Source: Cupriavidus malaysiensis
Lineage (GTDB): Bacteria > Pseudomonadota > Gammaproteobacteria > Burkholderiales > Burkholderiaceae
Direction of reading: 5' to 3'
Assembly: GCF_001854325.1 (NCBI RefSeq)
Contig: NZ_CP017755.1
Span: forward strand, 2,232,001-2,296,000
DNA: 64,000 nt
Below, piece after piece: positions 1-64,000 of the stretch. The notes below the pieces were generated by a model. The model saw only the letters and a program-made list of their open reading frames with translations, did no database searches and had not been told where the DNA came from. The position numbers and the translations under genes were made by a program. Each line of letters begins with the position of its first letter. The stretch's first letter is position 1.

Positions 1-566
1 ACCGGTGTCAGCGCGAAGCCGCCGCGCACGGCGATATTGGCCGCCCCGCGCTGCAGCCGCATGGGCGCGCCGGGCACCGTGCGCGTGCCCTCGGGAAAGA
101 TCACGAGGTTGTTGCCCGCGCGCAGCGAGGCGATGCAATCGTCGACCATGGCCGCGCCAGCGTCGTTGCACACGTAGCCGGTGGCCAGCACCGGTCCGCG
201 CGTGAACGGATTGCGCGCCAGCCCGGCCTTGACCACGCAGTCGGCACGGCGCGTCAGCGCGATCAGGAAGACCACGTCGATCAGCGAGGGGTGGTTGGCG
301 ACGATCAGCAGCCCGCTGCGGCGCAGCCGCTCGGCATGCCGGATCTCGTAGCGCAGCACGCCGAGCCCGCGCATCAGCAGCAGGAACAGCCGGAAGGCAT
401 GGTGCACCAGCTGCTTGCAGGCACGCTGGCGCCGCAGGTCCGGGCCGGGCAGCAGCGCCACCAGCGGGAACACCACGATACGCAGCAGCAGCCCGCCCAG
501 CCCGAAGGTGGAGAAGCAGACGCCGGTGGCGCAGACGCGCCAGGCGCGGTCGATGCGGTCAACCAT
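1..566 (-). CDS. Lysophospholipid (1-acylglycerol-3-phosphate) acyltransferase family protein, 3' end cut by window
   Basis: Read on the minus strand from ATG at 566 and still open at base 1, so the C-terminus lies outside the window. The N-terminal part has a hydrophobic stretch (GVCFSTFGLGGLLLRIVVF). It then shows the two diagnostic PlsC-family blocks: NHPSLID, with the H-x4-D catalytic pair, and FPEGTRTVPG, the acceptor-binding motif. Such enzymes transfer an acyl chain from acyl-ACP or acyl-CoA to a lysolipid at the inner membrane. The start overlaps the stop of the upstream ketosynthase-like gene by 8 bp, so the two are co-transcribed. This pairing is typical of aryl-polyene or related lipid clusters, where the acyltransferase anchors the product. 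Family is clear; the exact substrate is inferred. Confidence 0.85.
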   Translation of the reverse strand, partial: MVDRIDRAWRVCATGVCFSTFGLGGLLLRIVVFPLVALLPGPDLRRQRACKQLVHHAFRLFLLLMRGLGVLRYEIRHAERLRRSGLLIVANHPSLIDVVFLIALTRRADCVVKAGLARNPFTRGPVLATGYVCNDAGAAMVDDCIASLRAGNNLVIFPEGTRTVPGAPMRLQRGAANIAVRGGFALTP

Positions 567-1314
567 GGCGCCGCCACTGCCAGGCGCACTGCTCGCCGTG
601 GTGGATCAGCCCGGCCTCGCCCGACAGCATGAAGCGCAGCACCTCCAGGCCATGCGGCAGCGCGGGCGCTGGGCCGGATGCAGGTGCGGCGGGCACGGCG
701 GAAGAGATCGGCGCCAGCGAGAACACCGGCTCGCCGGCGCGCGGCCGGCCCAGGCGCCAGGCCCAGCCGTACAGCGCGGCAGGCTCGTCGGCGAAGCCCG
801 CATAGGCCTCGGGCAAGGGCGCCTCATAGTGGACCAGCAGGACTTCCGGCGCGCCGTCGGCCAGCAGGGCGCACGCTTCCACCACGCCCGCCTCGACCGT
901 ATCGCGTCCGGCGGCGACAGCCTGCTGGCAGGCGACATCCTTGCGGTCGATGGCATACAGGGCGCCGATGGCGTTGTGCACCGACAGGCCGAAGGCGGTC
1001 GGCGAGACCCCGCCTTCGGCGGCAAGGTCGGAGAGCATGTCGTAGGCGCGCTGCACGTCGCCATGGCGCGAGGCGAACACGGTGGGAATGCCGCCACCCT
1101 GGGCCTGGCATTCGTAGGCCGGCGCGAGCGCGACGCGGCCGAGCGGCACGACGCGACGGCGCAGCATCGGCGCCATGGCCTCCAGCGCCAGGTCGGCCGC
1201 GGCGGCCGAGGCGGACGGCAGCCACGGCGCCGCGCACCATTCCCGCCATGCCTGCTCCGCCTGCAGTCCGCCGGCCCGGGCGGACCAGGCACGAATACCG
1301 AATTCCATTGCCAT
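559..1314 (-). CDS. Beta-ketoacyl synthase-like (chain-length-factor type) protein
   Basis: A 251-residue protein beginning MAMEFGIRAW; an alternative ATG lies at 1308. The open frame continues far upstream, but that sequence is low-complexity Arg-rich and has no homology-like features, so the start here is preferred although the ribosome-binding site is weak. The length and the segments RHGDVQRAYDML, GVSPTAFGLSVHNAIGALYAI and APEVLLVHYEAPLPE match the short N-terminal ketosynthase family (Ketoacyl-synt_2) found in aryl-polyene and related polyketide/fatty-acid clusters. There it probably acts as a chain-length-factor-like partner rather than a complete condensing enzyme. The gene overlaps the acyltransferase by 8 bp. 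The rest of such a cluster would lie beyond the left edge. Confidence 0.7.
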   Translation of the reverse strand: MAMEFGIRAWSARAGGLQAEQAWREWCAAPWLPSASAAAADLALEAMAPMLRRRVVPLGRVALAPAYECQAQGGGIPTVFASRHGDVQRAYDMLSDLAAEGGVSPTAFGLSVHNAIGALYAIDRKDVACQQAVAAGRDTVEAGVVEACALLADGAPEVLLVHYEAPLPEAYAGFADEPAALYGWAWRLGRPRAGEPVFSLAPISSAVPAAPASGPAPALPHGLEVLRFMLSGEAGLIHHGEQCAWQWRRHG

Positions 1315-2286
1315 GCCGTGCGCGTTGGGTGATCGTGATTCCGTATTGCACCCGCGCCGGCGCGCGCCGGCCGTTGCGGGGCGCTGTCGTGGCAGATAAG
1401 TGCGATCGATTGTCGTGGACCGGCGCCAGAGCGGCACCTTCCGAGGCCGGCGCCACACCGTGCGTGTGGCCGCCACGCCTTCCCTGTTTCTTCCTCTCCG
1501 GATGCCGTGCGACAGCCAGGACCGGCCAGGGCGCCGGCACCTACCATGCCAACGTCCCGCCTCGCCCTTAACGGCAATCCGCCGTTGTCCTTGAACCTGC
1601 GCGCGGCGCGCGCGGCCACTTCCCGGCCACTTCCCGGCCATGCCATGGCTGGCCGGAAAAGGCGGCCATAGCCGCTTTCTTCTCTTATCGGGGCGCGATT
1701 TTCTCACAATCCGGCCCGCGGGCGCCAGTTTCGGAGTGTCAGCATCGGTGTCGGCCTGCGGCCGGCCTGCCGCGCCCGACTTCCAGGCCGGCAGGGGCGC
1801 GGGGCGATGCTACAGCGCACGCTCGCGCTGCGGCCGGGCGCGCCGCCCGCATGCCCGGCCACGCTGCCAGGCGGGACGTGCCGCCAGCGGCGGTCGGCCG
1901 CATCGGCGACGATACCAGGCCGGTTCTGTCATCCGCTTCTCCCTGGGCCGGCGGGCGGGGCCGCAGGGCGCGGCGCCACCGATCTGCGCTCAGGCTAGGG
2001 GAACAGGCTTAAGGCTGGCTGAAGCCGGCCAAGGCAGGACGGCGCCGGAAATGGTAGCGCGGGCGACGCGCGACGCACCCGACATGAGCAGGATCGAGAC
2101 AAAAGCGGAGAAATAATCGGGAATTGCCAGCGTAGCGCGAAGATGCTGACTGAACAGGAGGAAAGCCCCGGCACAAAGCCGGGCGGCATCGTCTCACTGC
2201 GCCACGGCAAACCGGGACCGGGCGCGCGCACGATGCGCTGCCCGGCGGCGTGGGCGAGGCGTCCTGCCTCCGCCCACGCCCCGTCA
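1315..2286. other. 972-bp stretch without a convincing gene
   Basis: Open frames here are Arg/Ala/Gly-rich by-products of GC-rich DNA and lack a plausible start or motif. Base composition stays as GC-rich as the flanks. A short direct repeat (cacttcccggc) lies near 1618-1640, and a hairpin sits at the right end, behind the HiPIP gene. It probably holds the promoter of the minus-strand ketosynthase gene; no clear -35/-10 could be assigned. Confidence 0.5.
2247..2280 (-). terminator. Hairpin downstream of the HiPIP gene
   Basis: A perfect 10-bp inverted repeat (GGCGTGGGCG at 2247-2256 and CGCCCACGCC at 2271-2280) begins 7 bp after the HiPIP stop on the minus strand. No T-run follows, so it may be a stabilising 3' stem or a weak terminator. 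Confidence 0.45.
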
Positions 2287-2604
2287 TCAGGCCTTCTTGA
2301 CCCAGGCGCTGCACCAGCCGTTCATCGCCACCTGCTTGCCGGCGAACAGCGGGCACGGACCCTTGGCATCGCCGGCCTTGCCCTGGTACAGCTGGCAGTT
2401 GCCGCAGTGCTGGCTGGCTTCGTGCTTGGGGTACTTGGCCTTGTCGACCTTGTTGGTGTCCGCCTTGTAGCCGAGCGAGACGGCCTGCGGATCCTTCTCG
2501 TCCACCATGGCGCCACCCGCTTGCGCACGTGCCAAGGTGGAAACGGCCATGGCGCCGGCGGCAACGATCGGGATGGTCTTCAGGAACTGACGACGATTGG
2601 ACAT
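2287..2604 (-). CDS. High-potential iron-sulfur protein (HiPIP), Tat-exported
   Basis: 105 residues, starting at ATG 2604 behind a GAAGGAAGC ribosome-binding site. The N-terminus MSNRRQFLKT followed by a hydrophobic Ala-rich stretch and ALA-like cleavage region is a twin-arginine signal. The mature part has the four cysteines of HiPIPs in the usual spacing (CGNC, then GPCPLF, then GWCSAW), which bind one [4Fe-4S] cluster cycling 2+/3+. HiPIPs are soluble periplasmic electron carriers. Its position beside a diheme thiosulfate-dehydrogenase-like cytochrome suggests it accepts electrons from sulfur oxidation. The cluster ligands are seen directly; the redox partner is inferred. Confidence 0.93.
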   Translation of the reverse strand: MSNRRQFLKTIPIVAAGAMAVSTLARAQAGGAMVDEKDPQAVSLGYKADTNKVDKAKYPKHEASQHCGNCQLYQGKAGDAKGPCPLFAGKQVAMNGWCSAWVKKA

Positions 2605-2910
2605 GATGCTTCCTTCTTTATGTGGGGGGGTAGGACTGCACATCGTTGTTGTAGGACGGCGACCGCCGCGTGCCGCATGGGCGATGCCGCGCGCGGGGAC
2701 GGCCCGGCGGCCGCCGCCCATCCATACTAGTCCAAGGGAGAATGGTCATGGCGCCCCGGGGCGCCATGGCCGGCATCATGGATGCGGAATGGGCGGCCGC
2801 CGCACCGCCGCCCGTCGACTCTACCGGAAGCGTGCGCCGCCACGATGACCTGGCGCAAATTCCCGTGGCGCCACGGGTGCACCAGATTGCCGCACCCCGT
2901 CCCGCCGCGC
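2605..2910. other. 306-bp intergenic region between the diheme cytochrome and HiPIP genes
   Basis: No convincing gene. It contains a perfect 22-bp palindrome (listed separately) and should hold the HiPIP promoter on the minus strand. Frames on either strand are short and low-complexity. Confidence 0.5.
2747..2768. repeat. Perfect 22-bp palindrome without a loop
   Basis: The sequence CATGGCGCCCC is followed immediately by its exact reverse complement. It lies downstream of the diheme cytochrome stop and about 145 bp upstream of the HiPIP start. It could be a transcription-termination hairpin or a binding site for a dimeric regulator. No T-run follows on either strand. Confidence 0.6.
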
Positions 2911-3735
2911 CTAGCGCGCGTCCTTGGGCTTGCCGCCCAGCGGCCAGTCCTTGGCCCGTGCCGCATAGTCGGGGCGAGGCTGCTGCGTGAAGTAGGCCGC
3001 CACGTCCACCGCGTCCTGCGCGGACAGCGTGCCGCCCTGGCCCAGCGGCATGTTGTGCTTGACGAAGGCCGCCGCGGTGTACAGGCGCGCCATGCCCGCG
3101 CCGACATTGAACGCATCCTTGCCCCATACCGGCGGGAACACATAGCCGCCGGCCGGATTGGGCATGCCCTGCCCCTCGGCGCCATGGCAGGACGCGCACT
3201 GGGCGGCGTAGAGCGCGGCACCGTGCTTGCTGTCGGGCACCAGCGCCGTATCGATCTTCTCGAAGCCGCGGCCGGCCACGTCGTGGCCGACCGGCACGCC
3301 GGTGGACAGCCACTTCATATAGGCCAGGATGTCGTTCATCTCGCCGGAATCGGGCGCCAGCGGCTTGCCGTTCATGGAGCGCTGGAAGCAGTCGTTGACG
3401 CGCTCCTGCAGGGAAATCACCTTGCCACTGCGTGCGCGGTACTCGGGAAAGGCAGCGGTCAGCCCGACCCACGGCGAGGCGTAGGGCACGGTGCCGCCGT
3501 TCAGGTGGCAGTTGGTGCAGTTCAAGCCGTTGCCGACGTTGCCCGGCAACAGCTTGCGGGTATCGCTGAGCAAGGCCTTGCCGCGCAGGATGGCTTCGCC
3601 CACCGCGCCCTTCGGCACGCTGGCCGGGTCCGGCACGACGAAGGGGACCTGGTCCTGCGCCGCGCGCGCCGGCAACGCGGCGGCGAGCGCCAGGGCCAGC
3701 GCCAGGGGAACGGCCATCTTCAGGGGAATCCGCAT
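2911..3735 (-). CDS. tsdA: Diheme cytochrome c, TsdA-like thiosulfate dehydrogenase candidate
   Basis: 274 residues. The start at 3735 (MRIPLKM) is chosen because a Sec signal peptide ending around ARA follows and GAGAGAAG lies just upstream. Two c-type heme sites are visible: CTNCH at residues 73-77 and CASCH at 180-184. Between them is ERVNDCFQRSMNGKP, which resembles the TsdA region whose cysteine (here Cys116) is an unusual axial heme ligand. TsdA joins two thiosulfates to tetrathionate in the periplasm and passes two electrons to a carrier. Downstream lies a HiPIP gene, and upstream are YeeE/YedE thiosulfate-type transporter genes and a persulfide-sensing regulator, all supporting a sulfur role. 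A different diheme c cytochrome (SoxXA/CcoP-like) is less likely. Confidence 0.78.
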   Translation of the reverse strand: MRIPLKMAVPLALALALAAALPARAAQDQVPFVVPDPASVPKGAVGEAILRGKALLSDTRKLLPGNVGNGLNCTNCHLNGGTVPYASPWVGLTAAFPEYRARSGKVISLQERVNDCFQRSMNGKPLAPDSGEMNDILAYMKWLSTGVPVGHDVAGRGFEKIDTALVPDSKHGAALYAAQCASCHGAEGQGMPNPAGGYVFPPVWGKDAFNVGAGMARLYTAAAFVKHNMPLGQGGTLSAQDAVDVAAYFTQQPRPDYAARAKDWPLGGKPKDAR

Positions 3736-3815
3736 GTGTCTTCTCTCTTCCATGTCGTGTGGTGTTGTTTTGTATTCTCTTCTGTTCTGTTGTGGGTGCT
3801 GATGCGCCCCGCCGC

Positions 3816-4271
3816 TCAGGACTTGCCGGCCGCCGCCGGCTGCGCCGCACGCCGGGCCGCGCCGACGCGTTCGACGCCTTCGAACACCAGCATGCCGGCC
3901 AGCATCGCGGCGACGAAGCCCCAGGCCTTGGCATAGCCGGCCCCGAGCGCGACCAGCGCGGGGCCGGGGCAGAATCCGGCCAGGCCCCAGCCCACGCCGA
4001 AGGCGGCGCTGCCCAGCACCAGCCGGAGCGTGATCACACTGCTGGCGGGCAGCTGCATCGGCAGCCCGAGCAACGAGCGCTGGCGGCGCTTGGCCAGGAA
4101 GAAGGCGAAGAAGCTCACGCAGATGGCCCCCACCATGACGAACACCAGCGACGGGTCCCACTCGCCGGCCAGGTCGAGGAAGCCGAGCACCTTGGCAGGA
4201 TTGGCCATGCCGGACACCATCAGCCCGATGCCGAACAGCAGGCCGGAAATCAGCGCGGTCAGGATCGGCAT
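3816..4271 (-). CDS. YeeE/YedE (PmpB-like) sulfur-compound transporter half
   Basis: 151 residues with about four hydrophobic segments and the signature GLAGFCPGPA, whose cysteine is the conserved functional residue of the YeeE/YedE family. Full-length YeeE imports thiosulfate by relaying it between cysteines. In many proteobacteria the protein is split into two half-size genes, as here. It begins one base after the stop of the first half at 4273, so the two are translationally coupled. It is cytoplasmic-membrane located. The first half, the regulator and the TsdA-like gene lie on the same strand and probably form one operon. Confidence 0.85.
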   Translation of the reverse strand: MPILTALISGLLFGIGLMVSGMANPAKVLGFLDLAGEWDPSLVFVMVGAICVSFFAFFLAKRRQRSLLGLPMQLPASSVITLRLVLGSAAFGVGWGLAGFCPGPALVALGAGYAKAWGFVAAMLAGMLVFEGVERVGAARRAAQPAAAGKS

Positions 4272-4272
4272 C

Positions 4273-4707
4273 TCAGGCTCCCAGCAGGTGGCGGGTCACG
4301 AAGACGGTGGCAAAGCCCGCCACCATGAAGGTCAGCGTCGCCACCAGCGAGCGGATCGAGCCGCGCGCGATGCCGCACACGCCGTGGCCGCTGGTGCAGC
4401 CGCTGGCGAAGCGCGTCCCCAGGCCGACCAGGAGGCCGGCCAGCAGCACCTCGCCCCAGCCGCTCTCGATGTCGGGGTGCATCGCATGGCCGGACAGCGC
4501 CGCCAGCAGCGGCGCGCCGACCAGCCCGGCGAGGAAGGCCGCGCGCCAGGCCACGTCCTTGCGCGGCCGCGCGAACAGGCCGCCGACGATGCCGCTGATG
4601 CCGGCGATGCGCCCGTTGCACAGGACCAGCAGCGCGGCGGCGGCGCCGATCATCACGCCGCCCGAAAAGGACAGCGTGGGGGTGAAGTTTCCAAGGTCGA
4701 TCAGCAT
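4273..4707 (-). CDS. YeeE/YedE (PmpA-like) sulfur-compound transporter half
   Basis: 144 residues starting MLIDLGNF at 4707. The frame stays open upstream, but that part overlaps the regulator gene, so the internal ATG 46 bp after the regulator stop is preferred. It has four predicted membrane stretches and the conserved block SGCTSGHGVCG. This is the N-terminal-half signature of YeeE/YedE proteins, with cysteines that carry thiosulfate or other sulfane sulfur. With the following half gene it should make one complete channel-like transporter in the inner membrane. Function as a thiosulfate importer is known for YeeE; the substrate here is inferred from the TsdA-like and BigR-like neighbours. 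Confidence 0.85.
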   Translation of the reverse strand: MLIDLGNFTPTLSFSGGVMIGAAAALLVLCNGRIAGISGIVGGLFARPRKDVAWRAAFLAGLVGAPLLAALSGHAMHPDIESGWGEVLLAGLLVGLGTRFASGCTSGHGVCGIARGSIRSLVATLTFMVAGFATVFVTRHLLGA

Positions 4708-4753
4708 GGTGTCTCCTGCAAGTCTCGATATTCGTGGGCGCGGGCCGGCCCCG

Positions 4754-5161
4754 CTAGCGCGGCGCGGCCAGGTCGCCGGGGTCGCCGGGGTCGCCGGGCT
4801 CTGCGCAATAGTGCTGGTACAAGGTCTGCATGACGGCCATTGCCTGCGGGCTGGCAATGGCGTAGAAGATGTGCTTGCCTTCGCGGCGCGTGGACACGAC
4901 CCCGCTGTCGCGCAGTACGCCGAGCTGCTGCGACAGGGTCGGCTGGCGGATGCCCAGGCGCGCCTCCAGGTCGCCCACGCGCAGTTCGCCCTGCGCCAGT
5001 TGGCACATCAGCAGCAGCCGGTCCGGATTGGCCAGCACCTTGAGCAAGCCGCAGGCGCGGGCGGCCGCGCCGCGCATGGCATCGACCTCGATGTCCGCGG
5101 CGCTCTCGGCGCTCTCGGCGCCATCTCCACCATCAGGCAGGTGCTCCGGCAAGCCGTCCAT
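4754..5161 (-). CDS. bigR: ArsR-family persulfide-sensing repressor (BigR/SqrR type)
   Basis: 135 residues with a winged helix: recognition region QPTLSQQLGVLRDSGVVSTRREGKHIFY at about residues 73-100. Cys53 (LLMCQL) and Cys119 (HYCAEP) are 66 residues apart, the same spacing as the two sensing cysteines of SqrR (Cys41 and Cys107), which form a tetrasulfide bridge under sulfide or persulfide stress and release DNA. It has an acidic N-terminal extension of about 25 residues and a GDPGDPGD repeat near its end. The start is supported by GAGGAG upstream. It heads the YeeE/YedE-tsdA operon and lies just behind an AT-rich promoter, so it probably represses the operon and itself. Confidence 0.85.
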   Translation of the reverse strand: MDGLPEHLPDGGDGAESAESAADIEVDAMRGAAARACGLLKVLANPDRLLLMCQLAQGELRVGDLEARLGIRQPTLSQQLGVLRDSGVVSTRREGKHIFYAIASPQAMAVMQTLYQHYCAEPGDPGDPGDLAAPR

Positions 5162-5190
5162 CGGGCACTCCTCCTCAGTCTTTACCGGTC

Positions 5191-5221
5191 GATATTATAT
5201 ATATTTGTATATTGATAGCAA
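5191..5221 (-). promoter_or_regulatory. Promoter and likely BigR-type operator of the sulfur operon
   Basis: Strikingly AT-rich island in GC-rich DNA, about 30 bp upstream of the regulator start. On the minus strand it reads TTGCTA (5216-5221), a 16-bp spacer and a perfect TATAAT (5194-5199). The alternating TATATA/TATTTG sequence overlapping the -10 is a plausible repressor site; the operator itself is inferred. Confidence 0.65.
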
Positions 5222-5429
5222 GACCCCAGGCCTGGGATGCGGCTCGTCTCCCGCCTCTCTCCAGCCAGCGCGCCCGGCCTCCCCAGCCGATATGAATAGG
5301 CGAAAAGCTTCGTTGTGAGGTGCAAGGCCTTCCCCAATACTAGTTGCCAGCCCTGCCGGGCGGACGCGCCACAGGGCGCCCGCGCCCTCCTTCCTCCCAG
5401 CCGGCAGGCCAGCCAGGACCGAACACCCG

Positions 5430-6503
5430 ATGCCAGCCAACGCCACGCCTTCCCACGCGCGCCGCCGCGCACTCCAGCAACTCGCCGCGCTCGCCGCCGG
5501 CGGCGTCGGGCTCGGCCTGGCCGCCTGCTCGCGCGAAGACGCGCAGGCGCCCGGCAAGGCCGCCGCGGGCGGCGCTCCCGCCGTCATCCGGCAGGCCGGC
5601 GACAAGGTCCGCTTCAAGTATCCCGACAACCCGAGCTTCGACCTGGTCTACCTGGCCGACCAGCTCGGCTACTTCGACGGCAGCAATACGCGCCCCGACT
5701 ATATCGGCAAGGTGGCCGCGCCGCAGATCATCCCGCTGGTGGGCACCGGCGAGATCGACTTCGGCTCGCGCATGGTGCCGCTGGTGATCTCGGCCTTCGC
5801 CAGCGGCGCCGACATCCAGGTGGTGGCGGCCGGCGGTGAAACGCTGGAAGCGGCGCCGCACATGAAGTATTTCGTGCGCAAGGACTCGGGCATCCGCCAG
5901 CCCAAGGACCTGGAAGGCAAGACCATCGGCTTCAACAGCTTCGGCGCCTGCGCGGAATTCGTCACCAAGACCTTCCTGCGCCAGAAGGGCGTGGACGTCA
6001 GCAAGATCAACTTCGTGGTGATCCCCGACGACCAGGCCGAGCAGACCCTGGCCACCGGCAACACCGACCTCGCCATCATCCACGCGCCCTACTCCGGCCG
6101 CGCCGACCATGCGCCCAACCTGGTGCGGCTGTGGAGCGACTACGACCTCGACCGCGGCCTGGGCGGCATGGCGCCGTACAGCGCGCACGGCAAGTTCATC
6201 CGCGAGCATCCGGAGGCCGTGCGCGACGTGGTGACGGCGCTGGCCAAGGCCGCCAACTGGGTCAACGCCAATCCGGAAGACGCCCGCAAGCTGGTGTCCC
6301 AGCGCATCAAGCTCGACCTCCAGTACGTCGACCGCTATGCCTACGTCAAGGACCTCGTCATCACCGAACCGCCGATCCAGTACTACATCGACGTGCTGGA
6401 GCGCGAAGGCAAGCTGGCGCGCGGCAAGGTGGCCGCGCACCAGATCTACACCAACGCCTTCAACCCCTACGCCAGCGGCGGCGCCGCGCCGGCCAAGGCC
6501 TGA
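5430..6503 (+). CDS. ABC transporter substrate-binding lipoprotein-like protein, NitT/TauT (NMT1) family
   Basis: 357 residues. The N-terminus has twin arginines (HARRRALQQLAALAAGG) and then GLAACS, so it may be Tat-exported and lipidated at the cysteine. The body has the type-II periplasmic binding fold of SsuA/TauA/NMT1-like proteins, for example ADQLGYFDG near the start of the mature part, the hinge-like KDLEGKTIGFNSFG, and NTDLAIIHAPYSG. It captures a small anionic or aromatic substrate and delivers it to the permease. ATPase and permease genes follow 10 bp downstream and overlapping. The substrate cannot be read from the sequence; a taurine/sulfonate-like or aromatic compound is plausible, given the sulfur genes upstream. 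Confidence 0.88.
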   Translation: MPANATPSHARRRALQQLAALAAGGVGLGLAACSREDAQAPGKAAAGGAPAVIRQAGDKVRFKYPDNPSFDLVYLADQLGYFDGSNTRPDYIGKVAAPQIIPLVGTGEIDFGSRMVPLVISAFASGADIQVVAAGGETLEAAPHMKYFVRKDSGIRQPKDLEGKTIGFNSFGACAEFVTKTFLRQKGVDVSKINFVVIPDDQAEQTLATGNTDLAIIHAPYSGRADHAPNLVRLWSDYDLDRGLGGMAPYSAHGKFIREHPEAVRDVVTALAKAANWVNANPEDARKLVSQRIKLDLQYVDRYAYVKDLVITEPPIQYYIDVLEREGKLARGKVAAHQIYTNAFNPYASGGAAPAKA

Positions 6504-6513
6504 AGGAAACCCC

Positions 6514-7446
6514 ATGTCCGGCAAGATCAGCGCGCGTGGCGTGCGCATGGACTACGCGGTGCGCAACGACGCCGGCCAGCCCGAAGAGGTGGCCGTGCTG
6601 CGCGACTTCGACCTCGACGTGCGCGAGGGCGAGTTCCTCTCCATCCTCGGTCCCTCGGGCTGCGGCAAGTCCACCTTCCTCTCCATCCTGGCCGGCCTGA
6701 CCGAGCGCACCGGCGGCAGCATCCGCATCGACGGCCGTGCGCTGGCCGGCATCAACCCGTACCAGGGCGTGGTGTTCCAGGGCTACGCGCTGTTTCCCTG
6801 GCGCACCGTGCTGGAGAACATCGAGGTCGGCCTGGAGATCCGCGGCGTGGCCAAGGCCGAGCGCCGCCGCATCGCGCAGGAGTATCTCGAACTGGTCGGC
6901 CTGGCGGGCGCCGGCAGCCGCTATCCGCACGAGATCTCCGGCGGCATGAAGCAGCGCGTGGCGATCGCGCGCGCGCTCGCCTACAAGCCCGACGTGCTGC
7001 TGATGGACGAGCCCTTCGCCGCGCTCGATGCGCAGACGCGCGAGATCCTGCAGGGCGAGCTGCTGCGCATCTGGGAGCAGTACCGCAAGACCATCGTCTT
7101 CATCACCCACAGCCTCGACGAAGCCATCTTCCTGTCCGACCGCATCGCGGTGATGACGCGCCGGCCCGGCACCGTCAAGCAGATCCTCGACGTGCCCCTG
7201 CCGCGCCCGCGCCTGCCCGAGCTGCGCAATGCCGCAGCCTTCGTCCACCTGCGCCAGCAGGCCTGGGACATCCTCAAGGACGAGGTGCAGTTCGCCAGCC
7301 CGGCGGCGACGCCGCGGCCGCTCGGCGCCACCGCCGACCCGCGCGAGCGCGGCGAGGCGGCCGCGGTGCCCCCCACAGTGGCCGTGCCGCCACCGGTGGC
7401 ACCCGGCCGGCCTGTATCCGCCACGGCGGCGGAGGCCGCACCATGA
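6514..7446 (+). CDS. ABC transporter ATP-binding protein, SsuB/TauB type
   Basis: 310 residues from ATG 6514, preceded by AAGGAAA; the longer open frame overlaps the binding-protein gene and is rejected. All ATPase motifs are present: Walker A GPSGCGKST, Q-loop VFQGYALFPW, signature SGGMKQR, Walker B VLLMDEPFAALD and the switch histidine in FITHSLDEA. The C-terminus carries a 60-residue Ala/Pro-rich tail, longer than the family norm and without visible motifs. It energises import by the permease encoded next, whose ATG overlaps its stop (ATGA). Confidence 0.93.
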   Translation: MSGKISARGVRMDYAVRNDAGQPEEVAVLRDFDLDVREGEFLSILGPSGCGKSTFLSILAGLTERTGGSIRIDGRALAGINPYQGVVFQGYALFPWRTVLENIEVGLEIRGVAKAERRRIAQEYLELVGLAGAGSRYPHEISGGMKQRVAIARALAYKPDVLLMDEPFAALDAQTREILQGELLRIWEQYRKTIVFITHSLDEAIFLSDRIAVMTRRPGTVKQILDVPLPRPRLPELRNAAAFVHLRQQAWDILKDEVQFASPAATPRPLGATADPRERGEAAAVPPTVAVPPPVAPGRPVSATAAEAAP

Positions 7447-8231
7447 GCGCCCGCAAGCGATCCCTCCGCCTCGGCGAACATGTGCTCGGCCTGGCCGGCA
7501 TCGCCGCCTTCCTGCTGCTGTGGGAGGCCGTGCCGCGCCTGGGCATCGTCAGCCAGGCCTACCTGAGCCCGCCTTCACAGGTCGCCGAGGCGATCTGGCA
7601 GCTGCTCGCCAGCGGCGCCCTCGCCAAGCACCTGGCCGCCAGCCTGCAGCGCTCGCTGTACGGCCTGGCGCTCGCCATCGGCCTGGGCGTGACACTCGGC
7701 CTGCTGATGGGCTGGTTCGCGCGCTTCGAGACCGTGGTCGACCCCATCCTGCAGCTGTTCCGGCAGACTTCGGCGTTCGCGCTGTTCCCGGTCTTCATCC
7801 TCTTCCTCGGCATCGGCGAGCTGTCCAAGGTGGCGCTGATCTTCTGGGCCTCGTTCTGGCCGGTGCTGCTGAGCACGATCAGCGGCGTGCGCCAGGTCGA
7901 CCCGTTGCTGATCCACTCGGCCCGCTCGATGGGCGCCTCGCGCGCCTTCGTGTTCCGCAAGGTGGTGCTGCCGGCGGCGGCGCCGTCGATCTTCACCGGC
8001 ATCCGGCTGGCGGGCACCTACTGCGTCACGGCGCTGGTGGCGGCCGAGATGATCGGTGCGCATTCGGGCCTGGGCTTCCTCACGCTCAATGCGCAGGAAG
8101 TATTCCAGATCCCCACCATGTATGCGGGCATCCTGCTGCTGGCCCTGCTGGGCCTGGCCATGAACTACGCGCTGGCGCTGGTGGAGCGGCGCCTGACGCG
8201 CTGGCGGCGCGGGCTGACGCTCAATGCCTGA
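7443..8231 (+). CDS. ABC transporter permease, SsuC/TauC type
   Basis: 262 residues, six hydrophobic segments, inner membrane. The cytoplasmic EAA loop region reads HSARSMGASRAFVFRKVVLPAAAPSIFTGIRLAG, typical of binding-protein-dependent permeases and the contact site for the ATPase. The ATG overlaps the ATPase stop, and the gene overlaps the next one by 8 bp, so all four are one operon. It forms the homodimeric channel of a NitT/TauT importer. Confidence 0.93.
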   Translation: MSARKRSLRLGEHVLGLAGIAAFLLLWEAVPRLGIVSQAYLSPPSQVAEAIWQLLASGALAKHLAASLQRSLYGLALAIGLGVTLGLLMGWFARFETVVDPILQLFRQTSAFALFPVFILFLGIGELSKVALIFWASFWPVLLSTISGVRQVDPLLIHSARSMGASRAFVFRKVVLPAAAPSIFTGIRLAGTYCVTALVAAEMIGAHSGLGFLTLNAQEVFQIPTMYAGILLLALLGLAMNYALALVERRLTRWRRGLTLNA

Positions 8232-9276
8232 GCCGCTCGACCTGGACCTGCTGCCGGCCCCGGCGCCAAGGCAAGCGCTGCCGCGCCTGCCCCGCCGAGC
8301 GCCGCGCCTGCCGCTGCTGTCGCGCCGCATCCGGTTGTCGCTGGCCGCCGCGGCAGCCGCCGTGCTCGCGGGCATGCTGGCGACGGCGGCGCTGCCACCG
8401 CTGCTGGCGCGCCTGCCGCACCTGCCCGAGCGCCTGCCGGCGCCGCTGCAGCACTGGCTGGCGCAGCGCGTGGCACCGCCCGACTGGCATGCCCTGCGGC
8501 TCGGCCCGGTGCTGGCCGAGGCCAGCCGGCGCGGCGTGCTGGTGGTCGGCGTGCGCGCCTATGCGCGGCCCGCGCCGCCCGGCGCACCGGCTCCCGCCGA
8601 ACCCGACGCCTTCGATGCCAGCCTGGCGCGCCAGCTCGCCGCCCACCTCGGCCTGCGCCTGCGCCTGGTCGGCCTGCTGGGCGACGCGGGCAACCCCGGC
8701 GACCCGCGCAACGCCCCTGCCCTGCTGCCCGGGCCGCGCCCCGACCTGCTGCTGGCCGGCGCCGGCGCGGTGCCTGCGGCACCGGCGGCGGCGCGCGTGC
8801 CCACCGCCTACACCGGCGGCATGGGACAGGTGCTGGTGCTGCGCAAGAGCGCCTATCGCCATCCTGCCGACCTGGCGCGGCGCAGCGTCTGCGTGGCGCA
8901 AGGCAGCCCCTATGCGCACACGCTGGCGGCCCGCTACGGCGCGCTGCCGCGCACCTATGCTTCGGCGATCCGCGCGGTGTCGGCCTTCCTCGCCGGCGAG
9001 TGCGACGGGCTGGCTGACGACACCCTGGCGCTGGCGCGCCTGGCGCGCCTGCCGGAGTGGCGCTTCTACCGCGCGCTGGACGGCGCCGTCGCGCCCGACA
9101 ATGGCGCCGCCCAGATCGTGCTGCGCGCCGGCGACCCGCTTTCGGCCGCCTATGTCGAGCGCGCCGTGCGCTACTGGAAGAGCGGCGGCGCCCTGGCGCA
9201 GGCGCGCGAACGGCGCGCCGCCGACCTCGCCTTCGAGGCCGGGCAGCTGCAGGACGGGCTGGTCTGCCACAACTAG
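8224..9276 (+). CDS. Membrane-anchored family-3 solute-binding protein
   Basis: 350 residues. A long Pro/Arg-rich N-terminal region precedes one membrane-spanning segment (about residues 40-58, LSLAAAAAAVLAGMLATAAL). A periplasmic domain of the SBP_bac_3 type follows. Recognisable parts are the early segment RRGVLVVGVRAYARPAPP, the family-typical RRSVCVAQGSPYAHTLAARYG and ECDGLADDTLALARL. Family-3 proteins normally serve polar amino-acid importers, so its location inside a NitT/TauT operon (8-bp overlap with the permease) is unusual. It may be a second receptor, an accessory capture domain or a sensor. The C-terminus is cysteine-containing (LVCHN). Fold is fairly clear; role unknown. Confidence 0.72.
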   Translation: MPEPLDLDLLPAPAPRQALPRLPRRAPRLPLLSRRIRLSLAAAAAAVLAGMLATAALPPLLARLPHLPERLPAPLQHWLAQRVAPPDWHALRLGPVLAEASRRGVLVVGVRAYARPAPPGAPAPAEPDAFDASLARQLAAHLGLRLRLVGLLGDAGNPGDPRNAPALLPGPRPDLLLAGAGAVPAAPAAARVPTAYTGGMGQVLVLRKSAYRHPADLARRSVCVAQGSPYAHTLAARYGALPRTYASAIRAVSAFLAGECDGLADDTLALARLARLPEWRFYRALDGAVAPDNGAAQIVLRAGDPLSAAYVERAVRYWKSGGALAQARERRAADLAFEAGQLQDGLVCHN

Positions 9277-9461
9277 CAGGACACTGGTCCACTGGTTCCC
9301 CGCAATCGGTCGGTGCCTGCCCTGCCATGCGGACTCATCGCGTCGTTGCAAGGGCTCGCCATCGCCGTGCGATGGCTGCGCTATGCGCCTGGCGCGGATT
9401 CCCGCATGGCATCTCCTTCACCTCCCATTTCAACGATTCAGCGGACCAGGCCGCACCTGGC

Positions 9462-10307
9462 TCAGCCCGCCGCCTCCACCAGCGTCTCGGTGCCGTTCAC
9501 GCGGATGCCGACGCGCACGATCTGCGCGCGCACGCGCTTGCTGGCGATATCCGCGTCCTGCGCGAAGCCGTACACCACCACATCGAAATTGCGATAGCTG
9601 CTGCGCGCCGCCTCGATCGCGCGCGCGGCCTCGGCCGGCACCTTGAGCTTGGCGAAGGCTTCGCCGTTGGTGAAGGCGAGCTGGTATTCGCCGTTGTCGA
9701 ACAGGTAGTAGTAGGTGCCGGCCTCGCCCAGCTTGCTGGGAAAAGCGCCCTTGTCCAGGTCGTAGGCCTGCAGCATGCCGCTGCCGTTGAGGCGGTACTT
9801 GAAGTAGCGCTCGCTGGCTGCGGCCTTCACCTTGGCGTCGATCTGCGGCTTCAGCGCATTGAGCAGTTCCTGCTTGCGGAAGGCGTCGCCGGTGCCGGCG
9901 TACTCGCGCGACAGGCGCTGCGCGATGGCGGGATAGTCGGGCGGCATGCCGGCCAGCGCCAGGTAGGCGAACATCAGCTGGTTGCCGCTGTCGATCTCGC
10001 GGTACTGCGCGGCCGGAGTCGCCGCGTCGGCACGCGGCAACGCCGCGGCTTCGGCCTTGGCGTGCGCGCTCGCCGCCAGGGTGGCCGGATCGGGCGCGGC
10101 CGGTGCGGCGGCATCGGCCTTGATGCCGGCATCGGCCGGCGGCGCCTCCTTGCCGCAGCCGCCCAATGCCGTGGCCGCTACCACCAGCAAGGCGGCAGCG
10201 CCGCGCAGCGCACGGCGCGACGGCAGCGAGGCGAGCAAGCCGGTGGCGGGATCGGCGGCCGCGATACGGGATGCGGTGGCGGGCAGGCGGATGTCGGAAC
10301 GGTTCAT
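9462..10307 (-). CDS. Uncharacterised lipoprotein
   Basis: 281 residues from ATG 10307 (MNRSDIRLPA), preceded by GGAGAACC. A long n-region leads to a hydrophobic stretch and lipobox-like ATALGGCGKE, so it is probably lipidated at the cysteine near residue 47. An Ala/Pro-rich linker of about 45 residues follows, then a compact domain from about residue 110 with SGNQLMFAYLALAGMPPDYPAI and KYRLNGSGMLQAYDLDKGAFPS. I recognise no catalytic motif; it may belong to a DUF-only envelope family. It lies downstream of the OB/TM protein and the caspase gene on the same strand, separated by a G-rich repeat. Confidence 0.65.
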   Translation of the reverse strand: MNRSDIRLPATASRIAAADPATGLLASLPSRRALRGAAALLVVAATALGGCGKEAPPADAGIKADAAAPAAPDPATLAASAHAKAEAAALPRADAATPAAQYREIDSGNQLMFAYLALAGMPPDYPAIAQRLSREYAGTGDAFRKQELLNALKPQIDAKVKAAASERYFKYRLNGSGMLQAYDLDKGAFPSKLGEAGTYYYLFDNGEYQLAFTNGEAFAKLKVPAEAARAIEAARSSYRNFDVVVYGFAQDADIASKRVRAQIVRVGIRVNGTETLVEAAG

Positions 10308-10373
10308 GGTCGGTTCTCCAGGTCGGCGTGGCGCACGCTGTGGCGCGGCGCCATCGCTCATGTCAGGTTCGGA

Positions 10374-10429
10374 TCGGGAAATCGGGGATCGGGAAATCGG
10401 GGATCGGAAATCGGGATCGGGCCGGTTGG
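10374..10429 (+). repeat. G-rich tandem repeat (gatcgggaaatcgg), possible G-quadruplex
   Basis: Three imperfect copies of a gatcgggaaatcggg unit lie between two minus-strand genes. The plus strand has at least four runs of three or four G separated by 3-5 bases, fitting an intramolecular quadruplex pattern. On the minus-strand transcript it would be C-rich. Confidence 0.55.
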
Positions 10430-10435
10430 CTGCCC

Positions 10436-11230
10436 CTAGATCGCGGCGGCGCGCAGGCGGAACTCGCGCCAGCCCAGCCAGGCCAGTGCCGCGCTGGCGC
10501 CCAGCACCAGGAACAGGCCCAGGCCGGGATGCAGCGCGCCCAGCAGTTGCGCCGTCATCTCGCGCGCCATCTGGCTGGCCATGGCCTGCGCCTGCGGGCC
10601 GCCGAAGGCACCGGCGAGCTTGCCGGCGTCGGTCACGGCAGCGGACAGCCGTGACCAGGCCACCAGCGCATGCAGCACCACCACCGCGAGCGGCGCGCAC
10701 TTGCCGAGCGCGGCCTGCGGGGCGCGCAGCGGCCAGCTCGCCATGCACGCCGCCAGTGACAGCAGGAACAGCGCCTGGGCCAGCGTGAAGCCGCCACGCG
10801 CGCCGGCCGAGAACTGCTGCAAGGTGGAAGCATCGACGCCCAGCAACTGCCAGTAGCTCAGCGACACGGCGCCGAACAAGCGCACGCCGACGGCCTCGAA
10901 AGCGAAGGCGCCGAGCACCAGCACGCCCAGCGCCGCCAGCACGGGCACACCCAGCGCGGCACGCGCCTGCTGCCACAAACGCCGCCCCTGGGCGCCGGCC
11001 AGCGCGGCGGCGCGCGCGGCCTCCTCCTGCGCGAGCTGCGCGGGCGGCACGGTACTGAGCGCGCGCAGCGCGCCGCCGGCATCGAGTTCGACCTCGACGT
11101 GGGCATTGAGCACCGGCACGCCGGGCGAGCGCCAGTGCTGCATGACATCGAACTGGAGCATCTTGCCGTCGAGGTTGACGGCACCCTTGCCGTCGGCTTG
11201 GTAGACGATGATGCGACCGCGCTGGGCCAT
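10436..11230 (-). CDS. Uncharacterised membrane protein with N-terminal OB/cold-shock-like domain
   Basis: 264 residues from ATG 11230, preceded by AGGAAAGCC. Residues 1-55 (RGRIIVYQADGKGAVNLDGKMLQFD) resemble the small beta-barrel seen in front of several membrane families, in which G-x-I-x-x-DGK-G motifs are typical. The rest has four or five hydrophobic segments, including VPVLAALGVLVLGAFAF and ALHPGLGLFLVLGASAALAWLGW. No enzyme motif is visible. It begins after the caspase terminator and so probably has its own promoter; it may be co-transcribed with the lipoprotein downstream. Confidence 0.6.
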   Translation of the reverse strand: MAQRGRIIVYQADGKGAVNLDGKMLQFDVMQHWRSPGVPVLNAHVEVELDAGGALRALSTVPPAQLAQEEAARAAALAGAQGRRLWQQARAALGVPVLAALGVLVLGAFAFEAVGVRLFGAVSLSYWQLLGVDASTLQQFSAGARGGFTLAQALFLLSLAACMASWPLRAPQAALGKCAPLAVVVLHALVAWSRLSAAVTDAGKLAGAFGGPQAQAMASQMAREMTAQLLGALHPGLGLFLVLGASAALAWLGWREFRLRAAAI

Positions 11231-11352
11231 GGCTTTCCTCCTGTGAAGCCTGCGTGAATCGGTGCCGCGCCATGCATCGGTGGCAAGGCGCGGCGGCGGC
11301 CGGCGGGCTGCGCCGGCTCTCATGCCGTTCAACGGGGGTAGCGGAGGAATTT

Positions 11353-11383
11353 CAAAAAAAATCGCCGATGCGAGCGCATCGGC
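11353..11383 (-). terminator. Rho-independent terminator of the caspase gene
   Basis: On the minus strand, an 8-bp perfect stem (GCCGATGC/GCATCGGC, loop 4) is followed after two bases by eight T. It starts about 70 bp after the caspase stop, so the caspase transcript is monocistronic on this side. Confidence 0.88.
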
Positions 11384-11453
11384 TGCATCGGCTGCATCGG
11401 CATCGAGGGCCACATCGGTACGGCGGCGCGCCGCCGGGAAGGCGGCGCCAGGC

Positions 11454-13046
11454 TCAGCGCGGGGCGGCCGGCGCCGAGGCGGCCCGGACCTGAATATCGC
11501 GTTGATAGGCCGAGGTGGCCTCGGTCGCATCGCGCATGGTGGCGCCCATGGCCTGCAACAGGTGGCGGGCCGCCGCCGCGGAATCGCCATCGCGGCGCAG
11601 CGCCAGGTCGGCCTGGTAGGCATGGGCGGGCGCGTAGCCGGCGGCCACGGCGGCATCCAGCAGCGGCGCGGCGCGCGCCAGCGAGGCCGCGTCGCCGGCC
11701 AGGATCAGGCGCTCCGCCAGGTCGGTCTGCGCCGGCGGGAAGCCCTTGGCCGCGGCCCTCTCGGCCCAGCGCCGCGCCTGCGCCCCGGGCGCGCCGTCCT
11801 GCGGCAGGCCGCGGCCCAGCGCCGTCTGCGCCACCACGTCGCCGCCGCGTGCGCGCCGTTCCAGCGCCTGGCGCGGAAACGGCCGTTGCGCCACCAGCTG
11901 GCGGATCTCGTAGTTGAGGTCCTGCAGCACGTAACCGGGCCAGCGCCCCGCGGCGCCTGCGCCGGAAGCGCCCGCCTTGTCCGCGCCGGCCTTGTCCGCG
12001 CCGGCCGCCGTGAGCGCAGCGGAGCGCCCGGACGGCGGCCCTGGAGGCCCCGCTGGCCGGCCCCCGCCCTGGGCCGCCGCCCAGGTCGCGGCCGGCACCG
12101 TGGCGGCGCGGCCGGCCGGCGCCGGCGCATCGCCGCTGGCGCTGCCCTGCGCCAGCCGCGCCGCCGAACCCGGCGCCCCGGCCGGCCAGGCCCGGCCATC
12201 GTTGAGCACCAGCCGCACCGACGTTTCGCCGAAGCTGACGTGCGGGCGCTGGGTGTCGTGCGTCAGCAAGGCGACGCGCTCGGAGACCCGCGCGAAGACA
12301 TCGCCGAGATTGAGCCCGCGCTCGCCCAGCACCTCGACCAGGGCGGCGGTGTAGGGGCTGTTGCGCACCTCGGGCGACCAGTAGTCGCGCGCCCGCGCGC
12401 CAGGCGCCGTCGAATAGGCGATCACCAGCCCGCGCGGCGCGGGGGCCGCCGCGAAACCCTGGTTGGCCACCTGCCCCGCCGGCGCCCCGCCGCGCAGGTA
12501 GATCTCGCGGCAGGCGTCCAGGATCATCACGCTGCTGCGGGCATCGGCGCGCTGCAGCTCGCCGAGCGCCTCGTCCAGCGGCACGCCCTGGTCCTCGATG
12601 CTGCGCGCGCTGGGGTGGCCGACCTCGGCGCCGATCGGCAGCAGGTAGCTGCTGTCATTGGCCTGCGCGCCGTGCCCGGCGTAGTAGACCAGCGCCACCT
12701 CGGCGCCGCGCCCGCGCCGGGCGAAAGCGCGCAGCGCCTGGCGCAGGCGGGCGGCGTCGAGGTCCTGCTCCAGGTCGACTTCGAAGCCGAGCTGGCGCAG
12801 GCGGTCGCCCAGCGCGCGGGCATCGTTGACGGGATTGACCAGCGGCTGTGGATAGGCGGCATTGCCGATGACCAGCGCGTAGCGGCCGGCGGCCCAGGCG
12901 TGGCCGGCGGCCGCGGCCAGGGCCAGCGCCGCCAGCCGGCGCGCCAGCCTTGGCAGGCGCGGCCGCGCGCGGCGGTGCTGGACGGGCGGGACGGGCGGGA
13001 CGGGCGGACGGGAGGCGCCGCCCGGCAGGGTATGGTGCGATGACAT
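11454..13046 (-). CDS. Secreted caspase-family (peptidase C14-like) protein with Sel1-like C-terminus
   Basis: 530 residues from ATG 13046. A Pro/Arg-rich leader and signal sequence (RRLAALALAAAAGHAWA) place it outside the cytoplasm. The caspase fold follows: RYALVIGNAAYP as the first strand, the catalytic histidine in VYYAGHGAQ (His125) and the catalytic cysteine in VMILDACREI (Cys179). The block IAYSTAPGARARD is typical of prokaryotic caspase homologues. An Ala/Gly/Pro-rich linker (about residues 300-370) leads to a C-terminal helical region with Sel1/TPR-like repeats (VVAQTALGRGLPQDGAPGAQARRWAERAAAKGFPPAQTDLAERL). Divergent neighbours encode a sigma-like and an anti-sigma-like protein. Substrate unknown; both catalytic residues are intact. 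Confidence 0.85.
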   Translation of the reverse strand: MSSHHTLPGGASRPPVPPVPPVQHRRARPRLPRLARRLAALALAAAAGHAWAAGRYALVIGNAAYPQPLVNPVNDARALGDRLRQLGFEVDLEQDLDAARLRQALRAFARRGRGAEVALVYYAGHGAQANDSSYLLPIGAEVGHPSARSIEDQGVPLDEALGELQRADARSSVMILDACREIYLRGGAPAGQVANQGFAAAPAPRGLVIAYSTAPGARARDYWSPEVRNSPYTAALVEVLGERGLNLGDVFARVSERVALLTHDTQRPHVSFGETSVRLVLNDGRAWPAGAPGSAARLAQGSASGDAPAPAGRAATVPAATWAAAQGGGRPAGPPGPPSGRSAALTAAGADKAGADKAGASGAGAAGRWPGYVLQDLNYEIRQLVAQRPFPRQALERRARGGDVVAQTALGRGLPQDGAPGAQARRWAERAAAKGFPPAQTDLAERLILAGDAASLARAAPLLDAAVAAGYAPAHAYQADLALRRDGDSAAAARHLLQAMGATMRDATEATSAYQRDIQVRAASAPAAPR

Positions 13047-13207
13047 CCGATCGAGGAATCCGTTGCGGCGTGCGCCCGCGCGCTGCGGCAGCGCCACCAT
13101 GGCGCGCGCGCCGGCGATACAATGCACGCCGCGGGCGGCGACCGACATCTTGCGCCGCCGCCCCGCCAACTTGCAAGCCCCAACCCCCTCACAAGGAAGC
13201 AGCCGTC

Positions 13208-13978
13208 TTGTCTTCGGATCATCCGGACCATTTCCCCAGGATCCAGGTGCTGTGGAACCGGCGCGAGGCCCTCTCCCGGTCGGAGTGGGAAGAACTCTAC
13301 CGGCGCGTGATGGACGCGCTCGCCGGCTACCGGCCGCGCGAGGCCGGCGCGCTGGGTGACCCGCTGCCGGACCTCTGCCACCAGTTCTTCGTCGAGCGCG
13401 TCATGCCGGGCCGCGGCAGCAACGGCCCCGAGCATGCCGGCGCGCTGCGGCTCTATTTCCGCCATTTCCTGCTCGACCTGCTGCGCGCCGCCGGTACCGT
13501 CGGCGAGCCGGTCGACGACAACCTGCAATGCGAGCCCGGCTCGGCCGAGGCCCAGCGCACCGCCTTGCAGCGCTTCGGCCTGAGCCTGGATGCCGCGCGC
13601 GATGCCGCGGCCGCCTTCGTCGCCACGCTGTCGGAGGACATGCTGATGCTGCTGCGCTTCTGCGGCTGCGGCGACGCCGCCGTCAGCAGCTTCGCCGACC
13701 GCATCGCCTCGGCCCACTACCGCTCCGGCCAGCTTGGCCTGGTGCACCGCCGCCGCAGCGACAAGGAAGGCGCCGGCCGCCAACTGGCCTCGGCCGCGCA
13801 CCGCGGCACGCTGATCGAGCGCTGGGTCATGCGCACGCTGGGCCGCGGCGCCGCGCCGGCCGAGCTCGACCCCGGCGACGCCGGCGACGTGGGCGCCGCC
13901 CAGGCCCTTTTGGATATTCTCTGTGCGGTCGCGTTAGCGGGGCAGAACCCCGCGGCCATCGACCCGACTCCCGCATGA
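13208..13978 (+). CDS. Sigma-70-like (ECF-type) regulatory protein
   Basis: 256 residues. The chosen start is TTG at 13208, because AAGGA lies about 10 bases upstream and no ATG fits; the longer frame runs into the divergent promoter. The N-terminal half has a sigma-region-2-like helical segment (LPDLCHQFFVERV, then ALRLYFRHFLLDLLRAAG), and the C-terminal half has a region-4-like part (LSEDMLMLLRFCGCGDAAVSSFADRIASAHYR). The similarity is at the level of pattern and could be to a degenerate ECF factor. The next gene overlaps it by ATGA and encodes a single-span membrane protein, the usual arrangement of sigma and anti-sigma pairs. It is divergent from the caspase gene, an expected target. Confidence 0.55.
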   Translation: MSSDHPDHFPRIQVLWNRREALSRSEWEELYRRVMDALAGYRPREAGALGDPLPDLCHQFFVERVMPGRGSNGPEHAGALRLYFRHFLLDLLRAAGTVGEPVDDNLQCEPGSAEAQRTALQRFGLSLDAARDAAAAFVATLSEDMLMLLRFCGCGDAAVSSFADRIASAHYRSGQLGLVHRRRSDKEGAGRQLASAAHRGTLIERWVMRTLGRGAAPAELDPGDAGDVGAAQALLDILCAVALAGQNPAAIDPTPA

Positions 13979-15048
13979 GCGCCCTGACCCCTCCCTTGCA
14001 CATCGTGGCCGCGCGCCTGCAGCGCGGCGCCGCCGCCCCGGCCACCGGCGATCCCGCCGCGGCGGACCCGGCCGGCGCCGGACCCTGGTCGGAGCGCGCC
14101 ATTCCCGCCGCGCTGGCGGCCGCCTTCGAACGTGCGGCGGCGGCCGGCGCGCTGCGCGAGCAGGCGCTGGCGGCCGGGCAGATCCACGCCCTGCGCGACG
14201 CACCCGCCTTCGGCGCCGTGCTGCTGGACCGATGGCTGCCGCAGGCACAGCAATGGCAAGGCTGGCTGGTCACGCCAGACCCTGCTTACGCCGGCTCCAC
14301 CGACCTCGTGCTGGAAGCGCGCGACGGCCCCTTCGATCCGCGCGCCGGCATGGTCTGCTGCGCGCTGCCGCTGCTGGCCGCTCCCGCCCAGCTCGGCGAC
14401 TGCCTGGGCCGGCTGCCGCCGGCGCGGCTGGATGCGGTGCGCTGGCTGGGCGAGTGCGACCGCGGCGCGGCCGCCGGCAACCTGCCGCGGCCCGGCGTGA
14501 TCGCCCGCATGGGCGTGCCCGACGGCTACGCCTTGACCGGCACGCCGCTGGGCGGGGAGAACGACGCGCGCAACGCGTACCGGGACCTGCTGGCCCAGGG
14601 CATGGACCGCTTCGGCCTGGTGCCGGCCAAACTAGCCACCACGCATACCACCATGCCACCGGCAGTGCCGGAGACCGCTGCCCCGCCACCGCGCGCCGCC
14701 GCCAACCGGCCGCGCTGGCTGCGCAGCTTCGCCGCCGTGGCCGCCACGCTGGCGGTGGTGCAGGCCGGATTGCTGCTATGGCGCTTCCAGGACAGCGGCG
14801 ACGCCCTGCGCACCGGCGACGGCGCGCAGCAGTACCGGGGCGGCAGCAGCGCCGAGGGGATGCGATTCCGCGTACTGTTCCGCCCCGAGGCCAGCGAGGC
14901 CGAGATCCGCGACTGGCTGCGCCAGCAGAAGCTGCAGATCGTGGCGGGGCCGGACCCCATGGGTGCCTACACCCTGTCGTCCGCCGAGACCGGCCGCGCG
15001 CTGCCGCAACCGGGCCCGGGCAATCCGCTGGCGCGGGTGGAGCCCTGA
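13975..15048 (+). CDS. Single-span membrane protein, candidate anti-sigma factor
   Basis: 357 residues; the start codon overlaps the previous stop. The large N-terminal region (about 1-235) is cytoplasmic by charge and has no known motif. One membrane helix follows (RWLRSFAAVAATLAVVQAGLLLWRF, about 243-267). The short outer domain has RFRVLFRPEASEAEIRDWL and LQIVAGPDPMGAYTL. That C-terminal pattern (a beta-alpha-beta unit of about 60 residues) occurs at the end of several membrane anti-sigma factors in sigma/protease loci. Function is therefore inferred from topology, coupling with the sigma-like gene and the caspase gene opposite. Confidence 0.5.
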   Translation: MSALTPPLHIVAARLQRGAAAPATGDPAAADPAGAGPWSERAIPAALAAAFERAAAAGALREQALAAGQIHALRDAPAFGAVLLDRWLPQAQQWQGWLVTPDPAYAGSTDLVLEARDGPFDPRAGMVCCALPLLAAPAQLGDCLGRLPPARLDAVRWLGECDRGAAAGNLPRPGVIARMGVPDGYALTGTPLGGENDARNAYRDLLAQGMDRFGLVPAKLATTHTTMPPAVPETAAPPPRAAANRPRWLRSFAAVAATLAVVQAGLLLWRFQDSGDALRTGDGAQQYRGGSSAEGMRFRVLFRPEASEAEIRDWLRQQKLQIVAGPDPMGAYTLSSAETGRALPQPGPGNPLARVEP

Positions 15049-15112
15049 GCGGGCCGGCCGGCAACCTCCGGCACGTCACGAAGCGCCGAACGCGGCGCAG
15101 AAAGCAGCGCAA

Positions 15113-15149
15113 AACGAAACCAGGGTGCACGCCTGCGCGTGCACCCTGG
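15113..15149. terminator. Strong hairpin between convergent genes
   Basis: A 13-bp perfect stem (15120-15132 and 15137-15149) with a CTGC loop lies between the plus-strand anti-sigma-like gene and the minus-strand lipoprotein gene. On the minus strand it is followed by a T-rich tract (TTTCGTTTT), so it certainly fits termination of the lipoprotein transcript and may act both ways. Confidence 0.85.
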
Positions 15150-15181
15150 CCTCGCCTGTCAGCGGCGCGCCGCGCGCCGGC

Positions 15182-16810
15182 TCAGCGCACCCACACCCCC
15201 ACGTAGCCGCGCGAGGCATCGGTCGCCTGCACGCCATGCTCGACCAGCACGTAGCGCACGCCGTCCGGCGTCGCCGCGCCGTAGGCCTGGAACCAGCTGC
15301 CCGAGCCGGGCAGCCCCAGCTGGTCGGTCGGGGTGCCGGCCAGCAGCGCGCTGAACTGGTCCGCGCTCAGTGTCACCGGCGCTGCGCCCGCGAGCGTCAG
15401 CGTGGCCTTGCCGGCGCTGTCCACGCTCAGGCTGGAATAGGCCTGCGGCACCGGCGCGCTGCTGCTGAGGCCGTCGCGGCGGCAGTCCTCCCAATACTGG
15501 CTGAAGCTCTGCCCGGCGAGCTGCTGGGCGGAGGTGATGCGGATGGCGTTCTGCGCCACCAGCACGTCCGTCGACTTCAGCCCGTCGGTGCCATCGTTGA
15601 CGTTGGCGGCCAGGCAGACCATCGAGGCCACCGGCAGGTCGGGCGCGAGCAGCAGCTGGTGGAAGTTCATGCCGTACTGCACCGGGCTGCCCCACTGGTA
15701 GCCCCCGTCCGCCTGCGGCACCACCGTGATGCGGCTGCCGCCGAGCGTCAGCACGCCGGACTGGCCGATGCCTTTGTCGAGCACCGAGGCCTGCAGCGGT
15801 GCCATGCCGGCCGCGTTGTAGTGGAAGTCGGCATAACCGACCGCGCCGGCCGGCACGGTGGACGCAGCGCTGCCACCGCAGGCCTGCGCGCCGCCCAGGC
15901 GCGAGCCGTTCCAGCCGCCCTTGAAGGTAGCGTTGACCTGCGTGCCGTAGACCCCGCCGACATGGTTCAGGTCGGTGAACTCGCCGCTGAACAGCTCGAC
16001 GGTGGCGAAGCTGTTCTGCGCCAGCTTCTCCGTCACGCTGCCGCTGATCTGCCACCCGCTGGCGGTCTGCCGCACCTGCCCGCCGACCACGTACTTGCTG
16101 CCGTCGGACAGGATGCGCGTGCCCGACACCGAGCCGTCGATCTCGCTGACCGTCACGTCGAAGGCGTAGCCCACGTGGCTGGGGCCGTTCAGGTGCCACG
16201 TGCCGGCGTACAGGCACAGCGACTGCCCGCGCAGATGCGCCTGCGCGCTCACCGCCGGCACCAGCTTGCCCTGCGGCGAGGCCGCCTGCACCGCGGCCAG
16301 CACCGCCGCATCGGCGGCGAAGGCCGAGGGCGCCTGCTGGAAGTTCAGGCTGCGCCCCGCCAGCGCCTGCGCCGACGACGGCGCGATGCGGATGGCCTGC
16401 GCGAGATTGCCGCCGCTGTCCAGCGATTGCAGGAAGCTGCCGATATTGGTCACGGTGTCGTTGGTCTCGTCCGCCGCGCCAGGCACCAGCGACACGGGCG
16501 TCATCACAGGCTGCGCCGCCGCCGTGCCGATCACCACGCCGCCCACCGAGAAGGTGACCGGCTGCCCCGGTACGTAGGAGAAATGGCCGCTGTCGTCGGT
16601 GACGCCGCTGAGATCGCCCGAGCGGTACGCCATGCCCACCACCGGGGCATCGACAAAGATGCCTTGCGCCACCTGGGGCGCCTGCGGCGCCGCGCTGCCC
16701 GCCCCGGTGGCGGCACTGCCGCCGTCGCTGCCGCCGCCGCAGGCGGCCAGCAGCAGAGACACGCTCAGCGCGCAGGCCAGCGTGACTCCCTTCCTGTTGT
16801 TCTTGTACAT
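15182..16810 (-). CDS. Large surface lipoprotein of unknown function
   Basis: 542 residues from ATG 16810 (MYKNNRKG). Signal peptide with lipobox LLLAAC and a GGGSDGGS linker, so it is an outer-membrane lipoprotein candidate. Residues about 50-130 (GIFVDAPVVGMAYRS, GVTDDSGHFSYVPGQPVTFSVGG, VIGTA) match the small Ig-like beta domain found at the base of many proteobacterial surface lipoproteins and adhesins. The remainder is Ser/Thr/Gly-rich and beta-predicted, with four or five scattered cysteines that could form disulfides. No catalytic motif seen. A las/lux-type box lies 111-130 bp upstream and a LuxR gene is next, so expression is probably quorum-responsive. Confidence 0.7.
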   Translation of the reverse strand: MYKNNRKGVTLACALSVSLLLAACGGGSDGGSAATGAGSAAPQAPQVAQGIFVDAPVVGMAYRSGDLSGVTDDSGHFSYVPGQPVTFSVGGVVIGTAAAQPVMTPVSLVPGAADETNDTVTNIGSFLQSLDSGGNLAQAIRIAPSSAQALAGRSLNFQQAPSAFAADAAVLAAVQAASPQGKLVPAVSAQAHLRGQSLCLYAGTWHLNGPSHVGYAFDVTVSEIDGSVSGTRILSDGSKYVVGGQVRQTASGWQISGSVTEKLAQNSFATVELFSGEFTDLNHVGGVYGTQVNATFKGGWNGSRLGGAQACGGSAASTVPAGAVGYADFHYNAAGMAPLQASVLDKGIGQSGVLTLGGSRITVVPQADGGYQWGSPVQYGMNFHQLLLAPDLPVASMVCLAANVNDGTDGLKSTDVLVAQNAIRITSAQQLAGQSFSQYWEDCRRDGLSSSAPVPQAYSSLSVDSAGKATLTLAGAAPVTLSADQFSALLAGTPTDQLGLPGSGSWFQAYGAATPDGVRYVLVEHGVQATDASRGYVGVWVR

Positions 16811-16920
16811 GCGATTCCTCGATGATGATGATGGCCCACGGACCCGTTGCTGTCTGCCCGCGCGGCCAGGCCTTGGCACGCGGGCACGGGGATTGGAACA
16901 AGGCACGGCACGGTCCGCCT

Positions 16921-16940
16921 AGCTGTCAGGACTGACAGGT
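16921..16940 (-). promoter_or_regulatory. las/lux-type box upstream of the lipoprotein gene
   Basis: The minus strand reads ACCTGTCAGTCCTGACAGCT, a 7-bp perfect dyad (CTGTCAG/CTGACAG, 2-bp centre). It matches the classical lasB OP1 element at 16 of 20 positions, by comparison from memory. It sits about 120 bp upstream of the lipoprotein start and 65 bp beyond the stop of the LuxR gene. Confidence 0.75.
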
Positions 16941-16957
16941 GGGCCCGCGCTGTGCGC

Positions 16958-16990
16958 GTATGCGGTGCGTATGCGGTGCGTATCAGGTGC
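16958..16990. repeat. Three tandem 11-bp repeats (gtatgcggtgc)
   Basis: Two exact copies and one with two changes, followed by a partial gta. They lie between the lux-type box and the LuxR gene. Confidence 0.75.
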
Positions 16991-17004
16991 GTAGCACGCG
17001 CCTG

Positions 17005-17772
17005 TCATGGCACCGCCAGCCCGGCCAGGATCGCGCGGGCGACCGCCTCGCGGCGGTTGCGCGCGCCCAGCTTGCGGGCGGCATTGGCCAGGTGGAAGAC
17101 GGCGGTGCGCTCGCTGATGCCGAGCTGGCGGCCGATCTCGCGCGCGGAGCCGCCCGCGGCAGCGCGCGCCAGGCATTGCTGCTCGCGCGCGGTCAGGGCC
17201 GGCGCGCCGGCCCGGGGCGGTGTTGACAGGCGGCGCACCGCTTCGTGCAGGTAGAGGCCGAGCAAGGTCACGCGCGCGACGACCTGGTCGAGGCGGCGCC
17301 GCGCGGCCTCGCCGTCGTGCGCGGTGGCGGCATTGAGCAGGGCGGTGGCGCCGTGCGCGCCACGCAGCGGCACCACGATACCGCCGGCCAGGCCATGCTG
17401 GCGCGCTTCGGCGAACAGCCGCGCCGCCGCCGGACTGTCCGCGCCGCGCCGGTGCCACGGCAGCGGCAGGCCCGCCGTGGCCGCGTGCCGCACGAGCGGA
17501 TCCAGCGCCAGGTAGCCGGCCGCGCGATAATGGCGCGCCCAGGCCGGTGGCAGGGTCGACAGGCGGTGCCAGGCGGCGCCCGCCGCGGCACTGCCGTCGA
17601 TGCCATCGAAGACGAAGCGCGCCCGCTTGCCGTCGGCGCGCACGGGCCGATGCTCGGCATAGAGGAAGCAATGGAAACCCAGGCCGTCGAGCCAGCGGCT
17701 GGTGTGGTCGATCAGCGCACGGCGCGAGTCCGCGTGCAGCAAGGTGTCGAGAAACGCGAGATCCTGGGGCAT
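17005..17772 (-). CDS. LuxR-family quorum-sensing receptor/regulator (solo)
   Basis: 255 residues. N-terminal autoinducer-binding domain: relative to TraR numbering, the invariant W57, Y61, D70, P71 and W85 appear with exact spacing in WARHY, then LDPLV, then LPLPW, so the acyl-homoserine-lactone pocket looks intact. C-terminal GerE-type helix-turn-helix at about residues 190-250 (LTAREQQCLARAAAG, REIGRQLGISERTAVFHL). No luxI-type synthase is in the window, so it is a solo within this view. A las/lux-type box just past its 3' end, in front of the lipoprotein gene, is a ready target. Starts at 17772. Confidence 0.9.
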   Translation of the reverse strand: MPQDLAFLDTLLHADSRRALIDHTSRWLDGLGFHCFLYAEHRPVRADGKRARFVFDGIDGSAAAGAAWHRLSTLPPAWARHYRAAGYLALDPLVRHAATAGLPLPWHRRGADSPAAARLFAEARQHGLAGGIVVPLRGAHGATALLNAATAHDGEAARRRLDQVVARVTLLGLYLHEAVRRLSTPPRAGAPALTAREQQCLARAAAGGSAREIGRQLGISERTAVFHLANAARKLGARNRREAVARAILAGLAVP

Positions 17773-18163
17773 CGTTGGTTCCGGTCAGCGGAACGGCGGC
17801 GCTCGCGCACCCTGCGCGGCGGCGGCCGGTCCGGCTTCTGAGCGGTCAACGTTGCACGGCGGGAGATTTGTAAAAATTAATTCCGGGCAGCCTGCCCCGC
17901 CAAGGTGCGCGCCTGGCATCGCCGGACCGCGGGCACGCCGCATCCGCAGGGTTTCCAGGCCGATCCCGGTCGAAGTTGCGGGAAATTCGCGACGGATTGC
18001 GCGCCGCCCCGCCGCTTGCGCCTGTGCGCTGCCGCACTATGCTGGAAGGGCATCGCGGCACGATCTTCCCCCGGAGCGGCGCCGCCATGTGCCGTCCAAT
18101 GCGTCTGCCTGGCCGCTGTTCCACCAGGCGGAGCCTTGGCCCCGTGACTGTCAACCGGACACC
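17773..18163. other. 391-bp divergent intergenic region
   Basis: Lies between the luxR-type gene and the DPYSQGA-repeat gene. It holds the promoters of both. An AT-richer patch (gtaaaaattaattccg, about 17870-17885) is the best candidate promoter element; no gene seen. Confidence 0.5.
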
Positions 18164-18547
18164 ATGATCATGTCGAAAAAGCTTGCATTTCTTCTGACAT
18201 GCCTGGCATTGGGAAGCGCCGGAGCCGTGCATGCTCAGATGCAGCCGAAACAACCCGACCCGTACACCAGCGGCGCGGACGCCAACAGTGGTGCCCGCGA
18301 TCCTTACTCGCAGGGTGCGCGCGTCGGCGATAAGTTCGATCCCTATTCGCAAGGGGCGAATCAGTCCACCCAGCAGAACCTGGCCCCGAGCGACGTGAGC
18401 CCGCCACGCGACCCGTACTCGCAGGGAGCCAACACCGGCACGCGCGATCCCTATGGCGAGGGCGCGCGCACCATCAACCGCGACTACCCCTTCGACCCCT
18501 CCTCCGGCGCGCAGGACCGCCGCAACCCCTACTTCCAAGGCGCATGA
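18164..18547 (+). CDS. Small secreted protein with DPYSQGA repeats
   Basis: 127 residues from ATG 18164 (a second in-frame ATG at 18170 is equally possible). A signal peptide ends at VHA, about residue 24. The mature chain is low-complexity and hydrophilic with repeated DPYSQGA-like units at residues 32-38, 46-52, 59-65, 83-89 and 95-101, and the final NPYFQGA at 121-127, spaced by Asn/Thr/Arg/Gly-rich linkers. It has no cysteines after the signal peptide. The motif does not match a family I know; repeated DPY with Gly/Asn could bind metal or polysaccharide or be a structural spacer. Its stop overlaps the start of the next secreted protein (ATGA), so the two are co-translated. Confidence 0.75.
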   Translation: MIMSKKLAFLLTCLALGSAGAVHAQMQPKQPDPYTSGADANSGARDPYSQGARVGDKFDPYSQGANQSTQQNLAPSDVSPPRDPYSQGANTGTRDPYGEGARTINRDYPFDPSSGAQDRRNPYFQGA

Positions 18548-19473
18548 TCGCTTCTTCGTCTTCCCGCCGCGACCACCGCGCCGCGGCGGGCCGCCGCCGC
18601 GCGGCATCGCGGTGCGCCAGCCTGGCGCTGGCACTGCTGGCTTTCCCGGCCTGGGCCGATCCCGCTCCCGTCCCGTCATCCGCCGCCACGGCGGCAGCAC
18701 CGCCGCCGGCCGCGGCCCGCCTCGCCCGCCGCGATGACGATCCCTGCGCCACCGTATGGTTCCGTGACGGCGCCAAGGTACAGATGGAAGCCGATGGCGC
18801 CATGCCGATGTCGCGCCATACGGTGCAGCAGCGGCCACAGGTCAGCGGCGACACCTGCACCACGCAATTGCAGATCCATTCGAAAACGGCCCTGGCGGCC
18901 CTGATGGAACCCCCCGTGACCACCGACCAGCAGTACGCCGTGGTCATCGTGCCACCGCGCGGCGGCGCGCCCGGCCACGTCGAAGGCGGCGCCGTGGTCG
19001 ATGCCAGCGGCCACTACGTGCGCCTGCACGGCGAGACCCGCAGCATGGGCCGCGGCGTGTTCGACTACGCGCACCAGGACCTGAGCGAGGGCAAGGAACT
19101 CGGCGGTGAGTCGGTCACGTCCCGCGCCAGCTTCGTCATCTACGCGCGCGACTCCGGCGACGAAGTAGGCCGGCTGGAGATGCCGCACGCCACGCTGCAG
19201 GTGGCATCGCGCCGGGTCGGCAAGCGGCAGCACATCGATACGGCGCTGGGCAGCATCGAATGCGTGCCGATCCGCTACGAGCGCGTGACCGATCTCGGCC
19301 CGCTGCAGGTGGCCGGCGACGCGATACCGACCCAGCCTACCGTGATGCAGATCACCGATTGGTACTGCCCGAGCCGGGGCTTCGTGATGCGCTCCGACGT
19401 CGAGGAGAACGGCAAGGTCCAGCGCATCGACACCACGTCGATCGAGGCGCTCGACGCCACCGACGAACCGTGA
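18544..19473 (+). CDS. Uncharacterised secreted protein
   Basis: 309 residues; ATG overlaps the stop of the DPYSQGA protein gene. An Arg-rich n-region leads to a signal sequence (SLALALLAFPAWA). The mature part has a single mixed alpha/beta domain with two cysteines near the start (DPCATVW, GDTCTTQ), one mid-domain (SIECVP) and one near the end (WYCPSRG), compatible with disulfides. The segment PTVMQITDWYCPSRGFVMRSDVEENGKVQ resembles late strands of lipid-binding or outer-membrane-associated beta folds, but no family is assigned. Likely periplasmic partner of the repeat protein. Confidence 0.7.
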   Translation: MIASSSSRRDHRAAAGRRRAASRCASLALALLAFPAWADPAPVPSSAATAAAPPPAAARLARRDDDPCATVWFRDGAKVQMEADGAMPMSRHTVQQRPQVSGDTCTTQLQIHSKTALAALMEPPVTTDQQYAVVIVPPRGGAPGHVEGGAVVDASGHYVRLHGETRSMGRGVFDYAHQDLSEGKELGGESVTSRASFVIYARDSGDEVGRLEMPHATLQVASRRVGKRQHIDTALGSIECVPIRYERVTDLGPLQVAGDAIPTQPTVMQITDWYCPSRGFVMRSDVEENGKVQRIDTTSIEALDATDEP

Positions 19474-19484
19474 GAGCCGTGATG

Positions 19485-19946
19485 GCAGCGTAGTGGCCAC
19501 GCCACGGCAGCCAGCGCCACCCAGCAGGCGGCACCGAGCGGAATCAGCGCGTCGTGGAAGTGCGTCAGCAAGGAGATGGCGCGGTCCGGCACCGGTTCCC
19601 GCACCTCGGGGAAGGCCATGGTCTGCGTGATGAAGAGGCTGCGGAAGGGGCGGCGGCGCGATTCGCCGGACAGCGGCACCAGCGTTTCGCTGCGCCAGCA
19701 CAGTTCGAAGGCCCGGCTCATCGAGGCGCATTCGATCACGCGTGCCGGCGCCGCCAGGCCGCTGGCGGCAAACAGGGCATGGAAGGGAGACTGTGCATCG
19801 GCCAGCGGGTCGAGCGTCAGCCAGTCGGCGTCGAGCAACTCCCGCACCGAGCGCGCGCCGGCCAGCGGATGCCCGCGCCGCGAGGCTTCCTGCATGCTGC
19901 CGGTGTCGGCCACCGCGGCAAGCGCGCGCAACTGGTCGAGCTTCAT
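19485..19946 (-). pseudogene. LysR-type regulator remnant with internal deletion
   Basis: From ATG 19946 the frame begins MKLDQLRALAAVADTGSMQEASRR, a textbook LysR N-terminus. It jumps directly to GHPLAGARSVRELLDADWLT, which belongs in the effector domain about 90 or more residues later. The recognition helix and linker helix are therefore missing. The effector-domain part (ARVIECASMSRAFELCWRSETLVPLS) continues for about 100 residues, after which the frame runs on without a natural end; the left boundary is approximate. It sits divergent to the MFS gene at 20117, which it probably once regulated. An in-frame deletion of a few hundred bases explains the structure. Confidence 0.7.
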
Positions 19947-20116
19947 GGAAGAGGATGCCTGCAGGGCCAGGCCGGCTTTGCGGGGGGAGTCCCGGACCCT
20001 GCCCTGCCTGCGGTCCTTGACGGCGGGCAGGCGCTCGCACAATCATTGTCGGTGTGCAGCAGGTAGGCAGCAGATAGCCAACGCAGGGCCCCGTTCATCC
20101 CACCTGGAAGGGCACT

Positions 20117-21634
20117 ATGAAGCAAGGCGCGGTCATGCTGAAGGCGCATCCCGACCTGACGTCGCTGCAGGTCCACCTGTTCGGGCTGGCGCTCGGCTGC
20201 GCGACCGGCGTGGACTTCGTCGCCTCGTCGATGATGGGAGTGGCGGGCACGCACATCCGCGCCGGCGTCTTCGCCTCGCCGGAGGACTTCCTCTGGAGCC
20301 TGACCTCCTATGCGGCCGCAGCGGTGGTGGCCAACCTGGTGCTGCGGCGCATCGCAGAAGACATCAGCTACCGCGGCTACACCCTGCTGAGCCTGGCAGT
20401 CGCCGCCGCTGGCGCGCTGCTGTGCGCGCTCTGCGAGACGCCGTTCCAGCTCAGCCTCGCGCGCGCCGTGCAGGGCCTGGGCGCGGGCGGGCTGTTCTCC
20501 GCCTCGCGCATCATCATCCAGCTCGCCGCCGAGCGCGAGGAACGCCGCCCGCTCTTCCTCGGCTTCAATATCGGTGCGCTGGGCATGCCGGCGCTGGCGC
20601 CCTGGGTCACGGCCCAACTGGTGCAGAACACCGACTGGCGCACCATCTTCCTGTTGCAGGCGGCCCTGGCGCTGGCGACCTTCGCCTTCGTGCTGGCGGC
20701 CTACCCGCGCCGCATGCGCGCCACGCTGCCGCCGTGGAAGATCGAGGTCGGCAAGCTCGACTGGCTGACGGTGATCCTGCTCGGCGCCGGGGCGCTGATC
20801 CTGCTGCACGGGCTGGGCGACCTGCGCTTCTACGAATTCGCCAACTCGCCGAGCGTGGCGCTGACGCCGCTGCTCGGCCTCGCCTGCGTCGCCGCCGTGT
20901 TCGTCCACCAGCACCGGCACCCCGACCCCTGGCTCAATCCGCGCCTGCTGCTGGGCCGGCGCTATATCGCGGGCCTGTCGTTCTACGCGCTGTACTACTT
21001 CCTGGGCGGGTTGTGGGGCTACGTGGTGCCGACCACGCTGCAGTCGGGGCTCGACTTCACCTTCCAGACCGCCGGCGCGGTGCTGACCACCACCGGACTG
21101 GCCGGCTTCGGCGCGGCGCTGCTGTTCACCTTCGGCGGACCGAAGCTGGTCGGCCAGCGGCGCTATATCGCACTGGGCTACCTGATGTTCGCCGGGGCGG
21201 CCTGGCTGCTGTCCCAGCGCATGATGCCGGGCGCCTCGATCGCCGTGCTGCTGCCGGCGCTGACGCTGCAGAGCCTGACCGTGCCCTTCGTGCTGATGCT
21301 GGTGGCCGGCCTGACCTATGCCGACCTCAGCGTCGACAGCTTCGCCCATGCCTACCAGTTCAAGAACATCGTGCGGCAGGTGGCCACCGCCGGCGGCACC
21401 GGCATGGCCAGCCTGTGGCTGCAGTACGGCGAGGTGATGGCGCGCACCCAGCTGGTCGGCAACATCACGCCGTTCGCCTTTGCGCAGGAACCCGACCAGG
21501 GCACCCTGCTGCGGCTGTCGCGCCAGATCGACCAGCAAGCACTGCTGATCGCCAGCGGCAACCTGTTCGCGCTGCTGGCGGTGGCCTGCGTGGTGATCGC
21601 GCTGGTGGCGGTGGTGCAGCGGTCGTTGCGGTGA
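20117..21634 (+). CDS. MFS multidrug-type transporter, DHA2-like
   Basis: 505 residues with about 14 hydrophobic segments, consistent with the 14-TM drug:proton antiporter subgroup. The region FQLSLARAVQGLGAGGLFSASRIII is the motif-C-like LARAVQGLGAG segment of DHA2 exporters. It starts at ATG 20117 with GGAAGGG upstream. It probably exports an organic compound across the inner membrane. No membrane-fusion or outer-membrane partner is adjacent. The degenerate LysR gene upstream was probably its regulator. Confidence 0.85.
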   Translation: MKQGAVMLKAHPDLTSLQVHLFGLALGCATGVDFVASSMMGVAGTHIRAGVFASPEDFLWSLTSYAAAAVVANLVLRRIAEDISYRGYTLLSLAVAAAGALLCALCETPFQLSLARAVQGLGAGGLFSASRIIIQLAAEREERRPLFLGFNIGALGMPALAPWVTAQLVQNTDWRTIFLLQAALALATFAFVLAAYPRRMRATLPPWKIEVGKLDWLTVILLGAGALILLHGLGDLRFYEFANSPSVALTPLLGLACVAAVFVHQHRHPDPWLNPRLLLGRRYIAGLSFYALYYFLGGLWGYVVPTTLQSGLDFTFQTAGAVLTTTGLAGFGAALLFTFGGPKLVGQRRYIALGYLMFAGAAWLLSQRMMPGASIAVLLPALTLQSLTVPFVLMLVAGLTYADLSVDSFAHAYQFKNIVRQVATAGGTGMASLWLQYGEVMARTQLVGNITPFAFAQEPDQGTLLRLSRQIDQQALLIASGNLFALLAVACVVIALVAVVQRSLR

Positions 21635-21707
21635 GGATGGGAGGCGGCCGAACGCCAACACCGAGCGCTGAGCACCAACACCGAGCGCCAAGCACGAGGT
21701 CTTGGCT

Positions 21708-21729
21708 CCCTCTCCCCGCATGGAGAGGG
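21708..21729. terminator. Hairpin CCCTCTCC/GGAGAGGG
   Basis: An 8-bp perfect stem with a 6-base loop, 75 bp past the MFS stop, followed by tandem ggggagaggggtgg. It is of the type dispersed in many GC-rich proteobacterial genomes at gene ends. Confidence 0.55.
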
Positions 21730-21780
21730 TTGGGGAGAGGGGTGGGGAGAGGGGTGGTTTAGCAAGGCGCCACATCCAGC

Positions 21781-21880
21781 GAAGCCGACGGTGTGATCCA
21801 GCACACGAGCCAAGAAACGAAGCCAACGGTATGGTCCGGCACGCAAGCACAGAAACGAAGCCGATGGTGTAATCCCGGCC
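21781..21880. repeat. 38-bp direct repeat, 2.6 copies
   Basis: Units begin gaagccgacggtgtgatcc at 21781, 21819 and 21857 (the last truncated at about 24 bp). Copies differ at several positions. The repeat lies in untranslated DNA between convergent genes. Confidence 0.75.
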
Positions 21881-21923
21881 GCCGCGGTCAGCCGGCGCCT
21901 GCCCTCTCCCCCGGGCCCCCGGG

Positions 21924-21949
21924 CCCCTCTCCCGCAAGCGGGAGAGGGG
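21924..21949. terminator. REP-like hairpin between MFS and boxA
   Basis: A 12-bp perfect stem (CCCCTCTCCCGC and its complement) with an AA loop. It is suitably placed to end transcription of boxABC on the minus strand. No T-run, so it could equally be a REP-type dispersed element. Confidence 0.6.
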
Positions 21950-22054
21950 AGCAAACCCGCGGGGTGCAAACCCCTTTGCGTTGAATGAAGCCGAAACGAG
22001 AGTCACCAACACCGCACGCCAAACATAGTGTCCTGGCTCTCCCCCCCTGCCCCG

Positions 22055-23335
22055 TCAATACGTCTCCAGGTGCAGCCGCCCCTCCGCCTTCAGCGAGGCC
22101 GCGATCGCGTCCCAGTCCAGCCCGGCCTGCCGCGCCACGTCGCGCAGCGCCAGTACTACGCCCTCCTCCATGCTCTTCAGCCCGCACACATAGAAGTAGC
22201 TGTCCGGGTCCGCCAGCAGCACGGCCAGGTCGGCAGCGCGTTCGCGCATGGCGTCCTGCACGTAGCGGCGCGGCTGTCCTGGCGTGCGCGAGAACGCCAG
22301 GTTGATGTCGATGAAATCCTTGGGCAGGTTCTGCAGCGGCCCGAAGTACGGCAGTTCTTCCTTGGTGCGCGCGCCGAAGAACAGCATCAGCTTGCCGCCT
22401 TCGAAGCGGCCGCCCTTGCGCAGGCGCCGGCGCCATTCGGTCATGGCGCGCATCGGCGCACTGCCGGTGCCGGTGCAGATCATCACGATGTGCGAACGCG
22501 GATGGTTGGGCATCAGGAAGCTGGCGCCGAAGGGGCCGATCACCTCCACCTTGTCGCCCACCTGCAGGTCGCACATATAGTTGGAAGCGACGCCGCGCAC
22601 CGGATTGCCCTGGTAGTCGGCCAGCACGCGCTTGATGGTCAGCGACAGGTTGTTGTAGCCGGGCCGCTCGCCGTTGCGGGCGCTGGCGATCGAATACTGG
22701 CGCGGGTGATGCGCGCGCCCCTGCGCGTCCACGCCCGGCGGCACGATGGCGATGGACTGGCCCTCCAGCACCGGGAACGGCATGGCGCCGAAGTCCAGCA
22801 CGATATGGTGGGTGTCGTACTCGCGCCCGACCTCGGTGACGCGCACATTGCCGGCCACGGTGGCGGTGACCGACTTGCGTTCGGCCTTGGGTCCGTACAG
22901 GTTGGTGAAGGCACGCGCGGCCGACCACGGCGGCACGGTGGCGCCATAGCGCGCACTGTTGAAGGTTTCCTGGCCGGCGGTGGCCACCGGCGGCTCGGTC
23001 AGGGCCGGCTCGAGCAGGGCCGGCGCGCCGGGCGCCACGCCCTGCTCCGCCAGTTGCTGCTCGCTCAGCTCGACCGGCAGTTCGTCCCAGCCGAGCTGGT
23101 CGTCGAGGCTATAGGGCTTGGCGCGCGGCATCACGCGCCAGTTGTCGATCGAGCCGGTCGGGCATGGCGAGATGCAGGCCATGCAGAAATTGCACTTGTC
23201 GGCATCGACCACGTAGTTGCGCGAGTCGTGCGTGATAGCGTTCACCGGGCAGGTGGCTTCGCAGGTGTTGCAGCGAATGCAGATCTCGGGGTCGATCAGA
23301 TGCTGCTTGATGACGTGAGTGTCGGCCATGTCCAT
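22055..23335 (-). CDS. boxA: Benzoyl-CoA 2,3-epoxidase subunit A (BoxA), reductase
   Basis: 426 residues. The N-terminal two-cluster ferredoxin domain has [12 protein letters not shown] (about 19-30) and [12 protein letters not shown] (about 49-60), binding two [4Fe-4S]. A linker is followed by a ferredoxin-NADP reductase-type module with the FAD-binding PRQYSIAS and NADPH-binding [13 protein letters not shown]. BoxA passes electrons from NADPH to BoxB for aerobic epoxidation of benzoyl-CoA in the cytoplasm. It is the last gene of the boxC-boxB-boxA operon. Start at 23335; the leading MDMADTH could alternatively begin at the second Met. Confidence 0.97.
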
Positions 23336-23441
23336 GGCTGTCTCCTGGCGGTGAGCGTCCCTCGGATGCGGGGCGTTTCGTTCTGGGCGGGCGCGGTGGC
23401 GGCGCCCGCCGTGTCTCCGTGGTGTCTCGGACGGCCCGGGC

Positions 23442-24869
23442 TCAGTTGAAGCGCACGTACTCGAAGTCGACCGGCTGGCGGTTGATGCCCATCACCGGCG
23501 GCGCGATCCAGTTGGCGAACTTGCCCGGCTCCACCACGCGGCCCATCAGGCTGGCGACGAAGGCACGGTCTTCCGGCGTCGGCAGCCACTGCGGCGCGTT
23601 GGCGGCCCACTCGGCGTCGGAGATCACGCGGCCGTCCGGCGAGACCTTAACGCCGGCGAGGGCGCCGATATTGCGGTGGAAGGCCTTGTGCGGCACCTTG
23701 AGGCGGAACGGGATGCCGGCCTTGTCGATGACCTTGTTCCAGCGCTCCACGCCGGCCATGCTGTCCTTGATGTAGTCGTCGCGCAGCACTTCGTTGAGGG
23801 CGTTGAGCATCGGCACTTCCTTCTCGACCAGCTGGCCGCCGGCGGCCTGCAGCACCTTGTAGCTGTCGCCCTTGAGCAGGTGGTCGTCGGCGCGCTTGCC
23901 TTCCTCGTAGCGGCCCTTGAGGCCGGTGCTGTAGAAGGTGGCGGCATTGGACGACTCGTCGGCGCCGAACAGGTCGATGGTGACGCTGTAGTGGAAGTTC
24001 AGGTAGCGCTGGATGGTCGGCAGGTCGATCACGCCGGCCGCGCGCAGCTTGCCCGGATCATCGGTCTTGAGCTCGTTCATCACCTGGCAGGTGCGCTGGA
24101 TCACGCGCGACACGCCGGATTCGCCGACGAACATATGGTGCGCTTCCTCGGTCAGCATGAAGCGCGTGGTGCGCGCCAGCGGGTCGAAGGCGCTCTCGGC
24201 CAGGGCGCAGAGCTGGAACTTGCCGTCGCGGTCGGTGAAGTAGGTGAACATGAAGAAGGACAGCCAGTCGGGCGTCTGCTCGTTGAACGCCTGCAGGATG
24301 CGCGGATTGTCCTGCTCGCCGCTGCGGCGCTCGAGCAGGGCCTCGCCTTCCTCGCGGCCGTCGCGGCCGAAGTACTTGTGCAGCAGGTAGACCATGGCCC
24401 ACAGGTGGCGCCCTTCTTCCACGTTGACCTGGAACAGGTTGCGCAGGTCGTACATGCTGGGCGCGGTCAGGCCGAGGTGGCGCTGCTGCTCGACCGAGGC
24501 GGGCTCGGTGTCGCCCTGGGTGACGATGATGCGGCGCAGGTTGGCGCGATACTCGCCCGGCACGTCCTGCCAGGCGTCCTCGCCCTTGTGGTCGCCGAAG
24601 TGGATCTTGCGGCCGGCCTCGGCCGGGTTGAGGAAGATGCCCCAGCGGTAGTCCGGCATCTTGACGTGGCCGAAGTGGGCCCAGCCCTGCGGGTCGACGC
24701 TGATGGCGGTGCGCAGGTAGACATCGAAGCCGTGCGAGCCGTCCGGGCCCATGTCGTTCCACCAGCTCAGGTAGTTGGGCTGCCATTGCTCCAGCGCGCG
24801 CTGCAGCGTGCGGTCCTCGCTGAGGTTCACGTTGTTGGGGATCTTGTCGCTGTAGTTGATGCCGGACAT
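23442..24869 (-). CDS. boxB: Benzoyl-CoA 2,3-epoxidase subunit B (BoxB), di-iron oxygenase
   Basis: 475 residues from ATG 24869 ([13 protein letters not shown]), behind GGAGACAACG; the longer frame extends into the boxC spacer and is rejected. Length matches the family. Carboxylate-bridged di-iron ligands are visible in the E-x2-H motifs EEGRHLWAM and TEEAHHMF within the four-helix core. The enzyme inserts one O2 atom into benzoyl-CoA to give 2,3-epoxybenzoyl-CoA. It lies 107 bp after boxC and 106 bp before boxA on the same strand. Confidence 0.97.
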
Positions 24870-24976
24870 CGTTGTCTCCGTCGCTGTCTTGCTTCCGGGT
24901 GGATGGAATGGCCCTGCCGCGCGCCACGCGGACCCGCGCGGCAGGACGATGCTGGGGGGAAGTCGGCGCGCGCCCC

Positions 24977-26635
24977 TCAGACGCGGTTCCAGTCGAAGGC
25001 GGCCTTGTCGCCCTTGCCGTAGACCTTCAGCGCCCCCTTCTCGCCGACCGCGTTGGGACGCTGGAAGATCCAGTTCTGCCATGCGGTCAGGCGGCCGAAG
25101 ATGCGGGTCAGCATGGTCTCCTGGCCATTGAAGCGCAGGTTGGCTTCCATGCCGGTGAGCGCGTCGGGCGACATCGACACGCGCTCTTCCACGGCGATGC
25201 GCACTTCGTCCGCCCAGTCGATATCGTCCGGGTTGGCCGTGGCCAGGCCCAGCGCGAAGGCGGCATCGGCGTCGAGCGCCTGGCCGGCCTTGGCGCGCAC
25301 GGCCTCCAGCGCCGGTGCCTCGTCGTAGAAGCGGCGCCCGAGACGGCTCTGCCCGGTGGCCATCGGGTAGCGGCCGAAATTGGCCTCGCCCACCGTGATC
25401 TTCGGCGCGCGCGCCTCGTCGTCGGGCAGCGCCAGGTGGTAGATGCGGTCGCAGGCCAGCGCCAGCTCCAGGAAGGTGCCGGCGAAGCAGGAACCCGGCT
25501 CGACCAGCGCGAACAGGCTGCGCGAGGACACGTCCAGGCGCGACAGCACGCGGCGCAGCAGGCCGATGGTCTCGCGCACCAGCCAGTGGTCCTGATGCGC
25601 CTGCAGCGTGGCATCGACGCCGAGCACGGCGGCGGCATCGCCTTCGGTCTTGATCAGCCAGGTGCCGATGTCGAGCTCGTTGGTGCGCATCGACAGGATG
25701 GCGTCGTCCAGTTCGCGCGCCAGCTGCAGCGGATACCAGGCGGCGCCGGCCTCGACGATGGCCTGCGGCGTGGCCGGCTGCGGGCCGGAGGGACCGCGCA
25801 CGGTGAAGCTGGCGGTGCGCCCGGCGCGGTCGATCACCACGCTGACATGCTGGTAGTGCAGCGCATCGGCCTCGACCGTGCGCGCCAGCGGCGGCAGCGC
25901 CACGCCGGGCACGCCGGCCGGGCGGTCGCTGCCGGCCGCCAGCGCCAGCGCGCGTTCCCGCACCCGCTGCGCGAACACGGCGGGCTTGGCGACGTCGTCG
26001 ACCAGGCGCCAGTCCTTGGCGCGCTGGCCGCGCACGCCCTCGGTGGTGGTGCAGAAGATGTCGGCCAGGTCATGCCGCACGTGGCGCTTGTCGGTCACGC
26101 GGGTCAGGCCACCGGTGCCGGGCAGCACGCCCAGCAGCGGCACTTCGGGCAGGCTGACGGCCGAGGAGCGGTCGTCCACCAGCAGGATCTCGTCGCAGGC
26201 CAAAGCCAGCTCGTAGCCGCCGCCGGCGCAGGCGCCATTGACCGCGGCCAGGAACTTGAGGCCGCTGTGCCGCGAGGAGTCTTCCATGCCGTTGCGCGTC
26301 TCGTTGGTGAACTTGCAGAAATTCACCTTCCAGGCATGGCTGCTGACGCCCAGCATGAAGATATTGGCGCCCGAGCAGAACACCTTGTCCTTGGCGCTGG
26401 TGACGACCACGGTGCGCACTTCGGGATGCTCGAAGCGGATGCGGTTCAGCGCGTCGTTCAGCTCGATGTCCACGCCGAGGTCGTAGCTGTTCAGCTTGAG
26501 CTTGTAGCCGGGACGCAGGCCGGCGTTCTCGTCGATATCGATCGACAGCGTGGCTACCGGGCCGTCAAAGGCCAGCTTCAGGTGGTGGTACTGGGACGGG
26601 TCGGTCTGGTATTCGACGCGGGGGGCGATGCTCAT
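24977..26635 (-). CDS. boxC: 2,3-epoxybenzoyl-CoA dihydrolase (BoxC)
   Basis: 552 residues with crotonase-type folds in the N-terminal half (VVVTSAKDKVFCSGANIFML, AAVNGACAGGGYELALACD) and a more divergent second half, as in characterised BoxC. It opens the epoxide ring hydrolytically to 3,4-dehydroadipyl-CoA semialdehyde and formate. The formate released links this pathway metabolically to the formate dehydrogenase encoded later in the window. First gene of the boxCBA operon; GAGGAGA lies before the ATG, and a strong promoter with a palindromic operator lies 60-90 bp upstream. Confidence 0.97.
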   Translation of the reverse strand: MSIAPRVEYQTDPSQYHHLKLAFDGPVATLSIDIDENAGLRPGYKLKLNSYDLGVDIELNDALNRIRFEHPEVRTVVVTSAKDKVFCSGANIFMLGVSSHAWKVNFCKFTNETRNGMEDSSRHSGLKFLAAVNGACAGGGYELALACDEILLVDDRSSAVSLPEVPLLGVLPGTGGLTRVTDKRHVRHDLADIFCTTTEGVRGQRAKDWRLVDDVAKPAVFAQRVRERALALAAGSDRPAGVPGVALPPLARTVEADALHYQHVSVVIDRAGRTASFTVRGPSGPQPATPQAIVEAGAAWYPLQLARELDDAILSMRTNELDIGTWLIKTEGDAAAVLGVDATLQAHQDHWLVRETIGLLRRVLSRLDVSSRSLFALVEPGSCFAGTFLELALACDRIYHLALPDDEARAPKITVGEANFGRYPMATGQSRLGRRFYDEAPALEAVRAKAGQALDADAAFALGLATANPDDIDWADEVRIAVEERVSMSPDALTGMEANLRFNGQETMLTRIFGRLTAWQNWIFQRPNAVGEKGALKVYGKGDKAAFDWNRV

Positions 26636-26663
26636 GATCGTTGTCTCCTCAGCTTTAACGCAG

Positions 26664-26724
26664 GATAGTGCATTCGTTTCGATTCGGTGAAAGCACTATA
26701 GTGCATCCATGAATCCAGGGTCAA
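26664..26724 (-). promoter_or_regulatory. boxCBA promoter with BoxR-type operators
   Basis: On the minus strand: TTGACC (26719-26724), 18-bp spacer, TATAGT (26695-26700). The perfect 12-bp palindrome GCACTATAGTGC (26693-26704) overlaps the -10. A second half-site (GTGCAT next to GGATA, 26664-26674) lies downstream. TGCA-containing dyads are typical for BzdR/BoxR operators. Confidence 0.85.
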
Positions 26725-26787
26725 GAATTATCTTGCGTGTCGCCACTGCTTGCCGTGAGCGCTCCCGGCGCGGCGCCCCGGGAGCGC

Positions 26788-27906
26788 TCACAAAGGTAGC
26801 TGCAGGGCCGTCCGCACCATCTCCCGCAACGCCTGGAACGTCGGCTCGAGCGGCTGGGCACTGGTGTCCAGGTTGAATTCCGCCTTGGAATAGAAGGCCG
26901 CGCGCCCGGCCAGGATCTGCCGCAGGTCATCCATGGCCTCGCGGCTGGCGGCCATCGGCCGCAGGTCGCCCTGGGCGCGCACGCGGCCCATGTGGTCTTC
27001 CGGCGTGGCCTGCAGCCAGACCGTGGTGCAGTGGGCCAGCAGCAGGTTGAAGGCGGCCGGGTCCGAGACCAGCCCGCCGGGCGTGGCGATCACTGCCTCC
27101 GGGTGGATCTGGATGGCCTCCTCCAGCGCGCGCCGCTCATAGCGCCGGTAGGCGTTCATGCCGTACAGCCCCTGGATCTCCGACACGCTGCAACCGGCGA
27201 ACTGCTCGATCTCGCGGCTCAGTTCGACGAAGGGCACGCCGAGATCGTCCGCCAGCATCGCGCCCAGCGTCGACTTGCCGGCACCGCGCAGGCCGATCAG
27301 CGCCACCCGCGGGCTGCGCGCCGCCCCGCCCGCACCCGGACCGTTCTGCCCGCCGGTGCCCAGCAGTTCGCCCACCGCGATGCGCACGCGCCGCAGCGTG
27401 GCCTCGTCGCGGTGCTCCAGCAGTTCGCGCAGCAGCAGCCATTCCGGGCTGGAGGTGGTCACGTCGCCGAGCAGTTCCGCCAGCGCGCAGTGCAAGGCCC
27501 CCGCCACCTGCTGCAGCACCAGGATGGAGGCATTGCCGTCACCGTATTCCAGATTGGCCAGGTGGCGCTCGGAAACCCCGGCCGCCGCCGCCACCGCCTT
27601 GCGCGTCAGGCCGCGCCGGGCGCGCAGCTCGCGCACCCGCTCGCCGAGCGCCTGCAGCAGCGGGCTGCGCCCCTCGCCAGCCACCGGCGCGCCGCTGGCC
27701 GCGCCCGCGCGCTGGCGCGCGCCGGGCGGGCGGGACGCCGTCGGCGCCGCAGCGGCGCTGGCGGCGCCCGGCAAGGCCACGGGAGCGGGAGCGGCGCCAG
27801 CCGCCTCTGCGTCCGGCCCCGGCGACTGCCCCAGCGGCTGGGGCAGCGGCTGGGCCAGCGGCTGGCCCAGCGTTAACCCCGATCCATGCAATATAGTGCT
27901 TGACAT
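26788..27906 (-). CDS. boxR: BoxR/BzdR-type repressor of benzoyl-CoA catabolism
   Basis: 372 residues. Domains: a low-complexity Ala/Pro/Gln N-terminal extension (about 1-80); an XRE helix-turn-helix (LTRKAVAAAAGVSERHLANLEYGDGNASILVL, about 100-131); and a shikimate-kinase-like C-terminal domain with the P-loop GLRGAGKSTLG (about 207-217) that binds benzoyl-CoA as inducer. The extension is longer than usual, and the first ATG at 27906 sits inside the -35 of the divergent promoter and directly overlaps an operator, so the true start may be downstream at a non-ATG codon. It controls boxCBA and the divergent boxD/ligase operon. Confidence 0.93.
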   Translation of the reverse strand: MSSTILHGSGLTLGQPLAQPLPQPLGQSPGPDAEAAGAAPAPVALPGAASAAAAPTASRPPGARQRAGAASGAPVAGEGRSPLLQALGERVRELRARRGLTRKAVAAAAGVSERHLANLEYGDGNASILVLQQVAGALHCALAELLGDVTTSSPEWLLLRELLEHRDEATLRRVRIAVGELLGTGGQNGPGAGGAARSPRVALIGLRGAGKSTLGAMLADDLGVPFVELSREIEQFAGCSVSEIQGLYGMNAYRRYERRALEEAIQIHPEAVIATPGGLVSDPAAFNLLLAHCTTVWLQATPEDHMGRVRAQGDLRPMAASREAMDDLRQILAGRAAFYSKAEFNLDTSAQPLEPTFQALREMVRTALQLPL

Positions 27907-27953
27907 GATTTTCAGCCGGCTCTATGTTTCGTTCATGCACAATAATGCATGAA
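27886..27953 (+). promoter_or_regulatory. Promoter of the DUF4863-boxD-ligase operon flanked by two BoxR-type operators
   Basis: TTGACA (27900-27905), exactly 17 bp, then TATGTT (27923-27928). Operator one, GCAATATAGTGC (27888-27899), abuts the -35 and differs by one base from the boxCBA palindrome. Operator two is an 8-bp dyad TTCATGCA/TGCATGAA with a 6-bp spacer (27932-27953) over the expected start of transcription. Binding of both sites by one repressor would close the promoter. Confidence 0.85.
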
Positions 27954-27994
27954 TCGCCGGCATGCAAGCCGGCCATGCCCGATGGAGCCCCACC

Positions 27995-28474
27995 GTGTCC
28001 CCCAGCATGTCTCCCACCGAATTCCGCGCCCTGCTGGCGCGCCTGACCGCGCAGCTCGCCGGCCGCCCCCTGGACGATAGCCTCGACGCCTGGCTGAATG
28101 CCGAGCACGGTGCCGGCAGCGCCACTTACCGTGAGCTGAAGGCCGCCTGCGAGGCCGGCGTCGCCGCCGGCTGGCTGTGCGACCGTGAAGGCGGCGGCAT
28201 CCGCTACGGCCGCATCTTCAAGCCCGCCGACGACCTGCACGGCTTCTCGGTCGACGTGGTCGACATGTGCGACATCGCCGGCCCCCACCACGTCCACCCC
28301 GAGGGCGAGATCGACCTGATCCTGCCGCTCGACGGCGCGGCCCGCTTCGACGGCCGCCCGGCCGGCTGGCTGGTGTGCCCGCCGGGCAGCGCGCACCGCC
28401 CCACCGTCAGCGGCGGACGCGCGCTGGTGCTCTACCTGCTGCCCGCCGGGCGCATCGAATTCACGCGCCAGTAA
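27995..28474 (+). CDS. DUF4863 (4-hydroxylaminobenzoate-lyase-like) protein
   Basis: 159 residues from GTG 27995, chosen because GGAG precedes it by 7 bases; ATGs at 27962 and 28007 are alternatives. It has a cupin-like core with the metal-binding-like HHVHPEGEIDLILPLDG and WLVCPPGSAHRPTV. The family name comes from a p-hydroxylaminobenzoate lyase of nitrobenzoate catabolism, but members also accompany box clusters, where the role is not settled. It leads a plus-strand operon with boxD and the ligase, behind a promoter with BoxR-type sites, so its substrate is probably a benzoate-derived or misprocessed ring compound. Confidence 0.8.
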   Translation: MSPSMSPTEFRALLARLTAQLAGRPLDDSLDAWLNAEHGAGSATYRELKAACEAGVAAGWLCDREGGGIRYGRIFKPADDLHGFSVDVVDMCDIAGPHHVHPEGEIDLILPLDGAARFDGRPAGWLVCPPGSAHRPTVSGGRALVLYLLPAGRIEFTRQ

Positions 28475-28493
28475 GCCAACGGGGAGACACGCC

Positions 28494-30050
28494 ATGAGCG
28501 AACGGCTTTCCAACTATCTCGGCGGGCGCTGGCAGGCCGGCAGCGGCGCCGGCAACCCGCTCTTCGACCCCGTGCTCGGCACCGAACTGGCGCGTGTGGA
28601 CGCCGGCGGACTCGACCTTGCGGGTGGCTTCGCCTTCGCCCGCGAACAGGGCGGCGCCGCGCTGCGCGCGCTCGGCTACCGCGAGCGCGCCGGCCTGCTG
28701 GCCGCCGCCGCCAAGGTGCTGCAGGCCAATCGCGGCACCTATTACGAGATCGCCACCGCCAACAGCGGCACGGTCGCCGGCGATTCGGCGGTCGATATCG
28801 ATGGCGGCATCTTCACGCTGTCCACCTATGCGCGGATGGGCGAGTCGCTGGCGGAGTCGATGGGCGGCCGGCGCACCCTGCTCGATGGCGAGGCAGCGCG
28901 GCTGGGCAAGGATCCCGCCTTCCAGTCACAGCACGTGCTGGTCCCCGCGCGCGGCGTGGCGCTGTGCATCAATGCCTTCAATTTCCCGGGCTGGGGCCTG
29001 TGGGAGAAGGCCGCGCCGGCGCTGCTGTCCGGTGTGCCGGTGATCGTCAAGCCGGCCACCGCCACCGCCTGGCTGACCCAGCGCATGGTGCGCGACGTGG
29101 TCGAGGCCGGCGTGCTGCCGCCGGGCGCGCTGTCGGTGGTGTGCGGCAGCCCCGCCGGCCTGCTCGACCAGCTCCAGCCCTTCGACCTGCTGTCCTTCAC
29201 GGGCTCGGCCGACACCGCCGCGCAACTGCGCGCGCATGCGGCGGTGAGCCGGCATTCGGTGCGCGTCAACATCGAGGCCGACAGCGTGAACTCGGCCCTG
29301 CTGCTGCCGGGCGAGGCGCCTGACAGCGAGGCCTTCGCCCTGCTGGTCGAGGAGGTCGTGCGCGAGATGACGGTGAAGTCCGGCCAGAAGTGCACGGCCA
29401 TCCGCCGCGTGTTCGTGCCGGAAGCCCTTTACGATGCCGCCGCCGAGGCCATCGGCGCGCGCCTGGCCAAGGTCACGGTGGGCAATCCGCGCCAGGCCGA
29501 GGTGCGCATGGGCGCCCTGGTCAGCCGTGCCCAGCTGGAGGCGGTACGCAGCGGCCTGGCACGGTTGCGCACGGCCGCCAGCGTGCTGCACGACGGCGCC
29601 GGCCACGCCCTGGTCGACGCCGATCCGGCGGTGGCCTGCTGCGTGGGCCCCACCCTGCTCGGCACGCGCGACGCCGACGGCGCGGCGCTGGTGCACGACA
29701 CCGAGGTCTTCGGCCCGGTCGCCACTGTGCTGCCCTACCGCGACAGCGCCCACGCGCTGGCACTGGCGCGGCGCGGCCAGGGTTCGCTGGTGGCCTCGCT
29801 CTATGGCAGCGACGCCGCCGCGCTCGGCGACGCCGCGCTGGCCCTGGCCGACAGCCACGGCCGTGTCCACGTGGTCTCGCCGGAGGTGGCGCAGAGCCAC
29901 ACCGGCCACGGCAACGTGATGCCGCAATCGATACACGGCGGCCCCGGCCGGGCCGGCGGCGGCGAGGAACTGGGCGGCCTGCGCGCGCTCGGCTTCTACC
30001 ACCGCCGCAGCGCCATCCAGGCCGGCGCCGCCGTGCGCGAGCGCCTCTGA
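28494..30050 (+). CDS. boxD: 3,4-dehydroadipyl-CoA semialdehyde dehydrogenase (BoxD)
   Basis: 518 residues, aldehyde dehydrogenase superfamily, PaaZ-like N-terminal type. Seen: NAFNFPGWGLWEKAAPAL for NADP binding, the general base glutamate in NIEADSVNS and the catalytic cysteine in SGQKCTAIRR. It oxidises the semialdehyde released by BoxC to 3,4-dehydroadipyl-CoA using NADP+. Start ATG with GGGGAGAC upstream, 19 bp after the DUF4863 gene. Confidence 0.95.
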   Translation: MSERLSNYLGGRWQAGSGAGNPLFDPVLGTELARVDAGGLDLAGGFAFAREQGGAALRALGYRERAGLLAAAAKVLQANRGTYYEIATANSGTVAGDSAVDIDGGIFTLSTYARMGESLAESMGGRRTLLDGEAARLGKDPAFQSQHVLVPARGVALCINAFNFPGWGLWEKAAPALLSGVPVIVKPATATAWLTQRMVRDVVEAGVLPPGALSVVCGSPAGLLDQLQPFDLLSFTGSADTAAQLRAHAAVSRHSVRVNIEADSVNSALLLPGEAPDSEAFALLVEEVVREMTVKSGQKCTAIRRVFVPEALYDAAAEAIGARLAKVTVGNPRQAEVRMGALVSRAQLEAVRSGLARLRTAASVLHDGAGHALVDADPAVACCVGPTLLGTRDADGAALVHDTEVFGPVATVLPYRDSAHALALARRGQGSLVASLYGSDAAALGDAALALADSHGRVHVVSPEVAQSHTGHGNVMPQSIHGGPGRAGGGEELGGLRALGFYHRRSAIQAGAAVRERL

Positions 30051-30175
30051 GCACGGCCCGGGCGGCGCGCGCGCACGGCGGCAAGACCGGCGCGCGCCGC
30101 TCCCTCCCGCCAGCGGGAGCATGAACCGAAGACCCTGAAGCCAGTACCTGTCCGATCGAGATTGGGGAGACAAGC

Positions 30176-31765
30176 ATGAGCGCCCAAGCGCAAGCGCCGG
30201 TGGAACCGCCCGGCACGCCCTTCAACTTTGCCCATCACCTGTTGGCGCGCAACGCGGCGCGCGCCGCCAAGACCGCCTACGTCGACGACGACGGCACGCT
30301 CAGCTACGGCGCGCTGGACGAGCGCGTGCGCCGGCTGGCGGCGGCGCTGGCGGCGGCCGGCGTGCATCGCGAGGAGCGCGTGCTGCTGCTGATGCACGAC
30401 TGCAACGACTGGCCGGTGTGCTTCCTCGGCGCGATGTACGCCGGCATCGTGCCGGTCGCCGTCAATACCCTGCTGACCGCCGACGATTACGCCTACATGC
30501 TGCGCCACAGCCGCGCCCAGGCCGCGCTGGTCTCGGCGTCGCTGCTGCCGGTACTGCGGCAGGCCATCGACCTGGCAGCGGCCCAGGGGGGCTGCGAGGT
30601 CCGCAGCGTGATCGTGGCGCGCGGCGAGGCGCCGGCCGCGCCCGGCTGCGCCGCCCTCGACGACCTGCTGGCCGCGCACGCGCCGCTGCCCGCGCCCGCC
30701 GCCACCGGCCCCGACGACCCCGGCTTCTGGCTCTATTCTTCCGGCTCCACCGGCCGCCCCAAGGCCGCGGTGCACAGCCACGGCAACCCCTACTGGACGG
30801 CCGAGCTGTACGGCGGCCCGGTGCTCGGCCTGCGCGAGCAGGACGTGTGTTTCTCGGCCGCCAAGCTGTACTTCGCCTACGGCCTGGGCAACGGCCTCAG
30901 CTTTCCGCTGAGCGTCGGCGCCACCGTGGTACTGATGGCCGAGCGGCCGACGCCAGAAGCCACCATCCGGCGCTGGCTGGACCACCAGCCCACGGTCTTC
31001 TTCGGCGCCCCGACCGGCTACGCGGGCCTGCTCGCCTCGCCGCAGCTGCCCGCGCGCGGCGAGGTCTCGCTGCGCCTCTGCTCGTCGGCCGGCGAAGCGC
31101 TGCCGGGCGAGATCGGTGAACGCTTCACCGCGCACTTCGGCTGCGAGATCATCGATGGCATCGGCTCCACCGAGATGCTGCACATCTTCCTGTCGAACCG
31201 GCCGGGACGCGTGCGCTACGGCACCACCGGCTGGCCGGTGCCCGGCTATGCCATCGAGCTGCGCGGCGAGGACGGCGGCCCGGTGCCCGACGGCGAGGTG
31301 GGCGACCTCTACATCCGCGGCCCGAGCGCGGCGCTGATGTACTGGAGCGACCGCGCCCGCTCGCGCGACACCTTCCGCGGCGAGTGGACCAAGAGCGGCG
31401 ACAAGTACCTGCACAACGCCGATGGCAGCTACAGCTACGCCGGACGCAGCGACGACATGCTCAAGGTCAGCGGCATCTATGTCTCGCCGTTCGAGGTGGA
31501 GGCCACGCTGATCCAGCATCCCGCCGTGCTGGAGGCGGCCGTGGTCGGCGTGCAGGACGCCGACGGCCTGACCCGCGCCAAGGCCTACGTGGTGCTCAAG
31601 CCGGGCGCCAGCGCCAGCGACGGCGAACTCAAGGCCTTCGTCAAGGACCGGCTGGCGCCCTACAAGTACCCGCGCCTGATCGAGTTCGTCGACGGCCTGC
31701 CCAAGACCGCCACCGGCAAGATCCAGCGCTTCAAGCTGCGCGAGCTCGACGCCGCCCGGCACTGA
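30176..31765 (+). CDS. bclA: Benzoate-CoA ligase
   Basis: 529 residues, ANL adenylate-forming superfamily. AMP-binding P-loop-like YSSGSTGRPKAAVHSH, the mid-domain GSTEMLHIFLSNRPG, the hinge region SYAGRSDDMLKVSGIYVSPFEVE and the late catalytic lysine in PKTATGKIQRFKLRE are all present and match the BclA/BadA group. It activates benzoate with ATP and CoA, feeding BoxAB. It follows boxD by 125 bp on the same strand and starts behind GGGGAGACAAGC. Confidence 0.95.
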   Translation: MSAQAQAPVEPPGTPFNFAHHLLARNAARAAKTAYVDDDGTLSYGALDERVRRLAAALAAAGVHREERVLLLMHDCNDWPVCFLGAMYAGIVPVAVNTLLTADDYAYMLRHSRAQAALVSASLLPVLRQAIDLAAAQGGCEVRSVIVARGEAPAAPGCAALDDLLAAHAPLPAPAATGPDDPGFWLYSSGSTGRPKAAVHSHGNPYWTAELYGGPVLGLREQDVCFSAAKLYFAYGLGNGLSFPLSVGATVVLMAERPTPEATIRRWLDHQPTVFFGAPTGYAGLLASPQLPARGEVSLRLCSSAGEALPGEIGERFTAHFGCEIIDGIGSTEMLHIFLSNRPGRVRYGTTGWPVPGYAIELRGEDGGPVPDGEVGDLYIRGPSAALMYWSDRARSRDTFRGEWTKSGDKYLHNADGSYSYAGRSDDMLKVSGIYVSPFEVEATLIQHPAVLEAAVVGVQDADGLTRAKAYVVLKPGASASDGELKAFVKDRLAPYKYPRLIEFVDGLPKTATGKIQRFKLRELDAARH

Positions 31766-31832
31766 GGCCGGCGCGGCCTCTCTTCGACAGGGCGGACGCC
31801 GGCGGCCGGATCGGCTGCCGGCATCCGCTGCG

Positions 31833-32828
31833 CTACTCGGCCGCCATCCGCGCCGCGCGCGCGAGGCGGCCCAGGCGGACCTTCTCGTCGTCGAGGAAGC
31901 GCGCGAAGCCCTCGCGCGAGCCGCTCACCGGCTGGTAGCCGTAGGCCGCCATCTGCGCCAGCAGGTCGGGATCGCTGCGGTAGGCGAGCGCGGTCGCCTG
32001 CGCCACCCGGTCGAGCACCGCGTCCGGCGTGCCACGCGGCGCGTAGATGCCGCCCCAGTGCTGCATGCGCACAGCGGTGAAGCCCTGCTCGACCGTGGTC
32101 GGCACGTCCGGCAGCACCGCCGTGCGGTGCCCGTCGGCCACCGCCAGCGCGCGCAGCTTGCCGCCACGCACGAATCCCAGCACGCCGACCGGCGCTTCGG
32201 AGGCCAGGTCGATCTGGCCGCCCATGACGGCGTTCAGCGTCTCCATGCCGCTCTTGTAGTGCACCACCGTGACCGGCACGCCCAGCGCCTGGCGCATCAT
32301 CTCGGCGACGAAATGGCCGGTGCTGCCGAGCCCGGCGGTGCCGAAGGCGATGCCGCCCCTGGCCTTGGCATAGGCCTGCAGCGACTTCAGGTCGTTAAAG
32401 GACGCGCCCGCCGCGGCGACGATCACCGAGGGCGCCGAGCTGATGCTCGCCACCGGCACCAGGGCGTCGTCGGCATAGGGCATGCGGGCACGCAGCAAGG
32501 CGTTGGACACCGCGCCATTGCCCGCAACCAGCAGGGTGTAGCCGTCCGGCGCGCTGCGCGCCACCAGCTCCGCGCCGATCAGCCCGCCGGCGCCCGGCTT
32601 GTTGTCGACGATCACGCTCTGGCCCAGCTGGCGCGCCAGCGCCTTGGCCAGCAGGCGGGTATTGGTATCGCCGGCGCCGCCGGCCGAGAATGGCAGCACC
32701 AGCCGGATCGGCCGCGCCGGCCAGGCCGCCTCGGCCCGCGCCGGCGCGCCGCGCAGTCCGGCCAGCGCCAGCGGCAGCAGCGCCACCATCCCCAGGCAGG
32801 CACGCCTTCTGTTCAGGGTCGTCGCCAT
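31833..32828 (-). CDS. Bug/TctC-family tripartite tricarboxylate-type binding protein
   Basis: 331 residues from ATG 32828 (GGGAG upstream); an ATG at 32846 overlaps the previous stop. Signal peptide with twin Arg (NRRRACLGMVALLPLALAGL, ending ARA), then the Bug signature RPIRLVLPFSAGGAGDTNTRLLA and PGAGGLIGAELVARSAPDGYTLL. These periplasmic proteins bind carboxylates. No TctA/TctB membrane genes are nearby, as is common for the large Bug families of Burkholderiales. Last gene of a seven-gene operon; its ligand is probably the carboxylate that the operon degrades. Confidence 0.9.
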   Translation of the reverse strand: MATTLNRRRACLGMVALLPLALAGLRGAPARAEAAWPARPIRLVLPFSAGGAGDTNTRLLAKALARQLGQSVIVDNKPGAGGLIGAELVARSAPDGYTLLVAGNGAVSNALLRARMPYADDALVPVASISSAPSVIVAAAGASFNDLKSLQAYAKARGGIAFGTAGLGSTGHFVAEMMRQALGVPVTVVHYKSGMETLNAVMGGQIDLASEAPVGVLGFVRGGKLRALAVADGHRTAVLPDVPTTVEQGFTAVRMQHWGGIYAPRGTPDAVLDRVAQATALAYRSDPDLLAQMAAYGYQPVSGSREGFARFLDDEKVRLGRLARAARMAAE

Positions 32829-32842
32829 GGTCCGCTCCCGGC

Positions 32843-34312
32843 TCATGCGAAGGCGGCGCCGACCGGCGGCGCCAGCAGGGCCATCAGTTCGCGCACGTCG
32901 CCGAGCGTCTCCAGTCCGGCCACCATCTGCTCGATGGCCTGCTGGCGGGCGGGCGCGACCAGGCCGTCGGTAAGCGCGCGGAACTTGGCGGCGACCTCCG
33001 CGTTCGACTGCGGCGCCTCGATCGCGCGCGACGCGCGCCGCTGCACTTCGATGCGCTGGCCGTCGGTGAAGGTCACCGCCAGACGCACGCGCCCGCGCGC
33101 CTGGGCACCGCCGGCGTCGAGGGCCGCGTCGTGGCGCACCTCGATGCGGGGCAGCAGCGCCCACACATCGTCGGCATCGATGCGCGCGGGGGTGAACTGT
33201 GCCACCAGCGCGGCGCCGTCGAGCACCGCCACGGCGAGCGCGTAGCCGATGTGCATCTGCGCGCCGATCGGCGTGAACGGGCGCTGCGGCGGCCACCAGC
33301 CGTGATGGTAGACCGCATGCGTGACGTCGACCTCGATGCGCGCGATCTCCGGCGCGCGCAGCGGGCGCTGCGCGCCGACGTCGAACAGCGCATCGAGCGG
33401 GGCGTGGATGCCACCCATGGCCGCATAGGGCTTGATCACCATGCGCTCCACTTCCCAGCGCTCGCCGAGGCCGTCGGCAAGCTGGCCGGCATCGGGCGCA
33501 TGGCCCTCGCCGAAGGTCGAGAGGAAGCCGCCGTACTCGCGCTCGAACACACGCTTGATGCCGGTATAGCCACCCGCCGCCAGCAGCGCCGCGTAGAGGC
33601 CGTTGCGCGCCGCGAAGCCGTGGTGCATGCGCTTGCTCATGGCCTCGTACTGGGCCGCCATCAGGCCGGCCGACTGCGTCGCGGCCAGGCCCAGCGCATC
33701 TTCGAAGCGGGCCGCGTCCAGCCCCAGCAGCTTGCCCACCGCGGCGGCCGCGGCGTGGGTGCCGAACACCGCGCCCGAATGCCAGCCGCGCGACAGCATC
33801 TGCGCGCCGTGCAGGGCCAGCCCCACGCGCGGGCCGACCTCGAAGCCGGCCATGGCCGCCTCCAGCAGGCCCGCCCCGCTCACCCGCGGCTCTCCTTCCG
33901 CCGCCGCCCACAAGGCCGGCAGCACCAGCGAGGCGCTGTGCAGCGGCGCGAGCGGATGGTAGTCGTCCAGTTCGAAGCCCTGGATGAAGGTACCGTTGAG
34001 CAGGGCCGCCCCCGGCGCGCTGGTGCGCGCGCCCCAACCGACGATGGTGCGGTCGCCCTCGCCTTCGGTACGGCGCACGATGCCCGCCGCGACGCGCGAC
34101 CAGGGCAGCTGCGCGCCGACGATGGCGCAGCCGATGCCGTCCAGGATCAGGGCCTTGGCGCGTTCGCGCGCGCTGGCGCTGGCCTGCTCCAGGCGGAAGC
34201 CGGCCAGCCAGTGGGCGAGGCGCCCGGTCGGCCCGGCCGGATCGGTGGCCGCCTGGCCGGTGGCGCCGGCGTGCGCCGGGGCGGAACCCGGTACGGAAGA
34301 ATGGGAGGTCAT
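32843..34312 (-). CDS. MmgE/PrpD-family dehydratase-like protein
   Basis: 489 residues from ATG 34312 (MTSHSSVP); the 19 codons further upstream lie in a tandem repeat. MmgE/PrpD hallmarks: ALILDGIGCAIVGA near the N-terminus, FIQGFELDDYHPLAPLHSAS (with the characteristic D-D-x-H), the glycine-rich RMHHGFAARNGLYAALLAAGGYTG and an alpha/beta C-terminal domain. Family members include 2-methylcitrate dehydratase and iminodisuccinate epimerase-like enzymes. It is located between two Bug genes in an operon with an isocitrate-lyase-like and a LeuCD-like enzyme, so it acts on a branched di- or tricarboxylate; the exact reaction is not readable. Confidence 0.88.
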   Translation of the reverse strand: MTSHSSVPGSAPAHAGATGQAATDPAGPTGRLAHWLAGFRLEQASASARERAKALILDGIGCAIVGAQLPWSRVAAGIVRRTEGEGDRTIVGWGARTSAPGAALLNGTFIQGFELDDYHPLAPLHSASLVLPALWAAAEGEPRVSGAGLLEAAMAGFEVGPRVGLALHGAQMLSRGWHSGAVFGTHAAAAAVGKLLGLDAARFEDALGLAATQSAGLMAAQYEAMSKRMHHGFAARNGLYAALLAAGGYTGIKRVFEREYGGFLSTFGEGHAPDAGQLADGLGERWEVERMVIKPYAAMGGIHAPLDALFDVGAQRPLRAPEIARIEVDVTHAVYHHGWWPPQRPFTPIGAQMHIGYALAVAVLDGAALVAQFTPARIDADDVWALLPRIEVRHDAALDAGGAQARGRVRLAVTFTDGQRIEVQRRASRAIEAPQSNAEVAAKFRALTDGLVAPARQQAIEQMVAGLETLGDVRELMALLAPPVGAAFA

Positions 34313-34327
34313 GGCAGGTCCTTGCGA

Positions 34328-34354
34328 GTGAGCGGGTGAGCGGGTGAGCGGGTG
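34328..34354. repeat. Tandem 9-bp repeat (gtgagcggg)
   Basis: Three near-exact copies in the gap between the PrpD-like and upstream Bug genes; they keep the frame open but show no coding character. Confidence 0.7.
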
Positions 34355-34459
34355 CGCCGGCGAGCGCACCCGGGATTCGACGTCCGTGCCCGACCCGGGG
34401 CCGGCACGGCAGACGTGTTCCGGTCGAGCGTTGCATCGAGCGCTCGATCAAGCGGACCT

Positions 34460-35464
34460 TCAGTCGAGCGGATAGTGCTTGACCAGCTCCGCGACGTGCG
34501 CGCTGTCGCGCCGCACTTCCTCGGCGAACTCGGCCGGCGTGTTCGCCACCGGCTCGGCACCGGCGTTGGCGATCGCCTTGCGCACGTCGGCGTCCTTGAC
34601 CGCTTCGCGCAGCGCCGCGACGATGCCCTGCGTGATGGCGGGCGGCGTCCCCTTGGGCGCAAACAGGCCATACCAGGTCACCGAGCGGAACTGCGGATAG
34701 CCGGCCTCGGCCGTCGTCGGCACATCGGGCAGCGCCGCCGCACGGCGGTCGCCCTGCGTGGCCAGGATGCGCAGCGTGCCGGCCCGGTGGTGCGGCAGCG
34801 CGCTGGCGATGCTGGTGAGAGCCATGTTCACGTTGTTGGCGACCAGGTCGGTGACGATGGCGCCGGTACCTCGGTAGTTGACGATCACCAGGCGCGGCAG
34901 GCCCGCCTCGTCGGCAAGCTGCTGGCCGGACAGCCGCGCCAGGTTCTCGCCCGTGCCGAGCGAGCACTGCGGCGCGGTGCGGCAGTAGCGCACCAGCTCG
35001 CCGAAGGTCTTGACCGGCAGCCTGGCACTGACCACCACCGCGGCGGGCGACTGCGAGACAGCGCTGACCGGCTCCAGCCGGGCGAGCGGGTCGACACCCT
35101 TGAGGCTGGGCGTATAGCGCGTCGCCAGCAGGCCCGGCACCTGCAGCAGCAGCGTATAGCCGTCGGGACGGGCCTCCATCACGCGCCGCGTGCCGATCAG
35201 GCCGTCGGCGCCCGGCAGGTTCTCCACCACCACCGGCTGCCCCCACATCGCGCCGAGCTGGCGCGAGACGGCCCGGGCGGTGGCGTCGGTGCCGCCACCC
35301 GCGACATAGGGCACCACCAGGGTCACCGGACGCTGGGGCTTCCACGGCGCGGCGGGCGCCGCCTCGGCGCTCGCCAGCGCGGGCGCCGCCAGCAGGGCGG
35401 CGACGGCCGCGCCCAGGGCGAGCCGTCGCGCCGGCCGGCGCGGCTTCGGGTCTTGTATCGACAT
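34460..35464 (-). CDS. Bug/TctC-family binding protein
   Basis: 334 residues from ATG 35464, chosen for AGGAGA five bases upstream over the in-frame ATG at 35479. Signal peptide (RRLALGAAVAALLAAPALASA) then RPVTLVVPYVAGGGTDATARAVSRQLG and PGADGLIGTRRVMEARPDGYTLL. The second Bug paralogue of this operon, distinct in sequence, so it may bind a different intermediate. Extracytoplasmic carboxylate capture without a co-encoded permease. Confidence 0.9.
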   Translation of the reverse strand: MSIQDPKPRRPARRLALGAAVAALLAAPALASAEAAPAAPWKPQRPVTLVVPYVAGGGTDATARAVSRQLGAMWGQPVVVENLPGADGLIGTRRVMEARPDGYTLLLQVPGLLATRYTPSLKGVDPLARLEPVSAVSQSPAAVVVSARLPVKTFGELVRYCRTAPQCSLGTGENLARLSGQQLADEAGLPRLVIVNYRGTGAIVTDLVANNVNMALTSIASALPHHRAGTLRILATQGDRRAAALPDVPTTAEAGYPQFRSVTWYGLFAPKGTPPAITQGIVAALREAVKDADVRKAIANAGAEPVANTPAEFAEEVRRDSAHVAELVKHYPLD

Positions 35465-35507
35465 CTTGTCTCCTGTCATCGTCTTGTCGTCGGATCCTCA
35501 TGGATCC

Positions 35508-35534
35508 TGCTTGTCCTGCTTGTCCTGCTTGTCC
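35508..35534. repeat. Tandem 9-bp repeat (cctgcttgt)
   Basis: Three exact copies immediately upstream of the Bug gene start region, in the short spacer after the PEBP gene. Confidence 0.7.
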
Positions 35535-35547
35535 ATCGCGCCGCCGG

Positions 35548-36162
35548 TCAGGCTGGCGCGCCCACTGCCCGGGCCCGCCAGTCACGCTGGAACACGCCAT
35601 CGAGCCGGCCGCGCGCCATCGCATGCGCACGCAGCCACGGCCGCAGCGCATCCGCCGCCAGCCCGGGCGGCGGCGGCGCCGACAGCGCGAACAGCTGGAA
35701 CACATAGCGGTGCGGGCCGTGGCCGGGCAGCGGGCGCGGTCCGTCGTAGCCGGTGCCGCCGAGGCCGTTGCGCGCCAGGACCACGCCCTGCGGCGCGCGG
35801 CCCGGCGCCAGGGCGCCCTCGGGCAGCCCGTTCACCGCCGCCGGGCCCCAGGCCAGCGCGTGCGCGATGGCGTGCGGCAGCGGCACGTCGGGGTCTTCCA
35901 CCAGCAGCAACCAGTGGCTGGCACCGGCTGGCAATGCCCGCCAGCGCAAGTCCGGCGACAGGTTGCCGCCCACGCCCCGGCCGGCGTGGCGCAGCGCCAG
36001 GCTGGCACCGGCGGCGAAGCTGTCGCTGTGCAGCGCCAAGGCTGCCGGCAGCGCCGCCAGCACCGGGTCCGCCTGCGCCAGCGTGGCGTCGCCGGCATGG
36101 CGGCCGCGCAGCAGCAGCCCGATCCAGCGCAGTACCCAGGGATGGCGCATGTCCGCCGTCAT
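35548..36162 (-). CDS. PEBP-family (YbhB/YbcL-like) protein
   Basis: 204 residues; ATG overlaps the leuD-like stop (ATGA). The phosphatidylethanolamine-binding-protein fold is shown by NLSPDLRWRALPAGASHWLLLVEDPDVP (the D-P-D-x-P anion site) and the late GPRPLPGHGPHRYVFQLFAL. YbhB/YbcL proteins bind small anions, and their bacterial function is poorly known. Its tight coupling inside a carboxylate-degradation operon suggests an accessory role with an anionic intermediate. No signal peptide is evident, so it is cytoplasmic. Confidence 0.88.
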   Translation of the reverse strand: MTADMRHPWVLRWIGLLLRGRHAGDATLAQADPVLAALPAALALHSDSFAAGASLALRHAGRGVGGNLSPDLRWRALPAGASHWLLLVEDPDVPLPHAIAHALAWGPAAVNGLPEGALAPGRAPQGVVLARNGLGGTGYDGPRPLPGHGPHRYVFQLFALSAPPPPGLAADALRPWLRAHAMARGRLDGVFQRDWRARAVGAPA

Positions 36163-36872
36163 GGCAGGCTCCGCGCCTGCGCCTGCGCCTGCGTTGCCGG
36201 GGCTGGCGGCGGCACCTGCCCGTCCGCCCGCCCTGCCATCTGCCCTGCCATCTGCCCTGCCACCTGCCAGGCCCAGGGCCGGCGGCTGCGGTCCTGCTGC
36301 TGCCAGGCGCGGATGGCGGGATCGTCCTGCAAAGTCAGCCCGATGTCGTCCAGCCCGAGCAGCAGCGCCTGGCGCCGCAGCGCGTCGATCGGGAAGGGAC
36401 TGGCCACGCCGTCGGGCGCGGTCAGCGTGGCGGCCTCCAGGTCCACGCGCAGCGGTGCGCCGCCGGCGCACTGCGCGGCCAGGGCCTGCACGGCTTCCAG
36501 CGGCAAGCGGATCGGCAGCACACCGTTCTGGAAGCAGTTGCTGTAGAAGATGTCGCCGAAGCTCGGCGCGATCACGCAGCGCACGCCCATGCCCATCAGC
36601 GCCCACACCGCGCCCTCGCGCGACGAGCCGCAGCCGAAGTTGGGCCCGGCCAGCAGGATGGGCGCGCCGCGGAAGGCGGCCTGGTTGAGCAGGCAGCCCG
36701 GGTCCTCGCTGCCGTCCTCGCGGTAGCGCAGGGCCTCCAGCGCCCAGGGGCCGAGCTGGTCGCGCGCCAGGCTGGTCAGCCGCTCGATGCGGACGATGAC
36801 ATCGGTATCGACGTTGGCGAGCATCAGCGGCACGGCGGCGCCGCTGACCACGGTGAAAGGCTGCAGGCTCAT
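36159..36872 (-). CDS. LeuD-like hydro-lyase small subunit
   Basis: 237 residues from ATG 36872, overlapping the LeuC-like stop. The swivelling-domain signature of the aconitase superfamily is clear: NVDTDVIVRIERL near the N-terminus, then ILLAGPNFGCGSSREGAVWALMGMGVRCVIAPSFGDIFYSNCFQNGVLPI. The C-terminal 40 residues carry a Gln/Met/Ala-rich repeat (GQMAGQMAG) not usual for LeuD. It pairs with the LeuC-like protein to form a heterodimeric hydro-lyase. Because the operon also encodes a C-C lyase of the isocitrate-lyase family, a catabolic dehydratase role is more likely than leucine synthesis. Confidence 0.88.
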   Translation of the reverse strand: MSLQPFTVVSGAAVPLMLANVDTDVIVRIERLTSLARDQLGPWALEALRYREDGSEDPGCLLNQAAFRGAPILLAGPNFGCGSSREGAVWALMGMGVRCVIAPSFGDIFYSNCFQNGVLPIRLPLEAVQALAAQCAGGAPLRVDLEAATLTAPDGVASPFPIDALRRQALLLGLDDIGLTLQDDPAIRAWQQQDRSRRPWAWQVAGQMAGQMAGRADGQVPPPAPATQAQAQARSLP

Positions 36873-38266
36873 GCAAGGCTCCTGACATCGGTGATGCGGC
36901 CGGTGACGGCGGCGGCCGCGGCCATCGCCGGGCTGGCCAGGTGGGTGCGCGCCCCGGGGCCCTGGCGGCCGACGAAGTTGCGGTTGGAGGTGGATACCGA
37001 GCGCTGTCCCGGCGGCACCTGCTCGCCGTTGGCGGCCACGCACATGCTGCAGCCGGGCTCGCGCCAGCTGAAGCCGGCCGACTCGAACACCTCGCGCAGG
37101 CCTTCGGCCTCAGCCGCCGCCTTGACCGCCACCGAGCCCGGCACGACCCAGGCGGTGACGCCGGGCGCGACGCGGCGCCCGCGCAGCACCGCGGCGGCGG
37201 CGCGCAGGTCGGACAGGCGCGAGTTGGCACAGGAACCGATGAAGACCCAGTCCACCGGCGTGCCGGCGATCGGCGCGCCGGGCTCCAGTCCCATGTAGGC
37301 GAGCGCGTCGGCATAGGCCTGCGCGGCGGCGCCGGCGGCCGCCGGCACGGGGATGCGCGCGTCCACCGCGATGGCGTGCTCCGGGCTGGTGCCCCAGGTG
37401 ATGGTGGGCACGACCTCGGCCGCGTCGATGCATTCATCGCGGTCGAAGACCGCGCCGGCGTCGCTGGCCAGGGTGCGCCATGCCGCCGCCGCCTGCTCGA
37501 ACGCGGCGCCGGCCGGCGCATAGGGACGGCCGCGCAGCCAGTCGATGGTGCGCTCGTCCGGGGCGATCAGCGCGAAGCGCGCGCCCAGCTCGACCGCCAG
37601 GTTGCACAGGGTCAGCCGTGCCTCCACCTCCAGCGCGCGCACGGCGCTGCCGGCGAACTCGATGGCATGGCCGGCCCCGGCCGCCGCGCCGAAGCGGGCG
37701 ATCAGGTGCAGCGCCAGGTCCTTGGCGCTGACGCCGGGCGCCAGCGCGCCTTCGCAGCGGATACGCATGCGGCGCGGCTTCTGCAGGCGCAAGGCCTGCG
37801 TGGCCAGCGCATGCGTGCTCTCCGACGAGCCGACGCCGAAGGCCAGCGCCCCGACCCCGCCATTGGTACAGGTGTGGCTGTCGCCGCAGACCACGGTCAG
37901 GCCGGGCAGCACGATGCCGAGTTCGGGGCCGCTCACGTGCACGATGCCCTGGCCGGGCTCGCCGAGATCGAACAGTGTCACGCCGGCCGCGGCCGCGCGC
38001 TCGCGCAGCGCGCTCCACAGCCGCGCGCCGGGCAGGTAGGTGGTGCCGTCGCGCCCGGGCTGGCTGGACACCGCGTGGTCGGGCGTGGCGAAGACCAGGG
38101 CGGGGTCGTGCAGCGGCAGGCCGCGCGCCGCCACCTCGGCCAGCGCCGGCGGGCCGGACAGGTCGTGCAGCAGGTGGCGGTCAATGTGCAGCAGCGCCCA
38201 GCCGTCGCCCAGTTCGCGCACCACATGCGCATCCCAGAGCTTGTCGAACAGCGTGGCCGGGTTCAT
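36869..38266 (-). CDS. LeuC-like hydro-lyase large subunit ([4Fe-4S])
   Basis: 465 residues, close to the usual LeuC length. Cluster-binding cysteines appear in WVFIGSCANSRLSDL and EPGCSMC, and an active-site block in VVCGDSHTCTNGGVGALAFGVGSSE. The first residues MNPATLFDKLWDAHVV are typical of LeuC. Overlaps both neighbours by 4 bp (ATGA). It dehydrates or isomerises a hydroxy-dicarboxylate. The same type of enzyme is used as 2,3-dimethylmalate dehydratase together with an isocitrate-lyase-family lyase, an arrangement echoed here. Confidence 0.88.
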   Translation of the reverse strand: MNPATLFDKLWDAHVVRELGDGWALLHIDRHLLHDLSGPPALAEVAARGLPLHDPALVFATPDHAVSSQPGRDGTTYLPGARLWSALRERAAAAGVTLFDLGEPGQGIVHVSGPELGIVLPGLTVVCGDSHTCTNGGVGALAFGVGSSESTHALATQALRLQKPRRMRIRCEGALAPGVSAKDLALHLIARFGAAAGAGHAIEFAGSAVRALEVEARLTLCNLAVELGARFALIAPDERTIDWLRGRPYAPAGAAFEQAAAAWRTLASDAGAVFDRDECIDAAEVVPTITWGTSPEHAIAVDARIPVPAAAGAAAQAYADALAYMGLEPGAPIAGTPVDWVFIGSCANSRLSDLRAAAAVLRGRRVAPGVTAWVVPGSVAVKAAAEAEGLREVFESAGFSWREPGCSMCVAANGEQVPPGQRSVSTSNRNFVGRQGPGARTHLASPAMAAAAAVTGRITDVRSLA

Positions 38267-39177
38267 GCCGGCCTCGCGGCGTCGCTGCTGCCGGGGGTGG
38301 CGGGAGCAATGGCGAGCGCCGGTGCACCCGCATTGAAGCGCTGGCGCAGGGCGTCCCACTCGTCGGCGCCGAAGCGGCGGAAGGTCTGCGCCACGCCCGC
38401 CGACACCGGCGGCGCGCTGTGCGTCGCCTTCAGTTCCGCCAGCGCGCGGTCGCCCGCCTCGATCGCGGCCTTCAGCATCAGGCCCGGCAGGATGGCCAGC
38501 TTGTAGCCCATGGCCTCGGCCTCGTGCAGGTCGAAGATCGGCGTGCGTCCGCCGGGCACCACGTTGAGCAGGCAGGGGCCCTGCACGCGGGCCGGTACCG
38601 CGGCCACTTCCTCCAGCGTCTGCGCGGCTTCGACGAAGGCCATGTCGGCGCCGGCGGCGAGCGCCGCCTTGGCGCGCCAGATGGCCTCGTCCAGGCCCAG
38701 CACGGCGCGCGCGTCGGTGCGCGCGATGATGACGAAATCCGCCGTGCGGCGCGCCTGCGCCGCCGCCCGCACCAGCGAGACGAAGGCTTCGCGCGAAACC
38801 ACCTCCTTGCCGTCGAGGTGGCCGCAGCGCTTGGGCGCGACCTGGTCCTCGATATGGATGCCGGCCACGCCGCGGCTCTCGTACTCGCGCACGGTGCGCG
38901 TCACGTTCAGTTCGTTGCCGTAGCCGGTATCGGCGTCGGCGATCAGCGGGATGGCGATGGCGCGCGCCATCACCGCGGCGTTCTCCACCATCTCGCTCAG
39001 GGTCAGCAGGCCGAAATCGGGAAAGCCGCGCGCGGCCGAGGTCCCGGCTCCGGTCATGTAGGCGGCGGCGAAGCCGGCCTGCTCGATCAGGCGCGCGCCG
39101 ATGGCGTCATAGGCGCCCGGCGCGATCAGCATGCCGGGTGCCTGCAGGCGCTGGCGCAACAAGGTGGCGGGGTGCAT
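38263..39177 (-). CDS. Isocitrate lyase/PEP mutase-family C-C lyase
   Basis: 304 residues from ATG 39177 (MHPATLLRQRL). Family motifs: GAYDAIGARLIEQAGFAAAYMTG, the metal-binding ADADTGYGNELNV, HIEDQVAPKRCGH (with the K-R-C-G-H active-site loop of true lyases) and IIARTDARAV. The KRCGH loop separates it from PEP mutases and supports a 2-methylisocitrate- or dimethylmalate-type lyase. It is the first gene of the operon, behind a well-formed promoter and a GntR-type dyad. Confidence 0.88.
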   Translation of the reverse strand: MHPATLLRQRLQAPGMLIAPGAYDAIGARLIEQAGFAAAYMTGAGTSAARGFPDFGLLTLSEMVENAAVMARAIAIPLIADADTGYGNELNVTRTVREYESRGVAGIHIEDQVAPKRCGHLDGKEVVSREAFVSLVRAAAQARRTADFVIIARTDARAVLGLDEAIWRAKAALAAGADMAFVEAAQTLEEVAAVPARVQGPCLLNVVPGGRTPIFDLHEAEAMGYKLAILPGLMLKAAIEAGDRALAELKATHSAPPVSAGVAQTFRRFGADEWDALRQRFNAGAPALAIAPATPGSSDAARPA

Positions 39178-39262
39178 GGTGCGGGCGGTCTCCTCTTGCG
39201 GGTAGGCGAATGCCCCCGGGACGGGGGACCGGGGCAGCGTGTGCCTCTCGCCTGTGTTTATG

Positions 39263-39293
39263 TGTTTATATTCTAATAACAACTAACCAGCAA
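39263..39293 (-). promoter_or_regulatory. Promoter and GntR-type operator of the lyase operon
   Basis: On the minus strand TTGCTG (39288-39293), 17 bp, TATAAA (39265-39270). An imperfect dyad TGTTTAT/AATAACA (39263-39281) covers the -10, an apt site for the divergent GntR/HutC-type regulator. Confidence 0.75.
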
Positions 39294-39375
39294 GGTCAAC
39301 CGGAACCGGGCGGAGCGGCCAGGGATCCGCGCCACCCTTGTGCTATGCTCCCCGACGCCACCGATCCATCACCCC

Positions 39376-40188
39376 ATGCCCCGCAACACCGCTGACGCAA
39401 CGCCCGCCCCGCTGCCCCGCATCCCTGGTACCTCCCTGCACCGGCAGCTCTTCCTGGTGCTGCGCGACGAGATCTCGCGCGGCGTCTACGCGCAGACCGG
39501 CGCGCTGCCCAAGGAAGAGGCGATCTGCGAGCGCTTCGGCGTCTCGCGCATCACGGTAAGGCGCGCGCTGGCCGACCTCGCCGCGCTCGGGCTGGTGGAG
39601 CGGCGCCACGGCCTCGGCACCTTCGTGCGCGCCGGCACGCCGGCGGGGCGCAGCAGTCCCAGCCTGGGCATGATCGACAGCCTGCGCCGCGCGGCGCTGG
39701 AAACCGAGGTCGAGGTGCTCGAGGTGGCCCAGGCCGAGCCGCCGCCGGATATCGCCGCGCTGCTGCAGCTCGCGCCCGGCGAGCACGCCGTGCATGCCCT
39801 GCGCCTGCGCAGCCTGCAGGGCGAGCCGGTCATGCTGACCGACGCCTGGGTGCCGGCCGCGCTGGGCAAGCGGGTCTCGGCGGCAGCGCTGCGCAAGCAT
39901 GCGCTGTTCGAGATCCTGATGGCGCAAGGGGTGAAGTTCGGCCGCGTGGTGCAGGAAATCAGCGCCCAGGCTGCCGATCCCCGCTGTGCCCGCTGGCTGC
40001 GCACCGAAGTCGGCGCGCCGCTGCTGAAGCTGGTGCGCCTGCTGCACGATCCCGCGGAGCTCCCGGTGCAGCACCTGACGGTGCTGCTGTCGCCGGAACG
40101 CAGCCGCATCCTGATGGACATCCCCTCCGAGAAGATCAACACGCTGAGCGCGGGACAGATCGTCCACGATATCGGCCGGCAGGACTGA
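39376..40188 (+). CDS. GntR-family regulator, HutC/UTRA subfamily
   Basis: 270 residues from ATG 39376; an ATG at 39340 is an alternative and neither has a clear ribosome-binding site. The N-terminal winged helix (LHRQLFLVLRDEISRGVYAQTGALPKEEAICERFGVSRITVRRALADLAALGLVERRHGLGTFV) is complete. A UTRA ligand domain follows (LRLRSLQGEPVMLTDAWVPAALG, PVQHLTVLLSPERSRILMD). It is divergent from the isocitrate-lyase-like operon and presumably represses it until its carboxylate ligand binds. Confidence 0.9.
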   Translation: MPRNTADATPAPLPRIPGTSLHRQLFLVLRDEISRGVYAQTGALPKEEAICERFGVSRITVRRALADLAALGLVERRHGLGTFVRAGTPAGRSSPSLGMIDSLRRAALETEVEVLEVAQAEPPPDIAALLQLAPGEHAVHALRLRSLQGEPVMLTDAWVPAALGKRVSAAALRKHALFEILMAQGVKFGRVVQEISAQAADPRCARWLRTEVGAPLLKLVRLLHDPAELPVQHLTVLLSPERSRILMDIPSEKINTLSAGQIVHDIGRQD

Positions 40189-40261
40189 GTGCGCGGCGCG
40201 GCCGGCGCGGGCACCAGGGCGTTGGGCCAGGTCCTATCGTCCAGCGGGGAAATTTCCCATA

Positions 40262-40281
40262 TACTGTATATTCATACAGTC
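40262..40281 (+). promoter_or_regulatory. LexA (SOS) box of dinB
   Basis: TACTGTATATTCATACAGTC: CTGT-N8-ACAG core with AT-rich centre, about 65 bp upstream of the dinB ATG. It is nearly identical over 19 bases to the LexA box at 61598. Confidence 0.93.
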
Positions 40282-40343
40282 AATTGGAAGCCGTGGCCGC
40301 ATGCTGCCACGCACCCCTCCGCCCGCCTCGCCGCCCAGCCGTC

Positions 40344-41516
40344 ATGCTGTCCGCCACCCGCCGCATCGCCCACCTCGACATGGACGCCTTCTACGCGTCG
40401 GTCGAGCTGCTGCGCTACCCCGAACTGCGCGGCCAGCCGGTGGTGATCGGCGGCGGGCGCAATGCCGTGCCGGAGGTGCTGGCCGACGGCAGCCGCCGCT
40501 TCGCGCGCCTGCGCGACTACGTCGGACGGGGCGTGGTCACTACCTCGACCTACGAAGCGCGCGCCTTCGGCGTGTTCTCCGCCATGGGTATGATGAAGGC
40601 CGCCCAGCTCGCCCCGGACGCGATCCTGCTGCCGACCGACTTCGAGGCCTACCGCCACTACTCGCGCTTGTTCAAGGCGGCGGTGGCGCGCTTCACCGAC
40701 CAGATCGAGGACCGCGGCATCGACGAGATCTACATCGACCTGAGCGCGGTGCAGGGCGAGGCCGCCGAGGTTGCCGGGCGCATCAAGCAGGCCGTGCGCG
40801 AAGCCACCGGCCTGAGCTGCTCGATCTGCGTGGCGCCGAACAAGCTGCTGGCCAAGATCGGCTCCGAGCTGGACAAGCCGGACGGACTGACGCTGCTGCG
40901 CATGGAAGACGTGCCGCTGCGCATCTGGCCGCTGCCGGTACGCAAGGTCAACGGCATCGGGCCCAAGGCGAGCGAGAAGCTGGCCGCGCTGGGCATCGGC
41001 ACCGTGGGCGAGCTGGCGCGCGCCGACCTGGGGCTGCTGCAGGAGCATTTCGGCCGCAGCTACACCGCCTGGCTGGCGCAGACGGCGCAGGGCTTCGACG
41101 AGCGGGCCGTGGTGGTCAGTTCCGAGCCCAAGTCAATCAGCCGCGAGACCACCTTCGAACGCGACCTGCACCCGCGCCGCGACCGCCCGCTGCTGTCGGA
41201 AGCCTTCACGGGGCTATGCCTGCGCGTGGCGGACGACCTGCGGCGCAAGGGCTATGTCGGGCGCACCATCGGCATCAAGCTGCGCTATGACGATTTCCGC
41301 ACGGTGACGCGCGACCTGACCCTGCCGGAGCCCTCGGCCGACGGCGCGGCCATTCGCCGCGCGGCCACCGAATGCCTGCGCCGCGTGCCGCTCGACCGCA
41401 AGCTGCGGCTGCTGGGCGTGCGCGTCAGCGCGCTGCTGCCGGTGGAGGAAGCGGCGGGGCTGGCAGCGCTGCCGATCCAGGCCGAACTGCCGTTCGACGC
41501 GGCGGACGGCGGCTGA
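40344..41516 (+). CDS. dinB: DNA polymerase IV (Y-family translesion polymerase)
   Basis: 390 residues from ATG 40344 (MLSATRRIAHLD); the upstream 20 codons in frame overlap the promoter. Catalytic carboxylates are in IAHLDMDAFYASVE and IDEIYIDLS. A helix-hairpin-helix region follows (VNGIGPKASEKLAALGIGTVGELA), then the little finger (SISRETTFERDL) and a C-terminal clamp-binding-like QAELPFD, a beta-clamp motif of the QxxLPF type. It copies past damaged template bases. A strong LexA box directly upstream makes it SOS-inducible. Monocistronic. Confidence 0.93.
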   Translation: MLSATRRIAHLDMDAFYASVELLRYPELRGQPVVIGGGRNAVPEVLADGSRRFARLRDYVGRGVVTTSTYEARAFGVFSAMGMMKAAQLAPDAILLPTDFEAYRHYSRLFKAAVARFTDQIEDRGIDEIYIDLSAVQGEAAEVAGRIKQAVREATGLSCSICVAPNKLLAKIGSELDKPDGLTLLRMEDVPLRIWPLPVRKVNGIGPKASEKLAALGIGTVGELARADLGLLQEHFGRSYTAWLAQTAQGFDERAVVVSSEPKSISRETTFERDLHPRRDRPLLSEAFTGLCLRVADDLRRKGYVGRTIGIKLRYDDFRTVTRDLTLPEPSADGAAIRRAATECLRRVPLDRKLRLLGVRVSALLPVEEAAGLAALPIQAELPFDAADGG

Positions 41517-41602
41517 GCCGGGCCGGCGCACGGCCATGTACGCCACGGGCCGGCCGCACACCCCGGCCTTTCTCCCCTCTGCCTTTCTCCCCTGGCCGCC
41601 GC

Positions 41603-42538
41603 TCAACGCGGGGCGCGCAAACGGGCATCCAGGAAGTCGATCAGCGCCCTGACCTTGGGCGGCAGGAAGCGGTTGGGCGGATGCAGCAGCCAGACCGTGC
41701 CCACGTAGGCGCGCGCCTCCAGGGTCCAGTCGGCCAGCACGCGCACCACCTCGCCCCGCTGCAGCGCCTGCGCGGCGGCGAAGTCCGGCAGGCTGGCGAT
41801 GCCCAGTCCCTGCTGCGCCGCCTCCAGCCGCGCGCTGGCGTGATTGGCGGCATAGCGCCCGCGCACCTCCACGCTCACCGGCGCCGCCGCCTCGGCCGGC
41901 GCCGTGCGGCGGAAGCGCCAGCGCTTGTCATCGGCCGTCTCGCCCAGGAACAGGCAGTCGTGCGCGGCCAGCTCGCGCGGATGGCGCGGCTCGCCGCGCG
42001 CGGCGAGATAGGCGCGCGATGCGCACAGCACCCACTCGACGCGGCCCAGGCGCCGGCCGGCCAGGCCGGGTGGCGGCTGGTCGGTCAGGCGGATCACCAG
42101 GTCGAGGTCGTCGTCGAGCGGATCCAGCGTGGCATCGGAAAACACCAGCCGCAGGTCCACATCGGGACAGGCGCGCAGGAAATCCGGCACCAGCGGATGG
42201 ATCACGGTCTTGGCGTAGGCGGTCGGCGCGCTCAGGCTGACGCGCCCGGCCGGCCGCGCCGCCAGGGCGCCGGCCGCATCGACGGCGCCGGCCGCCGCGC
42301 CGACCAGCTCGCGGCAGTGGCGGTAGACCTGCTCGCCCGAGGCGGTGACACGCACCTTGCGTGTCGAGCGCTCCAGCAGGCGCGTGGCCAGCGCATCTTC
42401 CAGCCGCTTGATCTGCCGGCTGACCGTCGACGGCGTGGTGCCGAGCTGGCGCGCCGCCAGCGAGAAATTGCCGGCATCGACCACGCGGGCGAACACGGCC
42501 ATGTCGGGCAGCAGCGCAAACAGCTCGTTGGGGTTCAT
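41603..42538 (-). CDS. LysR-family transcriptional regulator
   Basis: 311 residues from ATG 42538, AAGGAACC upstream. HTH: MAVFARVVDAGNFSLAARQLGTTPSTVSRQIKRLEDALATRLLERSTRKV. The effector domain has the PBP-like VSLSAPTAYAKTVIHPLVPDFL and GLGIASLPDFAA. It is divergent from an EamA-type exporter gene and is its likely regulator. Confidence 0.93.
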   Translation of the reverse strand: MNPNELFALLPDMAVFARVVDAGNFSLAARQLGTTPSTVSRQIKRLEDALATRLLERSTRKVRVTASGEQVYRHCRELVGAAAGAVDAAGALAARPAGRVSLSAPTAYAKTVIHPLVPDFLRACPDVDLRLVFSDATLDPLDDDLDLVIRLTDQPPPGLAGRRLGRVEWVLCASRAYLAARGEPRHPRELAAHDCLFLGETADDKRWRFRRTAPAEAAAPVSVEVRGRYAANHASARLEAAQQGLGIASLPDFAAAQALQRGEVVRVLADWTLEARAYVGTVWLLHPPNRFLPPKVRALIDFLDARLRAPR

Positions 42539-42564
42539 TGCGGGTTCCTTGGCGGATTCTTTGC

Positions 42565-42610
42565 CGCTGTATGCGCCGATGCGTGCGCCGATGCATGCGT
42601 CGATGCGCTT
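42565..42610. repeat. Degenerate tandem gcgccgatgc repeats
   Basis: Four or more imperfect copies (gcgccgatgcgt, gcgccgatgcat, gcgtcgatgcgc) lie in the LysR/EamA divergent promoter region. Confidence 0.55.
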
Positions 42611-42807
42611 TCCAGGGACGCGCGCGCGCCGGCAGGGCGGGCCGATCTGTGCGAGACAGGCATAAAAGATTTGCACCACGACCGGATTATCACCATCGAT
42701 GCAATACAAGACAATGCTCTCCGTCCGCCCGCCTGCGCACCCGGCGGCCGGCCACGTTCCCGCGCCATCGCGCGTCCTCCGATCCTGCCCTATCCGTCCT
42801 GCCTGCC

Positions 42808-43734
42808 ATGTCCGCCAGAACCGCCACCGCCTCCCTGCTGCCCGACCTGATGCTGCTGACCGTTGCCGCCGTCTGGGGCAGCAGCTACGGCGTGGTCAAG
42901 GACGCGCTCGCCGTCTATCCGGTGCTGGGCCTGCTGGCGCTGCGCTTCGGCCTCACCTCCGCGCTGCTGCTGCCGGCGCTGCGCCACCTGCGGCACTGCG
43001 ACGGCCGCACCGTGGCCGGCATGCTCGGCACCGGCGTGCTGCTGCTGGCCATCTTCCTGTGCGAGACCTTCGGCGTGATGCAGACCCAGGCCTCCCATGC
43101 CGCCTTCCTGATCAGCCTGTGCGTGGTGCTGACGCCGTTCGCCGAGTGGCTGCTGCTGGGCCGCATGCCGGCGCGGCGCGAGTGGGCTGCCGTGGCGCTG
43201 TCGCTGCTGGGCGCCGCCCTGCTCACCGGCGGCTCTCTGCGCCTGCAGGCCGGCGACGTGCTGATGCTGGCCGCGGCCCTGCTGCGCGCCGTCATTGTCT
43301 GCGTGACCAAGCGCATGATGCGCGAGCGCGCGGGCCGGGCCGTGCCGCCCGCGCTGCTGCTGACCGCCGTGCAGTCGGGCGTGGTCGCGCTGGGCAGCGC
43401 GGCGGTGCTGCTGGGCGTGCCCGCCCAATGGCAGGCGCTACCGGCGCCAAGCCTGCATGCGGGCTTCTGGGCCAGCGTGGTCTACCTGGTGGGGGCCTGC
43501 ACCTTGTTTGCCTTCTTCGCGCAGAACTACGCGATCCGGCGCAGCCAGCCCACCCGCGTGGCGCTGCTGATGGGCAGCGAGCCCGCCTTCGGCGCCCTGT
43601 TCGCCTGTCTGTGGCTGGGCGAACGGATCGCGCCGGCGGGCTGGGCCGGCGGCGCGCTGATCGTCGGGGCGTCGCTGCTGGCGACGGTGCGCTGGCGCCG
43701 CCTGCCGCGGGCCGGCCTGGCGCTGGAATCCTGA
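42808..43734 (+). CDS. EamA/DMT-family exporter
   Basis: 308 residues from ATG 42808 (MSARTATASLL). Ten hydrophobic segments with the two EamA repeats: VWGSSYGVVKDAL early in repeat one, AFLISLCVVLTPFAEWLLLG, and SEPAFGALFACLWLGERIAPAGWAGGALIV at the end of repeat two. Probably exports an amino acid or metabolite. It is divergent from the LysR gene and convergent with the ProQ-domain gene. Confidence 0.9.
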   Translation: MSARTATASLLPDLMLLTVAAVWGSSYGVVKDALAVYPVLGLLALRFGLTSALLLPALRHLRHCDGRTVAGMLGTGVLLLAIFLCETFGVMQTQASHAAFLISLCVVLTPFAEWLLLGRMPARREWAAVALSLLGAALLTGGSLRLQAGDVLMLAAALLRAVIVCVTKRMMRERAGRAVPPALLLTAVQSGVVALGSAAVLLGVPAQWQALPAPSLHAGFWASVVYLVGACTLFAFFAQNYAIRRSQPTRVALLMGSEPAFGALFACLWLGERIAPAGWAGGALIVGASLLATVRWRRLPRAGLALES

Positions 43735-43849
43735 CTTGAGGGGTGCCGCGCGGCCGGCGGGCACGAGGCAATCGTGCCGGGGCAGCGGTAGAAGGAAAGG
43801 CGGGACCGCGGCAAAGGGCGGTGCCGTGCCGCTGTGCCGCGCGACAGCC

Positions 43850-43873
43850 AAGAGCGCCGCCTGCGGCGCCCTT
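43850..43873. terminator. Hairpin between EamA and proQ-like genes
   Basis: A 7-bp GC stem (GCGCCGC/GCGGCGC at 43854-43860 and 43863-43869) with a 2-base loop and flanking AAG/CTT; it sits between convergent genes and could end both transcripts. Confidence 0.5.
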
Positions 43874-43879
43874 GCGCGA

Positions 43880-44737
43880 TCAGGCCGAAGTGGAGGTGGG
43901 GGTGGAGGTGGAGGTGGCCTCGAAGACAGCCGGTTCGCCAGCGGCGGCAACCGGTGCGTCTGCCACAGATGCCACAGGTGCCACGGACTCGGCGGCCACC
44001 GGCTCTGCGGGCATCGTTTCGGTCTGCGGCTGCGCGGCCGGCGCGGCTTGCGCGGGCTGAGCCGCGGCTTCCTGGCCTTCCACCGGCTGGCCTTCGGCCG
44101 GCTTGCCGCCCGCCTGGGCCGGGCGACGCTGGCCGCGCGCGCGGCGCTCGCCACGCTCGCCGCCCTTCTCGCCGCCCTTCTCGCCGCCCTTCTCGCCGCC
44201 GTTCTCACCACCCTTGCCGCCGCCCTTGCCACCACGCGGGCGGCGCGCGGACAGCCACTTGGCGCGCTGGGCCTGTGCCGCCGTCACTTCGCCGGCCGCG
44301 TTGCCTTGCAGGTCGACGCGTGCCGCGCCGGCCACCATGCAGGTCCAGTAGCGGCTGCCCTGGCACCAGGTGGCGAGCGCTTCCTTGATCTGCGCTTCAT
44401 CCAGGCCCAGCTTGGCGGACTGCTGCACGAGGTCGTGCATGATGCCCAGCTTGAGGGGCAGCTTGGGCTCGGGCTTCTTGGGGAAGGCCTTGGGGAAATG
44501 CTTCTGCAGGCGCCGGATCGCTTCGATCACCGGGTCGACCGGCTCGGCCTTGGCCTTGCCCTCGGGACGGCCCTTCGCTTCCGGGCGGCCCTTCGCTTCC
44601 GGGCGTGCCTTGGCATCCGGGCGCGCCTTGGCCTTGGCTGGCGGCTTGCCCTGCTGCGCCGGCTTGGCGGCGGCCGCGTTCTGCTTGGCCTGTGCCACGA
44701 GTTGCGCCTTCAAGGCGGCAAGTTGTTCGAAACCCAT
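43880..44737 (-). CDS. proQ: ProQ/FinO-domain RNA chaperone
   Basis: 285 residues from ATG 44737 (MGFEQLAALK). An N-terminal Lys/Ala/Pro-rich linker contains ARPEAKGRPEAK repeats (about 25-70). The ProQ/FinO domain follows (about 75-155): VIEAIRRLQKHFPKAFPKKPEPKLPLKLGIMHDL, ALATWCQGSRYW. The C-terminal tail is disordered, with GGEKGGEKGGEKGGE repeats and an Ala/Val/Thr-rich end. ProQ proteins bind structured small RNAs and 3' ends. Basic flanks on both sides of the domain add nonspecific RNA binding. Confidence 0.88.
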   Translation of the reverse strand: MGFEQLAALKAQLVAQAKQNAAAAKPAQQGKPPAKAKARPDAKARPEAKGRPEAKGRPEGKAKAEPVDPVIEAIRRLQKHFPKAFPKKPEPKLPLKLGIMHDLVQQSAKLGLDEAQIKEALATWCQGSRYWTCMVAGAARVDLQGNAAGEVTAAQAQRAKWLSARRPRGGKGGGKGGENGGEKGGEKGGEKGGERGERRARGQRRPAQAGGKPAEGQPVEGQEAAAQPAQAAPAAQPQTETMPAEPVAAESVAPVASVADAPVAAAGEPAVFEATSTSTPTSTSA

Positions 44738-44851
44738 AGTGCGTCTGATCGGAAAACAGACGCCCATTCTAGCAGGCTGCCGCGACCTTCCGCCCTGCCA
44801 CCGGCCGGCCCGGCCGGCACCGGTGGCGCGGGCCACCGGTGCGGCAGATGC

Positions 44852-45571
44852 TCAGCGCGTGAGCGCGCCGCCGGCGCGCTCACGCTGGGCGGCGAGGTAG
44901 GCGTCACGCGAGGGCTGCAGGTGCTGCCGGCACAACGCGACCAGCTCCTCGCGGCGTCCCGCGCGCAGCGCGTCGATCATGGCCCAGTGTTCCTGGCGCG
45001 CGCGCTCGCGGTAGGCAGCGGTGGCCAGCGAGCCGAAGCGGATCGGATGGGTGCGCCGCGCATACTCGGCGATGGCCTGCAGCAGCACGGTGTTGCCGGC
45101 CAGTGCAAACAGCTCGCGATGGAACTGCTGGTTGATGCGGAAGACCGCGTGCGCATCGCCTGCGGCGACGGCGGCGTCATGGCGCCGCTGCACCGCCACC
45201 AGCGCCTGCAGCCGCACCGGCGGCACGGGCAGCGGGATCAGCGCGGCGGCCTGTGCTTCCAGCAGCTCGCGCAGGCCGAACAGTTCCACCACTTCTTCCG
45301 GCTCGAAGGCGCGCACCAGCGCGCCGACATTGCGCCGGCGCTCGACCGCGCCCATCTGTTCGAGCGCGGACAGCGCCTGGCGCACCACATGGCGCTTCAG
45401 GCCGAAGCGCTCCATCAGGTCGTCCTCGACCAGGCGCTCGCGCGGATGCAGGCGCCCGAAGACGATGTCCTCTTCCAGGGCGTCGATGGCACGCTGCAGC
45501 GCATCGGGCACGTCGGGTGCATCGGACGCGTCGGGTGCGTCGGGTGCACCGTCCAGGGCTTGGTCCGCCAT
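44852..45571 (-). CDS. GntR-family regulator, FadR/FCD type
   Basis: 239 residues. The N-terminus has an unusual DAPDASDAPDVPDA repeat, then a winged helix (EEDIVFGRLHPRERLVEDDLMERFGLKRHVVRQALSALEQMGAVERRRNVGALV). An FCD ligand domain follows, with metal-site histidines (QFHRELFALAGN, RTHPIRFG). It begins 3 bp after the stop of the sugar-acid dehydratase gene, so it is co-transcribed and probably autoregulatory for that operon. Confidence 0.9.
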   Translation of the reverse strand: MADQALDGAPDAPDASDAPDVPDALQRAIDALEEDIVFGRLHPRERLVEDDLMERFGLKRHVVRQALSALEQMGAVERRRNVGALVRAFEPEEVVELFGLRELLEAQAAALIPLPVPPVRLQALVAVQRRHDAAVAAGDAHAVFRINQQFHRELFALAGNTVLLQAIAEYARRTHPIRFGSLATAAYRERARQEHWAMIDALRAGRREELVALCRQHLQPSRDAYLAAQRERAGGALTR

Positions 45572-45574
45572 CGC

Positions 45575-47371
45575 TCAGCGCTCGCGCGGTACCGTGTCCA
45601 CGGTGCCGCCGGCCCGCAGGAAGTCGAAGTCCACGCCCTGGTCGGCCTGCGTCACGGTTTCCAGGAAGAGCTTGCGGTAGCCGCGCTCGGCGCGCGGGCG
45701 CACCACCGGTTGCTCGGCCGCCCGGCGCGCCAGTTCCGCGTCGTCGACCAGCAGCGCCAGCTCGCGCCGCGCCACCGACAGGCGGATGCGATCGCCGCTG
45801 CGCACCAGGGCGAGCGGTCCGCCGATGGCGGCCTCCGGCGTCACGTGCAGCACGATGGTGCCGGCCGCGGTGCCGCTCATGCGGCCGTCCGACACGCGCA
45901 CCATGTCCTTGACGCCGGCCCGCGCCAGCTTCTTCGGGATCGGCATGTAGCCCGCCTCGGGCATGCCCGGCGCGCCGGTGGGGCCGATGCGCTTGAGCAC
46001 CAGGATGTCGTCGGCCTTGACGTCGAGGGCCTCATCGTCGATGCGGTGCGCCATGTCCTCGGCGTCCTCGAACACGACCGCTCGCCCCTCGTGCTCCATC
46101 AGGGCGGGGTTGGCCGCCGACTGCTTGATGATGGCGCCGCCCGGCGCCAGGTTGCCGCGCAGCACCGCCAGGCCGCCGGCCGGGTAGATCGGCTCGGCGC
46201 GGCTGCGGATGACCTCCTGGGCGAATGGCGGCGGCGCGGCGTCCAGCTCCTCGCCCAGCGTGCGGCCCGACACGGTCAGCGCATCGAGGTGCAGCAGGGG
46301 CCGCAGCTCGCGCAGCAGCGCCGGCATGCCGCCCGCCTTGTGGAAGTCCTCCATATAGTGCTGGCCCGAAGGTTTCAGGTCGACCAGCACCGGTGTCTCG
46401 CGGCTCATGCGGTCCAGGCCGGCCAGGTCGATGTCGATGCCGAGGCGGCCGGCGATGGCGGTCAGGTGCACGATACCGTTGGTCGAGCCGCCGATGGCCA
46501 GCAGCACGCGCAGCGCGTTCTCGATCGACTTGCCGGTCAGGATGCGGTCCGGCGTCAGGCGCGCGGCCGCCATCGCCACCGCGGTGGTGCCGGTGCGCTC
46601 GGCCACGCGGATGCGGTCGGCCGTGACCGCGGGCGCCGAGGCGCCGCCCGACACCATGATGCCCATGGCTTCGGCCAAGCACGCCATGGTGCTGGCCGTG
46701 CCCATCACCGAGCAGGTGCCGACGCTGGCCACCAGCTGGTTGTTGACGTCGGCGATCTCGGTGCCGTCGATCTCCTCGGCACGGAAACGGCCCCAGTAGC
46801 GGCGGCAGTCGGTACAGGCGCCGACGCGCTCGCCGCGGTGCGCGCCGGTCAGCATCGAGCCGGTCACCAGCTGGATCGCCGGCACGCCGGCCGACGCCGC
46901 GCCCATCAGCTGGGCCGGCACGGTCTTGTCGCAGCCGCCGATCAGCACCACCGCGTCCATCGGCTGGGCGCGGATCATCTCCTCGGTGTCCATCGACATG
47001 AGGTTGCGCAGGTACATGCTGGTGGGCGCCGAAAAGCTCTCATGCACCGAGATGGTCGGGAAGTCCACCGGCAGGCCGCCGGCCAGCATGACGCCGCGCT
47101 TGACCGCCTCCACCAGCTGCGGTGCGTTGCCGTGGCAGGGGTTGTAGCTGCTGCCGGTGTTGACGATGCCGATCACCGGCCGCGACAAGGCGTCGTCGGT
47201 GTAGCCGGCGCCCTTGATGAAGGCCTTGCGCAGGAACAGCGAGAAGCCGGTATCGCCGTAGTTGGTCAGCCCCTTGGCCAGGCCCTCCGCCGATGGCTGT
47301 GATCCACCACTCTCTTGCGATGAATCCTGGGATGAGGCCGGAGGGACGGGGGGACGGTCGGACGAAGACAT
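45575..47371 (-). CDS. IlvD/Edd-family dehydratase, sugar-acid (aldonate) type
   Basis: 598 residues. Fe-S cysteines in NPCHGNAPQL, GGCDKTVPAQLMGAASAG and VGTCSVMGTASTMACLAEAMG fit the [2Fe-2S]/[4Fe-4S] dehydratases. The wider pattern (ERVGACTDCRRYWGRFRAEEI) belongs to the sugar-acid subgroup such as L-arabinonate or galactonate dehydratases rather than IlvD proper. The first 30 residues are Ser/Pro/Gln-rich and atypical. It dehydrates an aldonic or related hydroxy acid to a 2-keto-3-deoxy acid in the cytoplasm. It is divergent from a Bug binding protein that may sense the same substrate. Confidence 0.88.
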   Translation of the reverse strand: MSSSDRPPVPPASSQDSSQESGGSQPSAEGLAKGLTNYGDTGFSLFLRKAFIKGAGYTDDALSRPVIGIVNTGSSYNPCHGNAPQLVEAVKRGVMLAGGLPVDFPTISVHESFSAPTSMYLRNLMSMDTEEMIRAQPMDAVVLIGGCDKTVPAQLMGAASAGVPAIQLVTGSMLTGAHRGERVGACTDCRRYWGRFRAEEIDGTEIADVNNQLVASVGTCSVMGTASTMACLAEAMGIMVSGGASAPAVTADRIRVAERTGTTAVAMAAARLTPDRILTGKSIENALRVLLAIGGSTNGIVHLTAIAGRLGIDIDLAGLDRMSRETPVLVDLKPSGQHYMEDFHKAGGMPALLRELRPLLHLDALTVSGRTLGEELDAAPPPFAQEVIRSRAEPIYPAGGLAVLRGNLAPGGAIIKQSAANPALMEHEGRAVVFEDAEDMAHRIDDEALDVKADDILVLKRIGPTGAPGMPEAGYMPIPKKLARAGVKDMVRVSDGRMSGTAAGTIVLHVTPEAAIGGPLALVRSGDRIRLSVARRELALLVDDAELARRAAEQPVVRPRAERGYRKLFLETVTQADQGVDFDFLRAGGTVDTVPRER

Positions 47372-47382
47372 CCGTGATCTCC

Positions 47383-47394
47383 AATAATATTATT
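47383..47394 (-). promoter_or_regulatory. Candidate GntR operator of the dehydratase operon
   Basis: A perfect 12-bp AT-only palindrome, AATAATATTATT, lies 12 bp before the dehydratase start codon in GC-rich surroundings. This is typical of FadR/FCD-type operators; assignment is inferred. Confidence 0.6.
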
Positions 47395-47462
47395 GATAAT
47401 CTCGGGCGAGAGCATAGCCTGCGTGGCTGCGCGTGCGCAAGCCCGGCAACGGCCTCGGTTTA

Positions 47463-47511
47463 TTGATTGAAATACAAGATCAGTCGATAGAAAGATTCTG
47501 ATTCTTCTATC
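47463..47511 (+). promoter_or_regulatory. Promoter of the Bug gene with inverted repeat
   Basis: TTGATT (47463-47468), 17 bp, GATAGA (47486-47491). The -10 is the left arm of a 7-bp dyad GATAGAA/TTCTATC (47486-47492 and 47505-47511). Confidence 0.65.
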
Positions 47512-47623
47512 AAGAGGTGCCTCATACACTACGTCCCGATGCTGAGCCGGGCGGCATCGGCACGGCGGTCCCACGCCGCCGTCCTTCCCTTCGAATCCAA
47601 TCAGCCCGGCACAGGAGACCTTC

Positions 47624-48646
47624 ATGTCCAGCCTCTTGCGCAGGCACGGCCGCGCGCGCCCGGGTGCGCGGCGCGCCCTGCTCGTGTCCACGCTGGCCGC
47701 GTGCGCCGGCCTGCTGCTGGCGCCGGCCCTCGCCGCCGCGTCCGACTATCCCAACAAGCCGATCCGCCTGGTGGTGCCCTACCCGCCCGGCGGCGCCACC
47801 GACGTCATCGGCCGCACGCTGGCGCAGCAACTCACCACCGCGCTCGGCCAGCAGGTGGTGGTGGACAACCGCGCCGGCGCGGCGGGCAATATCGGTGCCG
47901 AACTGGTGGCCAAGTCGCCGGCCGACGGCTACACCTTGCTGATGGGGGCCCTGACCAGCCACGCCATCAACGCCGCCCTGTACAAGAGCCGCGTGCCCTA
48001 CGACCTGGAGAAGAGCTTCGCGCCGGTCGCCATCGTCGGCACGGTGCCGCTGGTGTTCGTGGTCAATCCCTCGGTCAAGGCCAACACGCTGGCGCAACTG
48101 GTCGAGCTGGCCAAGGCCAAGCCCGGCAGCCTCACCTTCGGCTCGGCCGGCAACGGCTCGCCGCAGCACCTGGCCGGCGAGCTGTTCAAGCGCATGACCG
48201 GCGCCGACATGCTGCACGTGCCGTACAAGGGCAGCGGTCCGGCCATGACCGATCTGATGGGCGGGCAGGTGCTGAGCATGGTGGAAACGGTGCCGGCGGC
48301 GCAGTCCTTCATCAAGAGCGGCAAGATCCGCGCGCTGGCGGTGACCAGCGGCGAGCGGGTCAGCACGCTGCCCGACGTGCCCACCGCGGCCGAAGCCGGC
48401 CTGAAGGACTTCGAGGTCAGCTCGATGTTCGGCATCGTCGCCCCGGCCGGCACGCCGGCGCCGGTGATCAACCGCCTCAGCGCCGACCTGAAGAAGATCC
48501 TGGCCGAGCCCGAAGTGAAGGCCGCCCTGCTCAAGCAAGGCGCGATCGCCGCCTGGACCACGCCGGCGCAGGCCGGCAGCCGGATCAAGGCCGAGATGAC
48601 GCGCTGGAGCGCGGTCATCCGTGACGCCGGCGTCAAGCCCGAATGA
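47624..48646 (+). CDS. Bug/TctC-family binding protein
   Basis: 340 residues from ATG 47624 behind AGGAGAC. Signal peptide (RRALLVSTLAACAGLLLAPALAAA), then KPIRLVVPYPPGGATDVIGRTLAQQLT and AGAAGNIGAELVAKSPADGYTLL, the Bug fold. It lies divergent from the sugar-acid dehydratase/GntR operon and is probably its extracytoplasmic receptor. No TctAB pair is nearby. Confidence 0.93.
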   Translation: MSSLLRRHGRARPGARRALLVSTLAACAGLLLAPALAAASDYPNKPIRLVVPYPPGGATDVIGRTLAQQLTTALGQQVVVDNRAGAAGNIGAELVAKSPADGYTLLMGALTSHAINAALYKSRVPYDLEKSFAPVAIVGTVPLVFVVNPSVKANTLAQLVELAKAKPGSLTFGSAGNGSPQHLAGELFKRMTGADMLHVPYKGSGPAMTDLMGGQVLSMVETVPAAQSFIKSGKIRALAVTSGERVSTLPDVPTAAEAGLKDFEVSSMFGIVAPAGTPAPVINRLSADLKKILAEPEVKAALLKQGAIAAWTTPAQAGSRIKAEMTRWSAVIRDAGVKPE

Positions 48647-48699
48647 CACCGGCTTGAGACCGGGCCGGAGCCCGGGCGATGCGCGCGGCCCCGGCCGCC

Positions 48700-49035
48700 T
48701 CAGCCGCCCGCCCGGCGGCTGTCCGGCACCGGATGGGCCAGCGTGCCGTCGCCGTAGGCCCGCTCGACATGCGAGACCACCACGTGGTAGCCCTCGTACC
48801 AGCGGCGGTACTGGCGCTTGGCCTCGAGATGGCGCGGATGGCGGGCGAAGGCTTCCAGCGCGGCGCGGTCGTGCCAGTAGTAGCTGGCGTTGACCAGCAT
48901 GCCGTCGGCCGAGCGCCAGGATTCGGCGCCGGCGAAGCCGGGCAGGTCTGCCGCGATTTCGTCGAGGACGGCGCTCAATTGCCGGAAGGTGTCATCGGCC
49001 TGTCCGGGCCGGTAGATGAAGGCGGCGATATACAT
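48700..49035 (-). CDS. Antibiotic-biosynthesis-monooxygenase (ABM)-domain protein
   Basis: 111 residues, dimeric alpha+beta-barrel type: YIAAFIYRPGQADDTFRQL at the N-terminus and NASYYWHDRAALEAFARHPRHLEAKRQYRRWYEGYHVVVSHVERAYG, the signature of ABM/heme-degrading-like domains. The conserved W-x-D-x2-A-L-x-A-F-x2-H-P block is present. These small proteins act as cofactorless oxygenases or isomerases; the substrate here is unknown. Confidence 0.8.
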   Translation of the reverse strand: MYIAAFIYRPGQADDTFRQLSAVLDEIAADLPGFAGAESWRSADGMLVNASYYWHDRAALEAFARHPRHLEAKRQYRRWYEGYHVVVSHVERAYGDGTLAHPVPDSRRAGG

Positions 49036-49079
49036 GGTCTGCCTGGGTCGGGAAACGAGAGGAAGGACTTCACGGGAAC

Positions 49080-49106
49080 GGGACGAAGGGGACGAAGGGG
49101 ACGAAG
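49080..49106. repeat. Tandem 9-bp repeat (gggacgaag)
   Basis: Three copies in the 106-bp spacer between the ABM and LysE genes. Confidence 0.7.
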
Positions 49107-49141
49107 TGACCGCAAGGCAGCCGCGCCCGCCCCGTCCGCCC

Positions 49142-49786
49142 TCATGCCGCGCGCTGCAGCAGGAGGCGCACCGCCAGGCCCGCCATCAGCAAGGCCAGCG
49201 CGACCGACTGCAGGCGCGCCAGCCCGGGCCGCGCTCGCGGCAGGCGCCGCAGGCTCGCGCCGAGCGCGCCCAGCAAGGCGTGGTAGAGCAGGCTGATCGC
49301 CGAGAGCAGGGCGCCCAGCACAAGCAGTTGCGACGCCACCGGCCCCTGCCCCGGCACCACGAACTGCGGCAGGAACACCAGGAAGAACAGCAGCGCCTTC
49401 GGATTGAGCAGGCAGTTCAGCAGGCCGCGCACGAACACCGCGGCGGCCCCCGCCGGCCGGCTGGCGCCTGCCGCGGTGCCGCCCCCGCCGCCGGCGCCGC
49501 GCGCCGGGCGCAGCGCCTTGGCGGCCAGCCACAGCAGGTAGGCCGCGCCGGCGTAGCGGATCAGGTCCAGGGCAGGCGCCCAGGCCACCACCACGGCGGT
49601 CACGCCGCTCGCGGTCAAGGCGGTGAGCAACAGGTCCGCGCCGGCGATGCCCAGCGCCGCGGCAACGCCACCGCGCAGGCCGCAGGCGGCGCCATGCGCC
49701 ATGACGAAGGCCGTATTGGGGCCGGGAGAGAGCATCAGCATCAGGACGGCGCCGCAGAACAGCGACAGGGTGGCGGGATCGGGCAT
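49142..49786 (-). CDS. LysE/RhtB-family amino-acid exporter
   Basis: 214 residues from ATG 49786 (MPDPATLSLF). Six hydrophobic segments. Family features: LMLSPGPNTAFVMAHGAACGLRGGVAAALGIA at the N-terminus and RGLLNCLLNPKALLFFLVFLPQFV in the middle. A Gly/Ala-rich insert (GAGGGGGTAAGASRPAG) separates the halves. It is divergent from a MocR-type regulator, the usual genetic arrangement for control of an amino-acid exporter. Confidence 0.93.
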   Translation of the reverse strand: MPDPATLSLFCGAVLMLMLSPGPNTAFVMAHGAACGLRGGVAAALGIAGADLLLTALTASGVTAVVVAWAPALDLIRYAGAAYLLWLAAKALRPARGAGGGGGTAAGASRPAGAAAVFVRGLLNCLLNPKALLFFLVFLPQFVVPGQGPVASQLLVLGALLSAISLLYHALLGALGASLRRLPRARPGLARLQSVALALLMAGLAVRLLLQRAA

Positions 49787-49914
49787 CGTGGGGTCGGCGC
49801 AAGAAGGTGGCGAAGGGAATGGCCGCAGCGTAGACTCCGGATGCAGTACGAACAAGAAATTGTCCTAGATACACCCCGCCCGCCCACCCGCTCTCCCCTC
49901 GCCCGCCGACACCC

Positions 49915-51246
49915 ATGGCCCCGCCCCGCTACCGCAGCATCGTCGATGCCTTCGCCGCGCGCATCCACGACGGTGAATTGCCGCCCGGCACGCGCCTGCC
50001 GGCGGTGCGGCAACTGATGCGGCAGCACGGCATCGCCCTGGCCACCGCCTCGCGCGTCTACGCGGAGCTGGAGGCCGCCGGCCTGGCGGTGGGCGAAACC
50101 GGCCGCGGCACCTTCGTGCGCGACACCTCCCTGCCGCGCGGCCTGGGGCTGGAGCAACGGCCCCTGCCCTCCGGCGCGGTCGACCTGACCTTCAACTATC
50201 CGGCGCTGCCCGATCAGGCGGAACTGCTGCGCGAGGGCCTGCGCGCCATCGCCGCCTCGGGCGATCTCGACGCCCTGCTGCACTCGGCGCCGCAGGGCGG
50301 GCGCCCGCACGAAAGGGAGACCGTCGCGCGCCACCTGCGCAACCGGGGCATCCGCGTGCCGGCCGCGCAGGTGCTGATCGTCAACGGCGCCCAGCAGGGG
50401 CTGGCGGTGGCCGCCATGGCGCTGCTGCGGCCGGGCGACCTGCTGGCCATCGACGCCTTGACCTACCCGGGCATGAAGACGCTGGCCGAATCCTGCCGCC
50501 TCGAGCTGGCGCCGCTGCCCATCAGCAGCGGCGGCACCGGCGGCACCGACCTCGACCGGCTGGAGGCGCTGTGCCGGCGCCGCCCGGTGCGCGCCGTCTA
50601 CACCATGCCGACCTTGCACAATCCGCTCGGCCACGTGATGCCCGAGGCCGAGCGCGCCCGGCTGGCCGCCATCGCGCGGCGGCACGACCTGCTGATCATC
50701 GAGGACGGCGCCTACGCCTTCCTGGCCGAACCCGCTCCCGCCCCGGTCTTCTGCCACGCGCCGGAGCGCACGCTCTACGTGTCGGGGCTGTCCAAGAGCG
50801 TCGCCTCGGGACTGCGCCTGGGCTTCGTGGCGGCGCCGCCCGGACTGGTGCCGGCGCTGGAGCGCGCCATCCGCGTGTCGACCTGGAACACGCCGTCGCT
50901 GATGGTGGCGCTCGCCTGCCGCTGGATCGAGTCGGGCACCGTCGATGCGCTGGAGATGCGCAAGCGGCGCGACGCGCGGCAGCGCCAGCGGCTGGCACGG
51001 CGCCTGCTGCAGGGCTGCGCGATCACCGCCCACCCGGGTGCCTACTACCTGTGGCTGGCGCTCTCCGACGACCGGCGCGCCGACGGCGTGGCGGCCGCGC
51101 TGGCGCGACAGGGCGTGCTGGTGACGACGGCGGAGCCCTTCTGCGCCGGGCCGGCGGTGCCGCAGGCCCTGCGCCTCGCGCTGGGCTCGATCGCGCTGCC
51201 GGCGCTGGAGGATGCCTTGCGCAAGGTCGCCGCGCTGGCCGCCTGA
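49915..51246 (+). CDS. MocR-type regulator (GntR HTH fused to PLP aminotransferase domain)
   Basis: 443 residues. N-terminal GntR winged helix (YRSIVDAFAARIHDGELPPGTRLPAVRQLMRQHGIALATASRVYAELEAAGLAVGETGRGTFV). The fold-type-I aminotransferase domain follows: NGAQQGLAVAAMALLRPGD, YTMPTLHNPLGHVM, IIEDGAYAFL and the PLP-lysine region VSGLSKSVASGLRLGF. MocR proteins use PLP or PLP-amino-acid adducts as effectors. It is divergent from lysE and so is expected to control amino-acid export. Confidence 0.93.
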   Translation: MAPPRYRSIVDAFAARIHDGELPPGTRLPAVRQLMRQHGIALATASRVYAELEAAGLAVGETGRGTFVRDTSLPRGLGLEQRPLPSGAVDLTFNYPALPDQAELLREGLRAIAASGDLDALLHSAPQGGRPHERETVARHLRNRGIRVPAAQVLIVNGAQQGLAVAAMALLRPGDLLAIDALTYPGMKTLAESCRLELAPLPISSGGTGGTDLDRLEALCRRRPVRAVYTMPTLHNPLGHVMPEAERARLAAIARRHDLLIIEDGAYAFLAEPAPAPVFCHAPERTLYVSGLSKSVASGLRLGFVAAPPGLVPALERAIRVSTWNTPSLMVALACRWIESGTVDALEMRKRRDARQRQRLARRLLQGCAITAHPGAYYLWLALSDDRRADGVAAALARQGVLVTTAEPFCAGPAVPQALRLALGSIALPALEDALRKVAALAA

Positions 51247-51399
51247 CGCCCCGCCCCGCCATGCTGCACCGCACCGGGCGCACGCGCCGCGGCCGAAGTC
51301 GGGGCAGATCCCCATAGTGGGTGTTGCGCCACTTGGCCTATACTGAACCAGCGATGTCGCCTGCGCTCAGCCAAGGCGCCATGACGAGGAGGTGTCCCC

Positions 51400-54300
51400 A
51401 TGGTCATGATGAACCGGCGCCAGTTCCTGAAGGTCACTGGCGCCTCGCTAGCGGGCTCGAGCCTGGCGCTGATGGGCTTCGCGCCCGACACCGCACTGGC
51501 CGAGGTACGCGCCTACAAGCTGGCGCGCGCCACCGAGACGCGCAACACCTGCCCCTACTGCTCGGTGGCCTGCGGGCTGCTGATGTACAGCCTGGGCGAC
51601 GGCGCCAAGAACGCCAAGGCCAGCATCATCCATATCGAGGGCGACCCCGACCATCCGGTCAACCGCGGCACGCTCTGTCCCAAGGGCGCCGCCCTGATCG
51701 ACTTCGTGCACAGTCCCAGCCGCCTGGTGCAGCCCGAGTACCGCGCGCCGGGCTCGGACAAGTGGCAGCCGATCGCCTGGGACGACGCGCTGGACCGCAT
51801 CGCCCGGCTGATGAAGCAGGACCGCGACGCCAACTTCGTCGAGAAGACGGCCGACGGCCGCACCGTCAACCGCTGGCTGACCACCGGCATGCTGGCCGCC
51901 TCGGCCAGCAGCAACGAGGTCGGCTACCTGACGCACAAGGTCGTCCGCAGCTTCGGCATTCTGGGATTCGACAACCAGGCGCGTGTCTGACACGGCCCGA
52001 CGGTGGCAGGTCTTGCCCCGACGTTCGGCCGTGGAGCGATGACGAACCATTGGGTCGACATCAAGAACGCGGACGTGATCCTGATCATGGGCGGCAATGC
52101 GGCCGAGGCCCACCCTTGCGGTTTCAAGTGGGTGACCGAGGCCAAGGCGCACAACAAGGCGCGCCTGATCGTGGTCGACCCGCGCTTCACCCGTTCCGCC
52201 TCGGTGGCCGATCTCTACGTGCCGATACGCACCGGCACCGACATCGTCTTCCTTGGCGGCGTGATCCGCTACCTGCTGGCCAACGACAAGATCCAGCACG
52301 AGTACGTCAGGAACTACACCGACTTCAGCTTCATCGTGCGCGAGGACTTCTCCTTCGAACGCGGCCTGTTCTCGGGCTACGACGCCGAGAAGCGCACCTA
52401 TGACAAGGCCTCGTGGGACTACGAGAAGGGCGAGGACGGCTTCGTCAAGACCGACCCGACGCTGGGCCATCCGCGCTGCGTCTACAACCTGCTCAAGCAG
52501 CACTACGCGCGCTATACGCCGGAGATGGTGGAACGGGTCTGCGGCACGCCGCGCGACAAGTTCCAGGCCGTGTGCGACCTGCTGGCCTCCACCGCCGTGC
52601 CCACGCGCGCCATGACCATCCTGTATGCGCTGGGCTGGACGCAGCACTCGATCGGCTCGCAGATCATCCGTACCGGCGCCATGGTGCAGCTGCTGCTGGG
52701 CAATATCGGCGTCGCCGGCGGCGGCATGAACGCGCTGCGCGGCCACTCCAATATCCAGGGGCTGACCGACCTGGGCCTGATGTCCAACCTGCTGCCCGGC
52801 TACATGACACTGCCGACCGAGCAGGAGCAGGACTACGACCAGTACATCGAGGCACGCGCCTCCAAGCCGCTGCGGCCCAACCAGCTCAGCTACTGGCAGA
52901 ACTACGGCAAGTTCCACGTCAGCCTGATGAAGGCCTGGTGGGGCGACGCCGCCACCGCGGAGAACCGCTGGGCCTTCGATTACCTGCCCAAGCTCGACAA
53001 GCCCTACGACCTGCTGCAGGTCGTGGAGCTGATGAACCAGGACAAGATGACCGGCTACATCGCGCAGGGCTTTAACCCGCTGGCCGCGGCACCGAACAAG
53101 GCCAAGGTGATGCGCGGGCTGTCGCGCCTGAAGTTCCTGGTGGTGATGGATCCGCTGGCCACCGAGACCTCCGAATTCTGGCGCCACGCCGGCGAATACA
53201 ACGACGTCGACCCGGCGCAGATCCAGACCGAGGTGTTCCGCCTGCCGACCACCTGCTTCGCCGAGGAAGACGGCTCCCTGGTGAATTCCGGGCGCTGGCT
53301 GCAATGGCACTGGAAGGGCGCCGAGCCGCCCGGACTGGCGCGCACCGACATCGAGATCATGTCGGGCCTGTTCCTGCGCCTGCGCGAGCTGTACCGGAAA
53401 GACGGCGGCAAGTTCCCCGATCCCATCGTCAAGCTGTCGTGGCCCTATGCCCGGCCGGACAGCCCGACGCCCGAGGAAATCGCCAAGGAGTATTCGGGAC
53501 GCGCGCTCACCGATCTCGCCGATCCGAAGGACCCGGCCAAGATCCTGCACCGCGCCGGCGAGCAGCTGTCCGGCTTCGCCGAGCTGCGCGACGATGGCAG
53601 CACGCTGAGCGGCTGCTGGATCTTCTGCGGCGCGTGGACCCAGGCCGGCAACCAGATGGCGCGGCGCGACAATGCCGATCCCACCGGCATCGGCCAGACC
53701 CTCAACTGGGCCTGGGCCTGGCCGGCCAACCGGCGCGTGCTGTACAACCGGGCCTCCTGCGACACGGCCGGCAAGCCCTTCAATCCGGCGCGCAAGCTGA
53801 TCGGCTGGAACGGCAAGAGCTGGGGCGGCGCCGATGTGCCGGACTTCAAGATCGACGAAGACCCGGGCCAAGGCATGGGGCCCTTCATCATGCTGCCCGA
53901 AGGCGTGGCGCGCTTCTTCGCCCGCGCCAATATGGCCGAGGGCCCCTTCCCCGAGCACTACGAGCCCTTCGAGACCCCGCTCGGCTACAACCTGATGAAC
54001 GGCAAGCGCCCCGAGGCCGTCAGCAATCCGGCCGCGCGCGTCTTCCCCGGCGACTGGGCCAACTTCGGCAAGGCCGATGCCTTCCCGCACGTGGCCACCA
54101 CCTACCGGCTGACCGAGCACTTCCACTACTGGACCAAGCACGCCCGCATCAATGCGGTGCTGCAGCCCGAGCAGTTCGTCGAGATCGGCGAGGCGCTGGC
54201 CAAGGAGATCGGCATCGTCGCCGGTGACCGTGTCAAGGTCAGTTCCAAGCGCGGCTATATCAAGGCCGTGGCACTGGTGACCAAGCGCATCAAGCCGCTG

Positions 54301-54468
54301 CAGATCGACGGCCGCACCGTGCACACCGTCGGCGTGCCGATCCACTGGGGCTTCACCGGCTTGGCCAGGCCCGGCTTCCTGGCCAACACGCTGACGCCCT
54401 TCGTCGCCGACGGCAACTCGCAGACGCCGGAATTCAAGTCCTTCCTGGTGAAGGTCGAGAAGGCATAG
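51400..54468 (+). CDS. fdnG: Selenocysteine-containing formate dehydrogenase, catalytic (alpha) subunit, FdnG/FdoG type
   Basis: 1022 residues when the TGA at 51988-51990 is read as selenocysteine (residue 197), in the context [22 protein letters not shown], as in E. coli FdnG. The frame is continuous on both sides. Tat signal [14 protein letters not shown]. The [4Fe-4S] site is in [18 protein letters not shown] plus LCPKGAAL. Molybdopterin-binding regions follow, for example [19 protein letters not shown]. It oxidises formate to CO2 at the periplasmic face with a bis-MGD Mo/W centre and passes electrons to FdnH. A near-perfect GAGGAGGTG ribosome-binding site precedes the ATG. Automated callers will split it into two ORFs; it is not a pseudogene. 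Confidence 0.97.
51988..52019 (+). promoter_or_regulatory. Selenocysteine UGA and bacterial SECIS element
   Basis: The UGA is followed by CACGGCCCG, then the hairpin GGCA-GGUCU-UGCC (52005-52017). Its loop has the GGUCU core recognised by SelB, at the expected distance (about 14 nt from the UGA to the first stem base). It closely resembles the fdhF/fdnG SECIS of E. coli. Confidence 0.9.
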
Positions 54469-54478
54469 GAGAGGCGCG

Positions 54479-55423
54479 ATGGCACTGCAATCCCTGGACA
54501 TCAAGCGCCGCTCGGCCACCACCACGCCGCCGCCGCAGGCGCGCCAGACGGCCTCCGGCGAGGTCGCCAAGCTGATCGACACCACCAAGTGCATCGGCTG
54601 CAAGGCCTGCCAAGCGGCCTGCATGGAATGGAACGACCTGCGCGACGAGGTCGGCACCAACGTCGGCGTCTACGACAACCCGGCCGACCTGTCGGCGCAG
54701 TCGTGGACCGTGATGCGCTTCGCCGAGTACGAGAATCCCAATGGCAACTTCGAGTGGCTGATCCGCAAGGACGGCTGCATGCACTGCGAGGATCCGGGCT
54801 GCCTGAAGGCCTGCCCCTCGCCCGGCGCGATCGTGCAGTACACCAACGGCATCGTGGACTTCCACGAGGAGAACTGCATCGGCTGCGGCTACTGCATCAC
54901 CGGCTGCCCGTTCAACATCCCGCGCCTGTCCAAGACCGATCACAAGGCCTACAAGTGCACGCTGTGCTCCGACCGCGTGGGCGTGGGGCAGGAGCCGGCC
55001 TGCGTCAAGACCTGCCCGACCGGCGCCATCGTGTTCGGCACCAAGGAGGCGATGAAAGACCACGCGGCCGAGCGCATCGAGGACCTGAAGTCGCGCGGTT
55101 TCGACAAGGCCGGCCTGTACGACCCGGCCGGCGTGGGCGGCACCCATGTGATGTATGTGCTGCACCATGCGGACCAGCCCTCGCTTTACCACGGGCTGCC
55201 GGACCAGCCCCGCATCAGCCCGCTGGTGGGCCTGTGGAAAGGCGTGGCCAAGCCGCTGGCGGTGGCCGGCATGGTGCTGACCGCGCTGGCGGGCTTCTTC
55301 CACTACATCCGCGTCGGACCCAACGAGACCGGGCCGGAGGACGAGGAGGCAGCCGGCCAGGCCCTGGAGGGCCGCGAACCGGGGCCGCAGCAAGACCGGG
55401 AGGACCACCATGAAGCCCGCTGA
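54479..55423 (+). CDS. fdnH: Formate dehydrogenase iron-sulfur (beta) subunit
   Basis: 314 residues, 10 bp after fdnG. Four [4Fe-4S] sites are seen as [47 protein letters not shown] and CTLCSDRV with [11 protein letters not shown]-terminal membrane helix ([20 protein letters not shown]) anchors it. The last 28 residues are acidic. It relays electrons from the alpha subunit to the cytochrome b subunit, as in FdnH/FdoH. Confidence 0.97.
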
Positions 55424-56051
55424 CAAGCCCGGCCTGATCGTCCGCTACACTGCCGGCGAGCGCACCACGCACTGGATCGTCGCCATCGCCTTCGTGCTGC
55501 TGGCGCTGTCGGGACTGGCGCTGTTCCACCCGTCGATGTTCTGGCTGAGCAACCTGTTCGGCGGCGGCACCTGGACGCGCATCCTGCATCCGTTCCTCGG
55601 CATCGTCATGGTGCTGGCCTTCGCCGTGCTGGCGCTGCGCATGTGGCGCCACAACCTGCTGACGCGCGCCGACCGCGCCTGGCTGGCGCACCTGGGCGAC
55701 GTGGTCAACAACCGCGAGGAGGCGCTGCCCGAGGTCGGCCGCTACAACGGCGGGCAGAAACTGCTGTTCTTCGTCATGGTGATCAGCCTGCTGTTGCTGC
55801 TGGCCAGCGGCATGGTGATCTGGCGCACCTATTTCTCGCAGTACTTTCCCGTCGGCATGATCCGTGCCGCTTCGCTGCTGCATGCCGTTTGCGCCTTCGT
55901 GCTGATTTGCGGCATCATTGTCCACATCTATGCGGCGCTGTGGATCCAGGGCACGGTCGGAGCGATGACGCGTGGCACGGTGACGCGCGGATGGGCCTGG
56001 AAGCACCATCGCGGATGGTTCCGCGAGGTCTTCCGGCAAGGCGACAAATAG
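55410..56051 (+). CDS. fdnI: Formate dehydrogenase cytochrome b556 (gamma) subunit
   Basis: 213 residues, overlapping the beta-subunit gene by 14 bp, GGGAGG upstream. Four membrane helices. Heme-ligand histidines are in [24 protein letters not shown] and [32 protein letters not shown]. It binds two b hemes and reduces the quinone at the cytoplasmic side. Confidence 0.96.
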
Positions 56052-56105
56052 CGCCGGCCGGATGCGCGAGCGCCGGCCGGCTCCCCTCCCCTCGGTGGAC
56101 CGCCC

Positions 56106-57047
56106 ATGGCGCAGCGCATCCTGCAACCCCACGAAATCGAGTCGCTCGACCACGTCGCACTGGCCAGGCTGCGCCTGCCGCGGCACGGCGATGTCTTCTC
56201 CGCCCGCGCCGCCCGGCTGCGGCAGTTGAGCGGCGGCAATCCGATCGGCCCCTACCTCGAAGCCATGGCCGTGCTGGCGGCGGCACAGCATGAAATCGCC
56301 CAGACCCTGGCGGTTCCGGCGCCCGATCCGCGCGACATCGAACTGGCGCTGGCCCACGGCATGCCGCCGCTGACCGCGGCCGGCGGCCAGGGCCACGGCG
56401 CCTGGCGCGGCGCGCTGGCCGGCCTGCTCAGCCGGCTCGACCAGGCGCCTGCCCTGCCGCCGCCGGCACGGCAGGCGCTGGCGCGCCTCGGCACGCTGCC
56501 GGCGCGCGAGCTGGAAGACCAGGTCCAGGCCCTGCTGGCCGGACGCGACGACGGCATCGACGCCGCCCTCGCGCCCTTCCTGATGGCCGCGCTGCAGGTC
56601 AGCTGGACGCACCAGGCCGGGCAGCTGCGCGAGCAGGACGTGCCGCTGCTGGAGGTGGCCGGCGTCTGCCCGGTGTGCGGTTCGCTGCCGGTGGCCAGCA
56701 TCGTGCGCATCGGCGGCCGCTTCCAGGGCCTGCGCTACCTGCACTGCGGCCTGTGCGCCAGCGAGTGGCACATGGTGCGCGTCAAGTGCAGCCACTGCGA
56801 ATCCACCGAAGGCATCGCCTACTACACCGTCGACGGCGCCGGCGAAGCGGTCAAGGCCGAGTCCTGCGACCACTGCCACAGCTACCGCAAGATCTGCTAC
56901 ATGGAAAAGGATCCGCAGGTCGAGCCGCTGGCCGACGACCTCGCCACGCTGACCCTGGACGTGCTGATGGGCGAGGCCGGCTATGCCCGCGCCAGCGCCA
57001 ATCCGCTGCTGTGGCAGCCGGGCCGGGAGGCCGCCGATGGACGCTAG
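56106..57047 (+). CDS. fdhE: FdhE, formate dehydrogenase assembly protein
   Basis: 313 residues (309 in E. coli). Rubredoxin-like zinc or iron cysteine pairs: [28 protein letters not shown] and [11 protein letters not shown]. It binds the unassembled catalytic subunit in the cytoplasm and is needed for active Tat-exported formate dehydrogenase. Its stop lies inside the selA start region (11-bp overlap). Confidence 0.96.
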
Positions 57048-58467
57048 CGCGCCGTTGCTGGCGGGGCCGGTGGACATCCCCTCGGTCGACCGCCTGCTCA
57101 ACGCCGAACCCCTGCAACCGCTGCTGGCGCGCTACGGCCGCAGCCAGGTGACCGCCGCGCTGCGCCGGCTGCTCGACGACTACCGCGCGCGTGCCGTGGC
57201 CGGGCAGCTGCTGCGGCCGGCGCTGGAAGACGCCGCGCTGGCGCAGGCGCTGACGGCCACCCTGGACGATGCCGCGCGCCCGCGCCTGCGCGCCGTCTAC
57301 AACCTGACCGGCACGGTACTGCACACCAACCTGGGCCGCGCCCTGCTGCCGCAGGAAGCGGTGGCCGAGGTGGCACGGGCGTTGACCGCGCCGGCCAACC
57401 TGGAATTCGATCTCGACAGCGGCGGCCGCGGCGACCGCGACGACCTGGTCGAAGACCTGCTGTGCGAGCTGACCGGTGCCGAGGCGGCGACGGTGGTCAA
57501 CAACAACGCCGCCGCCGTGCTGCTGATGCTGAACACGCTGGCGCAGCGGCGCGAAGTGGTGGTGTCGCGCGGCGAACTGGTCGAGATCGGTGGCGCCTTC
57601 CGCATTCCCGACATCATGCAGCGCGCCGGCACGCGCCTGGTCGAGATCGGCACCACCAACCGCACCCATCCGCACGACTATGCCGGCGCGATCGGCGCGC
57701 GCACCGCGCTGCTGATGAAGGTGCACTGCAGCAACTACCAGATCACCGGCTTCACCCGCAGCGTGGAGGTGGACGAGGTGGTGGCGCTGGCCCGCCCGCA
57801 CGGCCTGCCGGTGGTGGTGGACCTGGGCAGCGGCACCCTGGTCGACCTGCGCCGCTGGGGCCTGCCCGGCGAGACCACGGTGCGCGAGACCATCGCCGCC
57901 GGCGCCGACCTGGTCACCTTCAGCGGCGACAAGCTGCTGGGCGGCCCGCAGGCCGGCCTGATCGTCGGCCGCGCAGACCTGATCCGCAAGATCAAGAAGA
58001 ACCCGCTCAAGCGCGCGCTGCGCGTGGGCAAGCTGACGCTGGCCGCGCTGGAGCCGGTGCTGCGGCTGTACCGCGCGCCCGAGCTGCTGGCGCAGACCTT
58101 GCCGACCCTGCGCCTGCTGACCCGTCCCGCCGCCGCGCTGCAGGCCCAGGCCCAGCGCCTGTGCCCGCTGCTGGCACCGGCGCTGGGCGCGGAGTACCGG
58201 ATCGAGGCCGCGCCGATGTTCAGCCAGATCGGCAGCGGCGCGCTGCCGCTCAGCCAGGTCCCCAGCCACGGCCTGCGCATCGCCGCCGCGGCCGGCCGGC
58301 GCGCCGGCGCGGGCAAGCCGCTGCAGCGCCTGGAAGCGGCCCTGCGCGCGCTGCCGCGCCCGGTCATCGGCCGCATCGGCGAACAGGCCCTGTGGCTGGA
58401 CCTGCGTTGCCTGGAAGAAGACGAGGAGGCCGGCTTCGTCGCCCAGTGGCAGGCCCTGCGGCCATGA
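57037..58467 (+). CDS. selA: L-seryl-tRNA(Sec) selenium transferase (SelA)
   Basis: 476 residues from ATG 57037 ([10 protein letters not shown]); the in-frame ATG at 56983 is inside fdhE and less likely. PLP enzyme: the lysine in [15 protein letters not shown] (Lys299) corresponds to K295 of E. coli. [21 protein letters not shown] and [16 protein letters not shown] are typical. It converts seryl-tRNA(Sec) to selenocysteyl-tRNA using selenophosphate. Overlaps selB by 4 bp. Confidence 0.97.
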
Positions 58468-60431
58468 TCGTCGGCACCGCCGGCCATATCGACCATGGCA
58501 AGACCACGCTGGTGCGCGCACTGACCGGCGTCGACACCGACCGCCTCAAGGAAGAGAAGGCACGCGGCATCTCCATCGAGCTGGGCTACGCCTACACGCC
58601 GCTGCCGGGCGGCGAGGTGCTCGGCTATATCGACGTGCCCGGCCACGAACGCCTGATCCATACCATGGCGGCCGGCGCCAGCGGCATCGACCTGGCCCTG
58701 CTGGTGGTGGCCGCCGACGACGGCGTGATGCCGCAGACCCGCGAGCACGTGGCCATCCTCGCATTGCTCGGCGTACGCGCGGCGGTGGTGGCGCTGAGCA
58801 AGGCGGACCGCGTCGAGCCGCCGCGGCTGGAGGCCGTGCGCGCGGAGATCTCGGCCTTGCTGGCGGACACGCCCTTCGCCGGCGCGCCGGTGTTCGCGCT
58901 GGCCGCCACCCGGGCCGGCGATGCCGGCGTGGCGGCGCTGCGCGCCCATCTGCATGCGGCCGCGCTGGCGCTGCCGCCGCGTGCCGCCGACGGCCCCTTC
59001 CGCCTGGCCGTCGACCGTGTGTTCACGCTGGCCGGCCACGGCACCGTGGTGACCGGCACGGTCTTCGGTGGCCAGGTCCGCGTCGGCGACAGCGTGCGCC
59101 TGGCGCCCTCCGGCCTGCCCGCACGCGTGCGCAGCATCCACGCCCAGCAGCAGCCGGCCGAGGCCGGCCATGCCGGGCAGCGCTGCGCCCTCAATCTCGC
59201 CGGCATCGACAAGGACGCCATCGCGCGCGGCGACTGGGTGCTCGACCCGGTCCTGCTGGCACCCACCACGCGCCTCGACGTGCGGCTGGCCCTGCTGCCC
59301 GGCAGCGGCCACCGCCTTGCGCACTGGGCCCCGCTCCACATCCACCTGGGCACCACGCACCGGCTTGCCAACATCGTGCTGCTGGAGGGCGACACCATCG
59401 AGCCCGGCGCGCAGGCCTTCGCCCAGCTCGTGTTCGCCGCCCCGCTCTGCGCCTGGCCGGGCGACCGCTTCATCGCGCGCAATCCTCAGGCCACCCGCAC
59501 CGTGGGGGGCGGCGTGGTGCTGGACCCGTTCGCGCCGGAACGCCGGCGCCGCGCGCCGCAACGGCTGGCCTACCTGCGCGCCCTGCAGCAGATGGCCGGC
59601 GGCAGCGGCCTGGCGCCGCTGCTGGCGCAGGCGCCGCGCGGCATCACGGTCGCGCGCCTGCGCTGCCTCGCCGCCGGCGCGCCCGGCGGCTGGCGCCTGC
59701 CAGCCGACGCGCTGCGCATCGGCGCGCCGACCCAGGACGAGGCCAGCCTCATCCTCGCCGAGCACTGGCAGGCCCTGCAGACGCGCGTGCTGGAAGCGCT
59801 GGCGGCCTTCCACGCGCGCCAGCCGGACGAGCCCGGCCCGGACGCTGGCACGCTACGCCGCATCGCCTTCGCCGGCACGCCGGTGCCGGACCCGCTCTGG
59901 CTCGGCCTGCTCGACGCCCTGGCCGGGCGCGGCGCCCTGCGCCGCCAGGGCGCCTGGCTGCAACTGCCCACGCACTCCGCCAGTCTGAGCGCCGCCGAAC
60001 AAGCCTTGCAGCCGCGCGTGATGCCGCTGCTGGAGGCCGGCGCCTATGATCCCCCCTGGGTACGCGACCTCGCCGCCGCGCTCCAGGTGCCGGAAGACGC
60101 GATGCGGCAACTGCTGCGCAAGCTGGCGCGCCAGGGCCAGGTGCACCAGGTCGTGCGCGACCTGTTCTATACGCACGCGCACGTCCAGGCGCTGGCCGCC
60201 CTGGTGAGCGGGCTGGTGGCACACCACGGCAGCGTCGACGCGGCACGGTTCCGCGACGCCGTCGGCCTCGGGCGCAAGCGGGCCATCCAGGTTTTGGAGT
60301 TCCTCGACCGCGTCGGTTACACTCGCCGGGTTGGCAATGCGCGCATGCTGCGCCCCGACGGCCAGTGGCAGCAGGGGCAGGCGAACGGCGCAGCGGTCCC
60401 GTCCGCAGCCGCTCACGACGAAGGGCCATGA
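58464..60431 (+). CDS. selB: Selenocysteine-specific elongation factor (SelB)
   Basis: 655 residues from ATG 58464, overlapping the selA stop (ATGA). GTPase motifs: GHIDHGKTT, the switch-I segment [14 protein letters not shown] and [10 protein letters not shown]-Tu-like domains 2 and 3 follow. The C-terminal four winged helices that bind SECIS RNA start at about residue 395; the last ends with [38 protein letters not shown], typical of WHD4. It delivers Sec-tRNA to the UGA of fdnG. Its stop codon ends at the base before tRNA-Sec. Confidence 0.97.
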
Positions 60432-60527
60432 GGAAGGCAGGCGTATCCGGTGATGCGGCCGGGCTTCAAACCCGGTTGGGGGCGTCAGCCGTTCCCAGGT
60501 AGGTTCGACTCCTACTGCTTTCCGCCA
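60432..60527 (+). tRNA. selC: tRNA-Sec (anticodon UCA)
   Basis: 96 nt. Acceptor stem of 8 bp: GGAAGGCA pairs with TGCTTTCC, then G73 and encoded CCA (60525-60527). Anticodon stem CCGGG/CCCGG, loop CTTCAAA with UCA at 60466-60468. Long variable arm, 5-bp T stem GTAGG/CCTAC with TTCGACT loop. The 8+5 geometry is that of bacterial tRNA-Sec. It begins at the base after the selB stop, so it may be processed from the selB transcript. Confidence 0.97.
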
Positions 60528-61033
60528 CAAGATTTCCGGCGCTCTGGTGGAGACCGAAGGGAGCGAGGAACGGGGGTGGCCTGTGGTTTTCTGCCATGCC
60601 CGCTCGAGTGCCCGCTCGAGTGCTCATCGTTGGCGCTCCTCGTTCGCGCTCCTCGTTGCATGCCGCGCGCCTGCGCCCTTGCAGCTTCATGGCATCGCCG
60701 GAGTGCCCCTGTGCCGCCAACTCACAGTGGTTGTTCGGCATCCGTCCCACTGAGATCCCACCGAGGCGCCACGCCGTCGCCGGAAGACGCCCTCACGACC
60801 AGACTCGCCATCCGATCACCGGTTCACCTTGGCGTTCTTCTCCGTGCCGCCCAAGCAGCGCAGCCGCAGTGCCCAGTCATGACAAGCAAGGGAAGGCACC
60901 GCTTTTCCCACCCCGCTCTTTAGAGGGATTGGATGCCAGGCCAGGGCTCGTTCACCATGGGCTGGTGACCGCCGCCCTGCCTTCGGCGAGCGGCATCGAC
61001 TTCTTCGCACTCTTGGGATAAGGAAGCCGCGCC
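60528..61033. other. 506-bp stretch after selC, left part of an island
   Basis: No convincing gene. Contains short tandem repeats gcccgctcgagt (about 60599-60624) and cgctcctcgtt (about 60635-60657). Composition is less GC-rich than the flanks. Confidence 0.55.
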
Positions 61034-61333
61034 ATGCCTGTCATCACTCGGAGCGACCTGCAATACGAATACAGTTGGACGCCTGTGAATGGCGACAACC
61101 CCAAGCTGACCGGGAAACCGGATGACGTGCTTTTGAATCGCAAGGAGGGGTACGAGGTGCTGGCCTTTCTGGTCCACTTCTGCCGGAGCTGGAACGATGC
61201 CGATGGCAAGCCATTGACCCGGGCCCATGCGCTCAAGGCCGAACGCCTGATCCACCTGCATTTGCCGAGTGACGTCCGCTCGAGAATGGATGTGTCCGAA
61301 TGGCTCGCTGACAACTGGGAGAGCTACACCTGA
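61034..61333 (+). CDS. Small orphan protein in the selC island
   Basis: 99 residues from ATG 61034 with AAGGAAGCC upstream. Soluble, mixed alpha/beta: MPVITRSDLQYEYSW, GYEVLAFLVHFCRSWND, LTRAHALKAERLIHLHLPSD. No known motif. The codon mix and amino-acid composition look genuinely coding, unlike the frames around it. Unrecognised; plausible remnant cargo of the inserted element. Confidence 0.6.
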   Translation: MPVITRSDLQYEYSWTPVNGDNPKLTGKPDDVLLNRKEGYEVLAFLVHFCRSWNDADGKPLTRAHALKAERLIHLHLPSDVRSRMDVSEWLADNWESYT

Positions 61334-61426
61334 TGCGTGGGTAAGGGCGCTTTCGTTGAAATCTGTTCCGGAGCGACACAAGCACGCCGACCCGGTCGGC
61401 AAGCAGGGCGACCGGGTGGTCGGCCG

Positions 61427-61470
61427 CATGTCGGCGCATGTCGGCGCATGTCGGCGCATGTCGCATGCAG
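61427..61470. repeat. Tandem 10-bp repeat (catgtcggcg)
   Basis: Four near-exact copies starting near 61427, in non-coding DNA upstream of the SOS-controlled gene. Confidence 0.75.
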
Positions 61471-61597
61471 CAGTCCGGAACGGCAATGCCATGACCGGAT
61501 CGGCTGGCAGCAGCCTGCCGATCGGTGGGTGACGTCATCTGCGCGTGGCATTGCAGCCGACGGCCAGCGCTGGACCAGAGCAGCGGCCACCGCGCTA

Positions 61598-61617
61598 TAC
61601 TGTATATTCATACAGTA
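61598..61617 (+). promoter_or_regulatory. Near-consensus LexA (SOS) box
   Basis: TACTGTATATTCATACAGTA, CTGT-N8-ACAG, 20 bp, only a slightly imperfect palindrome. It ends 18 bp before the ATG of the 105-residue protein and is almost identical to the dinB site at 40262. A site so close to the start codon should shut transcription tightly. Confidence 0.93.
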
Positions 61618-61635
61618 CACAGCAAGTGGCGCATC

Positions 61636-61953
61636 ATGGGCAACCCGAAACTCCGCATCGCCAACGACGATCCCTGCGACACGTACGTCCCCGCTACCCA
61701 CCCCGCAAACGGCATCCTGGCGCGCGTCCCGAGCGACTTCGTCCACGTGGCAAGACAGACGCTCGGCCCCGCCGCTGCTGACGGACTCGCGCATGCCGAG
61801 GTGGTGATCGACGCCGGCGAGGCCGGCACCGTCCGGATCTTCTTCGAGCGGAAGCTGGCCCGCCATCACAAGAGCTACTACCACTACTGGATCGCCTATC
61901 GCGCCGAACCGGTCACGCCCGACACGGCGAACGCCGATGCCGACCACGCGTAG
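61636..61953 (+). CDS. SOS-regulated 105-residue protein of unknown function
   Basis: 105 residues from ATG 61636; the frame is open further upstream but that part crosses the LexA box. The start reads MGNPKLRIANDDPCDTYVPATHPANGILARV. Mid-protein has VVIDAGEAGTVRIFFERKLARHHKSYYHYWIAYRAEPVT, suggesting a small alpha/beta fold with an aromatic/basic face. No membrane segment or signal. No family recognised. The near-perfect LexA box makes it DNA-damage-inducible, and a terminator follows at 62156, so it is a one-gene SOS unit inside the selC island. Candidates are a cell-division inhibitor, repair factor or element-borne effector. Confidence 0.75.
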   Translation: MGNPKLRIANDDPCDTYVPATHPANGILARVPSDFVHVARQTLGPAAADGLAHAEVVIDAGEAGTVRIFFERKLARHHKSYYHYWIAYRAEPVTPDTANADADHA

Positions 61954-62155
61954 CGACCATTCCCGCAGCGTTCCGCCGGCGCTGACCGAGGCAGCGCTAC
62001 GCGCGCCCTGCCGGCCTGCCCCGGAGCTAAGCCGACGGCCGGCATCGCTGCCGCTTTACCCCACCTTCGTATGCACCAGACTTGTGCAGGGTAACAAGTT
62101 TGATACAAACACCGAAAATGTCACGCAGCAGCGTTTTCATGCTGCCACTCCCGGT

Positions 62156-62191
62156 GGGCAAAGGTGCTCCCGCGCCTTTGCCCCGCTTTTT
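62156..62191 (+). terminator. Rho-independent terminator after the SOS gene
   Basis: A 9-bp perfect stem GGGCAAAGG/CCTTTGCCC (62156-62164, 62175-62183) is followed by cgcTTTTT. Confidence 0.85.
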
Positions 62192-62360
62192 CCATCGGTC
62201 ACCGGCCAGCACCCGGGCCGAAGCTGGCCTGCAGCGCGGCGGCACACAGCCCAGCCGCCTGCCCCGGTTCATCGAGCAGCGGCCGACAGGGAGTGCCCGG
62301 TGCACGGGAAATCGCGCACCACGGCCGCCGCGCCGGACATGAGCGGTCCACTCCGCCTCC

Positions 62361-62391
62361 AATAATGAAAAACGCCCGCTCGCGGCGGGCG
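62361..62391 (-). terminator. Rho-independent terminator of the 85-residue gene
   Basis: On the minus strand, stem CGCCCGC/GCGGGCG with 5-base loop, followed by TTTTTCATTATT. Begins about 40 bp after the stop at 62432. Confidence 0.85.
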
Positions 62392-62431
62392 AGCCGCCAG
62401 GACGGCGGCAAGAAATCCTCGGTTCTGACGG

Positions 62432-62689
62432 CTACGCTGCTATCGACACGTCATGCACGATGTGGGTGCTGACCAGGATGCGAAGCGCGTCGACGTCCAA
62501 TTCGTGCGACTGGATCGGCAGGCGGAAAAGGCGCAACCTGGGAAAGATCGTGGTCGCCATTTCCGTGCACCGGCCGAGTGACTCAAATCGACCGAAATCC
62601 CACAAGGCGGCACCGCAGACTTGCACCAGGCGATTCCCGCCGGACGTCAGTGGATATGTTGCAATGAATCGATCAAATGACTGCCTCAT
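62432..62689 (-). CDS. Small orphan protein of the selC island
   Basis: 85 residues from ATG 62689, with a strong AGGAGAGG ribosome-binding site and a good terminator behind it. MRQSFDRFIATYPLTSGGNR, VCGAALWDFGRFESL, FRLPIQSHELDVDALRILV. Soluble, no membrane segment. Composition is lower in GC than the surroundings. Family not recognised; the complete expression signals argue that it is real. Confidence 0.7.
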   Translation of the reverse strand: MRQSFDRFIATYPLTSGGNRLVQVCGAALWDFGRFESLGRCTEMATTIFPRLRLFRLPIQSHELDVDALRILVSTHIVHDVSIAA

Positions 62690-62928
62690 CTACCTCTCCT
62701 GCTACTCCAACCTCGGAGCGCCCCCCGGTCTTTCAATTCCCTTTCCTCTTTCCTCTTTCAATTTCCATTCATTCAGGATAGTTGACGGATTCCGTCCAGC
62801 CATGGAGCCTTACCTCCTGTTGCTCTCCTGCCTTGCATTTGCAGAAGTTGCTGCGTATCCATTTCCGCCTATCGTTCATCGACGGCGTCTCGACACGCGG
62901 CGTGAATCCGGGCTCGCCGGGAGCAGGC

Positions 62929-63141
62929 TCACGCTGAGGAAATCAAGGCATCGACATGTCTCTGGGCCCAGGACAGGCCGCCCGACTGAGCATCGCTGCA
63001 CTGCGCGAAGCTACCGAACGCTTCGGACTCGGCAATCACATGGTCGCCGAGCCGTACCCGTCCGAGGGCCGCGAACCTGCCGGCCCCGGAGGGTTTTGCA
63101 AAGCCTTCGACGATGTAGTTGTGGTACCACTGAATGGACAT
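62929..63141 (-). CDS. Small orphan protein of the selC island
   Basis: 70 residues from ATG 63141 (CGGAG 8-12 bases upstream; ATG 63147 is an alternative). MSIQWYHNYIVEGFAK, GRFAALGRVRLGDHVIAESEAFGSF, LSWAQRHVDALI. Looks like a single small domain with strands VRLGDHVIAES. Same strand and style as the 85-residue gene, 239 bp upstream of it in transcription order. Function unknown. Confidence 0.6.
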   Translation of the reverse strand: MSIQWYHNYIVEGFAKPSGAGRFAALGRVRLGDHVIAESEAFGSFAQCSDAQSGGLSWAQRHVDALISSA

Positions 63142-63505
63142 GCGCATAGCTCCGGCTATTTCTATCCCAAGGCCCGCAATCTCAGACATGGTCTGGCGAA
63201 GACTACTACAGCGCAGCCTGAAAGGTTCCGATATGCCCCCTACTTTCCGGGGAGGCCCGCATGGAATCCGTGCGCATGTGCCAAAGCGATGGGAAGGGTG
63301 GAATCCCGGGTTTCGACAATGCGCGACACATTGACGAAGGCGGGCGGACAATGCCGGCAATCAAAGGAAAGTGTGCCCAGCGAGAACTGCGCGCGCCGAT
63401 ACGGGTGGCCTGTCACCGTTTGCCGATCCTGCGTTGCCCCTCTCCGATCCCCCCGTGTCTTCGTTGATGTCGGGCCATCGCACTGTGATAATGTTCGGGC
63501 AACCT
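63142..63505. other. 364-bp right end of the selC island
   Basis: No convincing gene on either strand; frames cross it without starts. No integrase-like sequence is seen. The selC 3' repeat begins at 63506. Confidence 0.5.
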
Positions 63506-63572
63506 GGGCTTCAAACCCGGTCGGGGACGCCAGCCGTTCCCAGGCAGGTTCGACGCCCACTGCTTTCCGCCA
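63506..63572 (+). repeat. 67-nt 3' fragment of tRNA-Sec (candidate attachment-site repeat)
   Basis: Same length as selC from the anticodon stem to CCA (60461-60527), with 61 of 67 bases identical. The 5' half (acceptor and D arm) is absent upstream. Two of the five T-stem pairs are broken (GCAGG versus CCCAC), so it is not functional. Its position, direct orientation and extent fit the attR left when an element integrates into the 3' half of a tRNA gene. Confidence 0.85.
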
Positions 63573-63606
63573 GTGAGCCGACGGCGATACCAGAAAGGAA
63601 GCCCCG

Positions 63607-64000
63607 ATGCGCCTTGAGCCCCAATCCGAACGCACCGGCAGCCAGCGCCGCGCCATCGTCCGGCACCAGGGCGATGCCTTTACCGCGGGCGCCGATGACG
63701 TCAGCGAGGAATTTCCGGTCGCCCTGGTCTTCAACGGCATCTCCCACGCGGTCATGATGGCCACGCCGCGCGATCTGGAGGCTTTCGGCACCGGCTTCGC
63801 GCTCACCGAGGGCCTGGTCGCGCGGGTCGGCGACATCCATGACATCGAAGTGCTGCTGCACGCGGACAGCGCCGAGGTGCAGCTCACCATCGCCCAGCAG
63901 GCCTTCCTGGCCTTGAAAGACCGGCGCCGCACACTGGCCGGACGCACCGGCTGCGGATTGTGCGGCATCGAAAGCCTGCAGATGCTGGATCTGCTGCCGG
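63607..64000 (+). CDS. fdhD: FdhD, sulfur carrier/sulfurtransferase for formate dehydrogenase, 3' end outside window
   Basis: 131 residues visible from ATG 63607 (MRLEPQSERTG), cut by the right edge. Core features: EEFPVALVFNGISHAVMMATPRDLEAFGTGFALTEGLV near the N-terminus and GRTGCGLCGIESL, which has the C-x2-C motif that carries persulfide sulfur from IscS to the molybdenum cofactor. Essential for an active catalytic subunit. In the ancestral order it probably directly followed selC; the island now separates them by about 3 kb. Confidence 0.95.
   Translation, partial: MRLEPQSERTGSQRRAIVRHQGDAFTAGADDVSEEFPVALVFNGISHAVMMATPRDLEAFGTGFALTEGLVARVGDIHDIEVLLHADSAEVQLTIAQQAFLALKDRRRTLAGRTGCGLCGIESLQMLDLLP

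Follow-up and report, generated by a model that had tools for sequence, protein, structure and literature searches.

Organisation of the selC locus

We found selA, selB, the tRNA-Sec gene selC and fdhD in one orientation at the end of the window, the 64,000-nucleotide stretch of Cupriavidus malaysiensis DNA analysed here, with an interval of less GC-rich DNA (62.8% versus 71.4% for the window) between selC and fdhD (Table 1). A first-pass annotation had described this interval as an old genomic island bounded by the intact tRNA gene and a direct repeat of its 3' half, and its account of the borders and of the base composition was borne out: selC is called as intact by ARAGORN and Rfam, and positions 63506-63572, 34 nt before fdhD, are a copy of selC nt 30-96 that is identical at 61 of 67 positions. 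The flanks of this copy are unlike those of selC (9/30 upstream, 17/73 downstream), and two T-stem pairs (69-83 and 70-82) are broken in it. On both strands of the 64-kb window, the next best ungapped place for selC nt 30-96 reaches 37/67, and selC-like matches in the whole genome at E <= 0.001 are confined to these two places. The 2,978 bp of the interval thus lie between an intact tRNA gene and a direct repeat of its 3' part.

Table 1. Genes and sequence features of the selC-fdhD region, in window positions.
Feature	Position	Strand	Basis and remarks
selA	56983..58467	+	494-aa ORF; aligned to relatives' sel loci; named from sequence and setting, no family call
selB	58464..60431	+	655-aa translation; relatives upstream of selC in 14 other genus loci
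selC, tRNA-Sec, intact	60432..60527	+	ARAGORN; Rfam tRNA-Sec 78.4 bits
Left attachment core (putative attL), selC nt 30-96	60461-60527	+	
Degraded arm-type site	60578..60595	+	14/18 to GGTGTGGGTTTTTCTGCC, +51 after selC
99-aa ORF, phage/plasmid accessory gene, function unassigned	61034..61333	+	phrog_33929 1.3e-15; 34 homologues; plasmid relatives
LexA-box-like palindrome CTGTATATTCATACAG	61600..61615		
105-aa ORF behind the palindrome	61636..61953	+	79-80% identical own-genome DNA; 4 homologues
Segment colinear with own-genome locus L197	62053..62398		blastn and local alignment
Terminator-like hairpin within the L197-colinear segment	62156-62183		
85-aa ORF	62432..62689	-	74% identical DNA copy at C2:2435222, own genome
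Decayed integrase remnant, 40 residues	63291..63410	+	likeness to selC-associated integrase clade
Candidate promoter-like site TTGATG-17-GATAAT	63464..63492	+	reads towards fdhD; hypothesis
Displaced 3' part of selC (putative attR), decayed	63506..63572	+	61/67 to selC nt 30-96
fdhD	63607..64000, continues past window	+	Pfam FdhD-NarQ 4e-18; 77% identical to selC-adjacent fdhD of G006

An insertion between selC and fdhD

In a genome of the same genus (G006, the sole empty site found, in an assembly of 730 contigs flagged as 8% contaminated), fdhD lies 96 bp after selC, and the DNA on both sides is syntenic with the window flanks and 78-79% identical to them. Because fdhD directly follows selC in this genome and both flanks are syntenic, the 2,978 bp are an insertion, which interrupts the selAB-selC-fdhD block as the first-pass annotation had proposed; selA, selB and fdhD were confirmed at their places. 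selC is present in 15 of the 60 genus genomes searched, and only the window's own genome has a second, partial copy. The interval had no match in the selC loci of the 14 others, so that neither a second tRNA fragment nor the interval as conserved DNA at selC was seen in relatives. Apart from G006, no genus locus was found in which fdhD adjoins selC, and these other loci therefore do not test the insertion site.

Attachment core, arm sites and integrase remnant

Comparable selC elements occur in other Burkholderiaceae and in viral contigs. We define their group here by three traits: a single integrase clade, a core made up of selC nt 29/30-96, and 18-bp arm sites at +53/54 and about -123 from this core. 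The core boundary of the window, at selC nt 29/30, is common to the elements in G148, G316, G266 and G284. Among 41 loci examined, the arm site at +53/54 behind selC matches at 17-18 of 18 positions in nine and at 14 of 18 in one, and an arm site at -122 to -124 precedes the displaced copy in all four copies examined. The candidate left arm site of the window has the same side and strand as in 10 relatives; its offset of +51 is 2-3 nt off, and its score of 14/18 equals that of G237 at +54. Scores of at least 14/18 occur at 2 of 127,966 window positions and at none of 285,980 other positions of the same genome. No right arm site was found before the displaced copy (best 9/18), where the sequence appears to have suffered a deletion (96 nt in the window versus 512 in G284). 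Since this site was not found and the stretch is apparently deleted, we infer an origin from the group with 18-bp arms and do not claim complete membership.

The first-pass annotation had seen no integrase, which holds for an intact gene. The interval contains 52 stop-to-stop frames of at least 40 aa; Pfam on five of its ORFs returned no integrase and nothing over the cut-off, NCBIfam on three ORFs returned nothing over the cut-off, and a genome-wide search with PF00589 gave 13 matches, all outside the interval. What had escaped notice is a short, decayed remnant beside the displaced selC fragment. Over 40 residues it is 55% identical to the G284 integrase, and it shows the same identity to three viral integrases; over 42 residues it is 45% identical to the G148 integrase, which it matches at 4e-7 (best of 60 block shuffles, 0.004). 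A profile of 13 integrases matches it at 3e-4 in a six-frame search. Because this remnant is all that is present of an integrase, we class the locus as a scar and not a complete element.

In its position the remnant matches the integrase of G284 and those of two viral attP regions. The viral contigs L251 and L252 carry, in order, an integrase, an arm site at -124, selC nt 30-96 and an arm site at +53, with the integrase on the same side and strand as the remnant. Among the four elements with well-defined ends, only G284 shares this side; in G148, G316 and G266 the core has the integrase on its opposite side. In Pfam, the clade behind the remnant yields only PF00589, and a search of phage records with a clade integrase gave six records at 28-41% identity, none of them close.

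A different source, an island with a P4-type integrase, has a precedent within the genus: as the first-pass annotation had suggested looking for, a relative (G004) carries an integrase-bearing element at selC, with a 410-aa tyrosine integrase starting 150 bp after the tRNA gene, and a 71% identical integrase likewise begins behind selC in G221. We consider such an origin unlikely here. Used alone, the G004 integrase gave no hit there at E <= 1, a looser search of the interval gave 2.1 or worse for G004 and 0.87 or worse for G221, and neither query revealed a P4-type integrase beginning beside the window's selC; the arm site behind selC, moreover, is absent from G004 and G221 (10/18, versus 14/18 in the window). 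A tandem duplication of selC followed by decay of the second copy and loss of its 5' part, with no mobile element involved, is very improbable. Full or nearly full tandem copies do exist, 923 bp apart, in G281 and G306, but in the window the flanks of the copies are not repeated, the break falls at nt 29/30 as in integrase-bearing elements, an arm site and an integrase remnant are present, and G006 is without the interval.

Interior of the interval

Pieces of the interval have relatives in 32 of the 60 genus genomes (its own included), although many of these genomes match just about 25 nt around the LexA-like palindrome. The own-genome locus L197 and the locus L198 carry CTGTATATCCATACAG at the place matching this palindrome. 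DNA 79-80% identical to the 105-aa ORF occurs at two other places in the same genome near phage genes, and the ORF had no match in phage records. In the L197-colinear segment, blastn aligned 62054-62190 (2.7e-17) and 62293-62341 (1e-3); the protein of the L197-adjacent late gene had no match in the interval (E 5.9), nor did blastn of the interval against plasmid records give one. The interior pieces resemble own-genome loci near phage genes (resident prophages), which are recognised by these neighbours and not by insertion sites. They may all come from one phage.

Near the right end of the interval, one promoter-like site was found where shuffles gave an expectation of 0.4, and it is the only one in the region scanned; fdhD may now be read from this predicted promoter. 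It is highly doubtful that the selC fragment is a retained RNA element such as an fdhD leader: it does lie 34 nt before fdhD behind this promoter-like site and alone gives a better fold than most of its shuffles (z -2.25, 6/200), but two T-stem pairs are broken, and for 63490-63620 the fold is no better than that of shuffles (z -0.33, 73/200).

Discussion

The interval is probably the scar of a temperate prophage that was once inserted in selC. This reading draws on the insertion relative to G006, the core boundary, the degraded left arm site, the short integrase remnant and the likeness of the interior. Weighing against it are the shortness of the remnant and its failure to match PF00589, the imperfect arm site (14/18, 2-3 nt off), the right arm site that was not found, the opposite placement of the integrase in three of the four elements with well-defined ends, and the contamination flagged for G006, the sole empty site. 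Of the proposed genomic island, the insertion stands, and prophage scar is the better name. The event is of an ordinary kind, and the example is well supported.

The source phage, which probably belonged to the integrase clade with 18-bp arms, would have carried an attP in which arm sites flanked a copy of selC nt 30-96 on both sides, and its tyrosine integrase would have catalysed recombination of this core with selC. The incoming copy would have completed the tRNA gene, making the intact selC attL, while the 3' part native to the host would have been displaced to the far end before fdhD as attR; comparing alleles did not reveal which half of today's selC came from the phage. The phage core and the right arm site may later have been lost to deletions, together with the bulk of the integrase, its catalytic part among it, and the displaced tRNA piece would have drifted. 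With these parts gone, the scar could hardly leave.

Through its core, a single arm site and a short stretch of protein, a 3-kb relic with no recognisable integrase gene leads back to a probable phage group. Integrases of two or more kinds recurrently target the selC gene of Burkholderiaceae, and further such elements can be sought with the 18-bp arm site as a simple marker. In the open-licence literature searched (selC phages and islands in this group, and the 18-mer), we found no description of the phage group. A wider picture is conceivable, though we hold it only tentatively: an undescribed selC-specific group of temperate Burkholderiaceae phages, with one integrase clade, a 67-nt core and paired 18-bp arms, might repeatedly leave small scars behind selC; here, a promoter in the decayed end would drive the cut-off fdhD, and a cargo gene under SOS control would have been kept.

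Enterobacterial selC islands and the retronphage phiR73 likewise target selC, and in them the incoming element restores the tRNA, as proposed for the window. The enterobacterial islands use a P4-type integrase. Pfam gave Arm-DNA-bind_3 for the G004 integrase but not for the clade behind the remnant. The supposed independence from the enterobacterial P4-type integrase fits the remnant, but in this genus, too, selC can be followed by a P4-like integrase (G004).

Nor is this an isolated betaproteobacterial case: several occur in Burkholderiaceae, and phage PhiE067 has been published as integrated in selC of Burkholderia thailandensis (PMC7266877), the one relevant report of a betaproteobacterial phage in selC in the open-licence literature searched. 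By its published description, PhiE067 resembles the proposed source as a temperate betaproteobacterial phage at the 3' end of selC with its integrase beside the gene, and differs in its 19-bp attachment site (PMC7266877). Closer to the window are the elements in G148, G316, G266 and G284 and the viral contigs L251 and L252. They keep an intact integrase and both arms, whereas in the window the left site is degraded and the integrase reduced to 40 residues, but they have in common with it the core boundary at nt 29/30, a probable arm site behind selC and an apparently related integrase, and G284 and the two viral contigs additionally share the side on which this integrase lies.

Interruption of the selC-fdhD locus

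We found a second, partial copy of the tRNA-Sec gene selC downstream of the intact gene. It repeats selC nt 30-96 directly, is identical at 61 of 67 positions and has unrelated flanks; the runner-up within the window matches at 37/67, and a genome search found no third selC match. The 2,978-bp interval between gene and copy has a GC content of 62.8% versus 71.4% for the window. Both the 67-nt tRNA repeat and the less GC-rich interval described in the first-pass annotation are thus borne out. A SECIS_3 element elsewhere in the window (Rfam, 85.8 bits) is in keeping with selenocysteine use.

Coordinates of features at the selC locus and elsewhere in the window
Feature	Position	Remark
LexA-box-like palindrome, second occurrence	40264-40279	16 nt
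SECIS_3 element	51985-52043	
Second arm-site match	56672	at least 14/18
selC	60432-60527	intact
Arm site	60578-60595	putative, degraded; 14/18, at +51 after selC
99-aa ORF	61034-61333	phage family of unknown function
LexA-box-like palindrome	61600-61615	16 nt
Stretch colinear with own-genome locus L197	62053-62398	
Frame with integrase remnant	63222-63464	
Promoter-like site	63464-63492	TTGATG-17-GATAAT
Displaced selC copy	63506-63572	selC nt 30-96
fdhD	63607	start

An uninterrupted locus exists in the same genus. In genome G006, the fdhD match starts 97 bp after selC, the alignment at 78-79% identity takes in about 4 kb up to and including selC, then fdhD itself with 1 kb past it, and no counterpart of the interval was found between the aligned flanks. 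This is the direct succession of selC and fdhD that the annotation had proposed to look for in relatives; the G006 assembly is flagged as 8% contaminated and comprises 730 contigs, its selC contig being nevertheless syntenic on both sides. selC was detected in 15 of the 60 genus genomes searched, and only the window's own genome carries a second partial copy, so that no relative was seen with the tRNA fragment and without the interval, a pattern that would have spoken against insertion. For the remaining 13 selC-bearing genomes of the genus, the fetched stretch showed no fdhD, which leaves G006 as the informative comparison at this site. An integrase-bearing element at selC, likewise anticipated, is partly represented by G004 of the same genus: a 410-aa tyrosine integrase starts 150 bp after selC, on a contig that ends 2.4 kb after selC. 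The P4-like integrases of G004 (L098) and G221 (L164), which belong to two genera, are a second kind of integrase at selC; they are 71% identical and both begin at this distance.

Integrase remnant and arm site

One frame of the interval matches the integrase of the relative G148 with 45% identity over 42 residues (4e-7), as compared with 0.004 for the best of 60 block shuffles and 0.075 for the best of 21 tiles of the window up to 62538. The remnant is 55% identical over 40 residues to the integrase of G284, and likewise to those of locus L250 and the viral contigs L251 and L252, and a profile of 13 integrases, run against all six frames, picks it out at 3e-4. The earlier statement that no integrase is visible holds for the domain PF00589, which has no match at the remnant, but not for this short, clade-related relic. 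The match ends 96 nt from the core (the attachment repeat, selC nt 29/30-96) in the window versus 512 nt in G284; the interval thus appears to lack some 400 nt, among them the catalytic part and the right arm site. Side and strand of the remnant, the match itself being short, are those of G284 and of the viral attP; the integrases of G148, G316 and G266 lie on the opposite side of the core.

In the related elements the arm site, GGTGTGGGTTTTTCTGCC, is present on both sides of the core in the same orientation. Among 41 selC loci, it occurs at +53/54 with 17-18/18 matching positions in nine and at +54 with 14/18 in one, the other 31 reaching at best 12/18 forward and 13/18 reverse; the far copies carry it at -122 to -124 with 17-18/18 in all four examined. 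Across 398 family genomes the pattern was found 16 times, in 12 genomes, and its backward control had no match in the same set. By coordinate comparison, 11 of the 16 sites are located at selC or at a copy of it, one (G136) lies directly behind an integrase relative, and a further four are in G342, G271, G275 and G224. The pattern also occurs in 15 viral contigs, nine of which also show the integrase within the stretch examined. Scores of at least 14/18, as at the window's putative left arm site, are reached at 2 of 127,966 window positions and at none of 285,980 positions in other own-genome loci. No right arm site was found before the fragment in the window (best 9/18).

Related elements in the family and in viral contigs

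selC matches were obtained in 152 of 299 family genomes, and 20 genomes, 18 of them with at least two matches in this first search, were re-searched with selC nt 30-96. A second copy in the same orientation follows selC on its contig after 2.3-4.9 kb in G205, G088, G211, G093 and G117, and after 45-57 kb in G148, G316 and G266; G281 (L136) and G306 (L137) have tandem, full or nearly full copies 923 bp apart, and in the rest the second match is weak or missing, lies far away or is on a different contig. The far copies of G148, G316, G266 and G284 start at selC nt 29 or 30, as in the window. PF00589 searches placed an integrase beside selC in G148, G316, G266, G088 and G221 and a broken one in G117, and found none beside selC of G205, G211, G093 and G281. 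Small intervals between selC and a partial copy, 2.3-4.9 kb long and with no integrase beside selC, thus occur in G093 (L134; copy of nt 30-81), G205 (L131; 24-96) and G211 (L133; 47-96), the arm site being present only in G093 (18/18).

The integrases of G148, G316 and G266 are mutually 70-77% identical and end 93-101 bp behind selC, pointing toward it; a search of 249 family genomes with this integrase gave matches at 1e-20 in 15. The G284 integrase is 82% identical to that of G148, yet stands at the opposite end of its element, in the order integrase, 128 bp, copy of selC 29-96, host DNA. In G284, selC and the copy are on different contigs, and the arm-site variant common to both loci suggests that they are two ends of one element. 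On the same selC core, integrases of one clade are thus placed either behind selC (G148, G316, G266) or before the displaced or phage copy (G284 and two viral contigs).

An 86-residue piece of the G284 integrase, used to scan viral contigs, returned 32 loci, of which L251, L252 and L253 show a selC-like stretch; none was seen in the other 29. L251 and L252 each contain a complete attP, consisting of integrase, arm site at -124, selC 30-96 and arm site at +53, and in L253 the integrase adjoins a nearly full selC. L251 matches an exonuclease, a single-strand binding protein, an integrase and an endolysin, and is therefore a phage. The integrase of L250 is identical to that of G284, from which this locus is probably not independent.

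Interior genes and decay

Pieces of the interval, chiefly the region of a 105-aa ORF and a stretch of about 25 nt at the LexA-like palindrome, have relatives elsewhere in 32 of the 60 genus genomes, own included. The 105-aa ORF and its preceding palindrome recur with 79-80% identity at two other own-genome places near phage-family ORFs, an HNH endonuclease and tail fibre (L197) and an endolysin (L198), and a homologue 72% identical is present in Cupriavidus sp. USMAA2-4. An HNH-type gene of L197 has a counterpart in L251 (50%), and a second L197 gene has one on the selC side of G284 (69%); the protein of this second gene has no match in the window (E 5.9). An 85-aa ORF of the interval has a copy at C2:2435222. 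All interior pieces may have come in with one phage. Relatives of the 99-aa ORF with 40-47% identity are found in 10 plasmid records, namely the megaplasmid of Cupriavidus necator H16 and small plasmids from Escherichia and Salmonella. The ORF family with the LexA-box-like palindrome is represented in the interval, at L197, L198 and L201, and in other Cupriavidus; the same palindrome also precedes an ORF in the window that is presumably DNA polymerase IV-like.

Two of the fragment's six changes, at sites 46 and 79, are absent from all 43 distinct selC alleles. The 14 other genus selC genes lack the changes at 46, 69, 79 and 82, whereas one of them has that at 51 and nine have that at 54. Pairing in the T-stem is lost at 69-83 and 70-82, and the acceptor strand is unaltered. 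These changes fit a loss of constraint. Thirteen contigs are on record with an identical 99-aa protein, and the scar may therefore be common to several genomes. The sole promoter-like site in 60400-63700 (one found, 0.4 expected) reads into the fragment and fdhD and, if used, could restore expression of fdhD cut off from selC.

Comparison with known systems

The selC islands of enterobacteria are well known. Insertion at selC is an already known kind of event, of which the present case is a fairly well documented example. Nor does it stand alone in betaproteobacteria: phage PhiE067 is reported to occupy selC of B. thailandensis, its attachment site being 19 bp long (PMC7266877).
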